A stretch of DNA of 64,000 nucleotides from Xanthocytophaga flava (GTDB taxonomy: Bacteria; Bacteroidota; Bacteroidia; Cytophagales; 172606-1), in assembly GCA_030068525.1 (NCBI GenBank), contig JASJOS010000003.1:607446-671445 (forward strand). Reading direction: 5' to 3'. Positions within the stretch are counted from its first letter, which is position 1. Each line of letters opens with the position of its first letter. The notes under the pieces were generated by a model. It saw only the letters and a program-made list of their open reading frames with translations, was not told the DNA's origin and did no database searches. Made by a program: the position numbers and the translations under genes. Positions 1-64,000 of the stretch are shown here, piece by piece.

Positions 1-179
1 TGTTTGGTGGAGATAATATTGCTTTTGCACAGGCAATTTATGAACTGGAACAAACCAAAGATATGGATACGGCAATGAAACTCCTTCAGGTAAAGTATGC
101 CCATTCATTGGGATGGGATCTTCAAAGTGAAGAGTATATAGCCTTTATAGATGTCATTGAAAGAAAGTTCATCTCCTGA
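1..179 (+). CDS. C-terminal end of an unidentified protein (partial)
   Basis: An open frame entering from the left edge (codons start at base 3) runs for 58 codons to a TGA at 177-179. The visible tail is mostly helical and rich in charged and aromatic residues, ending in VIERKFIS. Nothing in it allows a family assignment. A hairpin with a T-run follows within 30 bases, which supports this being a real gene end. Confidence 0.6.
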   Translation, partial: FGGDNIAFAQAIYELEQTKDMDTAMKLLQVKYAHSLGWDLQSEEYIAFIDVIERKFIS

Positions 180-203
180 TCAAACTATTTCACCTATTTA
201 TTT

Positions 204-247
204 AAAATCCCTTCTCAAAATCAATGGTTTAGAGAAGGGATTTTTTT
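204..247 (+). terminator. Intrinsic terminator of the first partial gene
   Basis: Arms 204-216 and 232-244 (core TCCCTTCTC / GAGAAGGGA) pair around a 15-base loop and run into seven T residues at 241-247. Confidence 0.85.
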
Positions 248-462
248 ATCTTCATCCTCTCAAGTTCTTTTTTCTGTGTAGTTCCATCAGCCTGGTACAT
301 AAAAATATACTATCGGCTTCATGAATTAATTCTATAAATGAGTAATAAAAGAGTAAAAATTGATAAATATGTAAAAAACTTCCACAAACCCTAGTAAATA
401 CATAGACTTAATCATATCTTGCATACTAATTCTAATTTACTTCTACCCAGATCTGGATAATT

Positions 463-1368
463 ATGCTTGTAGCGGAAGAAACTATAGCTGTTCAACCCAC
501 CAAAAAAACAAACAACCGTACGTTGTTTATCGTTGGTGGATCTGTGCTGGTATTACTTGGCATTGTAGCATTCTTGTATTTAAACTCTACTACCTGGGAG
601 TTAATAAAACCTTATGCATCTCAACTCCTCACTAAAGATCTGCTTTTCTTTGCATTGGTTGGTTTCTTTGCCCAAATGATTGATGGTGCTTTGGGTATGG
701 CTTACGGCATCAGTAGTACCTCTTTTTTACTTGGTCTTGGAGTTCCGCCTGCTCTGGCAAGTAGCAGTGTCCATGTATCAGAAGTATTTACCGCTGGAAT
801 TTCCGGTTTGTCTCATCTTAAAATGGGCAATGTAAATAAGCAGTTATTCAAACGTTTGGTATTACCAGGAGTGATTGGAGCTGTAACAGGGGCGTACATT
901 CTTACCAGTATCGATGGCGCAATAATTAAACCATACATCGCTGTTTATCTTCTTGTAATGGGCATTATTGTTCTTCGGAAAGCTTTTCGCAAAAAAACAG
1001 AACCTCGTGATGAAAAAACATTGGCACCTTTAGCCCTATTCGGTGGATTTATGGATGCAGTGGGTGGTGGTGGTTGGGGACCTATTGTGGCATCAACCTT
1101 ATTAAGTAAAGGACATCAGCCCCGTTATGCCATTGGATCTGTAAATCTTGCAGAATTTTTCATTGCATTGGCAGGAGCCATTACATTTGTCACATTGATT
1201 GGCGCGGGAAACTGGCAAATTATTGTGGGTCTGGTACTCGGTGGCAGTGTAGCAGCTCCTTTTGCGGCCTATCTGTGTCAGAAATTCTCTACACGTACAT
1301 TAATGATTATGGTAGGTGTTCTGATTATTGGCTTAAGTATCCGGACACTTGTTATGACATTTTTCTGA
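463..1368 (+). CDS. Sulfite exporter TauE/SafE (TSUP) family permease
   Basis: This 301-aa integral membrane protein belongs to the TSUP family, whose members export sulfite, sulfoacetate or related organic anions across the inner membrane. The two related halves of the family are visible: one half carries DGALGMAYGISSTSF near residue 72, the other DAVGGGGWGPIVAS near residue 197, both rich in Gly and at the start of a membrane segment. About eight hydrophobic segments are present. The N-terminus is longer than in minimal TSUP proteins (about 250 aa), with a Lys/Thr-rich cytosolic tail and an extra hydrophobic segment at about 21-42. The ATG at 463 is the first possible start. The gene stands alone, with terminators on both sides. 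The substrate cannot be read from sequence and no sulfur-metabolism gene is adjacent. Confidence 0.85.
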   Translation: MLVAEETIAVQPTKKTNNRTLFIVGGSVLVLLGIVAFLYLNSTTWELIKPYASQLLTKDLLFFALVGFFAQMIDGALGMAYGISSTSFLLGLGVPPALASSSVHVSEVFTAGISGLSHLKMGNVNKQLFKRLVLPGVIGAVTGAYILTSIDGAIIKPYIAVYLLVMGIIVLRKAFRKKTEPRDEKTLAPLALFGGFMDAVGGGGWGPIVASTLLSKGHQPRYAIGSVNLAEFFIALAGAITFVTLIGAGNWQIIVGLVLGGSVAAPFAAYLCQKFSTRTLMIMVGVLIIGLSIRTLVMTFF

Positions 1369-1390
1369 AATAGTTAGTAGCAACATTGAC

Positions 1391-1428
1391 AAGGGTCATA
1401 GTTAAAAAACTATGACCCTTATTTTTTT
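1391..1428 (+). terminator. Intrinsic terminator after the TSUP permease
   Basis: Perfect 11-bp arms AAGGGTCATAG (1391-1401) and CTATGACCCTT (1410-1420) are followed by a T-run at 1422-1428. Confidence 0.9.
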
Positions 1429-1595
1429 ACCAATCTAGAAGCTACTAATAATCCTCTATTAGCCAGCTGTTTACTACAACATCTCTCCATATATACATCT
1501 TTCTTTTTCTTATTCTGGATGGGTGTTGCTATCTTTGAAGCCATTCTTATGTAGAGCTTATTTAAATTGTGAAATTTTAACTTTATCTTTCTTAT

Positions 1596-2099
1596 ATGCC
1601 GGTTTGGTATCAAGCAACAATCCGTTATCAACAACCTGATGACAAGGGAATAAATAAGACTATCACAGAAGTTCATCTAGTGGATGCAGTTTCTTATACA
1701 GATGCAGAATCTCGTATTTATGATTCTGTAGCCAGCAATCTAGCTGAATTCTTCCTATCCAAGCTTTCACGTATGCGATTAAGTGAAGTGTTTTTTGTAG
1801 AGGATGGTGCTGAAACGTGGTATAAACTAAAAGTACAATATATCACTTTTGATGAGAAAACACAGAAAGAGAAGAAAGTACCTTATAACATGCTTATCAA
1901 TGCTCCTGACCCACGTGAGGCCTACGATTTATTAAAGGAACGGCTGGGTAAAATACAGGATTATATAATCACAGACGTAAATATTACCAATATACTGGAG
2001 GTAATTCCTTATGAAAAAGAGAGTGAAGATCCGTTAAAAGGAGGTAATTTCCGTCCACTTTCAGAGGTGAAAGCAGAAAAAACAGAGCAGGAAGGGTAA
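1596..2099 (+). CDS. DUF4494 family protein
   Basis: This soluble 167-aa protein matches the DUF4494 family, a group of small Bacteroidota proteins of unknown function. The N-terminus (MPVWYQATIRYQQ) and the block VHLVDAVSYTDAESRI near residue 26 fit the family pattern of a short beta-strand followed by 'LVDA.S.TEAE.RI'. The middle and C-terminal parts repeat a beta-rich layout (WYKLKVQYITFDEKTQKEKK, then a helix with DPREAYDLL), suggesting two similar alpha/beta units. There is no signal peptide, so it should be cytoplasmic. It is a single-gene unit with a strong terminator. No pathway can be inferred from its neighbours. Confidence 0.75.
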   Translation: MPVWYQATIRYQQPDDKGINKTITEVHLVDAVSYTDAESRIYDSVASNLAEFFLSKLSRMRLSEVFFVEDGAETWYKLKVQYITFDEKTQKEKKVPYNMLINAPDPREAYDLLKERLGKIQDYIITDVNITNILEVIPYEKESEDPLKGGNFRPLSEVKAEKTEQEG

Positions 2100-2114
2100 A
2101 CCCTTCTTACTCGG

Positions 2115-2152
2115 AACGAAATAGCCTTTGATATCAAAGGCTATTTCGTTTT
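2115..2152. terminator. Perfect-palindrome terminator after the DUF4494 gene
   Basis: A perfect 36-bp palindrome (arms 2115-2132 and 2133-2150, reading AACGAAATAGCCTTTGAT on each strand) ends in TTTT. It follows the DUF4494 stop codon by 15 bases. Confidence 0.85.
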
Positions 2153-2325
2153 ATATACGTTCCAACCATCTAATAATCAAAGCGTTACTATAACAAACCT
2201 CTATTCATTGGCTGATTCTGACAGTTAAGAAAGCCTTTATAACGTTATACCCTATTTCCTCTTGAAAGAAGTATCAGAAAGTGAGTGTTTTGTATGGATA
2301 AACAATATTTTACAAACACTACACT

Positions 2326-2757
2326 ATGAAAACACTTCACATTTTCCGCTCTATTCTGGCATGCTTAATGATCGGGTTAGCCTTATTTAGTTCCTGTAAA
2401 AAACATGATCCTGATCCTGAAGTTGATCGGGAGAAGTTTTTAGGCTCATATGAACTTGTTGAAACCTGTGGGGATGAGAGTTTAGAGGTTGGATTATTTA
2501 TAGCTCCAGGAATAGACAACAATGCCATTGAAATAGAGGATTTGTACCTTCCACTTACCACAATAAAGGCGACTATATCTGGAAATACACTTACTATTCC
2601 TTCTCAGGAGGTCATAGACCCATTTGAAGAAGATGGATCTACATTTACTATCATTGGTGATGGTGTTTTGACTGACAATAAACTAACGATTCACTACAAA
2701 GTGACGTTTGATGATTCATCTATAGATGAATGTACAGCAACTGGCAACAAGCAATAA
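2326..2757 (+). CDS. Small lipoprotein of unknown function
   Basis: The 143-aa product starts with a lipoprotein signal sequence: two basic residues, a hydrophobic stretch, then LFSSC with the lipidated Cys at residue 24, followed by KKHDPDPEVD. The Asp and Glu soon after the Cys resemble the surface-export tags described for Bacteroidota lipoproteins, but that is inference. The rest is acidic, beta-rich (EKFLGSYELVETC and alternating strands) and could be a lipocalin-like calyx, which is only a guess from the 'FLGSYEL' opening shared by many Bacteroidota lipocalin-like lipoproteins. It has two further Cys residues. It precedes an ECF sigma cluster but has its own terminator, so co-transcription is unlikely. 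Confidence 0.7.
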   Translation: MKTLHIFRSILACLMIGLALFSSCKKHDPDPEVDREKFLGSYELVETCGDESLEVGLFIAPGIDNNAIEIEDLYLPLTTIKATISGNTLTIPSQEVIDPFEEDGSTFTIIGDGVLTDNKLTIHYKVTFDDSSIDECTATGNKQ

Positions 2758-2781
2758 AACATAACTGATCGTTTATCTTTT

Positions 2782-2820
2782 ATCCGTCTAACATCTTATG
2801 TTGGATGGATTTTTTATTTT
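2782..2820 (+). terminator. Terminator after the small lipoprotein gene
   Basis: Thirteen-base arms at 2782-2794 and 2798-2810 pair with two G-U wobbles around a CTT loop and lead into a T-rich run to 2820. Confidence 0.75.
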
Positions 2821-2957
2821 AACCTCTTTTCTACCCCCTACACAAATACCTGTATATGAGCAATTTATATCTCACAATATAACCTTTTATTATTTTTTTT
2901 ACTTTATCTGTAACAAACAATCTGATTTTGTATCATACACTATGAAAGGCAATATCA

Positions 2958-3479
2958 ATGGACTTACTAAACTTCAAACAGAGCGTTCTTCCCAGTAAAA
3001 ATAAACTCTTCCGCTTCGCCAAACGATTCATGGGCAGTTCGGCAGATGCGGAAGATATTGTTCAGGATGTTTTCATGCGACTATGGGACATCCGCGAACG
3101 ACTTGACACATACAACAGTGTGGAAGCACTAGCGATGCAGATCACTAAAAATATGTGTCTGGGAAAGCTACGATCCAAGAAGAATTATTTCTCGTCTATT
3201 GAGGACCACGGTGATCATGTAGTTACCATGCCTTCTACCCTATTACCTGACAAGAAATTTGAGCTTCAGGATACAAAAAAGCTGATTGAAAAAATCATTG
3301 AACAATTGCCAGCAACACAACGCATTGTACTACAGCTAAGAGATATTGAAGAATATGAACTTAGTGAAATTGCAGAAATTATTCAGCGCGATGAAGCTTA
3401 TGTACGTGTAAACTTATGTCGCGCCCGAAAAAAACTTCGAGAAACCTTAATACAATTGAATATACATGGAAGTTATTGA
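2958..3479 (+). CDS. ECF RNA polymerase sigma factor
   Basis: This 173-aa protein has the two-domain plan of sigma-70 family ECF factors. Region 2 holds GSSADAEDIVQDVFMRLWD (about residues 26-44), the usual 'DAED..QD.F...W' core-binding and -10 recognition helix. Region 4 holds LPATQRIVLQLRDIEEYELSEIAEII near residue 115, then a recognition helix with RVNLCRARKKLRE. The ATG at 2958 is used. Its 3' end overlaps the start of the anti-sigma gene by 14 bases, so the two are translationally coupled. Upstream, TGTAAC near 2910 is a possible ECF-type -35 element, which would mean autoregulation, but I could not place a -10 box with confidence. Confidence 0.9.
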   Translation: MDLLNFKQSVLPSKNKLFRFAKRFMGSSADAEDIVQDVFMRLWDIRERLDTYNSVEALAMQITKNMCLGKLRSKKNYFSSIEDHGDHVVTMPSTLLPDKKFELQDTKKLIEKIIEQLPATQRIVLQLRDIEEYELSEIAEIIQRDEAYVRVNLCRARKKLRETLIQLNIHGSY

Positions 3480-4224
3480 AGCACTATTGGAGAAATACTG
3501 GGAAGGTGAAACTACTATCGCCGAAGAACGCAGGTTAAAAGAGTATTTCACAAAGACAAAAGATATCCCTGCACATCTGGTTATATACAAAGATCAATTT
3601 GGCTTGTTTTCTGAATGGAAAAAGGAAGAGGAACTAAGCGAAGATTTTGATGCTCAATTATCTCGCAAAATACAAACTGAAGCACGTGTTCTCGCTCTTA
3701 AACCACGAATGGCCTATTGGCAATGGGCAGCAGGTATTGCAGCCGGAGTGGCTTTGTTTGTGATTGGATTCTACAGCGGCAACCAAAATCCATCTGATCA
3801 GCCTCAACTTTCAGATTTACAGAATGAGATGAAGAAACTTCGGGAAACAGTTGTAGTATCACAACTTAAGCAAACATCCGCCAGTGAACGCATCAAGGGA
3901 GTGAACTATGTGTATGACATGAAAGATAAAAGTCCGGAAGTAATTGATGCTCTGATTGAAACCCTTAATACGGATGAAAATTCCAATGTCCGTCTGGCAG
4001 CAGCCAATGCCTTATTTACATTCAAAGATATTTCCAAAGCACGAACTGCACTGATTGAATCTATCAAAAAGCAGGAAGATCCTTCCGTAAAGATTGCTCT
4101 GATCAACATCATGATTGCCATGAAAGATAAAAAAGCAAAACCGGCAATTGAAGATTTTCTGAAAAAGGAACCTATTCCACAAAATATTAAGGAGAGTATA
4201 CGAAAAGAACTTCAGTCTATTTAG
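3466..4224 (+). CDS. Membrane anti-sigma factor with periplasmic HEAT repeats
   Basis: The gene overlaps the ECF sigma gene by 14 bases and encodes 252 aa. The N-terminal cytoplasmic part (1-80) is an acidic helical region starting with LLEKYWEGETTIAEERRLKEY, the pattern of Bacteroidota anti-sigma factors. One membrane segment lies at about 84-104. The outside part begins with a short coiled-coil-like stretch (DLQNEMKKLRETVV) and continues into repeated helical pairs such as VIDALIETLNTDENSNVRLAAANAL and the similar block after it, which look like HEAT repeats. This places a protein-interaction surface in the periplasm, where FecR-type anti-sigma factors usually carry a beta-rich sensor. The two beta-repeat proteins encoded next are candidates for its partner, by inference. 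Confidence 0.8.
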   Translation: MEVIEALLEKYWEGETTIAEERRLKEYFTKTKDIPAHLVIYKDQFGLFSEWKKEEELSEDFDAQLSRKIQTEARVLALKPRMAYWQWAAGIAAGVALFVIGFYSGNQNPSDQPQLSDLQNEMKKLRETVVVSQLKQTSASERIKGVNYVYDMKDKSPEVIDALIETLNTDENSNVRLAAANALFTFKDISKARTALIESIKKQEDPSVKIALINIMIAMKDKKAKPAIEDFLKKEPIPQNIKESIRKELQSI

Positions 4225-4246
4225 AAAATAAGTTCTTAAAAGTAAC

Positions 4247-4265
4247 CCTGCATTTTTCATGCAGG
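4247..4265 (+). other. Short hairpin in the leader of the DUF4097-like gene
   Basis: CCTGCA (4247-4252) pairs with TGCAGG (4260-4265). There is no T-run, so it is not a convincing terminator. The preceding AGTAACC resembles the GTAAC-type -35 seen in some ECF promoters, which is a weak inference. Confidence 0.3.
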
Positions 4266-4357
4266 CCAGTAGACTATTATCCAATCACCACTTATTTATT
4301 ATTATCAAAATGACTCTATTAACTATTCCATTATCGACTAAACAAGATCAAACAACT

Positions 4358-5137
4358 ATGAAAAAGTTTATTATTATCCTTACTCTCCTTGTATCTCCGA
4401 TCCTTAGTTATGCACAGGATTTTAAATTTGAGGTGAAGTCAGCCAATAAAGTCAAAATTGGCACTATCCATGGCCATATTACAGTCGAAGGACATACAGG
4501 AAAAGACATTATTGTGACAGGAAACAAGTGTATGACAAATGAAGAAGGAACAGAAGGACTCAAACTTATTTCCGGAGATGGAGTCAGCGATAATACCAAT
4601 GGATATTGCCTCAATATACAGGAAAGTAATGGCACTGTAGTGGTTAGAGGCGTTTCCAATAAAAATCATAACGTAAAAATTCTGATTCCTGAAAAGATGA
4701 ATATAATCATACAGTCATCCGGATGGTCTGCAAAAGACATTACAATCAATAACTTTAAATCTGAGTTGGAAATCAAAAGCGAGTATGCCTCTGTGGCAAT
4801 GGCTAATGTGACTGGGCCTGTTGTATTAAATGCCACATATGGCAAAGTCAAAGCTGTTTTTGATAAGATTAATCAGGATAGACCAATATCTATTGTAGCT
4901 ACTTACAATAACCTGGATGTAACTCTCCCTTCGGATACCAAAGCCAATTTGCGTCTGGAATCAAGTTATGGAGATATTTATACAGACTTTGATGTAAAAT
5001 CATCCTCTCCCTCCTCATCAGAAGACGATCTGGAAAAGATCAGCAGCCATACAGTTACAGGTTCAATCAATGGTGGTGGTGTAGAAGTACATCTGGAGTC
5101 TCCTTACAAAAATGTATTTCTGCGCAAAAAGAAATAA
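4358..5137 (+). CDS. Secreted DUF4097-like beta-repeat protein
   Basis: The 259-aa product has a clean signal peptide (MKKFIIILTLLVSPILSYA, cleavage before Q20). The open frame extends 33 codons further upstream, but that part has no signal character, so the ATG at 4358 is preferred. The mature part is a run of short beta-strands with repeating turns (KVKIGTIHGHITVEGHTGKD, then NVTGPVVLNATYGKVKAVF and LESSYGDIYTDF), typical of DUF4097/putative auto-transporter adhesin head proteins that form right-handed beta-coils. It ends in a basic tail. It lies just after the ECF sigma/anti-sigma pair on the same strand and is probably part of that regulon. A short hairpin at 4247-4265 lies in its leader. 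Confidence 0.75.
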   Translation: MKKFIIILTLLVSPILSYAQDFKFEVKSANKVKIGTIHGHITVEGHTGKDIIVTGNKCMTNEEGTEGLKLISGDGVSDNTNGYCLNIQESNGTVVVRGVSNKNHNVKILIPEKMNIIIQSSGWSAKDITINNFKSELEIKSEYASVAMANVTGPVVLNATYGKVKAVFDKINQDRPISIVATYNNLDVTLPSDTKANLRLESSYGDIYTDFDVKSSSPSSSEDDLEKISSHTVTGSINGGGVEVHLESPYKNVFLRKKK

Positions 5138-5190
5138 CAGATTGTTGCCAGCCTAAGAAGATACTTTTATCACTCATACAATCCATGTAA

Positions 5191-5224
5191 CCAGATAGAT
5201 AAGTTAAAAAATTAATCTGTCTGG
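5191..5224 (+). other. Hairpin in the leader of the second beta-repeat gene
   Basis: CCAGATAGAT (5191-5200) pairs with ATCTGTCTGG (5215-5224) with one wobble. No T-run follows, and the gene at 5246 starts 21 bases later, so an mRNA-stability or attenuator role is possible but unproven. Confidence 0.35.
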
Positions 5225-5245
5225 CTGCATACATACTACTCATCT

Positions 5246-5983
5246 ATGAAAACAATCTTCTACCTGTTATCTCTTATGTGTACACTTCCTCTGGCAGCTC
5301 AGAAGAAAGTAGAAAAAATGTTTCCGTACACAAATGGAAAAGAAATATATCTGAACCTCAAATATGCCTCAGATATTCATATAAAAACCTGGGATAAAAA
5401 CGAAATCGGCATCACAGCATCTGTTAATATAAACAACAATGCGAATAATGACAATTTCGTATTAGAGTCCTCTACTACAAACGATTCTCAGATTGAGATA
5501 AAAGGAAACATTAAAGATCTGAAACTTATTTCTACGGTCCCAACAAACGTACAAAGTGATAGTAGAGGAAATTATTATGGAGACCATAGATTCTGGGATG
5601 ATGAAAATAAGGTCTATATATCTAGTGGACCACAAGTGTTTATTATAATCGATTATGACATCTATATTCCTGAACAAGCAGCTTTATTGGTTAAAACAAT
5701 CAGTGGAAATGTATTAGTAGACTATCTGAAAGGAAAATATCGACTTGAAACTATCAGTGGAAAAATAGATTTAAAGACCGCAGAAACTACAAAATGTGAT
5801 TTTAGTCTTCATACCATTACAGGTGATGTATATACAAATCTTGCACTGGAGTCTCCTCAATCAAAAAATGGAGAACTCAGTCGTGTAGGAGGTCAATATG
5901 ACCGTGATATGAAGTTAAACAATGGTGGAGAAAAGCTTGTGTTAAAAACTATCAGTGGAAATATTTATCTCCGCAAGAAATAA
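5246..5983 (+). CDS. Second secreted DUF4097-like beta-repeat protein
   Basis: The 245-aa product has a signal peptide (MKTIFYLLSLMCTLPLAA, cleavage before Q19). The second half shows four matching turns: KTISGNVLVD, ETISGKIDLK, HTITGDVYTN and KTISGNIYLR, about 20-45 residues apart. This is the signature of a beta-coil, as in DUF4097 proteins. It is related in layout to the preceding gene and both end in a basic KK tail. With the ECF sigma and anti-sigma genes it forms a four-gene co-directional group. A role as an envelope sensor or structural coat is inference. An AT-rich central loop (about 110-130) has many Asn and Asp. Confidence 0.75.
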   Translation: MKTIFYLLSLMCTLPLAAQKKVEKMFPYTNGKEIYLNLKYASDIHIKTWDKNEIGITASVNINNNANNDNFVLESSTTNDSQIEIKGNIKDLKLISTVPTNVQSDSRGNYYGDHRFWDDENKVYISSGPQVFIIIDYDIYIPEQAALLVKTISGNVLVDYLKGKYRLETISGKIDLKTAETTKCDFSLHTITGDVYTNLALESPQSKNGELSRVGGQYDRDMKLNNGGEKLVLKTISGNIYLRKK

Positions 5984-6002
5984 AACACAATACTATTCAT
6001 TT

Positions 6003-6042
6003 ATAAAAAGCCCCTCACTTTGAAAGTAAGAGGCTTTTTTGT
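6003..6042. terminator. Bidirectional terminator between convergent genes
   Basis: AAAAAGCCCCTCACTT (6005-6020) pairs imperfectly with AAGTAAGAGGCTTTTTT (about 6024-6040). It has A residues on the left and T residues on the right, so it can serve both the beta-repeat gene and the minus-strand gene ending at 6047. Confidence 0.8.
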
Positions 6043-6046
6043 TAGT

Positions 6047-8161
6047 CTATTGAGCTGTATATGTTATTGTTAAGCTCTTTGTGTCGCCATCATCGGTATT
6101 GTTAGGTAATTTGGAAGGCTCTAAAGTAATTTGCTCACCAGAAGTCAGATTTTTTACTGGTTTTTCCCAACTAACAGCTACCTTGAGAGTCTCAGCATTC
6201 TTTCCTTTTAACATTTCTACCACCAGTTTGTCGTCTTCATGTATATAGAAGGCATCTGTGTATAAATTTTCTATCAGCTTGTCAGCAGGAATTAACTTTG
6301 ACTCATACAGAATTTTATCCTTGGACCGAATACGCCATGCAATATCACCTGTATTTGCTTCTTTTAACTTGATATTAGCAATTCCTACTGATACAAATCG
6401 CAGTTTACTACGATCAATCTGATACTGAATGGATGCGATACTCTCACCTGCAGTTACTTTGTTAGTACCATCTGTAATATTCAAAGAGACACGAAAAGGC
6501 AATGGCTTTTCTTCCACTTTATTTAACGATGTATATGGTAAAAAGACCTTAACTGCACTTTGTGGTTTACTGATCTGATACGTTACAGCAGTTTTTGAGG
6601 TAGGATTGATCCGTTTTACATCTTCATTCAATACAGTAATTTTCCGAAACAATTCTGTCACTTTATTTTCCTTACCTCCATCCATGATTTCCAAAGATTT
6701 TTGTTCTTTGGTATCAAAATAGATTTTGGGAAGCGTATAGGGAAGTGAAAGAGTAACCCCATTCACTCCAGCTACCAATGTATCTTTTAATTTTAATAAA
6801 GTAGGCAATACTGCTTCTCTAACGGTTTGTATCGTAAGATCTGTTTTGGCCTCTTTACGGGCAATAACATAGGGGTTATTAGCCAGGTGAATTTGCAACG
6901 AAAATTGCTTAGAAGGCTGCTGGCGTACATTAGGGTCTTGCAATAAGATCTGATAGGCAGGATAAAACACCTCCATCTTTCCAGTTGTAGCTGACTTGCT
7001 CAAGGTAAGCAATCCAGTTGAATCGAGCTTTGCCTGTCCACTAATTACTTTACCATTATGAATATTTACAATCTCTTCTGTATTTCTGGGTTGATATGTT
7101 AACCAGGCAGTTAGTGGAGGCAAATTACTTCCAACAGTTGCCTTATAATCAAATGTTATACTGGTGCCTGTCACTCCTTCATGAGTGGAAAAAGGATTGA
7201 CTTTAAAAGCAGATAGCTGTACAGCAGGAATTTTGTATTTTTCAATTCCTAATACTATTTCTACCCCATTGTTTTTCAGAGAGGTAGTCTTAACAGCTTT
7301 AGTATCAAAAGTCCATTCTCCGGTTATTCCAGCTACATTATCAAAGGAGGGAAGCGGCTTGCCATCTTTAGTACGCAATACCCGAGTTTTATTTAATCGG
7401 ATTAGTCCGGTCTCAATACTTTTCTGAAGTTTTAACCGAATAACGTCCCCTTCACAGTAAGTAAACTGCAATTCGTCTTTCAGATCCACATTGGCAAAGG
7501 CGGTAATATCTTTTGCTTCCTTTTTAGACCCTGGCAGTGCAAAGATGTCTTGTTCCAACTGCCCAACCTCGTAACGCTTTCCTGCTTTATCTATTACAGC
7601 AATTTGCTGAGGCTGTAATGTAACTGCATAGGTAGCAGGCTTGTTGATAGCAACCTTCTGAGTATGTATATTCTCGAAACGTCCTGCTTTTTCATTGTAT
7701 GCGTTCAATGCAAAGGTTACATTGTTTGCCCCTTCAGGCAATGCCGTACTTGTAAATGGGATAAATAACTCAATTCCTGTACTCCGCAATCCCTGTGCTT
7801 TGTTTTGAGGCATTAACACGATTTCATCTGCAAAGTGAACACCGACATAATTACTGGATTTCTTATAACCCGGAAAATCATACGCCTGATACACTGGTTC
7901 ATTACTGGCATCACGTATACCCGCATAGAATGTCATACGTACTTTGCCTTGCTTGTCTTTCATACCGTTATACTCAGCATCTGAAATTAGAAACTCACAG
8001 CTAAATAATACTGCAATACCTCGTATCCCTTCTTTGGTAGCATTGGGATTGACATCAATTTTATAAACATTGAACTTCTTATTGGCTGGATTAACTACCT
8101 GAGCCATTGAAAGAAGACAGGAGAAGAAGGCAACACTATAGAATAAAACTATTTTTTGCAT
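6047..8161 (-). CDS. Large secreted protein with three internal repeats, unknown function
   Basis: The 704-aa product has a signal peptide (about 1-20, ending SCLLSMA) and no membrane segment or T9SS C-terminal domain that I can recognise. Similar blocks recur: 'VNPNATKEGIRGIAVLFSCEF' near residue 37 resembles 'VNPFSTHEGVTGTSITFDY' near 320. 'IELFIPFTSTALPEG', 'MEVFYPAYQILLQD' and 'VKVFLPYTSLNKVEE' open comparable beta segments in three places. The protein therefore looks like tandem beta-sandwich modules. A segment LQFTYCEGDVIRLKL near residue 228 recalls a C2-like or Ig-like strand pair. No enzyme motif was found. It is monocistronic, with a long AT-rich leader region upstream. Confidence 0.7.
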   Translation of the reverse strand: MQKIVLFYSVAFFSCLLSMAQVVNPANKKFNVYKIDVNPNATKEGIRGIAVLFSCEFLISDAEYNGMKDKQGKVRMTFYAGIRDASNEPVYQAYDFPGYKKSSNYVGVHFADEIVLMPQNKAQGLRSTGIELFIPFTSTALPEGANNVTFALNAYNEKAGRFENIHTQKVAINKPATYAVTLQPQQIAVIDKAGKRYEVGQLEQDIFALPGSKKEAKDITAFANVDLKDELQFTYCEGDVIRLKLQKSIETGLIRLNKTRVLRTKDGKPLPSFDNVAGITGEWTFDTKAVKTTSLKNNGVEIVLGIEKYKIPAVQLSAFKVNPFSTHEGVTGTSITFDYKATVGSNLPPLTAWLTYQPRNTEEIVNIHNGKVISGQAKLDSTGLLTLSKSATTGKMEVFYPAYQILLQDPNVRQQPSKQFSLQIHLANNPYVIARKEAKTDLTIQTVREAVLPTLLKLKDTLVAGVNGVTLSLPYTLPKIYFDTKEQKSLEIMDGGKENKVTELFRKITVLNEDVKRINPTSKTAVTYQISKPQSAVKVFLPYTSLNKVEEKPLPFRVSLNITDGTNKVTAGESIASIQYQIDRSKLRFVSVGIANIKLKEANTGDIAWRIRSKDKILYESKLIPADKLIENLYTDAFYIHEDDKLVVEMLKGKNAETLKVAVSWEKPVKNLTSGEQITLEPSKLPNNTDDGDTKSLTITYTAQ

Positions 8162-8513
8162 GTTTTTAGGATTGATTAAAAAACTCTTTTAGAGGTTATC
8201 TCAAATTATTATTAAAGGCTGCTCTTTTCACTTATTTAATAATAATCTTCCCACCGTTGGTGTTATCACCAACGAGTTGTTTCCCCTCATGCAGGTTGGT
8301 GATAACACCAACCTAGGGCATGAAATTGAGGCTCGCTACAAAATCTGATCGCTTAGCTTCTTTAATAATAATTTAGACATCCTCTTACTTTTATAAAGCG
8401 TACATTATTCTCGTCTTGGTTCTTTTATAAGAATGCAGCATAGAGAACAGATAAAATAGTATCTTTTTTAAACGACAATTACTTTCATGTATTGCCTTGA
8501 GTTCAGGAAATCC
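8162..8513. other. Intergenic stretch of 352 bases with a paired-hairpin element
   Basis: This gap between two minus-strand genes should hold the promoter of the 704-aa protein gene and the 3' region of the DUF1460 gene. The only strong structure is the double hairpin at 8255-8323, listed separately. No ORF with coding character and no recognisable RNA gene was seen. Confidence 0.6.
8255..8323. repeat. Pair of mirror-related hairpins (GTTGGTG...CACCAAC)
   Basis: Hairpin one, CGTTGGTG-TTAT-CACCAACG, is at 8255-8274. Hairpin two, AGGTTGGTG-ATAA-CACCAACCT, is at 8293-8314, and its stem is extended by TCATGC (8287-8292) and GCATGA (8318-8323). The 18-base core of the first is the exact reverse complement of the second, so the two can also pair with each other over 18 bp. 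This is the architecture of a REP/REPIN-like intergenic repeat. Whether it recurs in the genome cannot be seen here. Confidence 0.75.
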
Positions 8514-9368
8514 TCACTGTTGTGGCCTTACAACTATAATTCCACTCTGTCCAGAATTTTTCAAAATATACTGTCCTATTGGTACTGAACTTACAGCTAC
8601 TTTCTTCTGGTCTGATGAAGCATGAAGCAAATAAGCATGATTCCCTTTGCGAATGGCCAAGCCTACATGTACTACATCCAAACCTTTGATATTGGTAGTA
8701 AAGGCAATGATATCTCCATCCTGCAATTGAGATTCGATCTTCCCAACTGCTGCTTTAGGAATATAATAACGCTTTTGTGTATTCAGATTTCTTTCTACGA
8801 CTTGAAGGGCTGCCAGGTTTTGTTTGTCGGTTAGTTGTACATAAGCTTGTGGATGAGTTGTCATAAAATCAATCTTCTTCTCATAGGGAACACCACCCAG
8901 TTTTTGTGTAATGTCCTCCATTTCTCCTCTACTCTGTTTTTCTGATAACCATTCTGTGAGATAGTGTAAGCGGGTTGTATACTTTCCAGCTTCTCCAGCA
9001 CGATACCGGATTGTTGTTAATGTCTGGCAATAGGCTGTAAAATCCTGGTTCTCCATTTGTACAAGCTTTGCCAGTGTCAGCGTCGTTTCGAGAAAAGTTG
9101 TACAATCAAAGCCTCGCAGATTCACAACCAACTGTTCTTCTTTACCCGTTTCCAGTGTCTTCGCAACATAGGGTTTACCTATCAGCATTTTACCAATGGC
9201 GATCATACGTACTGGAAGAACTTTGGTAACCAGGGAGTCGCGATGAGAAACAATCTCTGTTATAGTTTTTTGATCAGTCTCTTGTACAATAACTGTAGTT
9301 TGTGCGTTTAATGATACAGAGACAAAAGAAAAAGCCAGAAGTATATAGGCACAAATAGTCTTTAACAT
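8514..9368 (-). CDS. DUF1460 family N-acetylmuramoyl-L-alanine amidase-like protein
   Basis: This 284-aa secreted protein matches DUF1460 (PF07313), a papain-like fold group related to NlpC/P60 cell-wall hydrolases. The hallmarks are 'GKPYVAKTLE' near residue 64, then 'LVVNLRGFDCTTFLE' with the likely nucleophile Cys89, and 'VVHVGLAIRKG' supplying the His near residue 245. DGDIIAFTTN before the His is the usual 'GDii.F' strand. The signal peptide MLKTICAYILLAFSFVSVSLNA favours the ATG at 9368. The frame stays open to 9434, but those codons lack signal features. The likely substrate is muropeptide or peptidoglycan in the periplasm, by family. Confidence 0.85.
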   Translation of the reverse strand: MLKTICAYILLAFSFVSVSLNAQTTVIVQETDQKTITEIVSHRDSLVTKVLPVRMIAIGKMLIGKPYVAKTLETGKEEQLVVNLRGFDCTTFLETTLTLAKLVQMENQDFTAYCQTLTTIRYRAGEAGKYTTRLHYLTEWLSEKQSRGEMEDITQKLGGVPYEKKIDFMTTHPQAYVQLTDKQNLAALQVVERNLNTQKRYYIPKAAVGKIESQLQDGDIIAFTTNIKGLDVVHVGLAIRKGNHAYLLHASSDQKKVAVSSVPIGQYILKNSGQSGIIVVRPQQ

Positions 9369-9484
9369 AAAATAGTGATCGTTGATCGAATCTCTAAAAG
9401 TAGTATTTCTAGTAGAATGTTCTATAAACTGCAACCATTTCTATATTTAATGTGTCTTATTCCTGTAAATAATCCCCAAGTTGT

Positions 9485-9952
9485 ATGAGAAAATGGCATG
9501 TAGAATGGCTCCTTGTCCTTCCTCTCTTTGGTGCCTGTGAAAAAGACCAGAATACATCTGTTCAGTTTTATAATGAACAGGCAAATATCGTGATTCGTAA
9601 TGGTACAAACTATACAGAATGTATGGGATATTGCACAGGAGAACTATCTGTTGGACAATCGATTTCCTCTTTGCAGCGTATCAGTAACAACGGACAAAAG
9701 ATTATTACACATACCTGGAAAACAGATCCTGTGATCTGGAATCAGTTACTAAACAAGATTGATACACAACAATTAGCGTTACTGTCTCATCATATTCCCT
9801 GCACAGATTGTAAGGTTGGTGGCACCGAATGGCTACAGATACAACTTAACAATAAGGTGTATACAATTAATTTTACACAGTCTGATACGCTTCCTGCCCT
9901 CTCACCTCTTCTTACAGAGTTACATCAACTATATATGCAGAAAAAGCAGTAG
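9485..9952 (+). CDS. Cys-rich small lipoprotein, unknown function
   Basis: The 155-aa product has a short lipoprotein signal with LFGAC (Cys18). Two further close Cys pairs follow, CMGYC near residue 50 and CTDC near residue 105, which could form disulfides or bind a metal. The remainder is a compact alpha/beta sequence with no family I recognise. It is divergent from the DUF1460 gene and convergent with the next gene, leaving only 14 bases between the two stop codons. The ATG at 9485 gives the signal peptide directly. Confidence 0.7.
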   Translation: MRKWHVEWLLVLPLFGACEKDQNTSVQFYNEQANIVIRNGTNYTECMGYCTGELSVGQSISSLQRISNNGQKIITHTWKTDPVIWNQLLNKIDTQQLALLSHHIPCTDCKVGGTEWLQIQLNNKVYTINFTQSDTLPALSPLLTELHQLYMQKKQ

Positions 9953-9966
9953 CTCAACATTTACTA

Positions 9967-10599
9967 TTAATCCTTTTCCCATTTACGGGTTATTCTTCCG
10001 GATTGCTGATGAATTACATATTTCCTTTCAGCGGCTAGCTTTAGAATACGTTTTCGAAGCAATTTAGGATAAAAGTAGCGAGTGACCATTCCAAATCTTC
10101 CTCGATTGGAGACTAGTTTTAACTGACTTAGGATATCATAGGTAGCAGCAGCACAGCGCATTCCAACAAAGGCATAATCATAGGGAGGAGTGTTTTGATA
10201 AGCTTTATGGATAGAATCTATCCTTTGGTATTGTACCCAGGTTAAAGGAATGGTAACAGTTACATATTTCATTCCAACAGAATCATCCATCCATTCTGGC
10301 ATTCCCTGTGAGAAAAAATGGCTATGAAAGTTTTTTCTATGCCCAAATACATGAAATTTTCCCTTAGGGCCAAATCCGGTTACCACACTATCTGTTTCTA
10401 TACTTACATGGCCGCCATGCATCCCTCCAAACCATTTCTTTTCCAGAAATTTAAATTCCTTTTTAGGTTTTGATCCATATAAAAAATGGACTTTGATAAA
10501 TTTTATGGTATCCCTTTCAGCTGCATCTATATCTGTACCCGCATATACAGACACTGGCATGCATACTAACCATAGCAACCAAAGGTTTTGTTGGATCAT
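9967..10599 (-). CDS. Secreted papain-like (permuted NlpC/P60-type) protein
   Basis: The 210-aa product has a signal peptide (MIQQNLWLLWLVCMPVSVYA). The ATG at 10599 is preferred to an upstream in-frame TTG at 10617. Two blocks stand out: KKWFGGMHGGHVSIETD with His64, and FVGMRCAAATYDILSQL with Cys149. His before Cys is the order of permuted papain-like proteins such as the YiiX/LRAT group, so a thiol hydrolase acting on cell-wall peptides or lipids is plausible but not shown. The C-terminus is basic. It lies 27 bases downstream of the permease gene and is probably co-transcribed with it. Confidence 0.6.
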   Translation of the reverse strand: MIQQNLWLLWLVCMPVSVYAGTDIDAAERDTIKFIKVHFLYGSKPKKEFKFLEKKWFGGMHGGHVSIETDSVVTGFGPKGKFHVFGHRKNFHSHFFSQGMPEWMDDSVGMKYVTVTIPLTWVQYQRIDSIHKAYQNTPPYDYAFVGMRCAAATYDILSQLKLVSNRGRFGMVTRYFYPKLLRKRILKLAAERKYVIHQQSGRITRKWEKD

Positions 10600-10626
10600 G
10601 TATTTTCTTATAAACAAATTAAGAGA

Positions 10627-11844
10627 TTAATCAAACCGGATTGCTTTTACAGGGTTAATCCGGGTAATGACAAGGGTTGGGATAACTAATATACCTAGCA
10701 CCAATATCAGTACTACAGCATTCAGTAAAAGAATCAAAGGAAAATCCCACTGAATGGGTACAGTGCTCATATAGTATGTTTCCGGGTCTAAAGGTATGAT
10801 TTTGAAAAAATATTGAAGGGCACAAAAGCCTATTCCTATTAGATTTCCCCATAACATTCCCATACCGATAAGCCGCAATCCTCCCCATAAAAAAATCTCC
10901 TGAATTTTCAGGTTACGAGCTCCAACAGCTTTCAATAAACCGATCATTTGAGTACGCTCCATAATCAGGATAAGTAAAATTGCTACCATGTTAAAGCATG
11001 CTACAAATAAAATTAGGGCAAGGAAGATAGTAACATTTCGGTTTAACAAAAGCAGCCACTCAAAAATCTGATTGTATTTATCAGTGATTTTGACCAGATT
11101 CATGGAGTACTCCATCTTGTCAAATACTTTCTTGGTACCAGTTTCCATATCAGTAAAGTCCTTCAGAAATATCTCATAGGTACTTACCTGGTCACGGCTC
11201 CAATCATTGATACGACGTAGAAGATTTATATCACAAAACACCGTATTATCATCAAACTCCTCCATTCCTGTCTCATAAATACCGCTTACCCGGAGTTTAC
11301 GCACTCGTGGAGGATTTTGCATAAAATACACTAATACTTCATCATTTATCTTTAGTTTAAGCTGACGGGCCAACTTATTGCTGAGTACAATATCACGTGA
11401 GAAACTGGTATCTTTCCATTGAATGAAGCTGCCCTGACGCAGGTTGGGAGCAAACATAGGCAGATCAAAATCAGACCCTACTCCTTTCATTACTACCCCC
11501 TGTACCTCAGTATCTGTCTTTATAAGTGCCGCTTTTTGAGTAACACCTTGTATGTGAGCTACCTCTGGAATATTCTTATAATTTTTGTACAAATCTGTAT
11601 TGATTGTGATTGGCGGCTCTTCGTAGGATCGGTTCATTGAAAACTCAGATACCTGTAAATGTCCGCCAAAGCTGAAAATCTTCTGATAGATTTCCCGCTT
11701 AAAACCTCCCAGAATAGCAAAAGAAATAATCATTACGGCTAATCCCAGTGCTACACTGGCTACTCCAATTTTTGCTACGGTAGCAGAAAAGGATTGTCCT
11801 TCTGTATGTCTGATCCTGGCAGAAATAAAGGCCGCAATATTCAT
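10627..11844 (-). CDS. FtsX-family ABC transporter permease (LolC/LolE type)
   Basis: The 405-aa inner-membrane protein has the MacB/FtsX permease plan: one membrane segment near the N-terminus (about 27-47), a large periplasmic domain (about 50-260), then three segments in the C-terminal third. The opening MNIAAFISARIRHTEGQSFS and the block ERTQMIGLLKAVGARNLKI before the third segment are typical of lipoprotein-releasing LolC/E-like permeases, which lift lipoproteins from the inner membrane together with a LolD ATPase. No ATPase gene is nearby, so its partner must lie elsewhere. It is the first gene of a probable two-gene unit with the papain-like protein. Confidence 0.85.
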   Translation of the reverse strand: MNIAAFISARIRHTEGQSFSATVAKIGVASVALGLAVMIISFAILGGFKREIYQKIFSFGGHLQVSEFSMNRSYEEPPITINTDLYKNYKNIPEVAHIQGVTQKAALIKTDTEVQGVVMKGVGSDFDLPMFAPNLRQGSFIQWKDTSFSRDIVLSNKLARQLKLKINDEVLVYFMQNPPRVRKLRVSGIYETGMEEFDDNTVFCDINLLRRINDWSRDQVSTYEIFLKDFTDMETGTKKVFDKMEYSMNLVKITDKYNQIFEWLLLLNRNVTIFLALILFVACFNMVAILLILIMERTQMIGLLKAVGARNLKIQEIFLWGGLRLIGMGMLWGNLIGIGFCALQYFFKIIPLDPETYYMSTVPIQWDFPLILLLNAVVLILVLGILVIPTLVITRINPVKAIRFD

Positions 11845-12023
11845 AATAGTAATAGTTTATACTTTTTCACATGATTCCAGACAGTACCTGCCAAAATCAT
11901 GTTACACTAAAGACAAAATACAGACATGGGATTACATCTATAATATATGAATCACCCTGTTTTTTCTCCAATGTTACATTGCTTTTATCAAATAAACAAT
12001 GGACACGATTCGATTGAATTCGC

Positions 12024-12031
12024 TACTTTTG
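12024..12031 (+). promoter_or_regulatory. -7 element for the NamZ-family gene
   Basis: TACTTTTG matches the Bacteroidota -7 consensus TAnnTTTG exactly. It lies downstream of the in-frame ATG at 11999 and 46 bases before the ATG at 12077, so it argues for the later start. A -33 TTG at the usual distance was not found. Confidence 0.5.
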
Positions 12032-12076
12032 TATAAATGGCGTATTTTCCCGCATCTCAAATCATTGTATTTTCCT

Positions 12077-13309
12077 ATGTTTTCATTGTCGTTTATTCCG
12101 TACCAACCGCTCCTGACATGCCTGCTTATCTTAACTACAGCCTGTCATTCGCCATCTGTTAGTTCGCAAACTTCTGTCAAAAAACAATCTACTACTGTAA
12201 GTCCCAAACCTGCTCTATCCCTTCAGATAGGAGCAGAACAATTCAGGGAATATATAGCAGACTTAAAAGGAAAGAGAGTGGCACTTGTGGTAAATCATAC
12301 CTCTTTGGTAGGCAAAACCCATCTGGCAGACACACTGTTGAGCCAAAAAATAAATATTGTAAAGATATTCGCACCTGAACACGGGTTTCGGGGTGATGCA
12401 GATGCAGGCGAACATGTAAGTAATACAATAGACAAAAAAACAGGTCTACCACTTATTTCTATATACGGAAAAAACAGAAAGCCATCTCCTGAACAACTCA
12501 AGGACGTGGATGTAGTCATATTTGATATTCAGGACGTAGGAGCACGATTTTATACCTATATCAGCACTATGCATTATGTGATGGAAGCGTGTGCAGAAAA
12601 CAAAAAAAAGTGTCTGGTACTAGATCGCCCAAACCCTAACGGACATTATTTTGACGGACCTGTACTAAAACCTGCCTTTAAGTCATTCATTGGTATGCAC
12701 CAAATTCCTGTAGTGCATGGCCTCACAGTAGGTGAACTGGCTCAGATGATCAATGGTGAAGGATGGCTTTCCAACAATGCCAAATGTGATCTGAAAGTAA
12801 TACAAGTAAAAGGCTATACTCATCAAACTCCTTATGTATTACCTGTACGCCCTTCTCCTGGTTTACCCACTGAAGTGTCTATTCGTTTGTATCCTTCTAT
12901 CTGTTTCTTTGAAGGAACTACTATTAGTCTAGGTCGTGGAACTGATTTTTCATTTCAGGTAGCAGGAGCTCCCAATCCTATCTATGGATCTTTTACATTC
13001 ACACCCAAAACAACTGCGATTGTTAAGAATCCACCTCATGAAAACCAATTATGTTATGGTAAGGATTATCGGCAGGATACTACACGTCATTTGACCCTAA
13101 AGTATCTTCTTGACTTTTACAACATGACTCCGGATAAAAGCAAGTTCTTTCTTACTACCAAACACTTTGATTTGCTGGCAGGAAGTGAGGAACTGAAAAA
13201 ACAGATTCTAGCAGGTATGACTGAAGAACAAATCCGGGCTACCTGGCAAAGTGATTTACAGAAATATGCCACTATGCGTAAGAAGTATCTTTTGTATCCG
13301 GATAAATAA
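12077..13309 (+). CDS. Exo-beta-N-acetylmuramidase NamZ family (DUF1343) protein
   Basis: This 410-aa protein belongs to the DUF1343/NamZ (GH171) family. Characterised members release N-acetylmuramic acid from the non-reducing end of peptidoglycan fragments. Family blocks in order are VNHTSLVGKTHLADTLL, IFAPEHGFRGDADAGE, DIQDVGARFYTYISTM, VLDRPNPNG, VHGLTVGELAQMINGEGWL, and RPSPGLPTEVSIRLYPS followed by FEGTTISLGRGTD. A hydrophobic N-terminus ending LTTAC suggests a lipoprotein, although Thr rather than Leu sits at the -3 position. The frame opens at 11999, but the -7 promoter element inside it supports the ATG at 12077. Several other cell-wall hydrolases are encoded within 25 kb. Confidence 0.9.
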   Translation: MFSLSFIPYQPLLTCLLILTTACHSPSVSSQTSVKKQSTTVSPKPALSLQIGAEQFREYIADLKGKRVALVVNHTSLVGKTHLADTLLSQKINIVKIFAPEHGFRGDADAGEHVSNTIDKKTGLPLISIYGKNRKPSPEQLKDVDVVIFDIQDVGARFYTYISTMHYVMEACAENKKKCLVLDRPNPNGHYFDGPVLKPAFKSFIGMHQIPVVHGLTVGELAQMINGEGWLSNNAKCDLKVIQVKGYTHQTPYVLPVRPSPGLPTEVSIRLYPSICFFEGTTISLGRGTDFSFQVAGAPNPIYGSFTFTPKTTAIVKNPPHENQLCYGKDYRQDTTRHLTLKYLLDFYNMTPDKSKFFLTTKHFDLLAGSEELKKQILAGMTEEQIRATWQSDLQKYATMRKKYLLYPDK

Positions 13310-13336
13310 TAAAGAGTTATTGTTTATCAGTGCTTC

Positions 13337-13368
13337 AAACTCCTGCTTTACTATAGCAGGAGTTTTTG
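13337..13368 (+). terminator. Terminator of the NamZ-family gene
   Basis: AAACTCCTGCT (13337-13347) pairs perfectly with AGCAGGAGTTT (13355-13365), followed by a T-run. Confidence 0.9.
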
Positions 13369-13407
13369 TTTTGCACGATTATTATTTTAGTATCTTCAAC
13401 ACAATGA

Positions 13408-13603
13408 TGACCAGAATTATGTTCATCTGCATGTTTGACCGGAATTCTGGTCAAACAAAAAAATTATCAGGATTCTGCTAATTCATGGCCGTGATCAATA
13501 TTCTGATATTTTTCAAATTTGATCAGTATTGTGATAGTTTTTTCTTCTGAGTAGAAATCAGATTTTAAGTGAATAGAAAAAAATTTGAGCGGAACTCCAA
13601 TCA
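13408..13603. repeat. 28-bp-pitch array of degenerate 18-bp palindromes (array 1)
   Basis: Units start at 13408, 13436, 13464, 13492, 13520 and 13548, exactly 28 bases apart, and a seventh at 13586 is displaced by 10. The best copy is TGACCGGAATTCTGGTCA (13436), a near-perfect palindrome. Others are TGACCAGAATTATGTTCA (13408), TTATCAGGATTCTGCTAA (13464), TGATCAATATTCTGATAT (13492), TGATCAGTATTGTGATAG (13520), TGAGTAGAAATCAGATTT (13548, weak) and TGAGCGGAACTCCAATCA (13586). Units are separated by 10 bases, several of them A- or T-runs. The array fills the gap between the convergent NamZ and recO genes. A second array with the same pitch lies at 39919-40104. The gap from 13310 to 13646 holds nothing else but the NamZ terminator. 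Confidence 0.8.
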
Positions 13604-13646
13604 TTTTTCCATATGTAGTAAGAAATGAATAAAGCATACTTCACTT

Positions 13647-14336
13647 TTAACCAACCAACATTTCACGTAAAACGGAAACAGAACGCAATTCACCAAAATT
13701 ATCTACATGTAACCGATAAAACAGAAGCACATATTCAAGAATACGTCTTCTCTGACCATTGGTAAGAGGTACATGTTTATGATAGGGAGATTCAATTAGC
13801 TTATCAAATCGTTCTTCATCTTCTTTGGCGTAATTCAGTAACTGAAACTCTTCTATCTGAGCAAATACCTCTCGTGCTTCGGAAGGTGCAAAACCAAGAT
13901 ATTGTGCAAAACTTAACAGAAACTGAATAGGGAAGTTTTCATAATGTTCTGTTTGTTGATCCAGATACAGAATTGATTGGTACAAAAATTCAAACAATGG
14001 TTCGTTACTGCTTTCTTCTTTCAGAGCTTTGTTAAAAACTTCACTCATAAATAAAGCAATGCCTGACTTCATGAAATTATAGGGTACATCTGTAAGTGGA
14101 TCACAACATTTGATCTCTGAAAGCCTCATAATGTTTCCGCCCTCACGATGATATACTACCAGATCAAGTAATGTAAGTGGCTGAAACAATGCCATCTTGT
14201 TTTTTCCTTTTGAACTTCTTGCTCCATTTTCTATATAGGTTTGAAGTCCAAACTCCTCTGTATAAATCTTTATAATAATGGAAGTTTCCTTAAATCGAAT
14301 ATAGTTGATGACAATGCCACGAGTCTTAAAAAGCAT
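13647..14336 (-). CDS. recO: DNA repair protein RecO
   Basis: The 229-aa protein matches RecO, the RecFOR-pathway mediator that helps load RecA onto SSB-coated DNA and anneals strands. The N-terminal OB-fold is visible as 'TRGIVINYIRFKETSIIIKIYTEE' split by turns, then 'YIENGARSSKGKNKMALFQPL' (typical 'G.r....... q..' loop). The helical C-terminal domain carries CCDPLTDVPYN and LFEFLYQSILYLDQ. The zinc-type Cys cluster of some RecO proteins is absent, as is common in Bacteroidota. It lies downstream of porZ on the same strand (124-base gap). No intrinsic terminator is visible after its stop, where repeat array 1 begins 44 bases away. Confidence 0.9.
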   Translation of the reverse strand: MLFKTRGIVINYIRFKETSIIIKIYTEEFGLQTYIENGARSSKGKNKMALFQPLTLLDLVVYHREGGNIMRLSEIKCCDPLTDVPYNFMKSGIALFMSEVFNKALKEESSNEPLFEFLYQSILYLDQQTEHYENFPIQFLLSFAQYLGFAPSEAREVFAQIEEFQLLNYAKEDEERFDKLIESPYHKHVPLTNGQRRRILEYVLLFYRLHVDNFGELRSVSVLREMLVG

Positions 14337-14460
14337 AAAATCAATTCCTGAATTTTGATGAATAGAACAATTGGATATAGCTTCCTATCAAGATATTTTC
14401 ATCATACTACTATATCCTATTATAACACACTAAGCTTAAAAATACGAAATAAATCGCGAT

Positions 14461-16713
14461 TTATTCTATAACGGCGATCTTGGTCACAAATTTTTCGGTT
14501 CCATCATCACTGGACGAAAAAATCAGATACATCCCGGAAGCCACTCGCTGGCCTTTATAGTTTTGTACATTCCAGACAGCAGTCCCTCCATTGGCACGTG
14601 TCTGATATACTAGATCTCCAGCCATATCTGTAATCTTTACAATAGAATTTGCTGCCAGTCCTGAAATACCAACTGTTCCGGAGAAACCCGGACGTACTGG
14701 ATTGGGAAATACTTTTACCTGACTATGGGTTGTTGTGGCAACTGTAGCTGTACCTCTGTAAGAGATTAGCCCAGCATCTGTAGCAAAAAATACTTCGCCA
14801 GTGATAGGCTGTATTTCTATATCCAGAATATTATCAGAAAGTAATGGTGTAGTGACTGCTGTAAAATGTGCCAGTTGATCCGTAATATCTGCATCAAATA
14901 GCCAGGCACCATTTTGTGACCCGAACCACTTGCGGTTGCCACCATCAATATAGATACTAGTCACTATCTCATCCCGAAGTACCTGACGACCTTCATATAT
15001 TGGTGTTATAGCATCTATTGCCTGGCTTTCAAATACTTCCCATGGGTTGAAGAAATAAGCAGCGCCTCTTCCAGTACCCACCCATATCTGCCCCAGTGAA
15101 TCCTTAGCTACTGCATACACACTAGCATTAGGTAATCCTCCCTGACCAGTAGTGGTCGACAATAGTCTCCCGCGATTATTAGCAGAATCAAAAACCCATA
15201 ATCCTCCAGAAGCTAGTGGCATCCAGAAATGCTGATAGTCATCCATTACGAATGAAAGAGCTTGTCGCGCAGCAAAAATACTGAAGGTATATCCCTTCCA
15301 TATACCCTCTACAGTTCTTGAATAGAATGAAGGCTCACCTGAAAATGCACCGTATATCAGAACCCATAATGTCCCACCTAAATCCACTGCCATTCCTGTC
15401 ACTTTTGCTGAAGAAGGTGGAGCCCCACTCTCACTCAACCGCTGCCAATTGCTATCAGGACTTTTGACAAGAATACCCTCTCCAAAAGAAGCGACATAAT
15501 ATGTTCGATTCACAGGATTGTATGTTGAAACGATCAGATCTTTTGTAGCAGGAATACGTATAGCTACATCATTGGATTGGGAAGTATAGTTCTGCCAACC
15601 ACTGGAAGTAAAGACACTGAATCCAGCAGTATCCTGTCTAGCAGTATAACTGTTTGTATAACCACCTGGCAATGCAACAATTTCACTATCCCAATGTTCC
15701 AGTCGTTGAAAAGGCCCTGGGACTGTGCCACTGGGAGCATATTGCTGAAATTCACCTTTTTCATTGCTCAACAATCCACTTACAGCATCTGCAATCCAGA
15801 TAACCCCATCTGAAGTGTATTCAGCATCAGAAGGTGATACAATCAATGAATGTGCTAATGTTGTAGTTACTTGTCCATTCCAAACAATTATTTTTTGTGG
15901 ATATCCCACCAATAGCTTCTGTTGGGAAACTTTCAGAAATAAAGGCTTAGCCTGAGGAAGTTCTGTTGCCTTTGACCACTTTTCATTAGCTAATTTAAAA
16001 GTTTCATTGGTAGCATAAACAGCATAAATCTGATTAGCAAATGCAGCTATCATTGTAGCAGCTTCAGCAGGAACTCCTTCTGAGGTAGAAATGCGATTCC
16101 AACTGGCAAAGTCCAATAAGTTAACTCCTGTGAGGGGAGCAAAAAGTACACCATTGACAGTAGCCAGATAGATCTCTGTATCCAGAATAGCCGTTCCATA
16201 AATGGCGAGGGTAGTTCCATTGGTTCCCAGGTTCTGGTATGTTTCTTTGATCTGATGTGATGAAAGGTCTACCACTACTACACCAAAGTCATATGCCAGA
16301 TAGGCTAGTTTGTTATTTATCAGTATATGATTATTCTGTTTGCTGGTAGTAATACTGGTTGAAGAAGCAATAGAAGTGATTGTATAAAGCTCAGTACCTT
16401 GAAGCAGATCAATTGTTCCATCAGTATAGGCAATGATTACCGTTTCTGTCTGAGAATCATAGGCAATCTTACTAATAGAGGTACTACTGAAACCATCCAG
16501 TTTAGAAAGAACATTTACTTGCTGCGTTTCACTATCATAGGAAAAAAAACTACCTGTACTTCCTGCATACACACTATTTCGTGCAATTGCCACTGACTTC
16601 ATAGACTGGTACGAAGCATGTGTACGCCATGTTCCAATGGGTATATTCTGAGAGAAAGCCGCCTGTAGCAGACATCCAGTTACAATAGCCAGAAAGAAAA
16701 TTCTATAATACAC
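14461..16713 (-). CDS. porZ: PorZ-like type IX secretion protein
   Basis: This 750-aa protein resembles PorZ, the T9SS surface component that presents anionic LPS to the PorU sortase in Porphyromonas. After a signal peptide (ending LQAAFS), residues 21 to about 660 form two beta-propellers of 'two-component-regulator' type. The N-terminus IPIGTWRTHASYQSMKSVA and repeats such as DSLGQIWVGTGRGAAYFFN are characteristic. The last about 85 residues are a T9SS C-terminal domain beginning KVFPNPVRPG and ending in the GMYLIFSS...KFVTKIAVIE pattern. A GTG at 16711-16713 is the only reasonable start because a stop precedes it and no ATG comes before the signal sequence. It follows the MFS gene by 55 bases. 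Confidence 0.85.
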   Translation of the reverse strand: MYYRIFFLAIVTGCLLQAAFSQNIPIGTWRTHASYQSMKSVAIARNSVYAGSTGSFFSYDSETQQVNVLSKLDGFSSTSISKIAYDSQTETVIIAYTDGTIDLLQGTELYTITSIASSTSITTSKQNNHILINNKLAYLAYDFGVVVVDLSSHQIKETYQNLGTNGTTLAIYGTAILDTEIYLATVNGVLFAPLTGVNLLDFASWNRISTSEGVPAEAATMIAAFANQIYAVYATNETFKLANEKWSKATELPQAKPLFLKVSQQKLLVGYPQKIIVWNGQVTTTLAHSLIVSPSDAEYTSDGVIWIADAVSGLLSNEKGEFQQYAPSGTVPGPFQRLEHWDSEIVALPGGYTNSYTARQDTAGFSVFTSSGWQNYTSQSNDVAIRIPATKDLIVSTYNPVNRTYYVASFGEGILVKSPDSNWQRLSESGAPPSSAKVTGMAVDLGGTLWVLIYGAFSGEPSFYSRTVEGIWKGYTFSIFAARQALSFVMDDYQHFWMPLASGGLWVFDSANNRGRLLSTTTGQGGLPNASVYAVAKDSLGQIWVGTGRGAAYFFNPWEVFESQAIDAITPIYEGRQVLRDEIVTSIYIDGGNRKWFGSQNGAWLFDADITDQLAHFTAVTTPLLSDNILDIEIQPITGEVFFATDAGLISYRGTATVATTTHSQVKVFPNPVRPGFSGTVGISGLAANSIVKITDMAGDLVYQTRANGGTAVWNVQNYKGQRVASGMYLIFSSSDDGTEKFVTKIAVIE

Positions 16714-16768
16714 AACAAAAATCAGACTAATGATGAAAAAGGATCTTTACTAAGCCCTAATGCGTTGG

Positions 16769-18013
16769 TTATTCTTTACTTTTGTCCTGAAATAAAATAC
16801 TGTCTTTGATTTTAGATAACGGATTAATAGCCAATATAATACTTAACACCGTCAAAACAGCGCCCATGATAAAAGGAGCACCTGGAAAATATACAGGGGC
16901 TTGCGAACTTGTAAAATACCCAAACAAGTAGGTCATCATTAAAGGACCAATAATTGACGTCACACTGATTAGTCCAGTAAGTGCCCCCTGTAGTTCTCCC
17001 TGCTCATTGGGAGGTACCTGTCCGGACATAATTCCTTGTAAAGAAGGTCCGGCTAGTCCACCTAACGCAAAAGGCACCATAAAAGCAAACATCATCCATC
17101 CTTCTGAAGCAAAAGCAAAACAGGTAAATCCTATAACATAAAATCCTAATCCAATGTATACCGATAGCTTGGAACCTAACTTAGGAATAAGAATGCGGTT
17201 GAGACCTCCCTGTACAATGGCAACCATTAACCCAACAAAGCTCAGAGAATAGCCTACCCAATCTTCTTCCCATTTAAATTTTTCCATTGTATAATACGTC
17301 CATGTACTTTGTGTAGCATGTCCTGCCAGAGAAATACACACAAACGAGGCAACCATACTGATAATTATAGGATAACGTTGTAATTGTAGTAGTGACCCTA
17401 CCGGATTGGCTCTTTTCCAGTCAAACTCCCGACGATTTACTTCTTTCAAAGATTCTGGCAGAATAAAATATCCATATAGCCAGTTTAATAAAGTGAGTCC
17501 GGCAGCAACAAAGAAAGGCACTCGAGGACCATAATGACCTAATATTCCTCCAACCGCAGGGCCTATAACAAAACCAACTCCAAAAGCAGCCCCGATCATT
17601 CCAAAGTTTTGTGCACGTTCTTCTGGTTTACTGATATCGGCTATATAGGCTCCTGCGGTAGTAAAGCTAGCCCCGGTAATACCCGCAATCAGTCGTCCAA
17701 CAAATAACCAGGCTAGGTTAGGAGCAAAACCCAGAAGCAGATAGTCAACACCAAATCCAAACAATGAGGCCAAAAGCACTGGACGCCTACCATATTTATC
17801 ACTCAGCCCACCTAGTACAGGCGAAAAAAGAAATTGCATGATAGAGTAGGCAAATAACAACCACCCTCCATATTTTGAGGCATCACTCACACTGCCACCT
17901 GTCATTTGCTGGATTAGTTTAGGTACTACAGGAATGATAATACCAATCCCAATAACATCTATAAGCAGAGTAATAAATATAAAAAGTAAAGCAGAGGTAC
18001 GTTTTTCAGTCAT
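16769..18013 (-). CDS. TetA-like MFS efflux transporter
   Basis: This 414-aa protein has twelve hydrophobic segments and the DHA1 drug:H+ antiporter signatures: an Asp in the first helix ([16 protein letters not shown]), motif [17 protein letters not shown] between helices 2 and 3, an Arg in helix 4 ([13 protein letters not shown]), and motif [11 protein letters not shown] in helix 5. Overall it is closest to the tetracycline-resistance TetA/MdtG group. Chromosomal Bacteroidota members of this group are common, and sequence alone does not show that it confers resistance. It heads a likely three-gene minus-strand run with porZ and recO. Confidence 0.85.
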
Positions 18014-18097
18014 AATGCAATGCAGGAATAGGCAGGCAAGTTACAGATTTTTGGCTAACGACTTCTGATTTATGTCCGAATAGGAAACTAGTAGAAA

Positions 18098-18135
18098 CAA
18101 AAAATCCCGGTAGTTTGTAGAGAACAAGCTACCGG
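18098..18135 (-). terminator. Terminator of the TonB-dependent receptor gene
   Basis: CCGGTAGTTTGT (18107-18118) pairs with ACAAGCTACCGG (18124-18135) with one wobble. Read on the minus strand the hairpin runs into a T-rich tail (18098-18106). Confidence 0.8.
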
Positions 18136-18163
18136 AATTACAACGAAGGTTCGGCAAGAATAC

Positions 18164-20257
18164 CTATATTTTATACTTTAGTGTAAGTCCGCCGTAAAAA
18201 TTTCGGCCAGGAGCCGGATTATAAAACCGGTTACCAACTGCATTTAAATCATTTCCCAAGCTATATTTTTCATCTAATAGATTATCCAGCCCTCCAAAGA
18301 CATTAAGATTAAACCGTTTAATATCCTTCATAAATCCCAATCGGCCTCCTAGTAGTTTATATCCTGCTGCAAAAAAAGTATTGGCATCATCTACTGGCAG
18401 TTTATCTGTATAACTAAACGTTGTATTCAAATAAAAGCCCACAGTAGAAACAAGATCCAGACCTGTGACTACAATATTTGGGGCAATGCCTGTAAGTTGC
18501 TTTCCGTTAAGGTGTATAGTGTCTTGGACATAGTCTTTGAATCGAAAATCATTGTATGTATATGACACCCACACTCTGGCTGAAGTGAAAGCGTTTTGCA
18601 GGATATGTGGTTGAAAAACAAACCGACTTTCAATACCTTTCTGAGACGTATTACCAGAGTTTATATAGAATTCTGCTCCAGCCTCATTCAGACGCTTTAC
18701 AATGGTTTCACGCAGCCCAAATGAAAACGTAGTAATATCAAAGGTTAAAATATCTCCCAGTACACTGGCACGTGTGCCTATTTCATAATTTATACCTTTC
18801 TCTGGATTAAGGGATGTATTAAAATTGGCTGTAGAAGGTCGGATTTCGTCTGTAATTGGTGTAGAATATCCATAGCTGATACTTCCAAATACAGATATAT
18901 TGGAGGTTATTTGTTTCAGTAATGCTACTCTTGGAAGAAAGACAGGATCAAAGTGTCGGTTTTGTGGGCTTGAGTTTTCAGGATAGAACCGCAATAGATT
19001 ATAGTTCTGTTTATTGTAGCTTCCTCCTAGCGTTAGAAAGAAATGGTGTGGCAAATCCAGTTCTGTCTGAGCAAAGATAGTATACTGATTTACCCGAATT
19101 TCATCATTGTTTTGTAGTGTGTCTACTTGTCCATTTCGATTGCCATAAGTTTGCAAACCTGTATATCCATACTGGAACTCACCCCCAAATGTAATTTTAC
19201 CTTTTATAACTTCTCCTCCAAAACGATACTGTGTTACGGTACGGCCTCCAAATCCCTGTTCTGTTCGTTTATCATAATTTCGTAGTGTAGGATTCTCAAA
19301 CTGGGTAATGGTTCCGTATACAGATGTTTTATTAGTCCAGTTGGCGTTGAAATCATATTCCTGAGATACCCCGAGGTTAAATGTTTTGTTAAAAACAGCT
19401 GCTTTTTGCTCCTCAGCCCCTTTATTTACTCCAGCAGCTGGCCTTGCCTGACGCGGATCGGCATCCATTTGTGCTTTGGTCAAACCTCCGGGTGTCTGAT
19501 AAGACAGATCACTATAAAAGGTATTTACTGAAATTGTGCGATTTTCACTACTAAAGAATCGAGTAGTCAGGCTAACCATATCCCGACGCATGGCGGTTTG
19601 TCTTCGGTATCCATCTGATTCCTGATGTGCATACAATGCCGTTGCATTCATTTTTTCAGACCCCGATTGTACCATAGTATGTACTCCAAACAAGCCATAA
19701 CTGCCAGCTATAGATCCTAACTGTATGGTAGTACCTTGTGCTGCCACTGGACTTTGCAGCAATGCGGTTCCACCTGTTCCCGCTCCATATAAGCTTCCTC
19801 CTGGCCCTTTGATGATTTCCATACCTCCAATGGCATTAAAATCCATCAGGTTCAAATATGTATTTCCTCCTGCATCTGTAAAGGGAATATCATTCCAGTA
19901 AAATTTCACGTTACGAATTCCAAATGGAGAGCGAACCAGACTACCACGTACTGAAAACCGATAGCTACCCGGGGACCGTTCTTCCATACGTACTCCAGGT
20001 AGTGTATTCACAGCAGAAACAAAAGAAGTGTTTGAGAAACGTTGAAGATCTGTATTCTTCAATAATCCAATTGTAGCAGGTATCTCTAGTAAAGATCTGT
20101 TATTTTGATATCCGACTACTGTAATCTGATTTAATGAAACCGTATCACTCAATCGGGATCTCTCTTGGGCGACTGATCCTTTTATTACATCCTGCCCTTG
20201 TACATAGCTAAAACTTATTGATAAGAAAAGCGTAAATAGTATCGTTTTTAACCTCAT
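18164..20257 (-). CDS. TonB-dependent outer-membrane receptor
   Basis: The 697-aa protein has a signal peptide (MRLKTILFTLFLSISFSYVQG), a TonB-box-like segment SLNQITVVGYQNN near residue 43, and a plug domain with LPGVRMEERSPGSYRFSVRG and MEIIKGPGGSLYGAGTGGTALL. A long beta-barrel follows, ending in an aromatic strand FYGGLTLKYKI, as outer-membrane proteins do. There is no carboxypeptidase-like N-terminal domain, so it is a FecA-like rather than a SusC-like receptor, and iron-siderophore uptake is the usual role of that group. The substrate is inference. The start at 20257 is supported by an exact -7 promoter element at 20297-20304, inside the longer open frame. Confidence 0.88.
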   Translation of the reverse strand: MRLKTILFTLFLSISFSYVQGQDVIKGSVAQERSRLSDTVSLNQITVVGYQNNRSLLEIPATIGLLKNTDLQRFSNTSFVSAVNTLPGVRMEERSPGSYRFSVRGSLVRSPFGIRNVKFYWNDIPFTDAGGNTYLNLMDFNAIGGMEIIKGPGGSLYGAGTGGTALLQSPVAAQGTTIQLGSIAGSYGLFGVHTMVQSGSEKMNATALYAHQESDGYRRQTAMRRDMVSLTTRFFSSENRTISVNTFYSDLSYQTPGGLTKAQMDADPRQARPAAGVNKGAEEQKAAVFNKTFNLGVSQEYDFNANWTNKTSVYGTITQFENPTLRNYDKRTEQGFGGRTVTQYRFGGEVIKGKITFGGEFQYGYTGLQTYGNRNGQVDTLQNNDEIRVNQYTIFAQTELDLPHHFFLTLGGSYNKQNYNLLRFYPENSSPQNRHFDPVFLPRVALLKQITSNISVFGSISYGYSTPITDEIRPSTANFNTSLNPEKGINYEIGTRASVLGDILTFDITTFSFGLRETIVKRLNEAGAEFYINSGNTSQKGIESRFVFQPHILQNAFTSARVWVSYTYNDFRFKDYVQDTIHLNGKQLTGIAPNIVVTGLDLVSTVGFYLNTTFSYTDKLPVDDANTFFAAGYKLLGGRLGFMKDIKRFNLNVFGGLDNLLDEKYSLGNDLNAVGNRFYNPAPGRNFYGGLTLKYKI

Positions 20258-20296
20258 AGTAGTTTGTGGTTTTTGTAACAGTTCAAAAAAGTATAC

Positions 20297-20304
20297 CAAA
20301 AGTA
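20297..20304 (-). promoter_or_regulatory. -7 element for the TonB-dependent receptor gene
   Basis: On the minus strand these bases read TACTTTTG, an exact match to TAnnTTTG, about 40 bases before the ATG at 20257. It rules against the earlier in-frame start at 20299. No clear Fur-like or -33 element was seen beside it. Confidence 0.5.
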
Positions 20305-20416
20305 GGAATTGAAAAGCCTGTAAACGATAAGTTGGCTATAATTTTGTTTTATCGGAGAGAAAAGCAGAAATTCGTGCCCGAAAAGCAAAATTCTGAGTAA
20401 GAAGGCACAAAAGTAA

Positions 20417-20448
20417 TTGTCTTGTCGTTTGAGTTAGATATAGTTTAC
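20417..20448 (+). promoter_or_regulatory. Possible promoter of the kdsA cluster
   Basis: A TTG at 20417-20419 is followed after 21 bases by TAGTTTAC (20441-20448), which matches the Bacteroidota -7 element at six of eight positions. It lies 27 bases before kdsA. This is a weak match. Confidence 0.3.
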
Positions 20449-20474
20449 ATACACATTTATCATTATAAAGAATT

Positions 20475-21320
20475 ATGAGCAAGAAAATCGTTAAAGTAGC
20501 GGATATTGAGTGTGGCAGTGATCAATTATTCCTGATCTCTGGTCCTTGTGTGATTGAAGATGAAAGTATTATGATGCGTACAGCTGAGAAACTTAAAGAA
20601 GTTACAGAAAAGCTGAACATCCCATTAATTTTTAAATCTTCTTATCAGAAAGATAACCGCAGTTCTCTGGATTATTATACAGGGCCAGGTCTGGAAAAAG
20701 GTCTGGAAGTACTGGCCAAAGTCAAAGCAGAATTTGGTTTTCCACTTCTGTCTGATGTTCACTATCCGGAACAAGTATTGAAAGCAGCGGAAGTGCTGGA
20801 TATCATTCAGATCCCTGCGTATTTGTGTATGCAAACTGATTTGATGGTAGCGGCGGCTAAAACAGGTAAGGTAATTAACATCAAACATGGACAGTTTCTT
20901 GCTCCTGATAATATGGGCAAACCTGCTCAAAAAGCGGTAGACTCAGGAAATGACCAGATTATCCTTACTGAACGTGGGTATACGTTTGGCTACAATGACA
21001 TGGTGGTAGATCCTCGTTCATTCTACTTCATGCGCCAGACCGGATTTCCTGTTGTTTTCGATATCACTCACTCTATCCGTAAATATGGTATCCCAAGTGC
21101 AGATCCTAAAGGTGGAAACCGTCCAGTAATGCCAACTATTGCTCGTGCGGGTGTAGCAGCAGGTGTAGATGGTGTTTTCATTGAAACACATCCTGACCCA
21201 GCTCATGCACTTTGTGATGCAGCAAGTCAGCTAAGCGTATATGAATTGGAAGAATTTCTGAAGCCTCTGATTGAACTACATGAAGTAGAGGTAAAATACA
21301 GACAAGCCGTTACTGTTTAA
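20475..21320 (+). CDS. kdsA: 3-deoxy-8-phosphooctulonate synthase
   Basis: The 281-aa enzyme condenses phosphoenolpyruvate with D-arabinose 5-phosphate to give Kdo 8-phosphate for lipopolysaccharide inner core. Family blocks are clear: LISGPCVIEDE near residue 21, IFKSSYQKDNRSS (PEP and phosphate-binding), PLLSDVHYPEQ, IIQIPAYLCMQTDL, NIKHGQFLAP, and FDITHSIRKYG with GGNRP. The early Cys in SGPCVIE is present, but the metal-type Asn/Cys switch of class I and II KDO8PS cannot be settled by eye. It is the first gene of the plus-strand Kdo cluster. No terminator separates it from the next gene 51 bases on. Confidence 0.95.
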   Translation: MSKKIVKVADIECGSDQLFLISGPCVIEDESIMMRTAEKLKEVTEKLNIPLIFKSSYQKDNRSSLDYYTGPGLEKGLEVLAKVKAEFGFPLLSDVHYPEQVLKAAEVLDIIQIPAYLCMQTDLMVAAAKTGKVINIKHGQFLAPDNMGKPAQKAVDSGNDQIILTERGYTFGYNDMVVDPRSFYFMRQTGFPVVFDITHSIRKYGIPSADPKGGNRPVMPTIARAGVAAGVDGVFIETHPDPAHALCDAASQLSVYELEEFLKPLIELHEVEVKYRQAVTV

Positions 21321-21371
21321 TCCTATCAAACAATAAGATGTAGTCCTTTTTCAAACAATCACTTATTTTAT

Positions 21372-21620
21372 ATGAACACACAGGAATCCAAACCTATTTG
21401 GGAATTAACGGAAAGTGAATTTACAGAAAGGCTATTGCCTGGTGTTCTTGCTATAAAAGAAGAGTTATTTGAAAAAGGATTGCCTGTTTCCTACATAGAT
21501 ACTACCTGTTGCGAATCTGAATTTCATTTTGTTAATGAATATGCAGATGGAAGCAAACGCCTGATTCATTTCAATATTTACACCCGGAAAGAATCTGTAG
21601 TACGTGTTCTAAATGGATAA
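21372..21620 (+). CDS. Small protein paired with a zeta-toxin-like kinase (candidate antitoxin)
   Basis: This 82-aa soluble acidic protein has no recognised family. It contains SEFTERLLPGVLAIKEELFEKG followed by two beta-strands around a CC pair and a terminal strand ending RVLNG. Its last eight bases overlap the start of the zeta-like kinase gene, so the two are translationally coupled in the order expected for an antitoxin-toxin pair. It does not resemble the helical epsilon/PezA antitoxins that I know. The antitoxin role is inferred only from size, acidity and coupling. It sits between kdsA and the transaldolase-like gene. Confidence 0.6.
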   Translation: MNTQESKPIWELTESEFTERLLPGVLAIKEELFEKGLPVSYIDTTCCESEFHFVNEYADGSKRLIHFNIYTRKESVVRVLNG

Positions 21621-22224
21621 ACCGCAGCTCTATATTATTGCAGGACCAAATGGAGCAGGGAAAAGCGTTTTATCAAAATGGCTTGTCAATAAAAATATAG
21701 ATGTATTTGATGGTGATCTTCTTCAGAAAGAATTAAGCCTAAAATATAAAGCAATTCCTTGGGAACAAGTGCAACATCTTGCTGCCAGAGAATTTGAAAA
21801 GAGATGGTCAAATGCACTGGAAAAACGTGAAGACTTTGCCTATGAAACCAACTTCACATTTCCAAACAGTATAGATCTACCATTGACATTTCAAAAACAT
21901 GGGTATGAAATCAATATGTTTTACCTGGGAATAGGTTCTATTGCGGAGAGTATACGCAGGGTGGCCTTACGGGTAGAAAAAGGTGGGCATGATGTAGATA
22001 CAGGTAGTATTGAGCTTAATTTCACTGGTGGTATAACTCATGTGCATCAGCATTTTGATAAGTTTGATCGATTTCTTTTTATCGATAACTCTATTATTTC
22101 AACACCCAGAATTGTTTTGTATGCAGAATTAGGAAAAATTAAATCAAAATCCCCAACTTTGCCCCGCTGGATGACAACCTATTTTGCCAGATTGTTATCT
22201 ATTGAAAAAACAGTTCTGGAATAA
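21613..22224 (+). CDS. Zeta-toxin family P-loop kinase
   Basis: The 203-aa protein has the zeta-toxin/PezT-like fold signatures. A Walker A motif AGPNGAGKS lies at residues 10-18, followed by a helix and an Asp in VFDGDLLQKEL (about residue 34), the usual catalytic base position. YETNFTFPNS near residue 79 and RRVALRVEKGGHDVD near residue 117 match the 'ET.fs' and 'R...R...GGH.v' blocks of the family. Characterised zeta toxins phosphorylate UDP-N-acetylglucosamine, poisoning cell-wall precursor supply, but many chromosomal relatives have unknown targets. It overlaps the 82-aa gene by eight bases and precedes the transaldolase-like gene by 50 bases, on the same strand as kdsA. Confidence 0.8.
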   Translation: MDKPQLYIIAGPNGAGKSVLSKWLVNKNIDVFDGDLLQKELSLKYKAIPWEQVQHLAAREFEKRWSNALEKREDFAYETNFTFPNSIDLPLTFQKHGYEINMFYLGIGSIAESIRRVALRVEKGGHDVDTGSIELNFTGGITHVHQHFDKFDRFLFIDNSIISTPRIVLYAELGKIKSKSPTLPRWMTTYFARLLSIEKTVLE

Positions 22225-22274
22225 GCAAAACACTCTATTATTTATAAAAATCACTATTTGTTAATTATTTATCT

Positions 22275-23297
22275 ATGGAATTATACTTAGATTCTGCTGA
22301 TTTAAAAGAGATTGAAACCGGGATGAAATTAGGGTTTCTGACTGGCCTTACAACTACTCCTACTTTCATGCACCGTGAAGGTGTTACGGATGTAGATGCA
22401 ATGATTGTAAACCTTTCGAAAATTGTGCCTGTATTACAAATTGAAGCGTTGGGTAGCACAGCAGACGAAATCATTAAAGATGCAGAACGTCAACTAGCAC
22501 TGGGTCTTGATCCAGCTAAAACTGTATTTAAAATTCCGGTTTCTCTGGAAGGTGTAAAAGCTTGTAAAGCGCTTCGTGATCGTGGTATGATGGTCAATGT
22601 ACACTTGGTATATACCATTCAGCAAGCATATATGGCTATGACAGCAGGCGCAAATTATGTTTGTGTACTGGCAGGCCGTATGCAGGATCAAGGATATGAT
22701 GCATTAAAACTGATCCGTGAGTGTGTGGATATGATCAACTACTATGGTTCTGATGCAAAAGTAATGTTCTCTTCTGTACGTAATACTGAACACGTACGCA
22801 ATGCTATTGAACTGGGTTGCCATACGATTACTGTACCATGGAAGTTAATGAAAATCTTAACTGACAATAACTTTACAACAGTAGGTACACAACAGTTCTT
22901 TGAACATACTCGTTTGGTTACTATGCGGGTTCGTGATATCATCAGTGATAAAAATCCTGTTGTGAAACTACATGATGAAGTATTGGATGCTGTAGTACAA
23001 ATGACTCAGTCTGGTTTTGGTGCTGTCAGTGTTATGAAAGAAGATGGACGTTTGTTAGGTATCTTTACAGATGGAGATTTGCGTCGTCAGTTAGCTTCTA
23101 ATGGTAAAAACCTGATGAGCCAGAAAATGTCTGCATTTGAATACAAAGCACCAACTACTATTCCTGCAGATGCATTATTGAACGAAGCACTGGCTATTTT
23201 CAAGGAAAAACAAATTGACACAATCATTGTTACAGACAATGATCAGGTAGTGGGTATGCTGGATATCCAGGATATGGCCAAATGGGATCTGATCTAA
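22275..23297 (+). CDS. Transaldolase/F6P-aldolase-like domain fused to a CBS pair
   Basis: Residues 1 to about 212 align by eye with the small transaldolase/fructose-6-phosphate aldolase family. MELYLDSADL has Asp6, TVFKIPVSLEG has the Schiff-base Lys86, Glu57 falls where transaldolases have their catalytic Glu, and AGANYVCVLAGRMQDQG and SSVRNTEHV are the later blocks. The invariant TTNP motif reads TTTP (26-29), so Thr28 replaces the usual Asn28. Residues about 216-340 are two CBS motifs (DIISDKNPVVKLHDEVLDAV...GIFTDGDLRRQL, then PADALLNEALAIFKEKQID), which normally bind adenylates or nucleotide sugars. CBS pairs occur at the C-terminus of KdsD, the enzyme that makes arabinose 5-phosphate for KdsA. 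In this cluster this fusion occupies the KdsD place. Function is unproven. Confidence 0.8.
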   Translation: MELYLDSADLKEIETGMKLGFLTGLTTTPTFMHREGVTDVDAMIVNLSKIVPVLQIEALGSTADEIIKDAERQLALGLDPAKTVFKIPVSLEGVKACKALRDRGMMVNVHLVYTIQQAYMAMTAGANYVCVLAGRMQDQGYDALKLIRECVDMINYYGSDAKVMFSSVRNTEHVRNAIELGCHTITVPWKLMKILTDNNFTTVGTQQFFEHTRLVTMRVRDIISDKNPVVKLHDEVLDAVVQMTQSGFGAVSVMKEDGRLLGIFTDGDLRRQLASNGKNLMSQKMSAFEYKAPTTIPADALLNEALAIFKEKQIDTIIVTDNDQVVGMLDIQDMAKWDLI

Positions 23298-23352
23298 GAA
23301 TCTGAGATCTATCATTATATAAAAGAGAAAAGAAGAAAGTACATACCTGTAG

Positions 23353-23360
23353 TATCTTTG
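23353..23360 (+). promoter_or_regulatory. -7 element for the KdsC-like gene
   Basis: TATCTTTG matches TAnnTTTG exactly. It covers the alternative TTG start at 23358, which therefore cannot be the start in transcripts from this promoter, and it lies 52 bases before the ATG at 23412. It suggests the phosphatase gene has its own promoter inside the cluster. Confidence 0.45.
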
Positions 23361-23411
23361 CAATCTGGTATGTACTTTCGTTCTTTCCTCTTTTTTGTTT
23401 ATATACACTCT

Positions 23412-24113
23412 ATGCATCCAATTCTCTCTTTATTTACAGCAAATGGAGGAGAAGTTCTCACTTCTCCTGAAATACTCATCCAGAAAGCATCCAAAATTCG
23501 CGCCTATCTTTTTGACTGGGATGGCGTATTTACAGATGGAAGTAAGTTTCCGGATGGAAGCAGTCCGTTTTCCGAACTTGACTCTATGGGTGTTAATTTG
23601 CTTAGATTTGGTCATTGGCTTCGCCATGCTCAGGAATATGCCTTTGTAGGGATTATGACTGGCGAAAAAAACCTTTCCAGCATTGCACTTGCTCAGCGAG
23701 AACATTTTGATGCAGTATATTTTCGAATAAAGAATAAAGGTGAGGCACTTCAACATTTACTTCAAACCTATAATCTAAAACCTGAGGAAGTAGCCTTTGT
23801 ATTTGATGATGTATTAGATCTCTCCGTTGCAGCAGTAGCAGGTCTTCGGTTAATGGTAAAAAGAAATACAGCCCCGTTATTTGCTACTTATGTTAAAAAC
23901 AGAGATCTGGCTGATTATGCCAGTGCCAATGACATGCATAGCGTTCGGGAGATGAGTGAGTTAATACTTGGCCTTCAAGGTAATTTTGAAGAAGTTGTTG
24001 CAAAACGAGCTCAATTCTCAGAAGAATATGCTACCTATTTTGACGGAAGAAACCAACGTGTTACTACATTGTATACTAAAGAAAACAATCAGATTGTCAC
24101 AATAAGCGCCTGA
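23412..24113 (+). CDS. HAD phosphatase related to KdsC (Kdo 8-phosphate phosphatase)
   Basis: The 233-aa protein carries HAD-superfamily motifs: DWDGVFTDG at residues 35-43 with the nucleophile and acid Asp35/Asp37, VGIMTGEKN (motif II Thr), a Lys in RIKNKGEALQHL, and VFDDVLDLSVAAVAG (motif IV). The C0-type spacing without a large cap, the 'DGVFTDG' start and the context after kdsA fit KdsC, which removes phosphate from Kdo 8-phosphate. It is longer than usual KdsC (170-190 aa), with extra residues at both ends, and motif IV starts FDD where KdsC usually has GDD. Start codon choice follows the -7 element at 23353. It ends the Kdo cluster at a strong terminator. Confidence 0.8.
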   Translation: MHPILSLFTANGGEVLTSPEILIQKASKIRAYLFDWDGVFTDGSKFPDGSSPFSELDSMGVNLLRFGHWLRHAQEYAFVGIMTGEKNLSSIALAQREHFDAVYFRIKNKGEALQHLLQTYNLKPEEVAFVFDDVLDLSVAAVAGLRLMVKRNTAPLFATYVKNRDLADYASANDMHSVREMSELILGLQGNFEEVVAKRAQFSEEYATYFDGRNQRVTTLYTKENNQIVTISA

Positions 24114-24134
24114 AAAACATACTATTCGGAACAA

Positions 24135-24168
24135 AAAATGCCCTGGTTTGAAAATCAGGGCATTTTGT
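24135..24168. terminator. Bidirectional terminator between kdsC-like and phosphate transporter genes
   Basis: AAAATGCCCTG (24135-24145) pairs perfectly with CAGGGCATTTT (24156-24166). It lies between two convergent genes. Confidence 0.88.
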
Positions 24169-24191
24169 ATTATAGGAGCTTTACTAAGCTA

Positions 24192-25574
24192 TTATAATAT
24201 CCAACGGAAAATCACATATAAAGTGGCAGATAAGAAGATACTTACAGGTAATGTTAGTATCCAGGCCATTGCAATATTCCGGATCGTTTTAGGTTGAAGA
24301 TTTTTGATACCATTGCTGGCGACCATACTTCCTGCAATACCGGATGACAATACGTGTGTAGTACTTACAGGTAATCCCAGACCTGTAGCCAATCCTATTG
24401 TGCTTGCCGCAACCAATTCAGATGATGCCCCTTGTGCATATGTCAAATGGCTCTTTCCAATTTTCTCACCAATGGTTCTAACAATCCTTTTCCAACCAAT
24501 CATAGTTCCTAAGCCAAGTGAGATAGAAATCATCACTGTAACCCAGGGTGGAGCATAATTGGTAAAAGCATTTAATCTCTCCATATCCTTCTCAATTGCC
24601 TTTGTATCCTCTTGTCCAACCTCTTTCTTGATGATACTTGTTTGCTTATTGATCAACAGGATATCTCTACGTATTTCAAGTTTCTTTTCAGGAGCAATAT
24701 CCTCACTGGCTTTTGTTGGAATTGACTGTTCCATTTCTCCTAACTCTTTTGAAACTAAAGCAATAGCTTCTTTCGCTTCTTTTGACAAACGTGTGGTATC
24801 CAAACTGGAAACTAGCACATGTAGTGAAGCTGCGTGAGTATGCAATTCTTTTTTATCCAGTCTGCTGTCAATAGCAAAACGAAGTGGAACAATGCTAATC
24901 AGGATTAACATCACTAAACCCACACCTTTTTGACCATCGTTAGAACCATGGAAGAAGCTTACCAGGGTACAAGTGATAATCAAAATGATACGAATCCATA
25001 GCGGTGGAGCCTGCTTTTTAGGTGGCTCTTTAAATATTGCTTTGTTCTCTACAGTTCTCCGTAAGATATACATTAGCACAATGGTTATGCTAAAACCGAA
25101 TAAAGGAGAAATCAACAGAGACAAACCAATTTCGCCAGCCTTTCCCCAGTTAACAGATTCAACAGAGTTACTCATCAATCCAAAGGCAAGGCCAACTCCC
25201 AAAATTGAACCAATCAATGTGTGTGAGCTTGAGGCAGGTAAACCAAAATACCAGGTTCCCAGATTCCAGATAATAGCACTGAATAATAAGGCCAGAATCA
25301 TGGCCACATTATGCCAGACGTTTTGATCGATGAGCAGATTGGTAGGTAGTAAATTTACAATACCCATAGCAACAGCAATACCACCTGTAAGTACCCCTAC
25401 AAAATTACAGATACCAGACCATGTAACAGCAGTCCAGGGTTGCAGAGAGTTGGTATAAATAACAGTAGCTACAGCGTTAGCAGTGTCGTGGAATCCGTTG
25501 ACAAACTCAAAAGCACAGGCGCAGAACAGACAAAACAAGAGGAGAATTAATAATCCGACTTCTAATCCAAACAT
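24192..25574 (-). CDS. PiT-family inorganic phosphate transporter
   Basis: The 460-aa membrane protein has the duplicated PiT signature: EFVNGFHDTANAVATVI near residue 22 and HGSNDGQKGVGLVML near residue 208, with GLPASSSHTLIG and GLPVSTTHVLSSG as the paired second blocks. Members are low-affinity phosphate (metal-phosphate) symporters. A hydrophilic stretch of about 120 residues (about 235-350, rich in Lys, Glu and Ser) splits the two halves and should lie in the cytoplasm. It is longer than in E. coli PitA and might bind a regulator. No PhoU-like gene is adjacent. It is transcribed alone. Confidence 0.92.
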   Translation of the reverse strand: MFGLEVGLLILLLFCLFCACAFEFVNGFHDTANAVATVIYTNSLQPWTAVTWSGICNFVGVLTGGIAVAMGIVNLLPTNLLIDQNVWHNVAMILALLFSAIIWNLGTWYFGLPASSSHTLIGSILGVGLAFGLMSNSVESVNWGKAGEIGLSLLISPLFGFSITIVLMYILRRTVENKAIFKEPPKKQAPPLWIRIILIITCTLVSFFHGSNDGQKGVGLVMLILISIVPLRFAIDSRLDKKELHTHAASLHVLVSSLDTTRLSKEAKEAIALVSKELGEMEQSIPTKASEDIAPEKKLEIRRDILLINKQTSIIKKEVGQEDTKAIEKDMERLNAFTNYAPPWVTVMISISLGLGTMIGWKRIVRTIGEKIGKSHLTYAQGASSELVAASTIGLATGLGLPVSTTHVLSSGIAGSMVASNGIKNLQPKTIRNIAMAWILTLPVSIFLSATLYVIFRWIL

Positions 25575-25776
25575 AAAATAATTAACGTGTTTTCTTTTGC
25601 AAGATAAGTGAAGTTTTACAGGGTATTGTTATCGTAATGTTAAATCATTCTCTGTAACTTAAGTTCTGCAGTTTTTAAGAATAGTTAAATAATTATCTCT
25701 ACGAAACATAGTATTATTCAATGGTTTTGTCTTAATTTTCGGGTAAGGTAATTCTTTAGGAGTGTAATAAAAAGTT

Positions 25777-26889
25777 ATGTATGATGTTCTTATCATTGGA
25801 GGTGGCTTAGCAGGGTTGATCAATGCCATTGTATTAAGTAAAGCAGGAAAAAAAGTAATATTGATAGAACGGAAAACGTATCCGTTTCATAGAGTTTGTG
25901 GAGAATATATTTCTAATGAAACACTTCCTTTTTTAGCCTCTCTGGATATTAATCCAAAGGAATGGGGAGCTTCTGCTATTAACCATCTACAGGTTTCAGC
26001 ACCTAATGGTACATTACTTTTCATGCCCTTAGATATGGGTGGATTTGGGATCAGCCGTTATACACTTGACTATAACCTATATCTCAAAGCCATACAATCA
26101 CAGGTTACCGTGATTACAGGCACAAGTGTAGAAGATGTGATCTTCTCTGGAGATATTTTCTCTATCACACTATCTGACCATACCATCTATAAAGCTCGAT
26201 TCGTGATTGGGGCTTATGGTAAACGAGCAAAGTTGGATAAACAATTAAATCGCAGCTACATCTATAAGCGATCTCCATATGTTGGTGTTAAGTATCACAT
26301 TCGGACTGACTTTCCAGCAAATTACATAGCCCTTCATAATTTTAAAAATGGATATTGTGGTTTAAGTGCAGTAGAAGGAGACAAATACAATCTTTGCTAC
26401 CTTACAACCCGTGAGAACCTAAAAAAAAGTGGCTCAATTGAAGAGATGGAAAGAAACATTCTACAACGAAATCCTTTTCTTCATCAGATATTCAGTAACT
26501 CCCAATTTTTATTTGAAAAACCTGAAGTTATCAATGAGATATCATTTGCCCCTAAAACAGCAGTTGAAAATCATATTCTGATGTCCGGCGATACAGCGGG
26601 AATGATTACCCCCCTTTGTGGCAATGGGATGGCAATGGCAATCCATTCTGCTAAACTTTTATCAGGTTTATTACTTAAATCGGACGAGGAAAAATGGTCT
26701 CGAGAACGATTAGAGGTTGTTTATACAAAACAATGGAAAGAATTGTTTGCCCAAAGGTTGTGGGTAGGACGCAATCTGCAAAAACTTTTTGGAGATGAAC
26801 GACTTACAGCAATGTCTGTTCGATTGCTAAAAACAATGCCTTCTCTTACGAAGTTTCTGATCAGTAAAACACATGGTTCAGTGTTTTAA
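25777..26889 (+). CDS. FAD-dependent oxidoreductase (geranylgeranyl-reductase-like family)
   Basis: The 370-aa protein begins with a Rossmann FAD-binding motif, DVLIIGGGLAGLINAI, then VILIERKTYPFHRVCGEYIS, the 'P..k.CGe' block of the geranylgeranyl reductase/halogenase-like group. GAYGKRAKLDK and LMSGDTAGMITPLCGNGMAMA (split across about 265-285) are the second and third FAD-contact blocks. Relatives in Bacteroidota often sit in flexirubin or type III polyketide clusters, but no such gene is present here, so a role in lipid or pigment reduction or hydroxylation is inferred from the family only. It is single, divergent from the phosphate transporter, and ends at a weak hairpin. Confidence 0.8.
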   Translation: MYDVLIIGGGLAGLINAIVLSKAGKKVILIERKTYPFHRVCGEYISNETLPFLASLDINPKEWGASAINHLQVSAPNGTLLFMPLDMGGFGISRYTLDYNLYLKAIQSQVTVITGTSVEDVIFSGDIFSITLSDHTIYKARFVIGAYGKRAKLDKQLNRSYIYKRSPYVGVKYHIRTDFPANYIALHNFKNGYCGLSAVEGDKYNLCYLTTRENLKKSGSIEEMERNILQRNPFLHQIFSNSQFLFEKPEVINEISFAPKTAVENHILMSGDTAGMITPLCGNGMAMAIHSAKLLSGLLLKSDEEKWSRERLEVVYTKQWKELFAQRLWVGRNLQKLFGDERLTAMSVRLLKTMPSLTKFLISKTHGSVF

Positions 26890-26927
26890 ATTTCAAGCCA
26901 ATAGAGTTTCTAGTGCTTGGAAACAAT

Positions 26928-26952
26928 AAGAGCCTGCATATTGCAAGCTCTT
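26928..26952. terminator. Weak hairpin between convergent genes
   Basis: AAGAGC (26928-26933) pairs with GCTCTT (26947-26952), with partial extra pairing of TGCA inside. No good T-run follows. It is the only structure between the FAD-reductase and DUF3857 gene ends. Confidence 0.4.
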
Positions 26953-26961
26953 GCTACTATA

Positions 26962-28899
26962 TTATTTCTTCTTCAAAACAATCATTTCGCTAAACTTGCC
27001 GATGACGTGGTCATAAAACTGCTGTAAATGCGAATAATAGTCTACTGGAATAAATACTGATTTAATTTGAAGCTGGGTAGACAACTGAAACTGTGCACCA
27101 TTGACAGATGTCTGATATCTGAAAATACCCATGTTATCAGGCAGAGACACCAATGCTGATTTCGGTATCTCTTGTATTTCATAACCATCTGGTATATGAA
27201 GATTTAATATAAACTGAAAACTTTCCGGATAGTCTAATTCAATAGGTAAATTACGCTTTGACCCTTTGAAAGGATTTTCCTGAAAATGATGCCACATAAC
27301 AGGCTTGAAATACAAGGTTTGAGCAGACTCAGGATCATCTTCCGGAACAAGCTGATATGTATGTAGTAAATACTCGTCTGTCTGATCCTGGTTTTCTTTT
27401 TCAAATTTTATTAGTTTCTTATCATTAAATACAGTTCTTTGTCTATCTAAGAACTTTTCCTCACCAAGAGTCAGATATGAACGTCGAACATCTACAGCCT
27501 TGTACCCCTCATATCTGACAGAAAAATTATAGATTGGTTTTTGGGGATTTTCCAAATTGATATCTGCATAGACTGTTTCTTTCGCCGTTGGGGCCTGAGC
27601 TATTGTTATCCATCGTCTATCTTTTTTATCCAATACAAATGCGAACCAGTTTAAATCCTCTTTTGCGAGCAGTTGGTAAGGACGTAATGGGTCACAGGCA
27701 TCCAGCAAAACATCTTTTCCTCCAAGATTTATATAGGCAAGCGTATGGCTAAACTGTGATAACAATGCATAGGATTTTTGAATCTTTCCATGGGAACGGA
27801 TACTGGTAAGTGCAGGATTCGCTTTAAATCCTGCCTCTTCCAATAATAGAGTAAGAAATAAATTTATTTCAGCACTATTTCCCTGCTTTGATTCCAGAAA
27901 CTTGCCAAACATTTGTTCCGGCCACACACGATATTTCCCATTCCATGTGATGGTATTTTTAACATAATTGTAGATTTTCTGAACCTTGACAGCATCAGGA
28001 TCTGTAGGTGCAATAACCTGCCCAAGAATATCTTTAGCACGCCCACCTCTATTCAAAAAATTCTCATATTCTGTACTCAATAATACTTGATCTGCTAGCT
28101 TTTCCCAAGTAGTCATTACACTTTTATATTCTACACCACCGCTTATACTTGTACTTGTTGATGCTTTATAACCAGCCAATTGAAATCTTACTTTATCTGC
28201 ATAATCATAGTGATTGGCCACATATGGCTCTTCTACTAAGGCAGGTAAATTCTCTAGCACCCAGGTAGAAACAGGTTTGTCACCCAGCTTTTGATATTTG
28301 GTCATTAATCTTTCCCCCTGAAGCAGAACCCTATAATCCATATCCTCTACCTGAATATTTACACTCATTTCACTATGAAGAATTGGAATGTCTGTCTGAA
28401 AAACCCACCCTTCCAGGAAAGTATAATTCTGCGAAATCATTTTTGAGCGGTATTCAATAATAGAACCTACCTCTACAGCAGTAAACGTGAATCGTTTTTC
28501 TCTCCAGTTTGTAGAAGCGTCCACATCAAAAATCTGATTTTTTGGTACTTCTGTGATGATCGTTTTTCCAGATTTATCAATAGTAATAGTTTGAGCTTCA
28601 ACTTTATCAATATTCTCAATTCTATCTTTAGCATAATATTGTAAAGCCATATTAGCACGATCAAGTCCTTTTTTATCAAGAATCTTTATACGTTTATGGC
28701 GTTCAATGGTAACGTTGTTATAATCGATTGTTATTCTACCATAATCAGCCAGAACAACGGCAGAGGCTGCGCTATCAAATGGACAAACCGAGAGTTTTGC
28801 CTCTCTATCTGAGACTTTGCCCCATTTAATTGGGCTTTGTGAATAAGTAATAGAATAAATACAGAGAAAATTGAAAAGGAGTAGTAATCTTTGTTTCAT
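26962..28899 (-). CDS. DUF3857 / transglutaminase-like secreted protein
   Basis: The 645-aa protein has a signal peptide (ending YSITYS), an N-terminal DUF3857 domain (about 40-200, with IERHKRIKILDKKGLDRAN and RWREKR-like NWREKRFTFTAVEVGSIIEY), a transglutaminase-core-like region (about 300-420), and a C-terminal beta domain. In the core the usual catalytic Cys position reads QGNSAEINLF, so Ser stands in place of Cys, while SFH-like SQFSHTLAYI and DACDP supply His and Asp. It is therefore probably not an active transglutaminase, and binding or structural use is more likely. Many Bacteroidota carry several such proteins of unknown role. A terminator for the next upstream gene lies just before it. 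Confidence 0.82.
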   Translation of the reverse strand: MKQRLLLLFNFLCIYSITYSQSPIKWGKVSDREAKLSVCPFDSAASAVVLADYGRITIDYNNVTIERHKRIKILDKKGLDRANMALQYYAKDRIENIDKVEAQTITIDKSGKTIITEVPKNQIFDVDASTNWREKRFTFTAVEVGSIIEYRSKMISQNYTFLEGWVFQTDIPILHSEMSVNIQVEDMDYRVLLQGERLMTKYQKLGDKPVSTWVLENLPALVEEPYVANHYDYADKVRFQLAGYKASTSTSISGGVEYKSVMTTWEKLADQVLLSTEYENFLNRGGRAKDILGQVIAPTDPDAVKVQKIYNYVKNTITWNGKYRVWPEQMFGKFLESKQGNSAEINLFLTLLLEEAGFKANPALTSIRSHGKIQKSYALLSQFSHTLAYINLGGKDVLLDACDPLRPYQLLAKEDLNWFAFVLDKKDRRWITIAQAPTAKETVYADINLENPQKPIYNFSVRYEGYKAVDVRRSYLTLGEEKFLDRQRTVFNDKKLIKFEKENQDQTDEYLLHTYQLVPEDDPESAQTLYFKPVMWHHFQENPFKGSKRNLPIELDYPESFQFILNLHIPDGYEIQEIPKSALVSLPDNMGIFRYQTSVNGAQFQLSTQLQIKSVFIPVDYYSHLQQFYDHVIGKFSEMIVLKKK

Positions 28900-28937
28900 A
28901 AATGGGTATATAAGGCAATAGTTTCGTATCTAAAAGA

Positions 28938-28995
28938 TACAAAAAAAAACAAATCTTCTGAAATCCACCTTAAAAAGTATCAAATTTCAGAAGAT
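28938..28995 (-). terminator. Terminator of the T9SS type-B protein gene
   Basis: ATCTTCTGAAAT (28953-28964) pairs perfectly with ATTTCAGAAGAT (28984-28995). On the minus strand the hairpin runs into a T-tract (28939-28949). Confidence 0.75.
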
Positions 28996-29030
28996 CTGTT
29001 TCTAAAAAATAAATTCTAAGAATATTTTTC

Positions 29031-31250
29031 TTATCGCAGTAATGAGACAGTTCCTTTGTAGTGGCTGTTTCGGTATTTAACCATGTAGTAGTAAACACCT
29101 GTAGGAAAACCAAATCCTGTCCAGCTAAATTCACGGCTGGTACTTTCGAAAGCCAGTTTTCCCCAGCGATTATAGACTTCTATTTTTACGAACTGATCTT
29201 TACAATTATCAGGTGGCAGGTATTCATATAACTGGAATGTTTCATTAAATCTATCTCCGTTTGGCGTAAAGACATTAGGGACAGAGTCACGTGAAAATGT
29301 AAATTCGATGTCTTTTACATTCATTTCTACACTTACTGTATCTGCATTGTTGGGGGAACAAGAATTATCCTGAAGTAAAAAATCAACAATGAACTTTCCA
29401 TCTGGCAACAATTGTAATGCATGACAATCTGGTAACCACAGAAATGGTTCTCTAAGAGTACCCATTCCGGTAGCTCCATTATTAAACTGCATTCCTGCTT
29501 CTTCCAATGAAAATCCCCTTCCTGCAGCTTTTACAACAATAGGATCATTATCAGGATCTATTCCCAAGATATCAAATCGTATACTCTCTCCTACTGTTAC
29601 ACTTATACTATTACCAGACAGTGTTGTGGTGACTTCTGGTTTTTGATTAGGTCGGCGCTGAAACTGAAGACGCACACTTACCGTATCTTTTTTAACTGTG
29701 TTTGGACAACGTTTGTCTGTCACAATGAAATCCACAATATATACTTTATCATCCTGCAATTTATCACAGATGGGGTTCCAGGCAAATGGCAGTTTAAGAC
29801 TTCCTTTTCCTGTACCATTGGAAAATGACATACCTAAATCACTTAAGATAAACCCTCTGCCGACAGCTTCAAGAGAGATATTATCTTCGTCAGGATCTAT
29901 CCCTGTTACATTAAATGTCAGATTGTTTCCTTCTACTATCAATGCAGTATTTCCTGGTAAATCTGTTTCTATTGTGGGTTTCTGATTTGGGAGAGGTTCA
30001 ATAATTAGTTTTACACGTAAGGTATCTGCTTCCGGTCTGGGACAACCATCATCTTCTACAATTACATCAAATTCATAAGGATTAGTAACGTCACTTGCTG
30101 CACATTCAGACCAGCATAGCTTTGAACGTAATGTATCCTGAGCATTCCGAATGGATCCACTGGATGGTGAGATTGAAACCATATCCGGCGAAAAGTTAAT
30201 AGGATTAATTTTTACTTTCAGATTTGTTCCTCCATTAGCATCAGAAAGTAAAAGATCCATGCAACGATCTTCTTGTGAAGCTTTCAAGATCATTATTTCT
30301 CCTTCTTTATAAAAAGAAGTCTTTCCTTTCTCTTTTAACTGCACAACCGGAGGGATAGTGGTTGGGCAATCCACAACAAGCAATTGAAAATCTCGCCGTA
30401 CCCCTCCTATCCTTACATTATTTCGATACTCTTCACAAAGAACAGAAAATACATATAACCCTACTCTATTCGCTGTAAAACTTAACACGCCTGTTTTTGG
30501 ATCCACCCGTAAAGGTTTAGGACCAGGTATTACATTATTTAAATTGATACTACGAGCCCATATTACCTCATCATATGGTGCGGGATATGAAGGCGGACTA
30601 GGAGTTTGTTGTGTACTATGTCCTGAAAAAGGAGTTACAAGAGAATAACGCAATTCATCCCTATCTGCATCAGTGGCTCCAAAGTCAAATGTAAAGGGTT
30701 TATTCACACATGCATAATCACCTTTGGGAATAGTAAATATGGGTGAGCTATTAATAAAAGTTTTCTTATTTATATATACAGGCGGAAACTCCAGATAAAA
30801 GCTATTTCCTGCGGCTCCCGGACTCTGAATATTTATAATTGTTTGATTTCGGCAGCATCTTTCCCACACGACATAATATCCTGCGGCTTCTGTATAATAA
30901 TCCGGACTTAAGAAGATGTTCTGTTCATATCGAATCAATCGTGTACGAAGATTACTTTGGCTACAATTGGGATTAGTATAAGGAATGAATGCTCCTCCTG
31001 TCTTATATAAGGGAATCGTTATAACTTGCTGATTTGTTCGTTTATTAAAAATGACAGCATAGATTTGATCGTCTTCTGCACCAGGATTTCCATTAATATC
31101 ATCAAAATATAGATTTAAAGCTAGTTTGTATATATAACGCAAGCTGTCTGTAGATGTCAGTTCAAATTCTCCGCCTACAATGTGTGTAGCTTTTGAGAAT
31201 TGTACAGAGACTAGGAAACATACTATGGTCAGTAGTAAATATTTCTTCAT
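29031..31250 (-). CDS. Large surface protein with gliding-motility-type (T9SS type B) C-terminal domain
   Basis: The 739-aa protein has a signal peptide (ending VQFSKA) and an N-terminal region starting THIVGGEFELT, seen at the mature start of many Cytophagales surface proteins. The central part has three similar modules marked by 'SDANGGTNLKVKI', 'PDEDNISLEAVGRGFILSD' and 'PDNDPIVVKAAGRGFSLEE', spaced about 115 residues apart, each followed by FNNG/FSNGTG and a CxxLQDDKVYIVDF-like strand. The last about 90 residues are the gliding-motility-associated C-terminal domain: DSVPNVFTPNGDRFNETF, IEVYNRWGKLAFES and FPTGVYYYMVKY. Type-B T9SS cargo is exported across the outer membrane and attached or released. 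Adhesin function is inference. Confidence 0.88.
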   Translation of the reverse strand: MKKYLLLTIVCFLVSVQFSKATHIVGGEFELTSTDSLRYIYKLALNLYFDDINGNPGAEDDQIYAVIFNKRTNQQVITIPLYKTGGAFIPYTNPNCSQSNLRTRLIRYEQNIFLSPDYYTEAAGYYVVWERCCRNQTIINIQSPGAAGNSFYLEFPPVYINKKTFINSSPIFTIPKGDYACVNKPFTFDFGATDADRDELRYSLVTPFSGHSTQQTPSPPSYPAPYDEVIWARSINLNNVIPGPKPLRVDPKTGVLSFTANRVGLYVFSVLCEEYRNNVRIGGVRRDFQLLVVDCPTTIPPVVQLKEKGKTSFYKEGEIMILKASQEDRCMDLLLSDANGGTNLKVKINPINFSPDMVSISPSSGSIRNAQDTLRSKLCWSECAASDVTNPYEFDVIVEDDGCPRPEADTLRVKLIIEPLPNQKPTIETDLPGNTALIVEGNNLTFNVTGIDPDEDNISLEAVGRGFILSDLGMSFSNGTGKGSLKLPFAWNPICDKLQDDKVYIVDFIVTDKRCPNTVKKDTVSVRLQFQRRPNQKPEVTTTLSGNSISVTVGESIRFDILGIDPDNDPIVVKAAGRGFSLEEAGMQFNNGATGMGTLREPFLWLPDCHALQLLPDGKFIVDFLLQDNSCSPNNADTVSVEMNVKDIEFTFSRDSVPNVFTPNGDRFNETFQLYEYLPPDNCKDQFVKIEVYNRWGKLAFESTSREFSWTGFGFPTGVYYYMVKYRNSHYKGTVSLLR

Positions 31251-31576
31251 AAGCGATATTTATTCTTGTTCTGAAAAACAATATGATATTGTATCGATAC
31301 CTGTTACAGGCTCTGATAAGAGGGAGTTTCGTACTTAAAAGAGATCTATTAGCTTATCAGCTTAACACTTACTTTGTTATGAAGAGGAATGCGACTCTAA
31401 ATGTAAGATTTTTTTTGAAAAGAATGACTTTTCTCAGAAAGATTATTGAGACAGCGCCTAAAATAGAAGGATTTTCAGATTACATGGGACTAAAGTAAAA
31501 AATTAAAAGGACAAATAGAAATCCCTTCTATGTAATAAAATCACAACAAATTCCTAATTTACAGTCAGTTATAAAA
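31251..31576. other. Intergenic stretch of 326 bases, no clear content
   Basis: This gap separates two minus-strand genes and should hold the promoter of the T9SS type-B protein gene. It has an open frame of about 70 codons on the plus strand (31283-31498), which is basic, lacks a start context or relatives I recognise, and is probably chance. No hairpin with a T-run, RNA gene or repeat was found. Confidence 0.5.
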
Positions 31577-32203
31577 TTAATAAGGCCGTACAGCCTTTAC
31601 AAAAATCCCCTGATAGTACTCAGACAAAAGATTATCTTCTACAACACCTCTACTGGTAGAAGAATGGATAAATGTAATGTTATCTGATCCTTTGACAACA
31701 GTTACTAATCCGGCATGAGTAACTTTGGAACCACCCTTACGTTCGGAGAAAAAGACCATATCTCCAGGTGCTATTTCTCTAATAGATACTTTTTGTCCAA
31801 ACTCAGCTTGTTCATTAGAAGATCGGGGTATTTTTACTCCTATTGACTCAAAAGAATTACATAACAATCCGGAACAATCAATACCAGATCTACTGGTACC
31901 TCCATAACGATAAGGTGTACCAATATAAGATTGAGCGGTCTGAATCAGTTTTAATGTACTGCCTGTTGTTTTTACGACTGTAGTTGTGGAAGTGTTGGCG
32001 CTTGACCGTGAAGGAGTTTTTTTCTCATCAAAATCAAAATACTCTTCCTTTTTTCGGGTATGAGTAGTATTGGATCGGCTTGTTCCACGCTTTTTTTCAT
32101 AAGTCACCACCGTTAGTTTTTTGCCACAGGAAGTCAGAACGACGACAATCGAAAAGCACAGAATAATAGTAGCAGGCAAACTCTTAGGTAATAAATATAT
32201 CAT
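31577..32203 (-). CDS. NlpC/P60 family lipoprotein (cell-wall endopeptidase)
   Basis: The 208-aa lipoprotein (VVLTSC, Cys26) has a Ser/Thr/Lys-rich linker (about 28-82) and a C-terminal NlpC/P60 (C40) catalytic domain. SYIGTPYRYGGTSRSGIDCSGL provides Cys110, VTHAGLVT gives His163 and TFIHSSTSRG gives His180, the complete triad of this family. APGDMVFFSERKGG is the usual 'GDlvfF' strand. Members cut the gamma-D-glutamyl-meso-diaminopimelate or related bond of peptidoglycan stems, here from the periplasmic face of a membrane. It stands between nadD and the T9SS type-B gene on the minus strand, 114 bases after nadD. Confidence 0.9.
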   Translation of the reverse strand: MIYLLPKSLPATIILCFSIVVVLTSCGKKLTVVTYEKKRGTSRSNTTHTRKKEEYFDFDEKKTPSRSSANTSTTTVVKTTGSTLKLIQTAQSYIGTPYRYGGTSRSGIDCSGLLCNSFESIGVKIPRSSNEQAEFGQKVSIREIAPGDMVFFSERKGGSKVTHAGLVTVVKGSDNITFIHSSTSRGVVEDNLLSEYYQGIFVKAVRPY

Positions 32204-32317
32204 AGCGGATCAGAATGTATATATCTATAACCCAATTTTCGGAAAAATAGTGTATTTAATCAAGAGGTTCCATGTAAAAAACCTAATCATTACAAAATAA
32301 ACAGTTAAATCTCTCTG

Positions 32318-32890
32318 TCAGAGATAGAATTTCTTTCGGACAATGTACTCTTCAATCCGGTCAGGAACTAGGTATTTTATTGATTTATTGTCTCGGATGC
32401 ATTCTCTGATGAATGTCGCAGAAATATCCATCAGAGGGGCATTTACCACTTGCACATTTGGATGTTGAACAAGTTCGTTCACTTCAGATCCCGGACGTGG
32501 ATATACATACAAACCATAGTATTCCAGAATCTTATCATAGTTCTTCCAGTTTTTAAACTGCTCCAGATTGTCACCTCCTATTATCAGGCGAAATGCATGT
32601 TGTGGATATTTTTCCTGGATATAGGTTAGGGTATCAATAGTATAACTGGGGCGCGGCAACTTAAATTCAATATCTGTTACCCGAAAACGGGGATTGTCGT
32701 CTATAGCCATCTGCACCATGTCATACCGATCAAATTCGTGCAGAAGGCTTTTACTTTTTTTGAAGGGATTTTGAGGAGATACAACAAACCATACTTGCTC
32801 CAAATCAGCATGATAGGCCATTGCATTAGCAATGATTAGATGACCCACATGTATGGGATTAAATGACCCAAAGAACAAACCTACTTTCAT
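32318..32890 (-). CDS. nadD: Nicotinate-nucleotide adenylyltransferase
   Basis: The 190-aa enzyme transfers AMP from ATP to nicotinate mononucleotide in NAD synthesis. The nucleotidyltransferase motif GSFNPIHVGHLI (residues 8-19, with the T/HxGH-type His pair) is at the start. PQNPFKKSKSL gives the family loop, RPSYTIDTL and IIGGDNLEQFKNWKNYDKI the middle blocks, and MDISATFIRECIRDNKSIKYLVPDRIEEYI (in parts) the C-terminal ISSTxIR-like motif. It starts at the ATG at 32890, 36 bases after gmk, so the two are probably one transcript. Confidence 0.95.
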   Translation of the reverse strand: MKVGLFFGSFNPIHVGHLIIANAMAYHADLEQVWFVVSPQNPFKKSKSLLHEFDRYDMVQMAIDDNPRFRVTDIEFKLPRPSYTIDTLTYIQEKYPQHAFRLIIGGDNLEQFKNWKNYDKILEYYGLYVYPRPGSEVNELVQHPNVQVVNAPLMDISATFIRECIRDNKSIKYLVPDRIEEYIVRKKFYL

Positions 32891-32926
32891 TCTTACGTTT
32901 ATCTAATACTGGTCACTCCTTTCAAT

Positions 32927-33541
32927 CTATTTGCTAAGAAAATCATCAATAAGTTTTTCAGCCTGAATTAACGTTTCACTCAAATCCGCATTAAGCAATG
33001 TAACATCAAATGAATCTTCATAAGAGAGTTCATAGGCTGCCTTGGCCACACGCTGCTGGATTTTTTCTTCTGTCTCTGTTCCTCTTTTACGTAAACGATG
33101 TTCCAACAATTCAAGAGAAGGAACTTTTACAAAGATAGACAAAGCCTTATCACCAAAATAATTTTTCAGATTTACTCCTCCTTTTACATCTACATCAAAT
33201 AAAACGTGTTTTCCATTAGTCCACAAACGTTCTACTTCTGACTTCAACGTTCCATAGTACATGCCCGCATACACCTGCTCCCATTCAACAAATTCCAGAT
33301 TATCAATTTTGCTACGAAATTCTTCCGGAGTCAAAAAATAGTAATCTATTCCGTCTTGCTCATATGGCCTTTTAGCCCGTGTACAAGCGGATATAGAGAA
33401 TCCAAGATTTGAATATTTACTAAGTAAATGCTGAACAATGGTTGTCTTACCAGATCCTGATGGTGCTGAAAAGATGATAGTTCGGCCTTGAAAATGAATA
33501 TGGGTACTAATAGCGGTAATAATTTGATTAAGATGCCGCAA
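32927..33541 (-). CDS. gmk: Guanylate kinase
   Basis: The 204-aa product phosphorylates GMP to GDP. The P-loop [19 protein letters not shown] is near residues 22-40. [21 protein letters not shown] and [13 protein letters not shown] carry the GMP-binding residues, and [11 protein letters not shown] and [16 protein letters not shown] finish the lid region. No ATG precedes the P-loop in this frame: an in-frame stop lies at 33554-33556 and the only conventional alternative is TTG at 33539-33541, taken here as the start. The leader directly upstream is a set of nested inverted repeats (33547-33646). It is followed by nadD. Confidence 0.92.
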
Positions 33542-33546
33542 AAATA

Positions 33547-33646
33547 AAACAGTTTACCATTCTTTGTATATAGATGTATATATTTATTGGCCTTACTAAA
33601 TGAAAATGCCAATAAATAGTCTCTTAAAAAAAACGGTAAACTGTTT
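33547..33646. repeat. Nested inverted repeats in the gmk leader
   Basis: Outer arms AAACAGTTTACC (33547-33558) and GGTAAACTGTTT (33635-33646) are perfect 12-mers. Inner arms TATTTATTGGC (33581-33591) and GCCAATAAATA (33608-33618) are perfect 11-mers around a 16-base loop. On the minus strand the outer arm is followed by TTTTATTTTG, directly at the gmk start. This could be the terminator of the anti-sigma gene, an attenuator in front of gmk, or a small mobile repeat. Confidence 0.75.
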
Positions 33647-33650
33647 AGTA

Positions 33651-33959
33651 CTATTTCACTTCGCTTGTTTTATTCAGAATTTGTGTGCGGATGCTTTGGA
33701 TGAGGTCTTCAGGAACCGGTTTTTGCTGGATTTTATCGCAGAGAATCTGACGAATGGTTACTTCCAGATTGTGGTTTTCAATGCAAGGAAGGCAATGATT
33801 GATGTTAGCTTTGAAGTGTGCTATTTGTTCTGTGGTTGCTTCTCCGTCCAGAATGAGCCGTATGGCTTGCATACACTCATGGTGATGTTCACACTGTTTT
33901 CGATACTCGACACCCTCTTCTTTCTGAATGAGTAACGGCAACTTCTTAGGCGTAGACAT
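33651..33959 (-). CDS. Zinc-binding anti-sigma factor (RsrA/ZAS-like)
   Basis: This small soluble 102-aa protein has Cys and His residues in two groups, CEHHHEC (Cys23 to Cys29) and HCLPC (Cys56, Cys59). That is the expected layout of a ZAS zinc-binding anti-sigma factor of the RsrA type, including a CxxC pair at the end of the second helix. It has no membrane segment. Such factors bind SigR/RpoE-like sigma factors and release them when their thiols are oxidised. The sigma gene lies 368 bases upstream on the same strand, which supports the pairing. The unusually long gap suggests a separate promoter or leader. Confidence 0.75.
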   Translation of the reverse strand: MSTPKKLPLLIQKEEGVEYRKQCEHHHECMQAIRLILDGEATTEQIAHFKANINHCLPCIENHNLEVTIRQILCDKIQQKPVPEDLIQSIRTQILNKTSEVK

Positions 33960-34327
33960 AATAATTAATTTTAATAGCTTTTAATTTGATTCTGAAATAA
34001 CGTTTAAATAGATAAGTCTGATTTCACAGACCTCACCTGAAACAATATGATTATCTTTTAAAATCCACAAAATTTACGCAAAATATCGCGTTTGTAAAGA
34101 ATAACAAAATTTATTTTCGCCCTGGTAAAACATTTTTCAAACAAAGCCTAATTAAAAAAGTATACTTTTTGTTCAGTTTTTGCACAAAGAATCCCTCTAT
34201 CCCCCTAAGCGATAAGTTACTTGTTTTAAGAAATGCTGTAGTATTTTTTCTGCTTACACTAAGACATAATCGGATGATAAACTTCCGTGCCCCGTTCTTG
34301 TTTATTGTTGGATAAAATTACAGAGCA
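33960..34327. other. Intergenic stretch of 368 bases between sigma and anti-sigma genes
   Basis: No coding frame was found. The stretch is very AT-rich with one perfect 16-bp palindrome, AAAAAGTATACTTTTT (34155-34170), and several A- and T-tracts. No exact minus-strand -7 element was found. A separate promoter or a long untranslated leader for the anti-sigma gene is likely. Confidence 0.5.
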
Positions 34328-34978
34328 TTAATCTCCATATCCCATACTTTTAGCGTATTCTTTCAATTTATCTTTCAACAAATTTCTGGCACGATGTAAG
34401 CGAGACCGAACAGTTCCAATAGGGATGTTCAGGATTTTTGCCATCTCTTCATATGTAAAACCCTCGATATCAGCCAAGATAATAACAGTTCTGAAATCTA
34501 CTGCCAATGTATTTAATGCATTAGCAACTTCATCTCCAATCATCTCCTGAAGGGTTTCTACCCGGAGGTCTGTTGTAATATTATCTGCCTCCGCATCCTC
34601 AGAATTATAGAACGTTTCTATTTCCTGATAATCAACTTTTGCCGGCTCTTTACTTTTTTTCCGGTAATCGTTGATGAAACTGTTCTTCAAAATTCTGAAC
34701 AACCATGCTTTGGCGTTAGTTCCCTTCTGAAAAGAATTAATAAAACGAAACGCTTTCAGATAAGTATCTTGCACTAAATCATTTGCATCGTCTTCGTCCA
34801 TAGCAAGACGAAATGCAAAATTATACATCGAGTGGATGTGTGGCATAAACTCCTGCTCGAAGATATTATATTTTTCTGCTTCTGTGTAGTTTTGTATGGG
34901 ATGTTCAGAACCTGGAACGAGCGCAGATAGGCTTTCGTCATCAGATTCGGTATGGTTATGCACTACGTCGTCAATCAT
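34328..34978 (-). CDS. RpoE/SigR-like ECF sigma factor
   Basis: The 216-aa sigma factor has a 40-residue acidic N-terminal tail, then region 2 with YNFAFRLAMDEDDANDLVQDTYLKAFRF and AKAWLFRILKNSFINDYRKK (in parts), and region 4 with TVIILADIEGFTYEEMAKIL and IGTVRSRLHRARNLLKD. It belongs to the broadly conserved SigR/RpoE-like group of Bacteroidota. The downstream zinc-type anti-sigma gene suggests redox or envelope-stress control. An exact -7 element, read TAATTTTG on the minus strand, lies at 34999-35006 just upstream of the ATG. Confidence 0.9.
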   Translation of the reverse strand: MIDDVVHNHTESDDESLSALVPGSEHPIQNYTEAEKYNIFEQEFMPHIHSMYNFAFRLAMDEDDANDLVQDTYLKAFRFINSFQKGTNAKAWLFRILKNSFINDYRKKSKEPAKVDYQEIETFYNSEDAEADNITTDLRVETLQEMIGDEVANALNTLAVDFRTVIILADIEGFTYEEMAKILNIPIGTVRSRLHRARNLLKDKLKEYAKSMGYGD

Positions 34979-35444
34979 ATCGGGATAAGGATAAATGGCA
35001 AAATTACGAGAATATTCCTATAAACGTTTTGCCGGTTTAAAATCGTAAAACAGATTAAAACTAATCCAGAGGGGAAAAGACAAATCAAAGAAAAACATTA
35101 TTTCCTATTCTGAAAATAGTTTTTGATAAATGGTATGCTGAACCTTAGCAGTAGTAAACTGCCTTTTACTTTAATAGGAATAGCATTAGATAAGTAAGCA
35201 TTTTAAAGTAACTATTCCATCAGGCTAAATATAATCTACTTTACACTATAAATACAGATTTTTCAGGAGGCTATATTTCGTTCTCGTTCACTAATTATAG
35301 CCTTGTTAAAATTATCTATGAATACATTCTATCTCAAGATAATTTTTATTATTACTATATCTGCCTCTACTGGCAGAAACCTCAAAAATCAGCACACAAA
35401 AAAGTGGCACAAAAATAATACCTTACAAGCTAAAACTGACACAG
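34979..35444. other. Divergent intergenic stretch of 466 bases
   Basis: This gap lies between the sigma gene (minus) and the S9 peptidase gene (plus). It holds the -7 element at 34999-35006. A CAGGAGG sequence at 35264-35270 looks like a ribosome-binding site but is not followed by a start codon at a useful distance. An overlapping 60-codon frame near 35303-35485 is judged non-coding. The rest is AT-rich with no structure noted. Confidence 0.5.
34999..35006 (-). promoter_or_regulatory. -7 element for the SigR-like sigma gene
   Basis: The minus strand reads TAATTTTG, an exact TAnnTTTG match, 21 bases from the ATG at 34978. Confidence 0.45.
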
Positions 35445-37394
35445 ATGAAACACCTAAAACTCTTATTTATTTTCTTTCTATTTAGTTTTGGAATTACCTA
35501 TGCTCAAAAACGGGAATCTGGCAACTTAGTACTGGAAAATATTCCTACGCCTGTACTGGCAATTCAGGAAAGGATGGATCAATATCATAATGTACGTGCT
35601 GCCAGTTTGGCAGATTGGGATGTTACAGGAAAGAGCATCCTGATTTCCACTCGCTTTGGAGATGTCAATCAAATACATAAAGTATCCTTTCCAGGTGGAG
35701 ACAGGCAACAAATCACATTTGAGAAAGAACCTGTATCTAATGCATCTGTTTGTCCTAATCCATCTAATCAAGGTTTTATTTTTTTACGAGATGTTGGTGG
35801 AAATGAGAATTATCAGCTTTACTATTTTGATCTTGCCTCAAGCCAAAAACACCTTCTAACTGATGGTAAATCACGACATGGCAGCCTAACATGGAATCAT
35901 AAAGGAGACAAGTATCTGTATACAAGCAACCAACGCAGTACAGGGGACCTGGATATTTATGAAGCACAACTCAATGATCCTTTCAAAAGCCGGATGATTT
36001 TTCAAGGCAAAGGAGGTGGATGGCAAATCGGTGACTGGTCTGCTGATGCACAACAAATATTGGTACAGGAATACATCTCTATCAACGAATCCAGGTTGTA
36101 CCTGTTAAACATTAAAGGTACAATGGAAGCATTTAATCCTTCAAAAAAGCAGATTGCTTATAGCAATGCACAATTTTCGAAAGATGGAAAAGGATTCTTC
36201 TTTTTATCTGACGAAGATAGTGAATTTATGCAGTTGCGCTTTTACGAGTTTTCTACAAAGAAAATTACCAACCTTACTCAAAAGATAAACTGGGATGTAG
36301 ATAATTTTGAATTGAGTCAAAGTGGGAAATGGATTGCATTCACGATAAATGAAGGAGGATATTCAAAACTATACATTCTTGATAAACAAAATAACCATTA
36401 TCAATCGATAGGTAATATTCCTAACGGGGTTATTGGCAGTATGCGTTTTAACCCTGACAATGAACGACTTGCATTAACTATCAATTCTGCAACTATTCCA
36501 AGTGATGTATTTGTAGTAAACATACAATCTGGTAAACTAGATCGCTGGACTTTCAGTGAAACAGGTGGATTGAATGTATCCGGTTTTACTGAACCTACAC
36601 TAATCGAATATCCTACCTTTGACAAAGTAAATGGGAAATCACGTATGATTCCTGCTTTTTTATTTACTCCCAAAAATGTCTCAGGAAAAGTTCCGGTTAT
36701 ACTATCTATACATGGTGGCCCGGAAGGGCAGTCATTACCAACATTTAATTCTCTCATTCAATTTTGGGTCAATGAAATGAAGATTGCTGTATTGGTCCCT
36801 AATGTGCGGGGTTCTTCAGGGTATGGAAAAACGTATCTCAAGTTGGACAATGGAGTTCTACGTGAAAACTCTGTAAAGGATATTGGGGCACTTTTAGATT
36901 GGATTGAAAAACAACCCAATCTGGATGCTCAACGGGTTTCTGTGTATGGAGGCTCTTATGGTGGTTATATGTCTCTGGCCTGTATGACTCACTTTAATGC
37001 ACGCTTACGATGTGGCATAGACCTCTTTGGAATCAGTAACTTTGTCACCTTTTTAAAAAATACAAGTCCTTATCGTCAAGATTTGCGACGGGCAGAGTAT
37101 GGAGATGAGAGAGATCCCAAAATGAATCTTCATCTTGAACAAATATCTCCCTTAACAAATATTAAGAATATAACGAAACCGATGTTGGTATTTCAGGGAA
37201 AAAATGATCCAAGAGTCCCTATTTCCGAGTCGGAGCAGATGGTAAATGCACTCAAAAATAACAGTAGTTCAGTCTGGTATATAATGGCCAAAGATGAGGG
37301 CCATGGTATTACCAAGAAAGCAAATCGAGATCAGGTAAATGTAGCAATTGCTCAGTTTTTGGAAAAATTCCTGATAGGAGAGTTACCCAAGTAA
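35445..37394 (+). CDS. S9 family prolyl-oligopeptidase-like serine peptidase
   Basis: The 649-aa secreted protein has a signal peptide (ending FGITYA), a beta-propeller (about 40-390, with repeats such as SWNHKGDKYLYTSN-like LTWNHKGDKYLYTSN and AQFSKDGKGFFFLSD), and a C-terminal alpha/beta-hydrolase domain. The catalytic triad is visible as Ser504 in GGSYGGYMSL, Asp588 in GKNDPRVP and His620 in DEGHGI. ILSIHGGPEGQ is the oxyanion-hole block. Family members are dipeptidyl- or acylaminoacyl-peptidases that trim short peptides in the periplasm. It is monocistronic. Confidence 0.92.
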   Translation: MKHLKLLFIFFLFSFGITYAQKRESGNLVLENIPTPVLAIQERMDQYHNVRAASLADWDVTGKSILISTRFGDVNQIHKVSFPGGDRQQITFEKEPVSNASVCPNPSNQGFIFLRDVGGNENYQLYYFDLASSQKHLLTDGKSRHGSLTWNHKGDKYLYTSNQRSTGDLDIYEAQLNDPFKSRMIFQGKGGGWQIGDWSADAQQILVQEYISINESRLYLLNIKGTMEAFNPSKKQIAYSNAQFSKDGKGFFFLSDEDSEFMQLRFYEFSTKKITNLTQKINWDVDNFELSQSGKWIAFTINEGGYSKLYILDKQNNHYQSIGNIPNGVIGSMRFNPDNERLALTINSATIPSDVFVVNIQSGKLDRWTFSETGGLNVSGFTEPTLIEYPTFDKVNGKSRMIPAFLFTPKNVSGKVPVILSIHGGPEGQSLPTFNSLIQFWVNEMKIAVLVPNVRGSSGYGKTYLKLDNGVLRENSVKDIGALLDWIEKQPNLDAQRVSVYGGSYGGYMSLACMTHFNARLRCGIDLFGISNFVTFLKNTSPYRQDLRRAEYGDERDPKMNLHLEQISPLTNIKNITKPMLVFQGKNDPRVPISESEQMVNALKNNSSSVWYIMAKDEGHGITKKANRDQVNVAIAQFLEKFLIGELPK

Positions 37395-37434
37395 GATCAT
37401 AACAGCTATTTCAGAACCCTTAAGTAAATATATT

Positions 37435-37459
37435 TGCCTAAAAAATGGATTTTTAGGCA
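37435..37459 (+). terminator. Hairpin after the S9 peptidase gene
   Basis: TGCCTAAAAA (37435-37444) pairs perfectly with TTTTTAGGCA (37450-37459). The T-run lies within the arm rather than after it, so termination efficiency is uncertain. Confidence 0.45.
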
Positions 37460-37608
37460 CAAGATATTGTACTTCAGGGCTATTTATTTGGCAATAAGAC
37501 AAAACACTCCCTTTTAATTCATTTGTAAGAATTCCTACAGTTCTGACAATGAATATCCAACAGGTTTTTGTGTGTTTTGCTGGATTAAATACGAATCCAG
37601 CTTACCAT

Positions 37609-39810
37609 ATGAAACACTGTATACTTTTTATACTTCTTTTCGTAGCTTATTGCGCTGATGCTCAGAGCACTCTGTGGTTTTATGACGATTTTGATGACAA
37701 TCATTCCAACTGGCCTGTTAGTGAATCAGCAGAGAACAGATATGCACTAAGTAACGGGGCTTATACCATAGAGGTTAAGAATAGTAATCCTTATTGGACC
37801 TGCAAACAAATCTCTATGAATCCCGAGAAAGATTTCGCCTACGAAGTATTAGCCCGTAAGGCAGAAGGAGATGAAATAGCCGATTTTGGGATAGCTGTAT
37901 TGGGAAAGAACGGAACTGTTTATCAGTTTCGTATTAACTCCGAAAAACAACAAAGTTGGGTAGGTTCCTTCAAAAAAACATGGAAATCTATTGTAAATAA
38001 TACGACCAAGGAGTTCTCTTCAACTGATTACAGAGCTAGTGCTTCTATTAAAAAGGATACAGCATTAAATAAACTCACCCTTCGTAGACAAGGAGATGAA
38101 ATCATTTTCCTGGTCAATGATACAGAAGTTTTCCGGGGAGGATATTCTAAAAATTTTGAACGGTTCAACGGCAATTTTGGATTTGTCGTAGCTAACAAAA
38201 TGAAGATGGAAGTAGATCAAGTGGCGTTTAAACAAGATAATGCAACCAATATACTTCCAGATATGCCCCCTTATCTGAAAAAAGAAAGTATGGGAGCTGG
38301 TATTAATACAATATATGATGAAGTTATCCCACGTATAGCACCTGATGGCAAAACAATCTATTATAGTATAAAAAACCATCCGGAAAACACAGGTGGAACC
38401 TCAGATTCGGACGACGCCTGGTATTCGCAAATGGATGAAAATGGAAACTGGGGGGCTCGCAAAAAATTGCCTGCGCCACCCAATGACATTGGATCAACCT
38501 ATGTAGTTAGTGCACTTCCAGATAACAACACATTGGTTATGAACTGTAAGTACTATGATGATATGACGGTTATTCCAGAATGGGGACTATCGATTATTCA
38601 AAAAACAGATACAGGCTGGATGTTACGCGAAAACATTGATATCCCTGACTTAAGTAGTAAGTCAAAAATCCTTGAAATGGCCATGTCCGCAGATCAAAAA
38701 GTGATTATGATTACATTAAAGAAGAAGGATAGTTATGGTGAACGGGACATTTATGTGAGTTTAAAAGGTGCAAATGGAAAATGGGGTAGTCCTTTTAATA
38801 TTGGTAATGTCGTCAATACAAAAAAAGATGAATCATCCCCTTTTCTGGCAGCAGATGGTGTTAGCTTGTACTTTGCCTCTGAAGGTCATCCGGGATTTGG
38901 TTCAGCAGATATATTTGTTTCCCGACGACTGGATGATACATGGAAAAACTGGTCTACTCCTCAAAACCTTGGTCTGGGAGTAAATACACCTGGCTGGGAC
39001 GGTTATTACAATATCCCAGCATCTGGAGCATATGCCTATCTAACCAGCGACCAGAACAGCCTTGGTTTACTAGACATAATCAAATTGAACTTGCCAGAAG
39101 TAGCTAAACCGAAACCCGTTGTTATTGTATATGGTTATGTTCTCGATAGCCAAACACATAAACCTATACAGGCAGACATTGTTTATCGTAATCAGAAAAC
39201 AAACAAAGAACTAGGTATAGCTACTTCTAACCCTGTAGATGGATCATACAAAATTGCTCTTCCTGCAGGTATAGCCTATACTTTTATGGCAAAGAAAAGA
39301 GATTTTAATGCTGTAACAGAGACTATAGATCTAAAAGAAGTAGATAAATACGAGGAAATAAAACGAGATTTATATCTGACATCTACGAAAAAGACAGAAA
39401 CTAAAGAACAACCGGTTAGCCAATCAAATACAAAACAAACCAATCCTTCTCAACCAACGGAAGCAGAAGAAACTGTTAGTCTGAATGATCTTTTCTTTGA
39501 CACAAATAAATTTGCATTGAGAAAGGAATCCATTACTGAATTGGATCAGTTAGTGAAACTGCTGAAAGCAAATCCTACAATGGCTATTAAGATTCAGGGA
39601 CATACAGACAATGTTGGTAATGATACATATAACATGGCTCTTTCCAAAAACCGGGCAAAAGCAGTTGTTAATTACCTAACCAGTAAAGGAATAAGTGCTA
39701 ACAGACTTAGTTCGCAAGGATACGGCGAAAACAAACCTGTAGCAGATAATACAACAAAAGAAGGCCGTCAGCAAAACCGTCGTGTAGAATTTGTGATTAT
39801 CAAAAAATAA
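37609..39810 (+). CDS. OmpA-family outer-membrane protein with lectin-like, propeller and regulatory domains
   Basis: The 733-aa protein starts at the ATG at 37609, which opens a signal peptide (MKHCILFILLFVAYCADA). A longer frame from 37549 lacks signal features. Domains in order: a jelly-roll/LamG- or DUF1080-like beta-sandwich (about 25-210, YDDFDDNHSNWP ... FNGNFGFVV), a WD40-like PD40 propeller (about 230-510, with APDGKTIYYSIKN and AADGVSLYFASEGHPGFG), a carboxypeptidase-regulatory-like domain (about 520-595), a linker, and an OmpA peptidoglycan-binding domain (about 625-733, IKIQGHTDNVGNDTYN and LSKNRAKAVVNYL). PorE, a T9SS anchor, has propeller, CRD and OmpA domains with TPR repeats in front. 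Here a beta-sandwich replaces the TPR part. Confidence 0.85.
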   Translation: MKHCILFILLFVAYCADAQSTLWFYDDFDDNHSNWPVSESAENRYALSNGAYTIEVKNSNPYWTCKQISMNPEKDFAYEVLARKAEGDEIADFGIAVLGKNGTVYQFRINSEKQQSWVGSFKKTWKSIVNNTTKEFSSTDYRASASIKKDTALNKLTLRRQGDEIIFLVNDTEVFRGGYSKNFERFNGNFGFVVANKMKMEVDQVAFKQDNATNILPDMPPYLKKESMGAGINTIYDEVIPRIAPDGKTIYYSIKNHPENTGGTSDSDDAWYSQMDENGNWGARKKLPAPPNDIGSTYVVSALPDNNTLVMNCKYYDDMTVIPEWGLSIIQKTDTGWMLRENIDIPDLSSKSKILEMAMSADQKVIMITLKKKDSYGERDIYVSLKGANGKWGSPFNIGNVVNTKKDESSPFLAADGVSLYFASEGHPGFGSADIFVSRRLDDTWKNWSTPQNLGLGVNTPGWDGYYNIPASGAYAYLTSDQNSLGLLDIIKLNLPEVAKPKPVVIVYGYVLDSQTHKPIQADIVYRNQKTNKELGIATSNPVDGSYKIALPAGIAYTFMAKKRDFNAVTETIDLKEVDKYEEIKRDLYLTSTKKTETKEQPVSQSNTKQTNPSQPTEAEETVSLNDLFFDTNKFALRKESITELDQLVKLLKANPTMAIKIQGHTDNVGNDTYNMALSKNRAKAVVNYLTSKGISANRLSSQGYGENKPVADNTTKEGRQQNRRVEFVIIKK

Positions 39811-39828
39811 AAATAACTGTAAAACTAC

Positions 39829-39867
39829 AAACGCCTGTGATCAAATGAGATCACAGGCGTTTTTTTA
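39829..39867 (+). terminator. Strong terminator of the OmpA-family gene
   Basis: Fourteen-base perfect arms AAACGCCTGTGATC (39829-39842) and GATCACAGGCGTTT (39849-39862) run into a T-tract. Confidence 0.92.
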
Positions 39868-39918
39868 TGTCTTTCCCTATACATTTTGATATGTCTTGTA
39901 TATATGTAATAATTAATC

Positions 39919-40104
39919 TGCGGTGAACTCACGGCAGTTAGTTGATTGCGGTGAATTCCGATCAAAAAATATTTTGCCGTGAGTTAGGCGCAAATAAAAA
40001 AATGATTTGAATTCTGGTCAAAATAAAGTTTACGGTGAATTATTTGTAAAAATGAAAGTGATCGGAGTTCCAGTCAGCAACCATTTTGATCAACATAGTA
40101 AATA
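39919..40104. repeat. 28-bp-pitch array of degenerate 18-bp palindromes (array 2)
   Basis: Seven units start at 39919, 39947, 39975, 40003, 40031, 40059 and 40087, every one exactly 28 bases from the last. They read TGCGGTGAACTCACGGCA, TGCGGTGAATTCCGATCA, TGCCGTGAGTTAGGCGCA, TGATTTGAATTCTGGTCA, TACGGTGAATTATTTGTA, TGATCGGAGTTCCAGTCA and a weak TGATCAACATAGTAAATA. Spacers of 10 bases are A/T-rich. Several half-sites recur in array 1 at 13408-13603. The gap 39811-40156 between the convergent OmpA-family and cyclase genes holds only this array and the terminator at 39829. Confidence 0.85.
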
Positions 40105-40156
40105 ATTCCTCAGAAAACTGTCACTGCTGTGAAAAAAGCGCAAAGCAAAAATCACT

Positions 40157-41050
40157 CTATTTTTTATAAATCTTTGCCATAGCTCTTACAGGAAAAGTTC
40201 CTACGCCCTTAAATTTGGGAGGGATTGCACTAAACGAAAACCCATCGTCTGGCAATAAAGAGAGGTTGCAGAGATGTTCTACAATTAAAATTTCATATCC
40301 TAATAGAATAGTATGTACTGGACGGCTTTTGCCTCGTGTATCATCAATATTATGAGAATCAATACCAACAAGCTTTACCTCACAATCCCGAAGATATTCA
40401 GCAGCATCTCTTGTTAGTGAGGGGTGGTTCTCATAATAGGTTTCTGTATTCCAGTAAGCATCCCATCCTGTATGGATCAATACAGCACGATTCCGCACCT
40501 CATATCCATTCAGATGCTGTGCGGTAATGTTCAATGTATTTTTGTATGGAATGCGAATCACAATGGCATCCAGATCTGTGAATGCAGCTAATTCTATTTC
40601 TGAGAGATCTTTTCCATGTTCATATCGATGAAACGGACAATCCAGATAGGTACCAGTATTGGTTACCATTTCTATTTTGCCAATCTGAAACTGTGTCCCT
40701 TCTTCATAGAATTGTTTTGAGTTTTCACGACTCAGGTAATCACAGATTATAGGAGCAGGGAGCCCTTTATAGGTAATTAACCCGTTTTCTATGGTATGGC
40801 TTAAATCTATCAGTAATTCTTTTGTTGTGTTTTCTGAGTTGGATTTTCGTTTATGTCTCTCCTCAATATAATATTTATTTAAAATAGTGACCTTCCCTAC
40901 CATTAATAAACGAAGATCAGCAACAATATAATCAGCAAGGTCCTTATCTGATATCTCATGCTTTTCAATATCCAAGCGAAAGTCCTGTCCCTGTATACCT
41001 CCACCATTGGTAAACTCAATATCAAAATCAAAAACAACTCTTTTATCCAT
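40157..41050 (-). CDS. Cyclase (kynurenine-formamidase-like) family protein with N-terminal extra domain
   Basis: Residues about 78-297 match the cyclase/KynB family: LLIDLSHTIENGLITYKGLP, TNTGTYLDCPFHRYEHGKDL, AVLIHTGWDAYW, LVGIDSHNIDDT and a terminal FPVRAMAKI. In KynB the metal motif is HxGTHxDxPxH. Here the first and second His are Asn and Tyr (NTGTYLDCPFH), a divergence that I believe occurs in a subset of the family but which changes the metal site. Residues 1 to about 70 form a separate domain (FDFDIEFTNGGGIQGQDFRL ... LADYIVADLRLLMVGKV) that resembles stand-alone small proteins. The fusion and the reaction are unproven. No terminator follows, and repeat array 2 begins 53 bases past the stop. 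Confidence 0.75.
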   Translation of the reverse strand: MDKRVVFDFDIEFTNGGGIQGQDFRLDIEKHEISDKDLADYIVADLRLLMVGKVTILNKYYIEERHKRKSNSENTTKELLIDLSHTIENGLITYKGLPAPIICDYLSRENSKQFYEEGTQFQIGKIEMVTNTGTYLDCPFHRYEHGKDLSEIELAAFTDLDAIVIRIPYKNTLNITAQHLNGYEVRNRAVLIHTGWDAYWNTETYYENHPSLTRDAAEYLRDCEVKLVGIDSHNIDDTRGKSRPVHTILLGYEILIVEHLCNLSLLPDDGFSFSAIPPKFKGVGTFPVRAMAKIYKK

Positions 41051-41093
41051 GGGTAATTTTGTAGTGGTTTGATTGTAAGAAAGATGAACTACT

Positions 41094-41609
41094 CTAATTT
41101 AGGAGTTTGCAACCAAACAACAATAATTCTTCATTGGAATAGGGAAGAATAACATCTTTTTCATAGACGAAACCAAGCCGCTGAAGAAGTGAAACAGATC
41201 GCTGATTTTCCCGCATTACAATAGCAACAATGCGTTTAAGTTGTAATTCGTTGCGGCTATACTTCAACACAGCAGAAGCCGCTTCAAATGCATATCCTTT
41301 TCCTTCATATACAGGTAGTAAGGCAAACCCCATATCAGGATCATCCAAAACGTCTCTATTTAACAAGCCACACATACCAATAGGAATATCTTCTCCCTTT
41401 AAAAAAATCAATAATAATCCAAACCCAAATCGGCTGTAACTATCCATAGGGCCTGTACGGATATAATTTCGGGCATCATTTAGTGTATGTACACCTCTGT
41501 CCCCAATGAATTTTAGCCAGGAAGGAGTATTCACAAGTTCAAAAACAAAGGAGTCATCTTCCAGCTCTAACTGGCGTAATATCAGACGAGGGGTTTCAAT
41601 AATGACCAT
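41094..41609 (-). CDS. GNAT-family N-acetyltransferase (RimJ/RimL-like)
   Basis: The 171-aa protein has the RimJ/RimL-type GNAT pattern. IETPRLILRQLELEDDSFVFEL is the N-terminal strand-helix, and MGFALLPVYEGKGYAFEAASAVLKY carries the acetyl-CoA-binding loop (here PVYEGKGYAFEA in place of the classical QxxGxG). LKRIVAIVMRENQRSVSLLQRLGF is the last conserved block. It presumably acetylates an amino group of a protein or small molecule. It lies 43 bases upstream of the cyclase gene on the same strand, so the two may be co-transcribed. Confidence 0.88.
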   Translation of the reverse strand: MVIIETPRLILRQLELEDDSFVFELVNTPSWLKFIGDRGVHTLNDARNYIRTGPMDSYSRFGFGLLLIFLKGEDIPIGMCGLLNRDVLDDPDMGFALLPVYEGKGYAFEAASAVLKYSRNELQLKRIVAIVMRENQRSVSLLQRLGFVYEKDVILPYSNEELLLFGCKLLN

Positions 41610-41665
41610 TTTTTGAACAAGCTATTCTTTAGTTTTAAAGAAAGCACAATATAAACACATTTAAA

Positions 41666-41700
41666 AACAAATATCTGGCTCGTTGAACCAGATATTTGTT
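41666..41700 (-). terminator. Terminator of the isocitrate dehydrogenase gene
   Basis: AACAAATATCTGG (41666-41678) pairs perfectly with CCAGATATTTGTT (41688-41700). Read on the minus strand it is followed by TTTTTAAA. Confidence 0.85.
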
Positions 41701-41727
41701 CTATCCATTTCTAGTTGTACTAGATTA

Positions 41728-43176
41728 TTATTCTCCCTGTTCCAAAGAATAGCCTCTAACACCATCAAATGTATATAGATGCTCTGTTTTAATAAAATCA
41801 AGTCCAGCCTCTCCAACTTTTTGTAGTAATGCTATAATATCTGTATGTTTTATAATTGGATCAGAGACAGCTGTATATCGACAACGCCAGTGATCAGAGC
41901 AGAAGGTCTCAGGCATTCCATCCGGATATACTTTTACTCCACGATTCGAAATCATTTTTAGTTTCAATTCAGGAGTTCTAATCTCTTCCATAATCTTACT
42001 CAGGTCGTTAGCAGTACCTTGAGTCCAGTCTAGAAATATATCTACACCTACCAATTCTTTTTTCTTTTTTGTTTGTAAACTCAGTGGAGTGGGTTGTACC
42101 TCTTTTGGTGCAGTCTGATAGCTTACAGCTTTGAAATGATGCGGTAATTGACCAAGTCTTTCAATAACAGCATCCGCAAAACCTTCAGTACCTACCCGCT
42201 TTTTAGAAACACCTTCTTTATAGATATCACCTGTGTGGACTCCTGACTCAATGGTACACAACCATGCATTGTGTATTTTAGTGGCAACATCTGCCTGTCC
42301 AATGTGAACCAACATCGATATAGCACCATTCAATAATCCTGAAGGATTAGCAATACCTTTTCCAGAGATATCCGGAGCTGAACCATGAATAGCTTCAAAC
42401 ATGGCACACTGGTCACCAATATTTGCCGAACCACCCATTCCTACAGATCCTGCAATCTGTGCCGCAATATCTGAAATAATATCTCCATACAGATTCAACG
42501 TAACAATCACACCAAAGCGCTCTGGTTCATCTGCCAGTAAGGCTGAACCGATATCAATAATCCAGTGTTCTTTATCAATATCAGGGTACTGCTGCCCTAC
42601 TTCATCAAAGACTTTACGGAATAATCCGTCTGTCATTTTCATGATATTATCTTTGGTAAAGCAAGTCACTTTTTTGCGACCATAAGCCCGGGCATATTCA
42701 AAAGCATAGCGAATTATTTTTTCACTACCTGGCCGACTGATGATCTTTAAACATTGTACTACCTGATCAGTCTGCTGATGTTCAATACCTGCATACAAGT
42801 CCTCTTCATTTTCACGAACTATCACCAGATCCATACGAGGGTGCAATGTATCTACAAACGGATGATAGGCCTGTACCGGACGCACATTGGCATACAATCC
42901 CAATGTTTTTCGTGTAGTCACATTCAAACTCTTATAACCGCCTCCCTGAGGAGTACTGATTGGAGCTTTAAGAAATACTTTTGTACGGCGCAAACTTTCC
43001 CATGAAGACTCTTCTATACCAGCTGTGATACCTTTCAGATATACTTTTTCACCGATTTCGATTACTTCAGGAGCAATTTGTGCTCCCGCAGCATCCAGTA
43101 TACGCAAAACAGCCCGCATAATTTCCGGACCGATGCCATCACCATATGCAACCGTAATTGGGGTTTTATTGGCCAT
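41728..43176 (-). CDS. icd: NADP-type isocitrate dehydrogenase, long form
   Basis: The 482-aa enzyme oxidises isocitrate to 2-oxoglutarate in the TCA cycle. The beta-decarboxylating dehydrogenase fold is clear: VAYGDGIGPEIMRAVLRIL at the start, LGLYANVRPVQAYHPF, VIVRENEEDLYAGIEHQ, KVTCFTKDNIMKMTDGLF and NLYGDIISDIAAQIAGSVGMGGSANIG (in parts). AIHGSAPDISGKGIANPSGLL carries the cofactor loop. The substrate Ser is in the block with KSLNVTTRKTLGL. About 140 residues at the C-terminus (from about 345) are an extra domain present in the long ICDH type found in rickettsiae and some Bacteroidota. Coenzyme preference is not certain from sequence. Confidence 0.9.
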   Translation of the reverse strand: MANKTPITVAYGDGIGPEIMRAVLRILDAAGAQIAPEVIEIGEKVYLKGITAGIEESSWESLRRTKVFLKAPISTPQGGGYKSLNVTTRKTLGLYANVRPVQAYHPFVDTLHPRMDLVIVRENEEDLYAGIEHQQTDQVVQCLKIISRPGSEKIIRYAFEYARAYGRKKVTCFTKDNIMKMTDGLFRKVFDEVGQQYPDIDKEHWIIDIGSALLADEPERFGVIVTLNLYGDIISDIAAQIAGSVGMGGSANIGDQCAMFEAIHGSAPDISGKGIANPSGLLNGAISMLVHIGQADVATKIHNAWLCTIESGVHTGDIYKEGVSKKRVGTEGFADAVIERLGQLPHHFKAVSYQTAPKEVQPTPLSLQTKKKKELVGVDIFLDWTQGTANDLSKIMEEIRTPELKLKMISNRGVKVYPDGMPETFCSDHWRCRYTAVSDPIIKHTDIIALLQKVGEAGLDFIKTEHLYTFDGVRGYSLEQGE

Positions 43177-43391
43177 AACTTAGTTTGTTTAGAAAATAAA
43201 ATAATAGAAATTTAGTGGACCAGAATAACAGAAAAGAAGAGTTGAAACTACTTTCAGAATCCCTTTGTTATCTATTCCAATTTTAACCGATCCAAATTAC
43301 TGATTCCTTTTTGGGAAAAGCAATGGATTTTTTATTCCTTTGAAGTGATTTTTGGTTAAAAACAACCATTAACAAAACATATTTGTCAACT

Positions 43392-44198
43392 ATGACACAG
43401 GATTTTGCCTTTATGAAAAAACTCCAGAATCTGGACATTCGCCAGAAAGAAAATATTCTGATAATAACAATAAATCGCCCTGAAAAAAGAAACGCACTTG
43501 ATCTTGCAACCTTAAAAGAAATAAAACATGTAATGCAGGATGTGTATGCGAATCCAACGGTTCGGGGTATTATTATAACCGGAGCAGGAGACAAAGCATT
43601 TATAGCGGGAGCAGACATTTCTGAGTTTATGGAAATGAATGAAGTAAATAGCAGAAAGTTCGCTGAAAACGGTCAGGAAATATTTGCACTACTTGAAAAC
43701 AGCCCCAAACCTGTTATCGCAGCAGTTAATGGATTTGCTCTTGGAGGAGGTTGTGAACTGGCAATGGCCTGCCATTTACGAATTGCTGTTGAAACTGCAA
43801 AGTTTGGCCAGCCAGAAGTAAATCTGGGTATTATTCCAGGCTACGGAGGTACACAACGTATGACTCAACTAGTGGGTAAATCCAAAGCAATGGAATGGAT
43901 GATGACAGGAGATATGATTTCAGCGCAAGAAGCACATCAATACGGACTGGTAAACCATTTAGTTTCCACACCGGAAGAATTACTCTCAAAAGCAGAAGAA
44001 CTGTTAAACAAGATATTATCCAAAGCACCTGTGGCTATTGAAATGGTAATTGAATGTGTAAATGCTGTTTTCAATAAGGATGAGAATGGTTATCAGACGG
44101 AAGCCAACGCCTTTAGTATCTGTTGTAAAACAGAAGATTTTAAAGAAGGAACCAAAGCCTTTCTGGAAAAACGTCCTGCTAACTTTCAGGGACGATAA
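43392..44198 (+). CDS. Enoyl-CoA hydratase/isomerase family protein
   Basis: The 268-aa protein belongs to the crotonase superfamily. GAGDKAFIAGADISEFMEM near residue 60 and ENSPKPVIAAVNGFALGGGCELAMACHLRIA (in parts) near 100 form the oxyanion hole and CoA pocket. FGQPEVNLGIIPGYGGTQRM holds the catalytic Glu of typical enoyl-CoA hydratases, so fatty-acid beta-oxidation or a related step is likely. The ATG at 43392 is chosen. An in-frame TTG lies three codons before and another ATG at 43413. It precedes the flippase gene by 47 bases. Confidence 0.9.
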   Translation: MTQDFAFMKKLQNLDIRQKENILIITINRPEKRNALDLATLKEIKHVMQDVYANPTVRGIIITGAGDKAFIAGADISEFMEMNEVNSRKFAENGQEIFALLENSPKPVIAAVNGFALGGGCELAMACHLRIAVETAKFGQPEVNLGIIPGYGGTQRMTQLVGKSKAMEWMMTGDMISAQEAHQYGLVNHLVSTPEELLSKAEELLNKILSKAPVAIEMVIECVNAVFNKDENGYQTEANAFSICCKTEDFKEGTKAFLEKRPANFQGR

Positions 44199-44245
44199 GC
44201 AAGAGGTGTTGTTGTATTAGCCAGGATTATAAATTACGATACGAA

Positions 44246-45757
44246 TTGTCAGTTTTAAAAAAACTTGCCGGAGAAACCGCATTATATGGACTGCCCAGTA
44301 TTGTTGGGCGGTCTATTTATTTTCTGCTGGTCAGCTTACACACTGTTGCATTTACTGCAGAAGAATCAGGTATTCAAATCAAGTTGTTTACCTATGTCGC
44401 ATTTCTTCAGATTGTATACACGTTCGGCATGGAAACTTCGTTTTTCCGTTTTGCCTCCCGTGATAACTTTAAATCTTACTACGATCTCATCTTCAGTGCA
44501 GTTATCTCTGTCTCTGTTTTTTTTAGTCTCGTTTTCATTCTTTTTGCAACATCTATTGCTACCTTAATAGGTTATCCGGGACAAGGACAATACATTGTTA
44601 TCATGGCTATTGTGGTAGCTTTGGATGGAATCGTTTCTATCCCGTTTGCCCGCCTTAGACTAGAACGAAGACCTCGCCGGTTTGCATTTGTCCGTATGGT
44701 TAACATTCTTTTGAATGTCTTTTTGAATGTCTTTTTCCTATGGTTTTGTCGTAATATTTATGAAGAAAATTTTTTGGTCTTTCTAAAGCCTGCCATCAGC
44801 TATATCTATTATCCCTCTTTCAAGATAGGTTATGTATTTCTGTCAAATCTGATTGCCAATGTGGCATTTATTCCCCTTTTGTGGGATTTATTCCGCGATT
44901 TCAAATTTAAGTTTAACTGGAAGTCTTTTGAACCTGTATGGCTCTATGGATATCCAATTCTTATTATGGGACTGGCAGGAACTGCTAATCAGTTATTTGA
45001 TCGTCTTACATTTGATTCTTTTCTGCCAAAAGGTTTTTATCCTGGACATAGCTCTCAGGCTGCATTAGGAATTTATGGCTCCTGTTATAAGCTATCTATT
45101 TTTATGAATGTGGTAGTGCAGGCGTTTCGTTACTCTGCAGAGCCTTTCTTCTTTAGTCAAAGTGAAGACAAGAATGCTCCCAGTACTTTTGCTCTGGTAA
45201 TGAAATGGTTTATTATTGCCTGTAGTGTATTATGGGTTGGTATTAGTGTAAACCTTGACTGGATTAGTCCTTTGTTTCTACGTCGTCCTGAGTATAGAGA
45301 AGGTCTGGCTGTAGTTCCCTTTCTTCTGTTAGGCAACTTATTGTTAGGAGTATACTATAATCTTAGTGTCTGGTTTAAATTAACAGATAAGACATATTAT
45401 GGTACCTGGCTTACCTTTATGGGAGCAGGAGTAAACATTATCCTAAATATCATATTGATACCTTATATTGGGTACATGGGTTGCGCTATAGCATTCTTGT
45501 TATCCTGTGCAGCGATGACAGTGGCTTCTTATCTGTTAGGTAATAAATATTTTCCTGTACCTTATTCCATTTTCTCAGCTGGCACTTATTTAACTGGTGC
45601 TGCATTACTTATTCTTGTGGTTTCTCTGATAAGATTCTCTTCAGAGTGGATGGCAGTATTATTTCATCTGTTTGTTACTTTCACATTTATAGTGGCTGTG
45701 ATTTATTTTGAAAAGATTCCACTTGGACGCATCACTTCTGTGGCAAACAAAAAATAG
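44246..45757 (+). CDS. Oligosaccharide flippase / MATE-like polysaccharide exporter
   Basis: The 503-aa protein has about 14 hydrophobic segments and the opening SVLKKLAGETALYGLPSIVGRS that is typical of Bacteroidota Wzx-like flippases in the MVF/MOP superfamily. A long aromatic loop (about 160-200) lies between segments. The start is TTG at 44246: no ATG occurs in frame until after the first membrane segment. Such proteins carry lipid-linked sugars across the inner membrane. The downstream dut gene is 54 bases away on the same strand, and I believe this pair recurs in Bacteroidota. Confidence 0.85.
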   Translation: MSVLKKLAGETALYGLPSIVGRSIYFLLVSLHTVAFTAEESGIQIKLFTYVAFLQIVYTFGMETSFFRFASRDNFKSYYDLIFSAVISVSVFFSLVFILFATSIATLIGYPGQGQYIVIMAIVVALDGIVSIPFARLRLERRPRRFAFVRMVNILLNVFLNVFFLWFCRNIYEENFLVFLKPAISYIYYPSFKIGYVFLSNLIANVAFIPLLWDLFRDFKFKFNWKSFEPVWLYGYPILIMGLAGTANQLFDRLTFDSFLPKGFYPGHSSQAALGIYGSCYKLSIFMNVVVQAFRYSAEPFFFSQSEDKNAPSTFALVMKWFIIACSVLWVGISVNLDWISPLFLRRPEYREGLAVVPFLLLGNLLLGVYYNLSVWFKLTDKTYYGTWLTFMGAGVNIILNIILIPYIGYMGCAIAFLLSCAAMTVASYLLGNKYFPVPYSIFSAGTYLTGAALLILVVSLIRFSSEWMAVLFHLFVTFTFIVAVIYFEKIPLGRITSVANKK

Positions 45758-45811
45758 CATTCGAAAACCTCAAAGTTGAACTAGTTATTCATTTACAATT
45801 CAAATATATTC

Positions 45812-46255
45812 ATGCAAACCGTTTCTGTTAAAGTCATTAATCAATCTACCAACGATCTACCCAGTTATCAGACAGAACATTCTGCTGGAATGGATATACG
45901 GGCAAATCTTACAGAAGCTATTACGTTATTACCTGGTCAGCGCAAACTGATTACAACAGGGTTATTTATTGAACTACCAGAGGGCTATGAAGCACAGATC
46001 CGCCCTCGCAGTGGTTTGGCTCTTAAACATGGCATTACGGTATTAAATAGCCCAGGCACTATTGATGCTGATTACCGTGGTGAAATTATGGTCCTGCTGA
46101 TTAACTTATCTGATGTAGCCTTTGTAGTAGAGCATGGAGAGCGTATTGCTCAGATGATTGTATCACCATATCAGCAAGTACGTTGGGAAGCAACTGATAA
46201 TCTTAGTGAAACCCAGCGTGGCGCCGGAGGATATGGCAGTACTGGTAAAAAATAA
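45812..46255 (+). CDS. dut: Deoxyuridine 5'-triphosphate nucleotidohydrolase
   Basis: The 147-aa trimeric dUTPase hydrolyses dUTP to dUMP and pyrophosphate. All five motifs are present: [11 protein letters not shown] (I), [11 protein letters not shown] (II), [17 protein letters not shown] (III), GERIAQMIV (IV) and [10 protein letters not shown] (V, the P-loop-like tail). The start is ATG at 45812. It ends at a strong bidirectional terminator shared with mltG. Confidence 0.97.
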
Positions 46256-46294
46256 AAAGAACGGCGGTTGAAAATTCAACCGCCGTTCTTTTTT
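46256..46294. terminator. Bidirectional terminator between dut and mltG
   Basis: Seventeen-base arms (46256-46272 and 46275-46291, core GAACGGCGGTTGAA / TTCAACCGCCGTTC) are perfect, with a two-base loop and A/T tracts on both sides. Confidence 0.93.
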
Positions 46295-46305
46295 CATGAA
46301 ATTTA

Positions 46306-47352
46306 TTATTTCATAATCTTTCGCTTGTCTAATGCTGCCTGATATAATCTGGCATTTGCCAAATGATCTTTATAGGTGACAGCAAAGTTGTGATGCCCTG
46401 AAAAATCTTCCTTAGCACAAAAATATAAGTAGTTATTTTTCTCGTAATTCAAGACAGCATCAATAGAAGGTATTGAAGGTAAATTAATAGGGCCGGGAGG
46501 AAGACCGGGATACTTGTATGTATTGTAAGGAGATTCTACTTCCTTGTGTACATTTAGAATCCGTTTAATACCAAAATCCTTCAAAGCAAACTTCAATGTT
46601 GGATCTGCCTGTAGCCGACGATTTGTCTCTTCGGCTGTCAATCGGTTGATATACGTACCAGCCATACGTTGTTTCTCATCATTTTTATTGGTCTCAGCCT
46701 CAATAATAGAAGCCAGCACTGTTACTTTTACAGGACTAAACCCTATAGCTTTTGCTTTTGCTTTTCGTTCATCTGTCCAGAACTTCTTATATTCTTTATG
46801 TAAACGTTCCAGAACTTCTTCAGCAGAGGTATTCCAGTAAAACTGATAAGTATTTGGAAGAAACATGGTTGTAATAGATACTGTATCAAACCCCCATTTA
46901 CCTACAAATTCAGGATCATTGATCAATGCAGCAAATGCTACTGAATCGGCTTCCAGGTTTTTACAAATTTTACCAGGTAGTTCTTCTTTCAGGCGAATGT
47001 TATTAAATGTAACTTTTACAGGGTCTTGTAAGCCTGCTCGTAACATACGGATTGCAGCCAGATTACCCATATTCTTTCTGATTCGATAACGACCTGCTTT
47101 TACTCTTTCCTGATACTTGAGCAGCTTCGCCAGAAAACTAAAGGAAAGCTCATCCTGAATAATCTTTCTCTGTTTCAGCGAATCCATTACAGTCTGATAA
47201 ACAGCCCCTGAAGGTATATATAGAAAGGTATCTTCTTTGTCTACTTGTAAATTAGCAGTTTGTGTAACCTGATATGCATAGAATGCAACAGTGATAAATA
47301 TACACGCTATTGCGAGAAAAAGACCTATCTTCCAGTTTTTTGTTTGTGCCAT
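46306..47352 (-). CDS. mltG: Endolytic murein transglycosylase MltG
   Basis: The 348-aa protein has one N-terminal membrane segment (about 9-29), a LysM-like region (about 38-110), and a YceG/MltG catalytic domain. The catalytic Glu lies in VLASIIEAETNKNDEKQRMAGTYINR (in parts), and LQADPTLKFALK, SPYNTYKYPGLPPGPI and NYLYFCAKEDFSGHHNFAVTY are family blocks. MltG cuts nascent glycan strands at the inner membrane and sets their length. The ATG at 47352 is chosen. The frame extends to a TTG at 47409 but the leader codons look non-coding. An exact -7 element lies at 47424-47431. Confidence 0.92.
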   Translation of the reverse strand: MAQTKNWKIGLFLAIACIFITVAFYAYQVTQTANLQVDKEDTFLYIPSGAVYQTVMDSLKQRKIIQDELSFSFLAKLLKYQERVKAGRYRIRKNMGNLAAIRMLRAGLQDPVKVTFNNIRLKEELPGKICKNLEADSVAFAALINDPEFVGKWGFDTVSITTMFLPNTYQFYWNTSAEEVLERLHKEYKKFWTDERKAKAKAIGFSPVKVTVLASIIEAETNKNDEKQRMAGTYINRLTAEETNRRLQADPTLKFALKDFGIKRILNVHKEVESPYNTYKYPGLPPGPINLPSIPSIDAVLNYEKNNYLYFCAKEDFSGHHNFAVTYKDHLANARLYQAALDKRKIMK

Positions 47353-47423
47353 AGCGGCAAGATTTTGTGGTTTTATAATAATAAATATGACTTCTAAATT
47401 ATATAGCAACTCAGAATCAACAA

Positions 47424-47431
47424 CAAAAGTA
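47424..47431 (-). promoter_or_regulatory. -7 element for mltG
   Basis: The minus strand reads TACTTTTG, an exact TAnnTTTG match. A possible -33 element, TTTGG on the minus strand, lies about 17-19 bases further upstream. Confidence 0.5.
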
Positions 47432-47588
47432 TAGTTTTTCGTTCAGGCTCCAAAAACAGTTTGTATGGTTTTTGTCTGTACACATATATTAGGTTAATTT
47501 TGAATAGTACAGCTTTATAGCTGAAAACAATCCAATAATTTACAGTTATCTCATCAATAACTGTAAACAAGATTATATATCCATAATT

Positions 47589-48215
47589 ATGTCAGCACAA
47601 TTCATAAAGATCCATCCGGAAAATCCTGAACTGCGAAAGATTCTACAGGTAGTAGAATGTCTGCGTGATGGAGGACTTGTCATATACCCAACAGATACCG
47701 TATATGGATTGGGATGTGATATTCATAATCAGCGTGCAGTTGAGAAAATATGCCAAATCAAGGGCATTAAACCTCAGAAGATAAACCTTTCTTTTATATG
47801 TTATGATCTTAGTCACATAGCTGAATATGCCAATGTAGACACCCCTGTATTTAAACTCATGAAAAAGGCATTACCAGGACCCTTTACTTTTATTCTTCGT
47901 GCCAGCAATGATGTTCCTCGTATCTTCCACTCTAACAAAAAAACAGTTGGTATTCGTGTACCAGATCACAATATACCTCGTATGATTGTAAAAGAGCTAG
48001 GACATCCAATTATTACTACCTCTGTAAAAGACGATGATGAAATTATAGAGTATTCTACTGACCCTGAACTAATATTTGAAAAATACGAGCATCTTGTGGA
48101 TATTGTAATTGATGGCGGGTATGGAAATAATGTAGCTTCAACTGTGATAGATTATACACGGGATGAGATAGAAGTAATCAGAGAAGGACTCGGAAATATT
48201 GATCAGTTCTTATAG
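47589..48215 (+). CDS. tsaC: L-threonylcarbamoyladenylate synthase (TsaC/Sua5/YrdC)
   Basis: The 208-aa enzyme makes threonylcarbamoyl-AMP from threonine, bicarbonate and ATP, for the t6A modification of ANN-decoding tRNAs. YrdC-domain blocks are present: [20 protein letters not shown] near residue 29, KIKGIK.Q-like [31 protein letters not shown] near residue 95, [15 protein letters not shown], and HPIITTSVK. The GxVxxxxxS-type C-terminal part is short, so it is the TsaC rather than the longer Sua5 form. It converges with the MacB-type permease gene. Confidence 0.93.
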
Positions 48216-48225
48216 CTTTTCCTTC

Positions 48226-48281
48226 AATACTAAAAAAAGAGCGTCCTGCATACGTATGCAGGACGCTCTTTTTTTAGTATT
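48226..48281. terminator. 56-bp perfect palindrome terminator
   Basis: Two 28-base arms (48226-48253 and 48254-48281) are exactly complementary with no loop spacing, with an inner GC-rich core AGCGTCCTGCATAC and A/T tails. It sits between the convergent tsaC and permease genes and can end transcripts in both directions. Confidence 0.93.
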
Positions 48282-48288
48282 ATAGTTT

Positions 48289-49524
48289 TTACTCATAGCG
48301 TAAAGACTCAATAGGATCAAGCTTGGACGCTCTGTAAGCAGGATAATAACCAGCGATCAAACCTACGGTAACACAAACGATCAGACCTAATATCATCCAG
48401 AACCAGGGAACCACAAAATTATTAGCACCTAACAAACTAGACATCCCATTACCAACCAAAATACCCAGAAGTACACCTGCAATCCCTCCTAGCTGACAAA
48501 TTACAATAGCCTCAATCAAAAACTGCTGTCTGATACGCAAAGGGGTTGCACCTAATGCTTTACGTATTCCGATTTCACGTGTACGTTCCGTCACGGAAAC
48601 CATCATAATATTCATCAGGCAAATAGCAGCACCAAGCAATGTAACAAATCCTATAACTCCTCCTCCTATTTTTAATGCACCTGTTATACCATCCAGTTCT
48701 TCTCTTAATGATCCACTACTTTCGATCTCAAATGAATCAGGCTGGCCAGGCCTATCATGTCGTATAGCCCGCATTAGTCCTGTTGCTTCTCCTATTGCTT
48801 CATCCAGATCTTCTACTTTAGGTACTGAAACAGTGATATCATAGGTAAGGTCAAAGTTTGAGGGCACTTTACGAGCAGTTTCCAAAGGCACCAGTATGGT
48901 ACGGTCTGCTCCTCCTCCACCAAACATACCACCTGCCTTTTCCAAAACTCCAATCACTTTAAAACGTAGTCCTTTTACAACAACTTCCTTACCAAGAGGA
49001 TCTACTTTATCAAATAAAGTAGATTGTACTTCACTCCCTATTATGGCTACCAAACCTGCGTATTTCATCTCTGGATTTGAAAATTCACGGCCAGAAGACA
49101 ACTTATATCCTTTAATAGCTATATACTGGTTATTACCTCCCATCAAACGAGAATTGGGATTGGTTTTTTTGGAGAGGTATTTGGCTTCTACATTCCCTGA
49201 CACCATGGTATTTACTGTGACAGTTGGAGAAAAAGTATATTCTTCCATAAATTTCTTAGCTTCCCGATACTCTAATGGCGGATATATCTTTTCATTTCTA
49301 CCTGCGTTTTGTCTTCTCCACCATCTCGTTCCTTCCAGTGTAAAAGAATTTGCCCCCAAAGATGAAAAACTACTATCTACCTGTGCTCTTATTCCTTCAA
49401 TAGCAGTTAAGATCCCAACCAGGGCAGTAATGCCGATAGTAATGATTAAAGCTGTCAGAATGGTTCTCAGTAAATTTCCCTGAATAGAACGCAGTCCCTC
49501 TTTAATATTCTCAGTCAGATTCAT
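48289..49524 (-). CDS. MacB-type ABC transporter permease
   Basis: The 411-aa inner-membrane protein has the MacB/FtsX permease plan: a membrane segment at about 22-42 (after NIKEGLRSIQGNLLRT), a large periplasmic domain (about 45-285) and three later segments. ERTREIGIRKALGATPLRIRQQFLIEA (in parts) is the diagnostic cytoplasmic loop. PAYRASKLDPIESLRYE is the standard C-terminus. Such permeases move large substrates or lipoproteins by mechanotransmission with an ATPase and a periplasmic adaptor. Neither is encoded nearby. The gene is transcribed alone. Confidence 0.92.
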   Translation of the reverse strand: MNLTENIKEGLRSIQGNLLRTILTALIITIGITALVGILTAIEGIRAQVDSSFSSLGANSFTLEGTRWWRRQNAGRNEKIYPPLEYREAKKFMEEYTFSPTVTVNTMVSGNVEAKYLSKKTNPNSRLMGGNNQYIAIKGYKLSSGREFSNPEMKYAGLVAIIGSEVQSTLFDKVDPLGKEVVVKGLRFKVIGVLEKAGGMFGGGGADRTILVPLETARKVPSNFDLTYDITVSVPKVEDLDEAIGEATGLMRAIRHDRPGQPDSFEIESSGSLREELDGITGALKIGGGVIGFVTLLGAAICLMNIMMVSVTERTREIGIRKALGATPLRIRQQFLIEAIVICQLGGIAGVLLGILVGNGMSSLLGANNFVVPWFWMILGLIVCVTVGLIAGYYPAYRASKLDPIESLRYE

Positions 49525-49765
49525 TTTCTTAGGTTTTACGGTTAGTGTATACCACTTGATATAAATAATAGTAGATTTCCCAATAGCATTGTCAACAACT
49601 TGTTGGGTAGTAAATTTTATTACATCTTTTGTATATTAATTTCCTAGTTACTAAAAAACCGGCTAGCTTACTAATAATTATGGCAAACGGATAATACTAT
49701 GGTTTATCGGCTACAGTATCTTTTTGAATGTACATACGTATGAAATGAAAAAACGCTATATTTGT

Positions 49766-50446
49766 ATGAAACGCAACCTCACTTTCAGCCTCTTATTCAT
49801 TTGCTTGTCTTTATATATGGGATATGGACAGCAAATATCCAATGTTAACTTTACAGATATCTATAAAAATATCGCAACATCGTCTTCATCTTATTTTTAT
49901 CCGGTATTGTTAGCCCGATACGAAAAGAATGACACAACACTTACACATGAACAGTACAAACATTTATATTATGGATTCACCCAGCAACCCACTTACGATC
50001 CTTATGAGAAAGACCTTCGCCAAAAAGAGTTCAATGCACTGATTGCAGCCAAAGACTACCAAAAGGCGATTGCAGTAGGTAAAGAGGGAGTCAAAAAGTC
50101 TCCATTTAATATGAATTACATTTTTGGCTTGCATTACGCCTACGATAATCTGGGTCAGCAGGCAGAATCTCAAAAATGGCTTAGCAAGTTCGATAAATTA
50201 TTAGAAGTCCTTGAAAAAAGCGGAGATGGTAAAACGATCAAAACAGCAATTGTTGTTATTTCAATTGGGGATGAACAAATCTATATGGAAACACTAGGCC
50301 TGACTGTTAAAAATCGGGATCTCACAAGTGGTACAGATAAAATTATATTGGAAGAGCCGAACGAATTACATCAAAAAGAGCTATATTTTAATGTAGAAAA
50401 ACTAGGCTGGCAGGCAAGTGGCAATAAACGTACTGTCAAGAAATAA
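49766..50446 (+). CDS. DUF4919 family secreted protein
   Basis: The 226-aa protein, taken from the ATG at 49766, has a signal peptide (MKRNLTFSLLFICLSLYMGYG). An ATG at 49745 would add MKKRYIC and is also possible. The mature part matches DUF4919, a Bacteroidota family: LTHEQYKHLYYGFTQQPTYDPY near residue 57, then helical pairs resembling TPR units (EFNALIAAKDYQKAIAVGKEG and NYIFGLHYAYDNLGQQAESQ). The C-terminal third is beta-rich and ends in KRTVKK. Function is unknown. It precedes the GATase1-like gene on the same strand by 136 bases. Confidence 0.75.
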   Translation: MKRNLTFSLLFICLSLYMGYGQQISNVNFTDIYKNIATSSSSYFYPVLLARYEKNDTTLTHEQYKHLYYGFTQQPTYDPYEKDLRQKEFNALIAAKDYQKAIAVGKEGVKKSPFNMNYIFGLHYAYDNLGQQAESQKWLSKFDKLLEVLEKSGDGKTIKTAIVVISIGDEQIYMETLGLTVKNRDLTSGTDKIILEEPNELHQKELYFNVEKLGWQASGNKRTVKK

Positions 50447-50582
50447 GCTACTTATATGCAATTAACAGTATGCATATCGATTTATTAGTAAAAAGTAGCA
50501 TCTTGATTAACAATTATAGTACTATTATACGTTATCTGCTCAGAATGAATACGTTTTGAATAGTCAATTTATTTTTTCAATT

Positions 50583-51857
50583 ATGCATATAAACGCATTT
50601 CGTCGTTTTCTGCTGACCCTGATGGGAATTTGCAGTATTGGAACTAACTGGGCATCCTCTATTCTGATCCCTATGGATGAGGCACAAGCCAATCATTTAA
50701 AAGCTTATGGCATCGCCTATTGGGTACTCACCAAAAGTACAGAAGTAGACTGGTTGCTCAACTACAGAGGGGGAAGTTTTATGTTTCAGTATCAACCTGT
50801 CTTTGAAAGCGAGCTTAGAATCAGAGGAGTTAGCTATCAAGTGATATCTGATGCACAAGCAGGACAGATTACGGCGGAAATCAGTGCTCCAGATGTAAAT
50901 ATGGATGTGATGAAGCTGGAAAAAGCACCTAAAGTAGCCGTCTATTCTCCAAAGTCAAAACAACCTTGGGATGATGCTGTTACTCTTGTATTAAGCTATG
51001 CAGAAATCCCTTATGACATCATTTTTGATGATGAAGTTATGGATGGGCTTTTACCCAAATATGATTGGCTCCATTTACATCATGAAGACTTTACAGGCCA
51101 GTATGGTAAATTTTACCGCACTCATGGGCATCATGCCTGGTACAAAGCCCAGCAACGCGAATTTGAGACCTGTGCTAAGAAGTATGGATTTGCCAAGGTA
51201 TCACAGCTCAAACTGGCAGTAGTAAAGAAAATACGTGATTTTTGTTCAGGAGGTGGCTTCCTATTTGCGATGTGTTCAGCAGCAGACACATATGACATCG
51301 CTCTAGCAGCAGATGGTGTGGATATTTGTGAAAGCATTTACGATGGTGATCCTGCTGATCCAAATGCACAACAAAAGCTCGATTATAGTAAAACCTTTGC
51401 CTTCCGTAACTTTATACTGAACAAAGATCCATTTGATTATGAATATTCAAACATTGATAATCAGATTTATGAGCGTCCTGTTAATGAAAGCAACGATTAT
51501 TTTACATTGTTCCAGTTTTCCGCTAAATGGGACCCAGTACCTACTATGCTTACGCAAAGCCATTTGAATGTAGTTAAAGGTTTCTTAGGACAAACTACAG
51601 GTTTTAAGAAAAGTCTTATTAAACCAGAGGTGGTGATCATGGGCGAGAGCAAGTCTATTGGTGAGGCTAAATATATTCACGGAATTTTTGGCAAAGGTAC
51701 CTGGACATTCTATGGAGGTCATGATCCTGAAGATTACCAACATCAGGTTGGTGAAGAACCGACTGATCTCAGCCTTCATCCGACTTCAGCAGGTTACCGT
51801 CTTATATTAAATAACATTTTATTTCCAGCTGCTAAAAAGAAAAAGCAGAAAACCTAA
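50583..51857 (+). CDS. Secreted GATase1-like protein, usually annotated as 'asparagine synthetase B'
   Basis: The 424-aa product (ATG at 50583; a TTG nine codons earlier is in frame) has a signal peptide followed by SSILIPMDEAQANHLKAYGIAYW and VDWLLNYRGGSFMFQY. These opening blocks are seen in a conserved Bacteroidota family often labelled asparagine synthetase B. I see no glutamine amidotransferase N-terminal Cys and no ATP-pyrophosphatase motif, so that name looks wrong. The middle contains VAVYSPKSKQPWDDAVTLVL and FCSGGGFLFAMCSAADTYDIAL, which resemble the class I glutamine-amidotransferase/ThuA-like flavodoxin-type fold with a GFLFAMC nucleophile-elbow-like Cys. It is exported and has no known substrate. 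Confidence 0.7.
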   Translation: MHINAFRRFLLTLMGICSIGTNWASSILIPMDEAQANHLKAYGIAYWVLTKSTEVDWLLNYRGGSFMFQYQPVFESELRIRGVSYQVISDAQAGQITAEISAPDVNMDVMKLEKAPKVAVYSPKSKQPWDDAVTLVLSYAEIPYDIIFDDEVMDGLLPKYDWLHLHHEDFTGQYGKFYRTHGHHAWYKAQQREFETCAKKYGFAKVSQLKLAVVKKIRDFCSGGGFLFAMCSAADTYDIALAADGVDICESIYDGDPADPNAQQKLDYSKTFAFRNFILNKDPFDYEYSNIDNQIYERPVNESNDYFTLFQFSAKWDPVPTMLTQSHLNVVKGFLGQTTGFKKSLIKPEVVIMGESKSIGEAKYIHGIFGKGTWTFYGGHDPEDYQHQVGEEPTDLSLHPTSAGYRLILNNILFPAAKKKKQKT

Positions 51858-51858
51858 T

Positions 51859-51900
51859 AACAATAAAAAAGCCATCTGAACAGATGGCTTTTTTATTGTT
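51859..51900. terminator. Bidirectional terminator between convergent genes
   Basis: Perfect 20-base arms at 51859-51878 and 51881-51900 (core AAAAAAGCCATCTG / CAGATGGCTTTTTT) are separated by two bases. Confidence 0.92.
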
Positions 51901-51911
51901 AAAGAGGAAAC

Positions 51912-52526
51912 TTACTTATTTCCATTATGTAATTCCATAAGTTCACTGGTATTAAGTATCTCTACTAATTTCCACTCACCCTCTTCTTTACTCATTTTAC
52001 ACTTTAGTAAAAACGGCTTTTTGCGTTGATCAGAAGCTAAAAATCGTAAAGTAATTAATGCATCTGCATCATGAACTTCAACATTTTCAATCTCATCAAA
52101 CTGATAGCTGCCATTTATAAAGGGACCTGAAGCATCTTTTAGTGATGTAATTGCCAGATCTCCAGAATTCTCCAGATTCAGACTACCTGTTTCTACTGCT
52201 TTGTAAACTTGCTCTCCTATTGTTTCCACCAAACGTGGTTTTACAAAAGCAATAATGTCAGTAGCAATCTTTATTTCATTATCAGACGATTGATTTGAAG
52301 TTGTCTTTGAAATAGTTTCGGCCATAATCTGATCAATAGAATTGTTGACAACAGATTCAATAGCTACATGTTTTTTAAATAATGAAAGGTCATGTGTCTC
52401 ATAGGCATCTTTTATCTGCAAAATTGCATACAAAGGCTGCGCCTCCCGATATTTCTGATATCCAAACCATCCACCTACTCCCAACAGGAAAGCTCCCGTT
52501 ATACTATACAGATATTTTCGGTTCAT
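51912..52526 (-). CDS. DUF2939-like membrane-anchored protein
   Basis: The 204-aa protein has one N-terminal hydrophobic segment (about 5-22, YSITGAFLLGVGGWFGY) and a mature part opening with PLYAILQIKDAYETHDLSLFKKHVAIESVVNNSI, which matches the DUF2939 pattern of an alpha-helix pair followed by strands. The C-terminal half has FINGSYQFDEIENVEV and alternating strands with PFLLKCKMSKEEGEWKLVEI, a fold resembling the NTF2/cystatin type. Function is unknown. The ATG at 52526 is supported by an exact -7 element at 52549-52556. A longer frame to 52565 is not supported. Confidence 0.75.
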   Translation of the reverse strand: MNRKYLYSITGAFLLGVGGWFGYQKYREAQPLYAILQIKDAYETHDLSLFKKHVAIESVVNNSIDQIMAETISKTTSNQSSDNEIKIATDIIAFVKPRLVETIGEQVYKAVETGSLNLENSGDLAITSLKDASGPFINGSYQFDEIENVEVHDADALITLRFLASDQRKKPFLLKCKMSKEEGEWKLVEILNTSELMELHNGNK

Positions 52527-52548
52527 TGTGTTAATACATCTAAAAATA

Positions 52549-52556
52549 CAAAAATA
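52549..52556 (-). promoter_or_regulatory. -7 element for the DUF2939-like gene
   Basis: The minus strand reads TATTTTTG, an exact TAnnTTTG match, 22 bases from the ATG at 52526. Confidence 0.5.
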
Positions 52557-52606
52557 CCTGTCCATAAAACACGGCAGGTATTTAAGACTATATTATTATC
52601 AAGCTC

Positions 52607-53020
52607 TTACCTAAAAATCGGATTTACTTGCGGAAGAGCTTTTACTTCGCTTAAAATACTTTCTGTCAACGGTTTGGTGACAAATTTAATCACATATTCA
52701 TTATCTACAATCTTTTCAATATCACGACGATTATCAGAACTGGAAAGAATTACAATCTTACACTTGTTTTTCAACGCTTCTGGAAACATTTCAAATTCAA
52801 AAAGAAAAACAAATCCATCAACAATAGGCATGTTAATATCCAGAAAGACAATTTCTGGTAAGTTCTCCGGATTGTTCTGTTCACGTTCCAGAAATTCCAG
52901 AGCACTCTTTCCTGAGTTCTTCACCTCCACTCTTTTGGCAAATTTGGTGATTTCAATAATACGTTTGCTGATAAAATTATCAGTATCGTTATCATCCACC
53001 AATAATACTAAGTCAATCAT
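52607..53020 (-). CDS. Single-domain response regulator (CheY-like)
   Basis: The 137-aa protein is a lone receiver domain: LVLLVDDNDTDNFISKRII with the acidic pair near residue 9, VFLDINMPIVDG with the phospho-acceptor Asp, ILSSSDNRRD with the conserved Ser, and KFVTKPLTE with the Lys. It has no output domain, so it must act by binding a partner, such as a kinase or chemotaxis-like target. This 'response regulator with NMP-DGF' type is common and multiple in Cytophagales. No kinase gene is adjacent. The ATG at 53020 is preferred to the frame reaching 53068 because a -7 element covers 53066-53073. Confidence 0.92.
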   Translation of the reverse strand: MIDLVLLVDDNDTDNFISKRIIEITKFAKRVEVKNSGKSALEFLEREQNNPENLPEIVFLDINMPIVDGFVFLFEFEMFPEALKNKCKIVILSSSDNRRDIEKIVDNEYVIKFVTKPLTESILSEVKALPQVNPIFR

Positions 53021-53399
53021 ATTTTCAATGAGAAGATTGAATGTTCTTTTTCTATAACCGTAAATCAAAAGTACTAGAAACCTCCTTTATTGAGTAACGT
53101 TAAGTAACTGATTACTAATGCACGTAATATATTATTAAAGTTTTCCCATGAAAAAACTACCTCTTAGCCATTTTTCTCTTAAGAATTTCAGATGAATGAC
53201 ATTTATCAACTATATTTAGTTAAATCGCTCATATACAGATAGAAAAAACGGTAGATGTAAGTGTGTAAGAATTTGTAGATAAAGGTAGGTTAAAGACGAA
53301 AAAGATGCACACCCGAACAAACAATTGAGATTTTGACTTATTATGATTCTGTTTTAACAGATATGGTCTGTGCTACTATCTTTCGGCTTAGTATAAACT
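53021..53399. other. Upstream half of a 587-base gap between two minus-strand genes
   Basis: This part holds the response-regulator promoter (53066-53073) and is otherwise AT-rich with no coding frame. The downstream half holds the SusD relic at 53410-53571 and the rsmG terminator. No other structure was seen. Confidence 0.5.
53066..53073 (-). promoter_or_regulatory. -7 element for the response regulator gene
   Basis: The minus strand reads TACTTTTG, an exact TAnnTTTG match, 45 bases before the ATG at 53020. Confidence 0.5.
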
Positions 53400-53409
53400 A
53401 CAAAATCAC

Positions 53410-53571
53410 ATGAAAACAATTCCATATTGGAAATACATGTTCCATCCAAGGGCGTACCGCACAAGCCATTGAGGCTATCGTTTTAATGCTAATGAGTTAG
53501 TTTTACCAATTCCTCAACGCGAAAGAGATACCAATAAAAACCTAACACAGAATCCAGGTTATGCACAATAA
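53410..53571 (+). pseudogene. Remnant of a SusD/RagB-family C-terminus
   Basis: The plus strand from 53473 to the TAA at 53569-53571 reads GYRFNANELVLPIPQRERDT followed by NKNLTQNPGYAQ. This matches the very conserved C-terminus of SusD/RagB outer-membrane nutrient-binding lipoproteins ('PIPq.E...NpnLtQNPGY'). A TGA at 53470-53472 interrupts the frame, and the 20 codons before it (from ATG at 53410) read MKTIPYWKYMFHPRAYRTSH without a SusD match that I can see. Only about 30 residues of the parent gene remain. No SusC gene is present. The most likely history is deletion of a SusCD locus at this point. Confidence 0.75.
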
Positions 53572-53612
53572 AAACAAAGGGGCAATTTAAAGATTGCCCC
53601 TTTGTTTTTATT
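53567..53612. terminator. Terminator of rsmG, overlapping its stop codon region
   Basis: Perfect 20-base arms (53567-53586 and 53593-53612, core ACAAAGGGGCAAT / ATTGCCCCTTTGT) flank a six-base loop. Tracts of A and T on both sides make it bidirectional, and it abuts the SusD relic. Confidence 0.9.
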
Positions 53613-54237
53613 TCTTGTCTACTGGAATATATACCACATATTTTGTTTCAAAAAATTCCTCTTCAAAGTATTCTGTCAATGGATATAACTTATATTTTAC
53701 TCTTGCTGCCTCAAGTTCTTCTGTCAAATCCCCTCCCTTAAGGTATAAGATACCATTTCTCAGATCATGTTGATAATGTTTGTTGATTTTGTGTTTTACC
53801 CATCCATAAAACTCTTTCATTTGAGTAACAGCTCTACTCACAACAAAATCATAAGTAAGAGGTAATTGTTCTGCCCTGGCCTGCTCTGCTTTAACGTTGG
53901 TAAGACCAACCCCAGTTGCTACTTCGTGCACAACTTTAATCTTCTTTCCTATTGAATCTACCAGATGAAAGTTACATTCTGGAAATAAGATAGCCAAAGG
54001 AATACCAGGAAAGCCCCCTCCAGTACCAACATCCAGAATATCAGTCCCAGATTTAAAGGTAATAACTTTTGCAATGCCTAATGAATGTAGAATATGCTTT
54101 TCGTATAATGCATCAATGTCTTTTCGGGAAATAACATTGATCTTCTCATTCCACTCTTTATAAAGAGTCTCTAATAAGGCAAATTGTTCCTTCTGTTTTT
54201 CGGTAAGGTGAGGGAAATACTTCAGGATTATATCCAC
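53608..54237 (-). CDS. rsmG: 16S rRNA (guanine-527-N7)-methyltransferase
   Basis: The 209-aa enzyme methylates G527 in the 530 loop of 16S rRNA using S-adenosylmethionine. LLETLYKEWNEKINVISRKD near residue 22, HILHSLGIAK, DILDVGTGGGFPGIPLAILFP (motif I, in parts), FHLVDSIGKKIKVV and VKAEQARAEQL, then FVVSRAV, are the standard GidB/RsmG blocks. The start is ATG at 54237. It is 88 bases downstream of the ECF sigma gene on the same strand and may share its transcript. Confidence 0.95.
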   Translation of the reverse strand: MDIILKYFPHLTEKQKEQFALLETLYKEWNEKINVISRKDIDALYEKHILHSLGIAKVITFKSGTDILDVGTGGGFPGIPLAILFPECNFHLVDSIGKKIKVVHEVATGVGLTNVKAEQARAEQLPLTYDFVVSRAVTQMKEFYGWVKHKINKHYQHDLRNGILYLKGGDLTEELEAARVKYKLYPLTEYFEEEFFETKYVVYIPVDKK

Positions 54238-54325
54238 AGGTTATCTATATTTTGTTAAAGCCTCAAAAATAATATCTTTTCAGATTCTAAAAGATGCTTG
54301 AAGTCAAAAACAAAAAATAAAGCTG

Positions 54326-54931
54326 TCAGATATGTTCTTGTTTGTCTTTCACCAAGTCATAGAGTAATTCTCTGGCACGATGCAACTGAGCCTTAACAGT
54401 TCCTAAGGGAGCTTGTAATTCATCTGCAATCTCTTCATAGGAAAGCTCCTGAAAATATCTCAGGTTCACAAGAGTCTGGTACTTTGGAGGCAACTTATGT
54501 ATAATCAACCGAATGATTTCATTCTTCTGATCCTTAATCGCTTCTTCCTGCGGATTCAGTTTATTATCTTTTATTTCGATTGCTACTTCATCACCATTGC
54601 TATCACGCAAAGAGCCTGCAATACGCATGGTATCCAATCTCTTTTTACGTAAAAAGTCAATACAATTATTAGTCGCTATACGAAATAACCAGGTACTAAA
54701 ACTAAAATCTTTTTTAAACTTATCTAGATTACGAAACGCCTTAGCAAAAGACTCGATTGTCAGGTCTTCTGCATCATCAACATTCCGAACCATTTTCAAT
54801 ACTGTATGATACAATGGTTTCTTATACCGCTTCATTAACTCGGCATATGCCTTCTGGTCACCACCAATAGCCTGGTCTACCAGCTTAAAATCTTCTAAGG
54901 CTTTCGATGAGAACTCTTTATCTAACTCCAT
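54326..54931 (-). CDS. ECF sigma factor overlapping a glycosyltransferase gene
   Basis: The 201-aa sigma factor has region 2 with YHTVLKMVRNVDDAEDLTIESFAKAF near residue 40 and FSTWLFRIATNNCIDFLRKKR, and region 4 with LPPKYQTLVNLRYFQELSYEEIA and GTVKAQLHRARELL. Its start codon overlaps the end of the GT2 gene by 10 bases, so both are translationally coupled. This type is related to the SigW/RpoE-like group widely conserved in Bacteroidota. No anti-sigma gene is next to it. The glycosyltransferase linkage suggests envelope control, which is inference. Confidence 0.9.
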   Translation of the reverse strand: MELDKEFSSKALEDFKLVDQAIGGDQKAYAELMKRYKKPLYHTVLKMVRNVDDAEDLTIESFAKAFRNLDKFKKDFSFSTWLFRIATNNCIDFLRKKRLDTMRIAGSLRDSNGDEVAIEIKDNKLNPQEEAIKDQKNEIIRLIIHKLPPKYQTLVNLRYFQELSYEEIADELQAPLGTVKAQLHRARELLYDLVKDKQEHI

Positions 54932-56073
54932 GAGGCACGTTTTGTAAATAAAGCCCAGGTTCCAATGAACATGTAGTAAAATGTATAAAAGAAATCAAAC
55001 AGAGGCAATGTATACCATTCAATGCTTTCATCCAAGCGTTTGGCAATTCGATAGAGTAGCCATGTCTGTACTATTGTACGAATTAACCAACCTATTACTA
55101 CAAAAGGTATAAACGCTTGAAAACAGACTAAAAGTATGCCACAAACCCAAAATAATAATTGAGACAGTGACAACATAGCTAATAAGAACTTATTACGCAA
55201 CTTATATTTTTTCCCAACATTCAGATGCCGCTTTTTTTGTCTGAACCATGTCTTAAATGTAGACTTTGGTTCAGAAACCATAAAAGAGTCAGGTAAAACA
55301 CAAATGGCAGTATTTTTTTTGTTAGCAACTTCTCCTACAAACAAATCATCATCACCCCCTACTACTCGTAAATGTGAATGAAATCCTTTGTTTTGTATAA
55401 AAAGTGATTTTCTGTAGCTCAGGTTACGCCCTACTCCCATATAAGGTAATCCTGCTACTGCAAAGGACATATACTGGACTGCAGTATAAAAAGTTTCATG
55501 CCTGATTAGAAAATTTAGAAATCCTGTATTATATCGATATGGCGAGAATCCTAAAACTACCTTCTTTTCATCCCGAATTGGACTAGTCATGTATGTAATC
55601 CAGTTGTCGCTCTCAGGAAGACAATCTGCATCTGTCAACAAAACAATATCATATTGAGCAGCCTTTATACCTAATGTTAATGCATATTTTTTGGAAGAGA
55701 TATGATCGGGCGTATCATTAATTCGAACCAGATGCAATTTTGGATGCTTGAAGGATTCAAATAGCAAAAAATCATAACATTCATCATCAGAACGATCATC
55801 CACTATAATAATCTCAAAATAAGGGTACTTTTGATTTAATAAGAGCGGAATTAATTTCTTTAAGTTTTCCAGTTCATTCCATGCACATACCACAACTGAA
55901 ACTCCAGGCCACTCATCTACTGATTCTGGCTTTTGTATATCTTTATAAAATGCCAGTCGGCTAAAGAAAAATAGTTGGTAAAACAGGGATATAACAATAG
56001 TACCTACAAATACACAAAATAGAATGTTTATGTAGGATGGATAGTCTGTAAATAAAGGTAATTCTGAAATCAT
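54922..56073 (-). CDS. GT2 family membrane glycosyltransferase
   Basis: The 383-aa protein has an N-terminal membrane segment (about 17-40), a GT-A catalytic domain and three C-terminal membrane segments (about 295-375). Catalytic blocks are VSVVVCAWNELENLKKLIPLL, IIIVDDRSDDECYDFL (nucleotide-sugar Asp), IVLLTDADCLPESDNW (DxD-like), VVGGDDDLFVGEV (acceptor-base region) and RQKKRHLNVG, the (Q/R)xxRW-like product loop. This is the layout of processive or polyprenyl-linked GT2 enzymes such as those building surface polysaccharide. Its sugar is unknown. It is the upstream gene of a likely operon with the ECF sigma factor and rsmG. Confidence 0.9.
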   Translation of the reverse strand: MISELPLFTDYPSYINILFCVFVGTIVISLFYQLFFFSRLAFYKDIQKPESVDEWPGVSVVVCAWNELENLKKLIPLLLNQKYPYFEIIIVDDRSDDECYDFLLFESFKHPKLHLVRINDTPDHISSKKYALTLGIKAAQYDIVLLTDADCLPESDNWITYMTSPIRDEKKVVLGFSPYRYNTGFLNFLIRHETFYTAVQYMSFAVAGLPYMGVGRNLSYRKSLFIQNKGFHSHLRVVGGDDDLFVGEVANKKNTAICVLPDSFMVSEPKSTFKTWFRQKKRHLNVGKKYKLRNKFLLAMLSLSQLLFWVCGILLVCFQAFIPFVVIGWLIRTIVQTWLLYRIAKRLDESIEWYTLPLFDFFYTFYYMFIGTWALFTKRASWS

Positions 56074-56271
56074 TCGATAATTGAAAAATTGTCCTGTAAA
56101 AGCGTATAAGAGAACCGCGTATAATGACGACTCAAAAATAGCAAAAAGAGTTATGCTAACCTCAGACTTATACTAGCAGACAGTATTTTTTCATCAAGAT
56201 TGTTGACAAGTGTAATGTTTTACCCAAAAAGAATAATAGTTTCAGCAAGGGCCAAACCCCTAACTGGTACT

Positions 56272-56318
56272 AAAACAAAAGGTTCCCGTTTATAAGTGGG
56301 AACCTTTTGTTTTTTAAT
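56272..56318 (-). terminator. Terminator of the 109-aa secreted protein gene
   Basis: Perfect 16-base arms AAAACAAAAGGTTCCC (56272-56287) and GGGAACCTTTTGTTTT (56298-56313) flank a ten-base loop. T-tails are present in both directions. Confidence 0.9.
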
Positions 56319-56329
56319 TCAGTAAGATC

Positions 56330-56659
56330 TTAATGCTTAAGCCATTGCTCAATATGTTGAGAAACGGTCTCAACACTAGCTCCTACCTTTTGTGATATTT
56401 TAGGAGGGTTATTGTTTATTATTTTATCATCATCTTCTTCTTTATCAATCTTATTTACGCATTTGGTCTCCTGGATTTTTTGAGTATCCTCTACTTGAGA
56501 CACCTGACGAGTGCAGGCAAGAAAGCCAACCTTTACGTACCGTACAGATTTAGTTTTATCTGAACCTGTGTCATCCTCCGCTATTACGCTCGGAAAGCCC
56601 ATGCTCATCAATAAAAGACAAAGCAACGCTAATTGGGAGTAAACTTTTACTGGTTTCAT
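56330..56659 (-). CDS. Small secreted protein, unknown
   Basis: The 109-aa product has a good signal peptide (MKPVKVYSQLALLCLLLMSMGFPSVIA, split by an alpha-helical core). The mature part of about 80 residues is highly charged and rich in Lys, Asp, Asn and Thr, with two Cys residues (FLACTRQ and ETKCVN) that could form one disulfide. No family is recognised. An exact -7 element sits at 56686-56693 and a strong terminator follows, so it is a complete single-gene unit and not a chance frame. Confidence 0.65.
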   Translation of the reverse strand: MKPVKVYSQLALLCLLLMSMGFPSVIAEDDTGSDKTKSVRYVKVGFLACTRQVSQVEDTQKIQETKCVNKIDKEEDDDKIINNNPPKISQKVGASVETVSQHIEQWLKH

Positions 56660-56685
56660 GATAATATATATAAAAGGCTAAAAAT

Positions 56686-56693
56686 CAAATGTA
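56686..56693 (-). promoter_or_regulatory. -7 element for the 109-aa secreted protein gene
   Basis: The minus strand reads TACATTTG, an exact TAnnTTTG match, 26 bases before the ATG at 56659. Confidence 0.45.
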
Positions 56694-56959
56694 TGGATTA
56701 GAGTGACAAATATATGTTAATAGACAATACCTTGCAATACATAGTACTATATATTTTGAAAATATTTTTAAATTCTTGAATACTACCTAAAAAAATAAAT
56801 TGTAGTACTTTGATCAAGGTTTTTCCGCGTAACTCATAAAATTACAGGGTGAAATGCGATTTCTGGCAGATGAATCTTTAGAAACAGTTTACCCGGCTCT
56901 CAACAATCACAAGCCACATGCCAAAAACAAAAAATACTTTCTTTTAAAAATTTAGCCTA

Positions 56960-57016
56960 TATCTCAAAACCTATTTATCCGATTTCGGACACTTTATCTC
57001 AAAATCGGACAGTCGG
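56960..57016 (+). promoter_or_regulatory. Repeat cluster, candidate operator of the two-component operon
   Basis: TCGGACA occurs at 56985-56991 and 57005-57011, 20 bases (about two helical turns) apart, and the first copy is part of an inverted repeat TCCGATTTCGGA (56978-56989). TATCTCAAAA also repeats at 56960-56969 and 56995-57004. A further TCGG lies at 57013-57016. The pattern fits paired sites for a dimeric activator about 150-200 bases upstream of the -7 element. The binding protein is unknown. Confidence 0.45.
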
Positions 57017-57167
57017 TGAAACAAGACAATAATAAGATGCAAAAAGCGGATAAATGGTTGCAGCAATATGTATTTAATTTTTATGATGAAATTTTCTAAA
57101 AGTAACCTGGCACTTAAGAAATTGTGTTAAAGAGTGTTAAAAACCACAAGTAAAGACAAACGACTTG

Positions 57168-57175
57168 TAATTTTG
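57168..57175 (+). promoter_or_regulatory. -7 element for the sensor kinase gene
   Basis: TAATTTTG matches TAnnTTTG exactly, 75 bases before the ATG at 57250. No -33 TTG at the usual distance was seen, so an upstream activator may be needed. Confidence 0.5.
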
Positions 57176-57249
57176 TTATCTTAGAGTAGACTGTACCAGA
57201 GTATGGAAACAGCCTTATTTGAAACAAGTAAGTGTGTGAACATAAGTTT

Positions 57250-59112
57250 ATGAAAAAGCAACAAATCAGATGGATTATCTTCCTGATGGCATTAGCTACA
57301 CTTGGGCTGATCGGTTTCCAGGGATATTGGATCTTTCAGGCACGTACAGTTGCAGAGGAACGATTTGATCAGAACGTACAGGAAGCATTGCAACATGTTG
57401 CCAATAAATTGCAAAGGGAAGAAGTGATATGGCTGGCATCTCAGCAACTACGAGATACCAGCCATCAAAATATAACCGGAACTTCTACTCAAAACAATGA
57501 TGCTTTAGCAACAACAGAGCCAGCAAAGAATCATCGTAAAAAAAATCGTAAAAACAATTCTAAAAAGGACAATTATAATGCTGCTACAGACTCTGTGGAA
57601 ATGATTTATCCTGGAATCGTTCAGTTTCATATTCAGCAAACTTATACAGAGTATAGTCCTTTATATAGTGGATATGATTCTGCAAGTATTTATCCAAGCA
57701 GCCAGCCTCAAAATAATCTTTTTCGCAGACATGATCCCTTTCGTGATATGTCCGAGTTTAGACAAGAAATGCAGGAAATGCAACGACAGAATGAGGCACT
57801 GGAACGTTGGCTAAATGAAGCGATGCTGGAGCAAATGCGTTTAATGGGCATTCCGGTAGACTCATTGATATTGGATACAACCAATCAACATACATCAGGA
57901 GCACTACAGGCAAAGAAACCATCTAAAAAACGAAAAGGCAAAAAAGATAACAACCCAGTAGTTACTATCCCTCAACCTGAAATACAGAACAAGGTAGATA
58001 AGGTTCAGCAACAATCTACTATTGTAAAAGAAGTCTTTCAACAATTATTTGCTAAGGAACGACCTGTTGAACAACGGATTGATCCCATTAAACTGGATTC
58101 TCTGCTAAAAGCAGAGATTAAAAATCAAAGTATAGACATTCCGTTTGAGTATGGCGTTCATTCTTCCAAATTAAAACAGGTATTCTTCGCGTCAAATCAA
58201 TCTGTAGATCGTTCGATTCCATCAGAGGCATTTACGATCAATCTGTTCACCAATGATCTGCATGCGAAAAACGATATATTATATGTTCTATTTCCAGATA
58301 AGCAAACTTTTATCAATAGCTCTACATTCTGGATTTTATTAATCTCCATTGTTCTGTGTGGGGTCATTATGGCAATATTTTATGTGTCAGTTAATACGAT
58401 TCTGAAACAAAAGAAATTATCAGAAGTAAAAAATGACTTTATTAATAATATGACTCATGAATTTAAGACACCGATAGCAACGATCTCGCTGGCATGTGAG
58501 ATGCTACAAGATCCTGATGTTCAAACACATGCAAGCTCATTAAATCGATATTTGCGAGTGATCTCTGATGAAAATCGTCGGCTTGGGTCGCAAGTAGAAA
58601 AAGTTCTTCAGGCAGCAACTCTGGATAAAGGCCAACTCAAACTAAAACTTAGTACTATAAATGTACATGAGGTAATTGAAGATGTATTACAGAATATTGG
58701 CGTTCAGATTGAAAAACGGGAAGGAACTGTAGATCTTCAATTAGATGCGGAGAATACTGAGATTGAAGCAGATGAAGTACATATCACTAACCTGATTTAT
58801 AATTTACTTGATAATGCAAACAAGTATTCTCCAGAGAAACCGCAAATTCAGATCTCAACACAAAATGTATCTGATGGTTTAAAAATAAGTATTACAGATC
58901 ATGGCATTGGTATGAGCAAAGAAGCACTAGGTAAAATATTTGACAAATTCTATCGTGTTTCTACAGGTAATCTGCATGATGTTAAAGGATTTGGACTAGG
59001 ATTAAGTTATGTAAAAACTGTAGTAGATGTCCATCATGGACAGATTACAGTAGAAAGCCAACCAGGCATGGGAACCACATTTGAAGTATTTTTACCTTAT
59101 AACCAGCTATAG
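57250..59112 (+). CDS. Two-component sensor histidine kinase (RprX-like)
   Basis: The 620-aa inner-membrane kinase has a first membrane segment at about 10-30 (after MKKQQIRW), a long periplasmic region (about 31-360) and a second segment at about 362-385. The HisKA block is KNDFINNMTHEFKTPIATIS with the phospho-accepting His. The ATP domain has NLIYNLLDNANKYSPEKP (N box), ITDHGIGMSKEALGKIFDKF (G1/F) and GFGLGLSYVKTVVDVHHG (G2). The periplasmic region contains low-complexity Lys/Asn runs (about 92-110) and a Gln/Glu-rich helix (about 175-215), which are unusual and may be a flexible sensor arm. The start at 57250 gives a typical N-terminus; a GTG six codons earlier is in frame. Confidence 0.9.
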   Translation: MKKQQIRWIIFLMALATLGLIGFQGYWIFQARTVAEERFDQNVQEALQHVANKLQREEVIWLASQQLRDTSHQNITGTSTQNNDALATTEPAKNHRKKNRKNNSKKDNYNAATDSVEMIYPGIVQFHIQQTYTEYSPLYSGYDSASIYPSSQPQNNLFRRHDPFRDMSEFRQEMQEMQRQNEALERWLNEAMLEQMRLMGIPVDSLILDTTNQHTSGALQAKKPSKKRKGKKDNNPVVTIPQPEIQNKVDKVQQQSTIVKEVFQQLFAKERPVEQRIDPIKLDSLLKAEIKNQSIDIPFEYGVHSSKLKQVFFASNQSVDRSIPSEAFTINLFTNDLHAKNDILYVLFPDKQTFINSSTFWILLISIVLCGVIMAIFYVSVNTILKQKKLSEVKNDFINNMTHEFKTPIATISLACEMLQDPDVQTHASSLNRYLRVISDENRRLGSQVEKVLQAATLDKGQLKLKLSTINVHEVIEDVLQNIGVQIEKREGTVDLQLDAENTEIEADEVHITNLIYNLLDNANKYSPEKPQIQISTQNVSDGLKISITDHGIGMSKEALGKIFDKFYRVSTGNLHDVKGFGLGLSYVKTVVDVHHGQITVESQPGMGTTFEVFLPYNQL

Positions 59113-59123
59113 GCTCTACTATT

Positions 59124-60059
59124 ATGCAGTGCTTTAAGATGAGCAATAGCTGGATAATATGTATATTGTTACTTGTAGCGACATCTTGTAAGGAATATCA
59201 AAATGAACAAAATGACTCCTCATACTGTATAACCGTATTACCTAAAGACAAGAATACCCACACTATCAAAAGAATTGTAACAGGAAAAACTATTTTTAAT
59301 GAATCATGTGGTAATGGAGGAACTTTTTTTCTAAAAATAGAAGAATATGATAGTAAAAGTAATTTAACTTCTATTCAGGGAGTATCTGAATTTGGTTGTC
59401 ACTACAAAATTGTACATACATATAATCGTTTCAATCAAGTAATCGAAACCTCTACTTACTCGTTTGATTATGATTTTAGAGAAAGCCCTTTTCCTTGTGA
59501 CTCAGTATTTTCTTTTCAGGAAACAGAGGCGTCATTATTTAGTAAAGTTACTTACCACTATAATAGATCTAATCTACTTGAGAAAAAGCTCTATTACACT
59601 AAAAATCCTTATATCTATCCGTCTCCTTGTACAAAAGAGAAATATAGGGTTGAAACAGATAAACTAGATAATAGTAAAAACGAATTATTACGTTTATATG
59701 AAATAACAGAATATGCTTATTTGAATGAGTGTGATAGAACTAGCTTAACATTTCAGATTGACTCTATGCAATCTGATAGATTCAATTTATATGAATATTC
59801 TTTATATAGAACAGATTCTGTGGGACATCTTTATCAGATAAATTTCTCAACCAACTCTACATTAGATACATTAGTTTCACATACTTTTGAATTTGATGTG
59901 GGAGGAAAGTCTGTACAGGAAATAGGCAATTATAAAAGTAGTTCTCTTCCTAAGCTTCCTACTATAGTGGATACCCAAGGAAAGATCACTCAAAAAAAAA
60001 CAGTCACTCTAATTGAGTTTGAATTTAGTATTCTCACACAAGACTCTGAGGTCTTTTAA
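59124..60059 (+). CDS. Lipoprotein gene inserted between the kinase and regulator genes
   Basis: The 311-aa product has a lipoprotein signal (ICILLLVATSC, lipidated Cys22 from the ATG at 59124; an ATG at 59139 is also possible). The mature part is Tyr-, Asn- and Ser-rich and resembles YD-repeat strand pairs (EEYDSKSNLTSIQGVSEFG, HTYNRFNQVIETSTYSF and TYHYNRSNLLEKKLYY). It has several Cys residues and is more AT-rich than its neighbours. It begins 11 bases after the kinase stop and ends 26 bases before the regulator start, so it belongs to the same transcript. A role as the outer-membrane ligand-binding partner of the kinase is inference; late insertion is also possible. Confidence 0.75.
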   Translation: MQCFKMSNSWIICILLLVATSCKEYQNEQNDSSYCITVLPKDKNTHTIKRIVTGKTIFNESCGNGGTFFLKIEEYDSKSNLTSIQGVSEFGCHYKIVHTYNRFNQVIETSTYSFDYDFRESPFPCDSVFSFQETEASLFSKVTYHYNRSNLLEKKLYYTKNPYIYPSPCTKEKYRVETDKLDNSKNELLRLYEITEYAYLNECDRTSLTFQIDSMQSDRFNLYEYSLYRTDSVGHLYQINFSTNSTLDTLVSHTFEFDVGGKSVQEIGNYKSSSLPKLPTIVDTQGKITQKKTVTLIEFEFSILTQDSEVF

Positions 60060-60085
60060 AAAATCTGATCCTTATTACTGCTACT

Positions 60086-60784
60086 ATGAGTAAACTCAAA
60101 ATTTTACTGGTTGAAGATGATAATAACCTGGGTGAACTACTGAAAGAGTACCTGGACCTGAAAGGGTATGAGGCAAGACTGGCTCGGGATGGAGAAGAAG
60201 CCTTTAATCTCTTTCGAAAAGAGACCTATGACCTTTGTATTTTTGATGTAATGATGCCCAAAAAAGATGGATTTTCTCTGGCGAAAGAAGTTCGTAGTGT
60301 TGACAAACAAATCCCCATTATCTTTTTGACTGCAAAATCTATGAAAGAAGATACACTGGAAGGACTACGAATAGGTGCGGATGATTATATGACAAAACCT
60401 TTTAGCATGGAAGAGTTGTTATTGCGCATGAAAGCCATTCTTCGTAGGTCTCAACCACAGACAAACTCAACTGAAGAGAAAAAGACATTTGAAATAGGAA
60501 TCTATTTATTTGATTATGAACAACAACTATTAAAAAAAGAAGATAAAATCATCAAGTTAACTACTAAAGAGGCAGAATTACTTAAACTATTATGCAACAA
60601 TCTGAACCAAACACTGGAACGTAGTCTGGCCCTACGTCTTATCTGGCGGGATGATACATACTTCAATGCGAGAAGTATGGATGTGTATATAACAAAACTT
60701 CGCAAATATTTAAAAGATGACCCACAGGTAGAAATCATCAATGTTCATGGAACAGGCTACCGCTTACAAGTGTTAGGAACGTAA
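60086..60784 (+). CDS. OmpR-family response regulator (RprY-like)
   Basis: The 232-aa protein has a receiver domain (about 4-120: ILLVEDDNNLGELLKEYL with the acidic pair, CIFDVMMPKKDG with the phospho-acceptor Asp, IFLTAKSMKED, DDYMTKPFSMEEL) and a C-terminal OmpR/PhoB winged helix (about 135-230: LTTKEAELLKLLCNN, YITKLRKYLKDDPQVEI and NVHGTGYRL). It is the partner of the kinase two genes upstream. In Bacteroides the RprX/RprY pair affects sodium- and envelope-related genes, but target genes cannot be told here. Confidence 0.93.
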   Translation: MSKLKILLVEDDNNLGELLKEYLDLKGYEARLARDGEEAFNLFRKETYDLCIFDVMMPKKDGFSLAKEVRSVDKQIPIIFLTAKSMKEDTLEGLRIGADDYMTKPFSMEELLLRMKAILRRSQPQTNSTEEKKTFEIGIYLFDYEQQLLKKEDKIIKLTTKEAELLKLLCNNLNQTLERSLALRLIWRDDTYFNARSMDVYITKLRKYLKDDPQVEIINVHGTGYRLQVLGT

Positions 60785-60805
60785 GAAGTTTTATCTTCTT
60801 TTCTC

Positions 60806-60813
60806 TATTTTTG
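60806..60813 (+). promoter_or_regulatory. -7 element for hemB
   Basis: TATTTTTG matches TAnnTTTG exactly, 89 bases before the hemB ATG at 60902. A short hairpin AAGAAG/CTTCTT (60783-60800) directly upstream may end the regulator transcript. Confidence 0.45.
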
Positions 60814-60901
60814 CAACCTAGTATATAAGAAAGGATGATCTTGATCCAAAGATTTTATTCCTTTCTCGTTCTTAGTGTGCTTACCTAACTGATTTCTTAT
60901 A

Positions 60902-61870
60902 ATGATTAGAAGACCCCGACGTAATCGCCAATCAGAAACAATTCGTCGCCTGGCACAGGAAACAACATTATCCACAGACGACCTGATTTTTCCACTATTC
61001 GTAACAGAAGGAACAAATAAAGCGGTTGAAGTAAGCTCCATGCCAGGAATTTATCGTTACTCGCCTGACTTATTGCTAAAAGAAATTGAAAGTTGTCTAA
61101 AGTTAGGCATCAAAACATTTGATATCTTTCCTCAATTAGAGGAAAGCAAAAAAGACAAACATGCTACTGAAAGCTACAATTCAGATGGCTTGTATTTGCG
61201 AACAATTCGAGAGATCAAAGAAAAGCTACCAGAAGCTACAATTATGACAGATGTAGCTATGGACCCTTACAGCAGTGATGGTCATGATGGTATTGTAAAG
61301 GATGGGAAAATTCTGAATGATGAGACGTTGGTAGTATTGGGTAAAATGGCCTTAGCTCAGGCAAGAGCCGGGGCAGATATTATTGGACCATCTGATATGA
61401 TGGATGGACGAGTAGGTTATATTCGCGAAACACTGGATGATGAAGGATTTACGGATGTAGCCATTATGTCCTATAGTGCTAAATACGCAAGTGCATTTTA
61501 TGGTCCTTTTAGAGATGCGCTGGATTCTGCACCAAAGTTTGGTGATAAGAAAAGCTACCAGATGAATCCGGCCAACCGTAGAGAAGCCCTAATTGAGGCA
61601 GAGTTGGATTATGCAGAAGGAGCCGACTTCTTAATGGTTAAGCCTGCCTTTTCGTATTTGGATATCATTCAAACACTGAATGAAAATTTCCCTATACCTA
61701 TTGCTGCATATAATGTGAGTGGAGAATATGCGATGATTAAAGCAGCAGCTCAGAATGGTTGGCTGGATGGAGAAAGAGCCATGTTGGAAATGTTACTAAG
61801 TATTAAGCGTGCTGGAGCCAAAATAATCCTTACTTACTTTGCCAAAGAATTTGCATTATTACAAAAATAA
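60902..61870 (+). CDS. hemB: Delta-aminolevulinic acid dehydratase (porphobilinogen synthase)
   Basis: The 322-aa enzyme joins two 5-aminolevulinate molecules to porphobilinogen in haem synthesis. RRPRRNRQSETIRRLAQET and LIFPLFVTEGTNK open the protein, AGADIIGPSDMMDGRVGYIRE and FLMVKPAFSYLDII hold the two catalytic Lys regions (with YSAKYASAFYGPFRDA), and IPIAAYNVSGEYAM follows. The zinc-site Cys triad normally seen as DVCLCEYTxHGHCG reads DVAMDPYSSDGHDGI here, so all three Cys are replaced by Ala/Asp-type residues. This is the Mg2+-activated, zinc-independent type of ALAD. Confidence 0.95.
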   Translation: MIRRPRRNRQSETIRRLAQETTLSTDDLIFPLFVTEGTNKAVEVSSMPGIYRYSPDLLLKEIESCLKLGIKTFDIFPQLEESKKDKHATESYNSDGLYLRTIREIKEKLPEATIMTDVAMDPYSSDGHDGIVKDGKILNDETLVVLGKMALAQARAGADIIGPSDMMDGRVGYIRETLDDEGFTDVAIMSYSAKYASAFYGPFRDALDSAPKFGDKKSYQMNPANRREALIEAELDYAEGADFLMVKPAFSYLDIIQTLNENFPIPIAAYNVSGEYAMIKAAAQNGWLDGERAMLEMLLSIKRAGAKIILTYFAKEFALLQK

Positions 61871-61878
61871 TCTTTCCT

Positions 61879-61927
61879 ATAAAAGAAAACGCCCGATTCA
61901 AAAGTGAATCGGGCGTTTTCTTTTATT
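61879..61927. terminator. Bidirectional terminator between hemB and the T9SS protein gene
   Basis: Perfect arms AAAAGAAAACGCCCGATTCA (61881-61900) and its complement (61905-61924), extended by two further base pairs, enclose a four-base loop. The two genes converge here. Confidence 0.92.
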
Positions 61928-64000
61928 TAAGTATATGAACCCAGCCTTTTATGACTATCCGTTCATCTCTTCGACGGAGCCTCATTGTTTTTAATTCAGC
62001 TGAATAGTAGTATACACCTGGTGATACGTTGTTTGCATCTGAAACCTCTGCATTGTTATTTAAACCACCAGCCCAGTTAATATGTATATCACTGGTTTCG
62101 AAAACCTTACGTCCCCAGCGATTTAGTATAGTTATCTTTCCCGACTCGATAAATCTGGGACAAGGATAGGGCTCAAACACTTGATTCAGTGTATCTCCAT
62201 TATCAGGTGTAATCACATTGGGCAAAGCATAATAGGGACAATTGTCCTGACAGACAATATTGCTCGGGGCACTCTCATTGCCACTCCTGTCTACCACTGT
62301 CACATAATAACAGCCGGCAAACGAGGTAAGATTGATGTGGTTGTATACCTGAACAGGACTCCACACACTGTCAATCAGAGTAAATTCCCTGTCTTCTTCA
62401 TACCGCTTGTAATAAATCCGATAGCGTGATAAATCCTGATCACATTCTTTGTCTCCTTCTGTTTGTGGATACACCCAGCTCAAATGATTCGAGTACGTGC
62501 TCACACTACAAAACGAAGGGGAAGGACTGCCTTCTTCGGATGCCCATTGAGCACAGGGAGTCGGATCAATGGCCAACACCACCGCACACGGTTTGACTGT
62601 ATCCAAGGGACTGCTGCACAATTCCTGTGAGGCATTGATCAGCGGATCTTCCAGCAAGCGCTCATTGTAAGTACCCACCGTCTCCACATAATAACAATAC
62701 AGCGAATCCTTGTTGAGTTTGATTCCATTGCCGGTGTCAATATAGGTGAAACTGGCGGCACTGCTGACGGGCACTTCGGCTAGTTTGACATAGGCTTTGG
62801 GCACCTGATTCTTTTTAGTCTGATCTTCCCGGTAGACAATGTGAGTTGAGTTGGTATTGTCCCACGGCACCTGAGCTGTCCACTTGAGCTGAATAGCATC
62901 AGGCAAAGGAGTGGCCGACAAACGAACACTTGAAGCAGGCTGAGAGGAATCTGCTCTGGCTCCATTGGACGAAAGCAACACCACTACATACGTGTACGGA
63001 TTTACTTCGGTGTTCAAGCCACTATCAGTAAAGCTCAGATACGATGTCGGTGCCGGAATACTTGGCTGCCATTCAGTCGTGTACACAGGAGTCGATCCAA
63101 AACTGGTCGAAAAGCCAGTGGCCCGAAACACCTGATAGCGGTAGGGACCGGGGATTTCTGCCGGATCGATTTCGAGTGGTTGTGCCCAGCGCACTTTTAT
63201 TTGTCCCTGGGCCAGATCGGTTTTGCTCACAGACACATTCGTAATGATGGGAACGGTAAGTTTGAGGCGGGCACAGACCTGATCGGAGAGAATGCCTGCC
63301 CCTCCGGAAGTACCCGTGAAAGCGGCACTGACCCGGTAGGCATACTGAATTCCTTTTTTGACTGTCTGATCCAGAAAGCTAGTGCTTGTCGCGGCCACTC
63401 TTCCTACCAGGGTGTAACCGGCCGGAATGGATTTGGCACAGGGGTCAATCTGATCAGGAGAACAGCCCTGTTTTCGCCAGATCAGCAGTTGGGTAGCACC
63501 CGAACAGGTGTATGGGTTCCAGCTAAGGCGGATGGCATTGGCCTCTACGGTAGGTTTGAGCCCTGTCACCGGCGGACCGACCACAGTAATACGCCAGGTT
63601 TTGGTATCGGTCAGCTGATTGGGTACAGGAGCATTGTCTTCTGCTTTGAAGACCACATCATAGGGTTGAGCCCGCACCTGAGTACAAACAGTTTTCCATT
63701 CAAAGTTGCTTTGTGCCGGATTTCCCTGATACTGGTACTGATCTCTGACCTTGGGCGGATGGTTGGGTGGATCGAGCGTAGCGGCAGGCTGATGGGGAAA
63801 CAAAGCAGTGGAGGTGGAGAAAATAGCCGATTCGGAGGAAATGCGAATCGATTGGTTTTGATCCGGATCGGTAGCGCGGATGATGGCTTTGAGCACTGTA
63901 CCCGCCACAATACAGGTGTCTTTGGGAATAATCAGTTCAGGCCGTTTGTTGGGTTGTTCTCTGACAGTGATCTGCATATCACGGACAATCTCACCGATTT
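61923..64000 (-). CDS. Large T9SS type-B secreted protein (5' end outside window)
   Basis: The frame is open through the right edge (codons before the ATG at 63977 continue to 64000), so this is the C-terminal part, at least 692 residues, of a larger protein. It has fibronectin-III-like modules with repeated proline and Tyr/Ser patterns (RLSWNPYTCSGATQLLIWRK, YAYRVSAAFTG and QLKWTAQVPWDNTNSTHIVY). It ends in a gliding-motility-type T9SS domain: YYALPNVITPDNGDTLNQVF, KITILNRWGRKVFETSDIH, VSPGVYYYSAEL and the KGWVHILK tail. It is probably a surface adhesin or secreted giant protein. The 5' portion is clearly richer in G+C than the 3' end (see findings). Confidence 0.88.
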   Translation of the reverse strand, partial: IGEIVRDMQITVREQPNKRPELIIPKDTCIVAGTVLKAIIRATDPDQNQSIRISSESAIFSTSTALFPHQPAATLDPPNHPPKVRDQYQYQGNPAQSNFEWKTVCTQVRAQPYDVVFKAEDNAPVPNQLTDTKTWRITVVGPPVTGLKPTVEANAIRLSWNPYTCSGATQLLIWRKQGCSPDQIDPCAKSIPAGYTLVGRVAATSTSFLDQTVKKGIQYAYRVSAAFTGTSGGAGILSDQVCARLKLTVPIITNVSVSKTDLAQGQIKVRWAQPLEIDPAEIPGPYRYQVFRATGFSTSFGSTPVYTTEWQPSIPAPTSYLSFTDSGLNTEVNPYTYVVVLLSSNGARADSSQPASSVRLSATPLPDAIQLKWTAQVPWDNTNSTHIVYREDQTKKNQVPKAYVKLAEVPVSSAASFTYIDTGNGIKLNKDSLYCYYVETVGTYNERLLEDPLINASQELCSSPLDTVKPCAVVLAIDPTPCAQWASEEGSPSPSFCSVSTYSNHLSWVYPQTEGDKECDQDLSRYRIYYKRYEEDREFTLIDSVWSPVQVYNHINLTSFAGCYYVTVVDRSGNESAPSNIVCQDNCPYYALPNVITPDNGDTLNQVFEPYPCPRFIESGKITILNRWGRKVFETSDIHINWAGGLNNNAEVSDANNVSPGVYYYSAELKTMRLRRRDERIVIKGWVHILK

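Follow-up and report, generated by a model that had tools for sequence, protein, structure and literature searches.

Phased arrays of 18-bp dyads behind genes of Xanthocytophaga flava resemble the upstream regions of a family of 434-like repressor genes

Two phased arrays between convergent genes

The window analyzed here, a 64,000-nucleotide stretch of Xanthocytophaga flava DNA, contains two arrays of short dyads, each in a gap between convergent genes (Table 1). Array 2 ends 14 bp from the stop codon of the cyclase gene, and its first six dyads start at 39919, 39947, 39975, 40003, 40031 and 40059, a spacing of exactly 28 bp, as stated in the initial annotation of this DNA; the seventh unit placed there at 40087 is weak (four of nine pairs complementary), and in the chain model the last unit is 40125-40142, 66 bp past 40059. 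The dyads of array 1 start at 13408, 13436, 13464, 13492, 13520 and 13548, followed after 38 bp by one at 13586. The two arrays have the same pitch and related units, as had been proposed, including an exact match (TGACCAGAA) between the right half of the unit at 40003 and the left half of that at 13408. The accompanying view that they are two independent loci is wrong, as both are members of a family of dispersed related copies.

Table 1. Features of the window at the two arrays
Feature	Position	Strand	Remark
NamZ-type exo-beta-N-acetylmuramidase gene	11999..13309	+	flanks array 1
Orphan operator-type array 1, weakly type II-like	13408..13603	.	dyads; rank 1 in the sequence-agnostic scan
RecO gene	13647..14336	-	convergent flank of array 1
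PD40 / OmpA-family protein gene, 753 aa	37549..39810	+	flanks array 2
Intrinsic-terminator-like hairpin and T run	39829..39867	+	3' of plus-strand gene, 5' of array 2
Orphan operator-type array 2, type III	39919..40142	.	18-bp dyads spaced 28 bp apart, last unit displaced
Unit 1 of array 2	39919..39946	.	point at which the orthologous G002 array is exactly 28 bp shorter (a unit gained or lost)
Putative cyclase gene (PF04199), 297 aa	40157..41050	-	convergent flank of array 2

Between the 9.49-Mb genome G000 and G002, the second genome of the genus, the six-base loop of the hairpin at 39829-39867 is inverted on an unchanged stem. Unit 40003-40020 has in G002 a left half that differs by three adjacent bases plus one and an unchanged right half, and unit 40031-40048 carries changes there at position 2 and also at the mirror position, 17. 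Relatives found by way of the OmpA-family protein had at most 44% identity and were not used.

The 28-bp phase

A PWM scan gave 22, 17, 14 and 11 pairs of sites at distances of 28, 56, 84 and 112 bp, respectively, and at most four at any other distance up to 120 bp, while its reversed control gave a single pair at 28 bp. The PWM was trained on neighbors 28 bp apart, and the independent test is therefore a palindrome scan, in which any 18-bp palindrome is accepted and five equal steps are sought at each of 42 pitches (19-60 bp) over the whole 671,445-bp contig. At a threshold of 27, the pitch of 28 bp gave nine clusters, compared with a mean of 1.5 and a maximum of five for the other 41 pitches, and it was also the highest at thresholds of 25 (30 vs. 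at most 26) and 26 (14 vs. at most 12). Array 1 ranks first and array 2 thirteenth among all positions of the contig. The phase is hence favored with no unit boundaries picked by eye, and chance, which had been judged unlikely on first reading, is excluded by a scan that is blind to the sequence of the sites. Tandem Repeats Finder (score 30) reported neither window array, and a simple tandem repeat (minisatellite) of near-identical head-to-tail copies was rejected on this silence.

A dispersed array family in two genomes

A ten-class half-site model finds 21 arrays with 141 units on the contig and none when the sequence is read backwards, and scaling this count by length gives an estimate of ~300 arrays per genome. 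Arrays consist of 2 to 14 units of 9 + 9 bp with an A/T-rich spacer of ~10 bp, and 64 of 74 sampled arrays contain a displaced step (38/39, 66/67 or 94/95 bp), which amounts to an extra 10-11 bp, or about one helix turn. In an alignment of 35 copies of type III (types follow the repressor subfamilies described below), the order of units is shared and the outermost units, which are inverted relative to each other, mark sharp ends. Other hairpin-like repeats, TCCTTCTGGAAGAA-like and GGGCGATTGGCAGATCGCCC-like, were seen by eye to adjoin type II arrays at L001, L005 and L006 (about 1101-1460).

The initial annotation had called for a test of covariation between left and right halves. Compared with within-array shuffles of 594 units from the 74 arrays, the halves agree in excess at positions 2 and 3 (z 3.6 and 7.7), such agreement is absent at positions 4 and 6, and it is negative at positions 5, 7 and 9 (z -2.7, -3.5 and -7.5), all of these z values being descriptive because related copies are non-independent. 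The value at position 9 concerns the center bases of the dyad, which agree less often than in the shuffles over all sampled arrays.

An 18-bp seed with up to three mismatches matched 206 places in G000 and 238 in G002 (five in the reversed control of each) and two in G001, a 72% complete genome of the same genus (control four). None of the other 57 relatives came near the counts of G000 and G002; the largest count was that of G003 (20 vs. 4 in the control), where the listed places are out of 28-bp phase, and some genomes of the same order lay above their controls (G048, 16 vs. 1; G023, 10 vs. 2; G049, 9 vs. 2; G040, 7 vs. 0). With this seed, which is type II-like, G001 and five genomes of the same family, of which G003 is the highest, had 2-20 matches, compared with 3-8 for the control. 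The type III core occurs at 66 places in G000, and none of 394 further genomes from the phylum has more than three; one to three matches were found in 15 of them, and arrays were absent from the five such loci inspected. No chain of the G000 model, which is tuned to G000 half-sites, was found in 391 kb from five same-family genomes, an amount of DNA so small that the palindrome scan has little power on it. Viral contigs gave one exact core match, which is not in an array, and none to a two-unit pattern, and plasmids gave none to a type II array query. Arrays were also absent from a viral contig bearing a 37% identical relative of the repressor and from G555, where 39% identical relatives lie inside 256-aa frames. 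Arrays and close repressor relatives were thus found in the same two genomes, G000 and G002, and a search of the literature returned no title or abstract describing such arrays.

Repressor-like genes and their upstream arrays

Some arrays adjoin a small gene of about 75-80 codons that belongs to an XRE/434-repressor-like family. Two type II copies contain an HTH_3 domain (PF01381; 27.6 and 26.8 bits, cut-off 23), while a type IV copy matched HTH_19 alone, at 21.3 bits and below its cut-off. When the family profile was compared with solved structures, the top row was chain DBP48, and the 434 repressor (1per, E 5e-6) and SinR were among the nearest. The PHROG matches include phage transcriptional repressors, several phage matches at about 36% carry the annotation 'repressor', and the named database relatives are from Xanthocytophaga agilis, X. 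flava and Cytophagaceae bacterium DM2B3-1. A protein search located the family at 17 places in G000, 18 in G002 and, weakly (28-38% identity), three in G001, and at none in five same-family genomes.

G000 and G002 together give 35 places, of which 27 were examined upstream and eight, weak or short ones, were left out. As in an autoregulated operator, phased dyads lie beside the start of the repressor's own gene, clearly at 21 of the 27 loci and weakly at two (L304 and L307), and in 21 of these 23 the last unit is 31-53 bp from the start codon; at L300 and L311 the main chain of the model ends 108 and 121 bp away. By comparison, an array ends within 60 bp upstream of one in 511 called genes of contig C33. 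The four loci with no phased array are the fragment L314, the diverged copies L312 and L313, and L310, where dyads are present and the 28-bp phase is absent. Each genome has about 10-13 array-linked repressor genes (about ten in G000, a dozen in G002), and each linked array has about 5-13 phased dyads. In a palindrome scan summed over eight subfamily representatives, 28 bp was the first of 42 pitches (170, followed by 160 at 42 bp; mean over pitches 143, sd 6.6), and its rank was poor in five loci taken singly (L306, 12; L309, 5; L304, 17; L307, 26; L310, 22).

The half-sites vary by subfamily while the 28-bp pitch recurs. They are TGACCATAG/TGACTGGAA in subfamily II, TGCGGTGAA/TGCGCATAA in III, TAACYGGAR in IV, TGCGGTRTA-like in V and TGAACAGCA/TGAACGGTA in VI. 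Base 3 of the half-site is mainly A in II, IV and VI, in which the recognition helix has QGN, and mainly C in III and V, which have QSN, a relation that rests on few independent cases and has exceptions in L310 (QSH), which has A, and in some TGA halves of type III and V arrays.

Among the neighbors listed, those common to many repressor loci are of prophage or satellite type: an excisionase-like HTH protein, a DNA helicase, an AAA protein, a nuclease, a VapE-type primase and a phage amidase. Loci L316-L335 and C33:158001-170000 look like prophage- or satellite-like islands, several copies per genome, with a similar order of excisionase-like HTH, helicase, AAA protein, nuclease, array, repressor and amidase. 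The repressor copy at L315 in G002 has several stop codons, and a phased type IV-like array still lies upstream of it. A scan of the neighbors for defense systems gave scattered matches with no constant partner.

Assignment of the orphan copies

When the DNA around arrays was searched for the repressor, it was found at only eight loci (C33:164 kb, L110, L132, L136, L213, L224, L225 and L232) and was absent from the window and from the 22 orthologous pairs considered below. In local alignments, array 2 is most like the array that precedes repressor III (L295; 72% over 149 bp), and array 1 has its best match, a weak one, in the array of repressor II (L290; 69% over 96 bp, 42.5 bits). The repressor III array also aligns with the orphans at C33:432026 (76% over 264 bp) and C33:546038 (75% over 262 bp). 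Of 81 array entries, among which four contig arrays are entered twice and a few are repressor-linked, 37 are assigned by best match to type III, 32 to II, five to V, four to IIIb and one to IV, one is degenerate and one has no match. It is these matches to repressor upstream regions, which lay outside the window, that were missing from the first interpretation, and the latter is supported in part.

Placement relative to genes

With genes called by a simple ORF rule (100-codon cut-off), 12 of the 21 contig arrays lie in convergent gaps, nine in tandem gaps and none in divergent gaps, compared with 23, 58 and 19% expected from gap lengths (p 9e-4 for convergent, 0.02 for divergent), so that the convergent placement first noticed at the two window arrays holds for the contig. 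The repressor-linked array 164158 is counted as convergent because its 81-codon repressor gene falls below the cut-off, and with it removed the orphans alone are convergent in 11 of 20 cases. Half of the contig arrays lie within 64 bp (the median) of the closest stop codon. A larger sample, which is biased by the search seed, has 28 of 73 arrays in convergent, 41 in tandem and four in divergent gaps, the background gaps being 22, 49 and 30, respectively. In convergent gaps a crude finder predicts intrinsic terminators at 7 of 21 array-facing gene ends and at 10 of 32 ends without an array, and the earlier idea that the array replaces a terminator is unsupported. The polarity of type III arrays is co-oriented with co-directional genes in 13 of 18 cases, a weak alignment (p 0.10).

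Conservation between G000 and G002

The refuting observation named in the initial annotation, a relative in which the gap is devoid of phased units, was not encountered in G002, which keeps array 2 minus exactly one 28-bp unit and has a phased array of seven units in the array 1 gap, at the same gene pair (G002:C12:139073-141414). Each of the seven contig arrays that could be compared also exists in G002, one of them as a three-unit remnant, and no insertion differences between the two genomes were seen in comparable blocks. An exact one-unit difference was also found at L184.

From 27 orthologous array pairs, five (L110, L131, L142, L144 and L182) were dropped for poor alignment, after their identity had been seen and before changes were counted, leaving 22. 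The units were defined from G000, a bias that runs counter to a finding of constraint, and the G002 loci were also picked by matching the core, which could favor some units. Among the position classes fixed in advance, 5 of 285 G/C sites at dyad positions 2/17 had changed, compared with 129 of 1857 intergenic ones (p 2e-4); for A/T the counts were 14 of 50 at these positions and 124 of 3454 in intergenic DNA. The preset positions 1, 3 and 8 with their mirrors were close to intergenic DNA (A/T 23/875, p 0.18; G/C 11/132, p 0.48). By consensus base, the changes were T1 4/310, G2 5/285, A3 4/195, C3 3/115, G7 6/217 and A8 4/288. Two pools chosen after this table had been seen gave 14/617 for G2 + C3 + G7 (p 4e-6) and 12/793 for T1 + A3 + A8, compared with 124/3454 for intergenic A/T (p 0.002). 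The middle positions and the spacers change at a rate equal to or above that of intergenic DNA, and whole arrays diverge more than their flanks (6.6 vs. 4.1%). In array 1, which is outside the 22 pairs, T1, A/C3 and A8 were unchanged (0/36), and G2 and G7 had changed at 2/9 and 2/11 sites.

Discussion

The data show dyads of a recurring geometry that are linked to a repressor family, have half-sites specific to its subfamilies, are placed at gene ends and are constrained at position 2. We interpret arrays 1 and 2 as repressor-less copies of the region upstream of a repressor-family gene, in which a row of sites bound by repressor dimers would block or insulate transcription at gene ends, and the probability that we give to this reading is about 0.53. 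The conservation of outer half-site bases in the orphans makes binding of the dyads by the repressors likely; each 18-bp dyad would be bound by one dimer, and dimers at the 28-bp pitch could build up a protein-DNA barrier by which transcription is stalled or insulated where the flanking genes end. The repressors, judging from the position of their arrays, would regulate their own genes. A roadblock or insulator role of the orphans is suggested by analogy with phage stoperators and C.Kpn2I, and against it count the findings that terminators are neither in excess nor lacking at array-facing ends and that the type III polarity follows co-directional genes only weakly, where an L5-like stoperator would be oriented. 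The avoidance of promoters would also be given by neutral insertion filtered by selection. In a more elaborate form, which we regard as unlikely, domesticated phage-satellite repressors would supply ~300 repressor-bound insulators behind genes, with the mix of left and right half-sites serving as a combinatorial code that homo- and heterodimers of a dozen paralogs would read.

It is possible, though less likely, that the orphans are instead selfish or passively spread non-autonomous repeats (MITE-like) with no host role that survive behind genes, where harm is least. The long dispersed copies with sharp ends, the mutual inversion of the outermost type III units and the divergence of arrays beyond their flanks would fit such repeats, and the absence from divergent gaps would fit purifying filtering. 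However, position 2 and the pooled consensus bases are conserved beyond intergenic DNA, even though positions 4-6 and the spacers are not; recent movement is not seen, since all seven comparable arrays are shared with G002 (one as a remnant); and no mobilizing gene was found, the RAYT-type family Y1_Tnp being unmatched in G000 and G002. Conserved positions of a binding type would also be expected of decoys that soak up repressors and set their free concentration, thereby tuning the switch of the prophage-like islands, and an estimated 300 arrays facing 10-13 array-linked repressor genes per genome would suit such a function. Decoys need no particular place, yet the contig arrays lie at a median of 64 bp from a stop codon, and we consider this explanation improbable.

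Placement at gene ends is likewise compatible with arrays that act as RNA, in which tandem hairpins, as in REP/BIME, would stabilize or terminate transcripts, and 20 type III copies do fold more strongly than shuffles when taken as single sequences (mean z of -3.2 on one strand and -2.8 on the other). No common fold nevertheless emerges when 35 copies are aligned (energy 0) and there is no marked strand difference, on which grounds a structured RNA element was rejected for type III copies; heterotypic units break the stems, G-U mismatches (289) outnumber A-C mismatches (207) in the polarity of type III but not exclusively, and the pitch is the same in front of repressor genes, all of which makes a role as RNA very improbable. 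Plasmid centromere systems have a small DNA-binding protein gene with an upstream array, an organization like that seen here, and together with the genome-wide spread of regular arrays this raises the idea that the arrays serve as anchors in folding or partitioning the chromosome and not in transcription. The proteins scanned among the neighbors include no ParA/ParM-type family and the arrays are biased to gene ends, and there is hardly any likelihood that anchoring is their role.

The sites of phage repressors are normally confined to the phage, while here the host chromosome carries, behind its genes, dispersed arrays of the sites of a whole repressor family, with some bases constrained. If they are bound, they would represent a way of ending or insulating transcription by means of proteins, as well as a natural experiment in the joint change of repressor and site, with many paralogs, their own arrays and one recurring geometry. 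Repressor-bound arrays of this kind offer a direct test of whether repressors of mobile elements become chromosome-wide regulators.

Comparison with known systems

Several known systems share features with these arrays. The operators of CI-type repressors of 434, lambda and P22 comprise two or three dyads, and resemble the arrays in that a small HTH protein of the 434 family, here with the HTH_3-type domain of an XRE/434-type repressor, has dyads beside its own gene; they differ from the about 5-13 phased dyads, the protein of 75-80 aa with no further domain and the ~300 orphans found here. REP/BIME elements are, like the orphans, dispersed palindromes behind genes, but they have neither the strict 28-bp phase nor half-site alphabets tied to a repressor family, and an assignment to REP and RAYT was rejected as Y1_Tnp has no match in G000 and G002, while the other six of the eight genomes searched have matches. 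The C proteins of restriction-modification (R-M) systems are short HTH regulators with one or a few boxes at their own gene, as with the repressors here; to our knowledge there are no dispersed arrays for C proteins, and no constant linked R-M pair is seen at the array loci. One such controller protein, C.Kpn2I, is reported to act as an elongation roadblock (PMC6237814). A further parallel is provided by the stoperators of Cluster A (L5-like) mycobacteriophages, of which many copies lie in short intergenic spaces away from the repressor promoter, with a motif that diverges with the repressor (PMC6550527, PMC9283540). The arrays similarly present many sites of a phage-repressor type away from the repressor promoter and a motif that changes with the repressor. 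Stoperators, however, are single asymmetric 13-bp sites in the phage genome that are bound by a monomer and oriented with transcription, and the co-orientation of type III arrays is 13/18 (p 0.10). The arrays described here are instead symmetric 18-bp dyads, with conserved bases in both halves, that form 28-bp arrays on the host chromosome with a weak trend in orientation.
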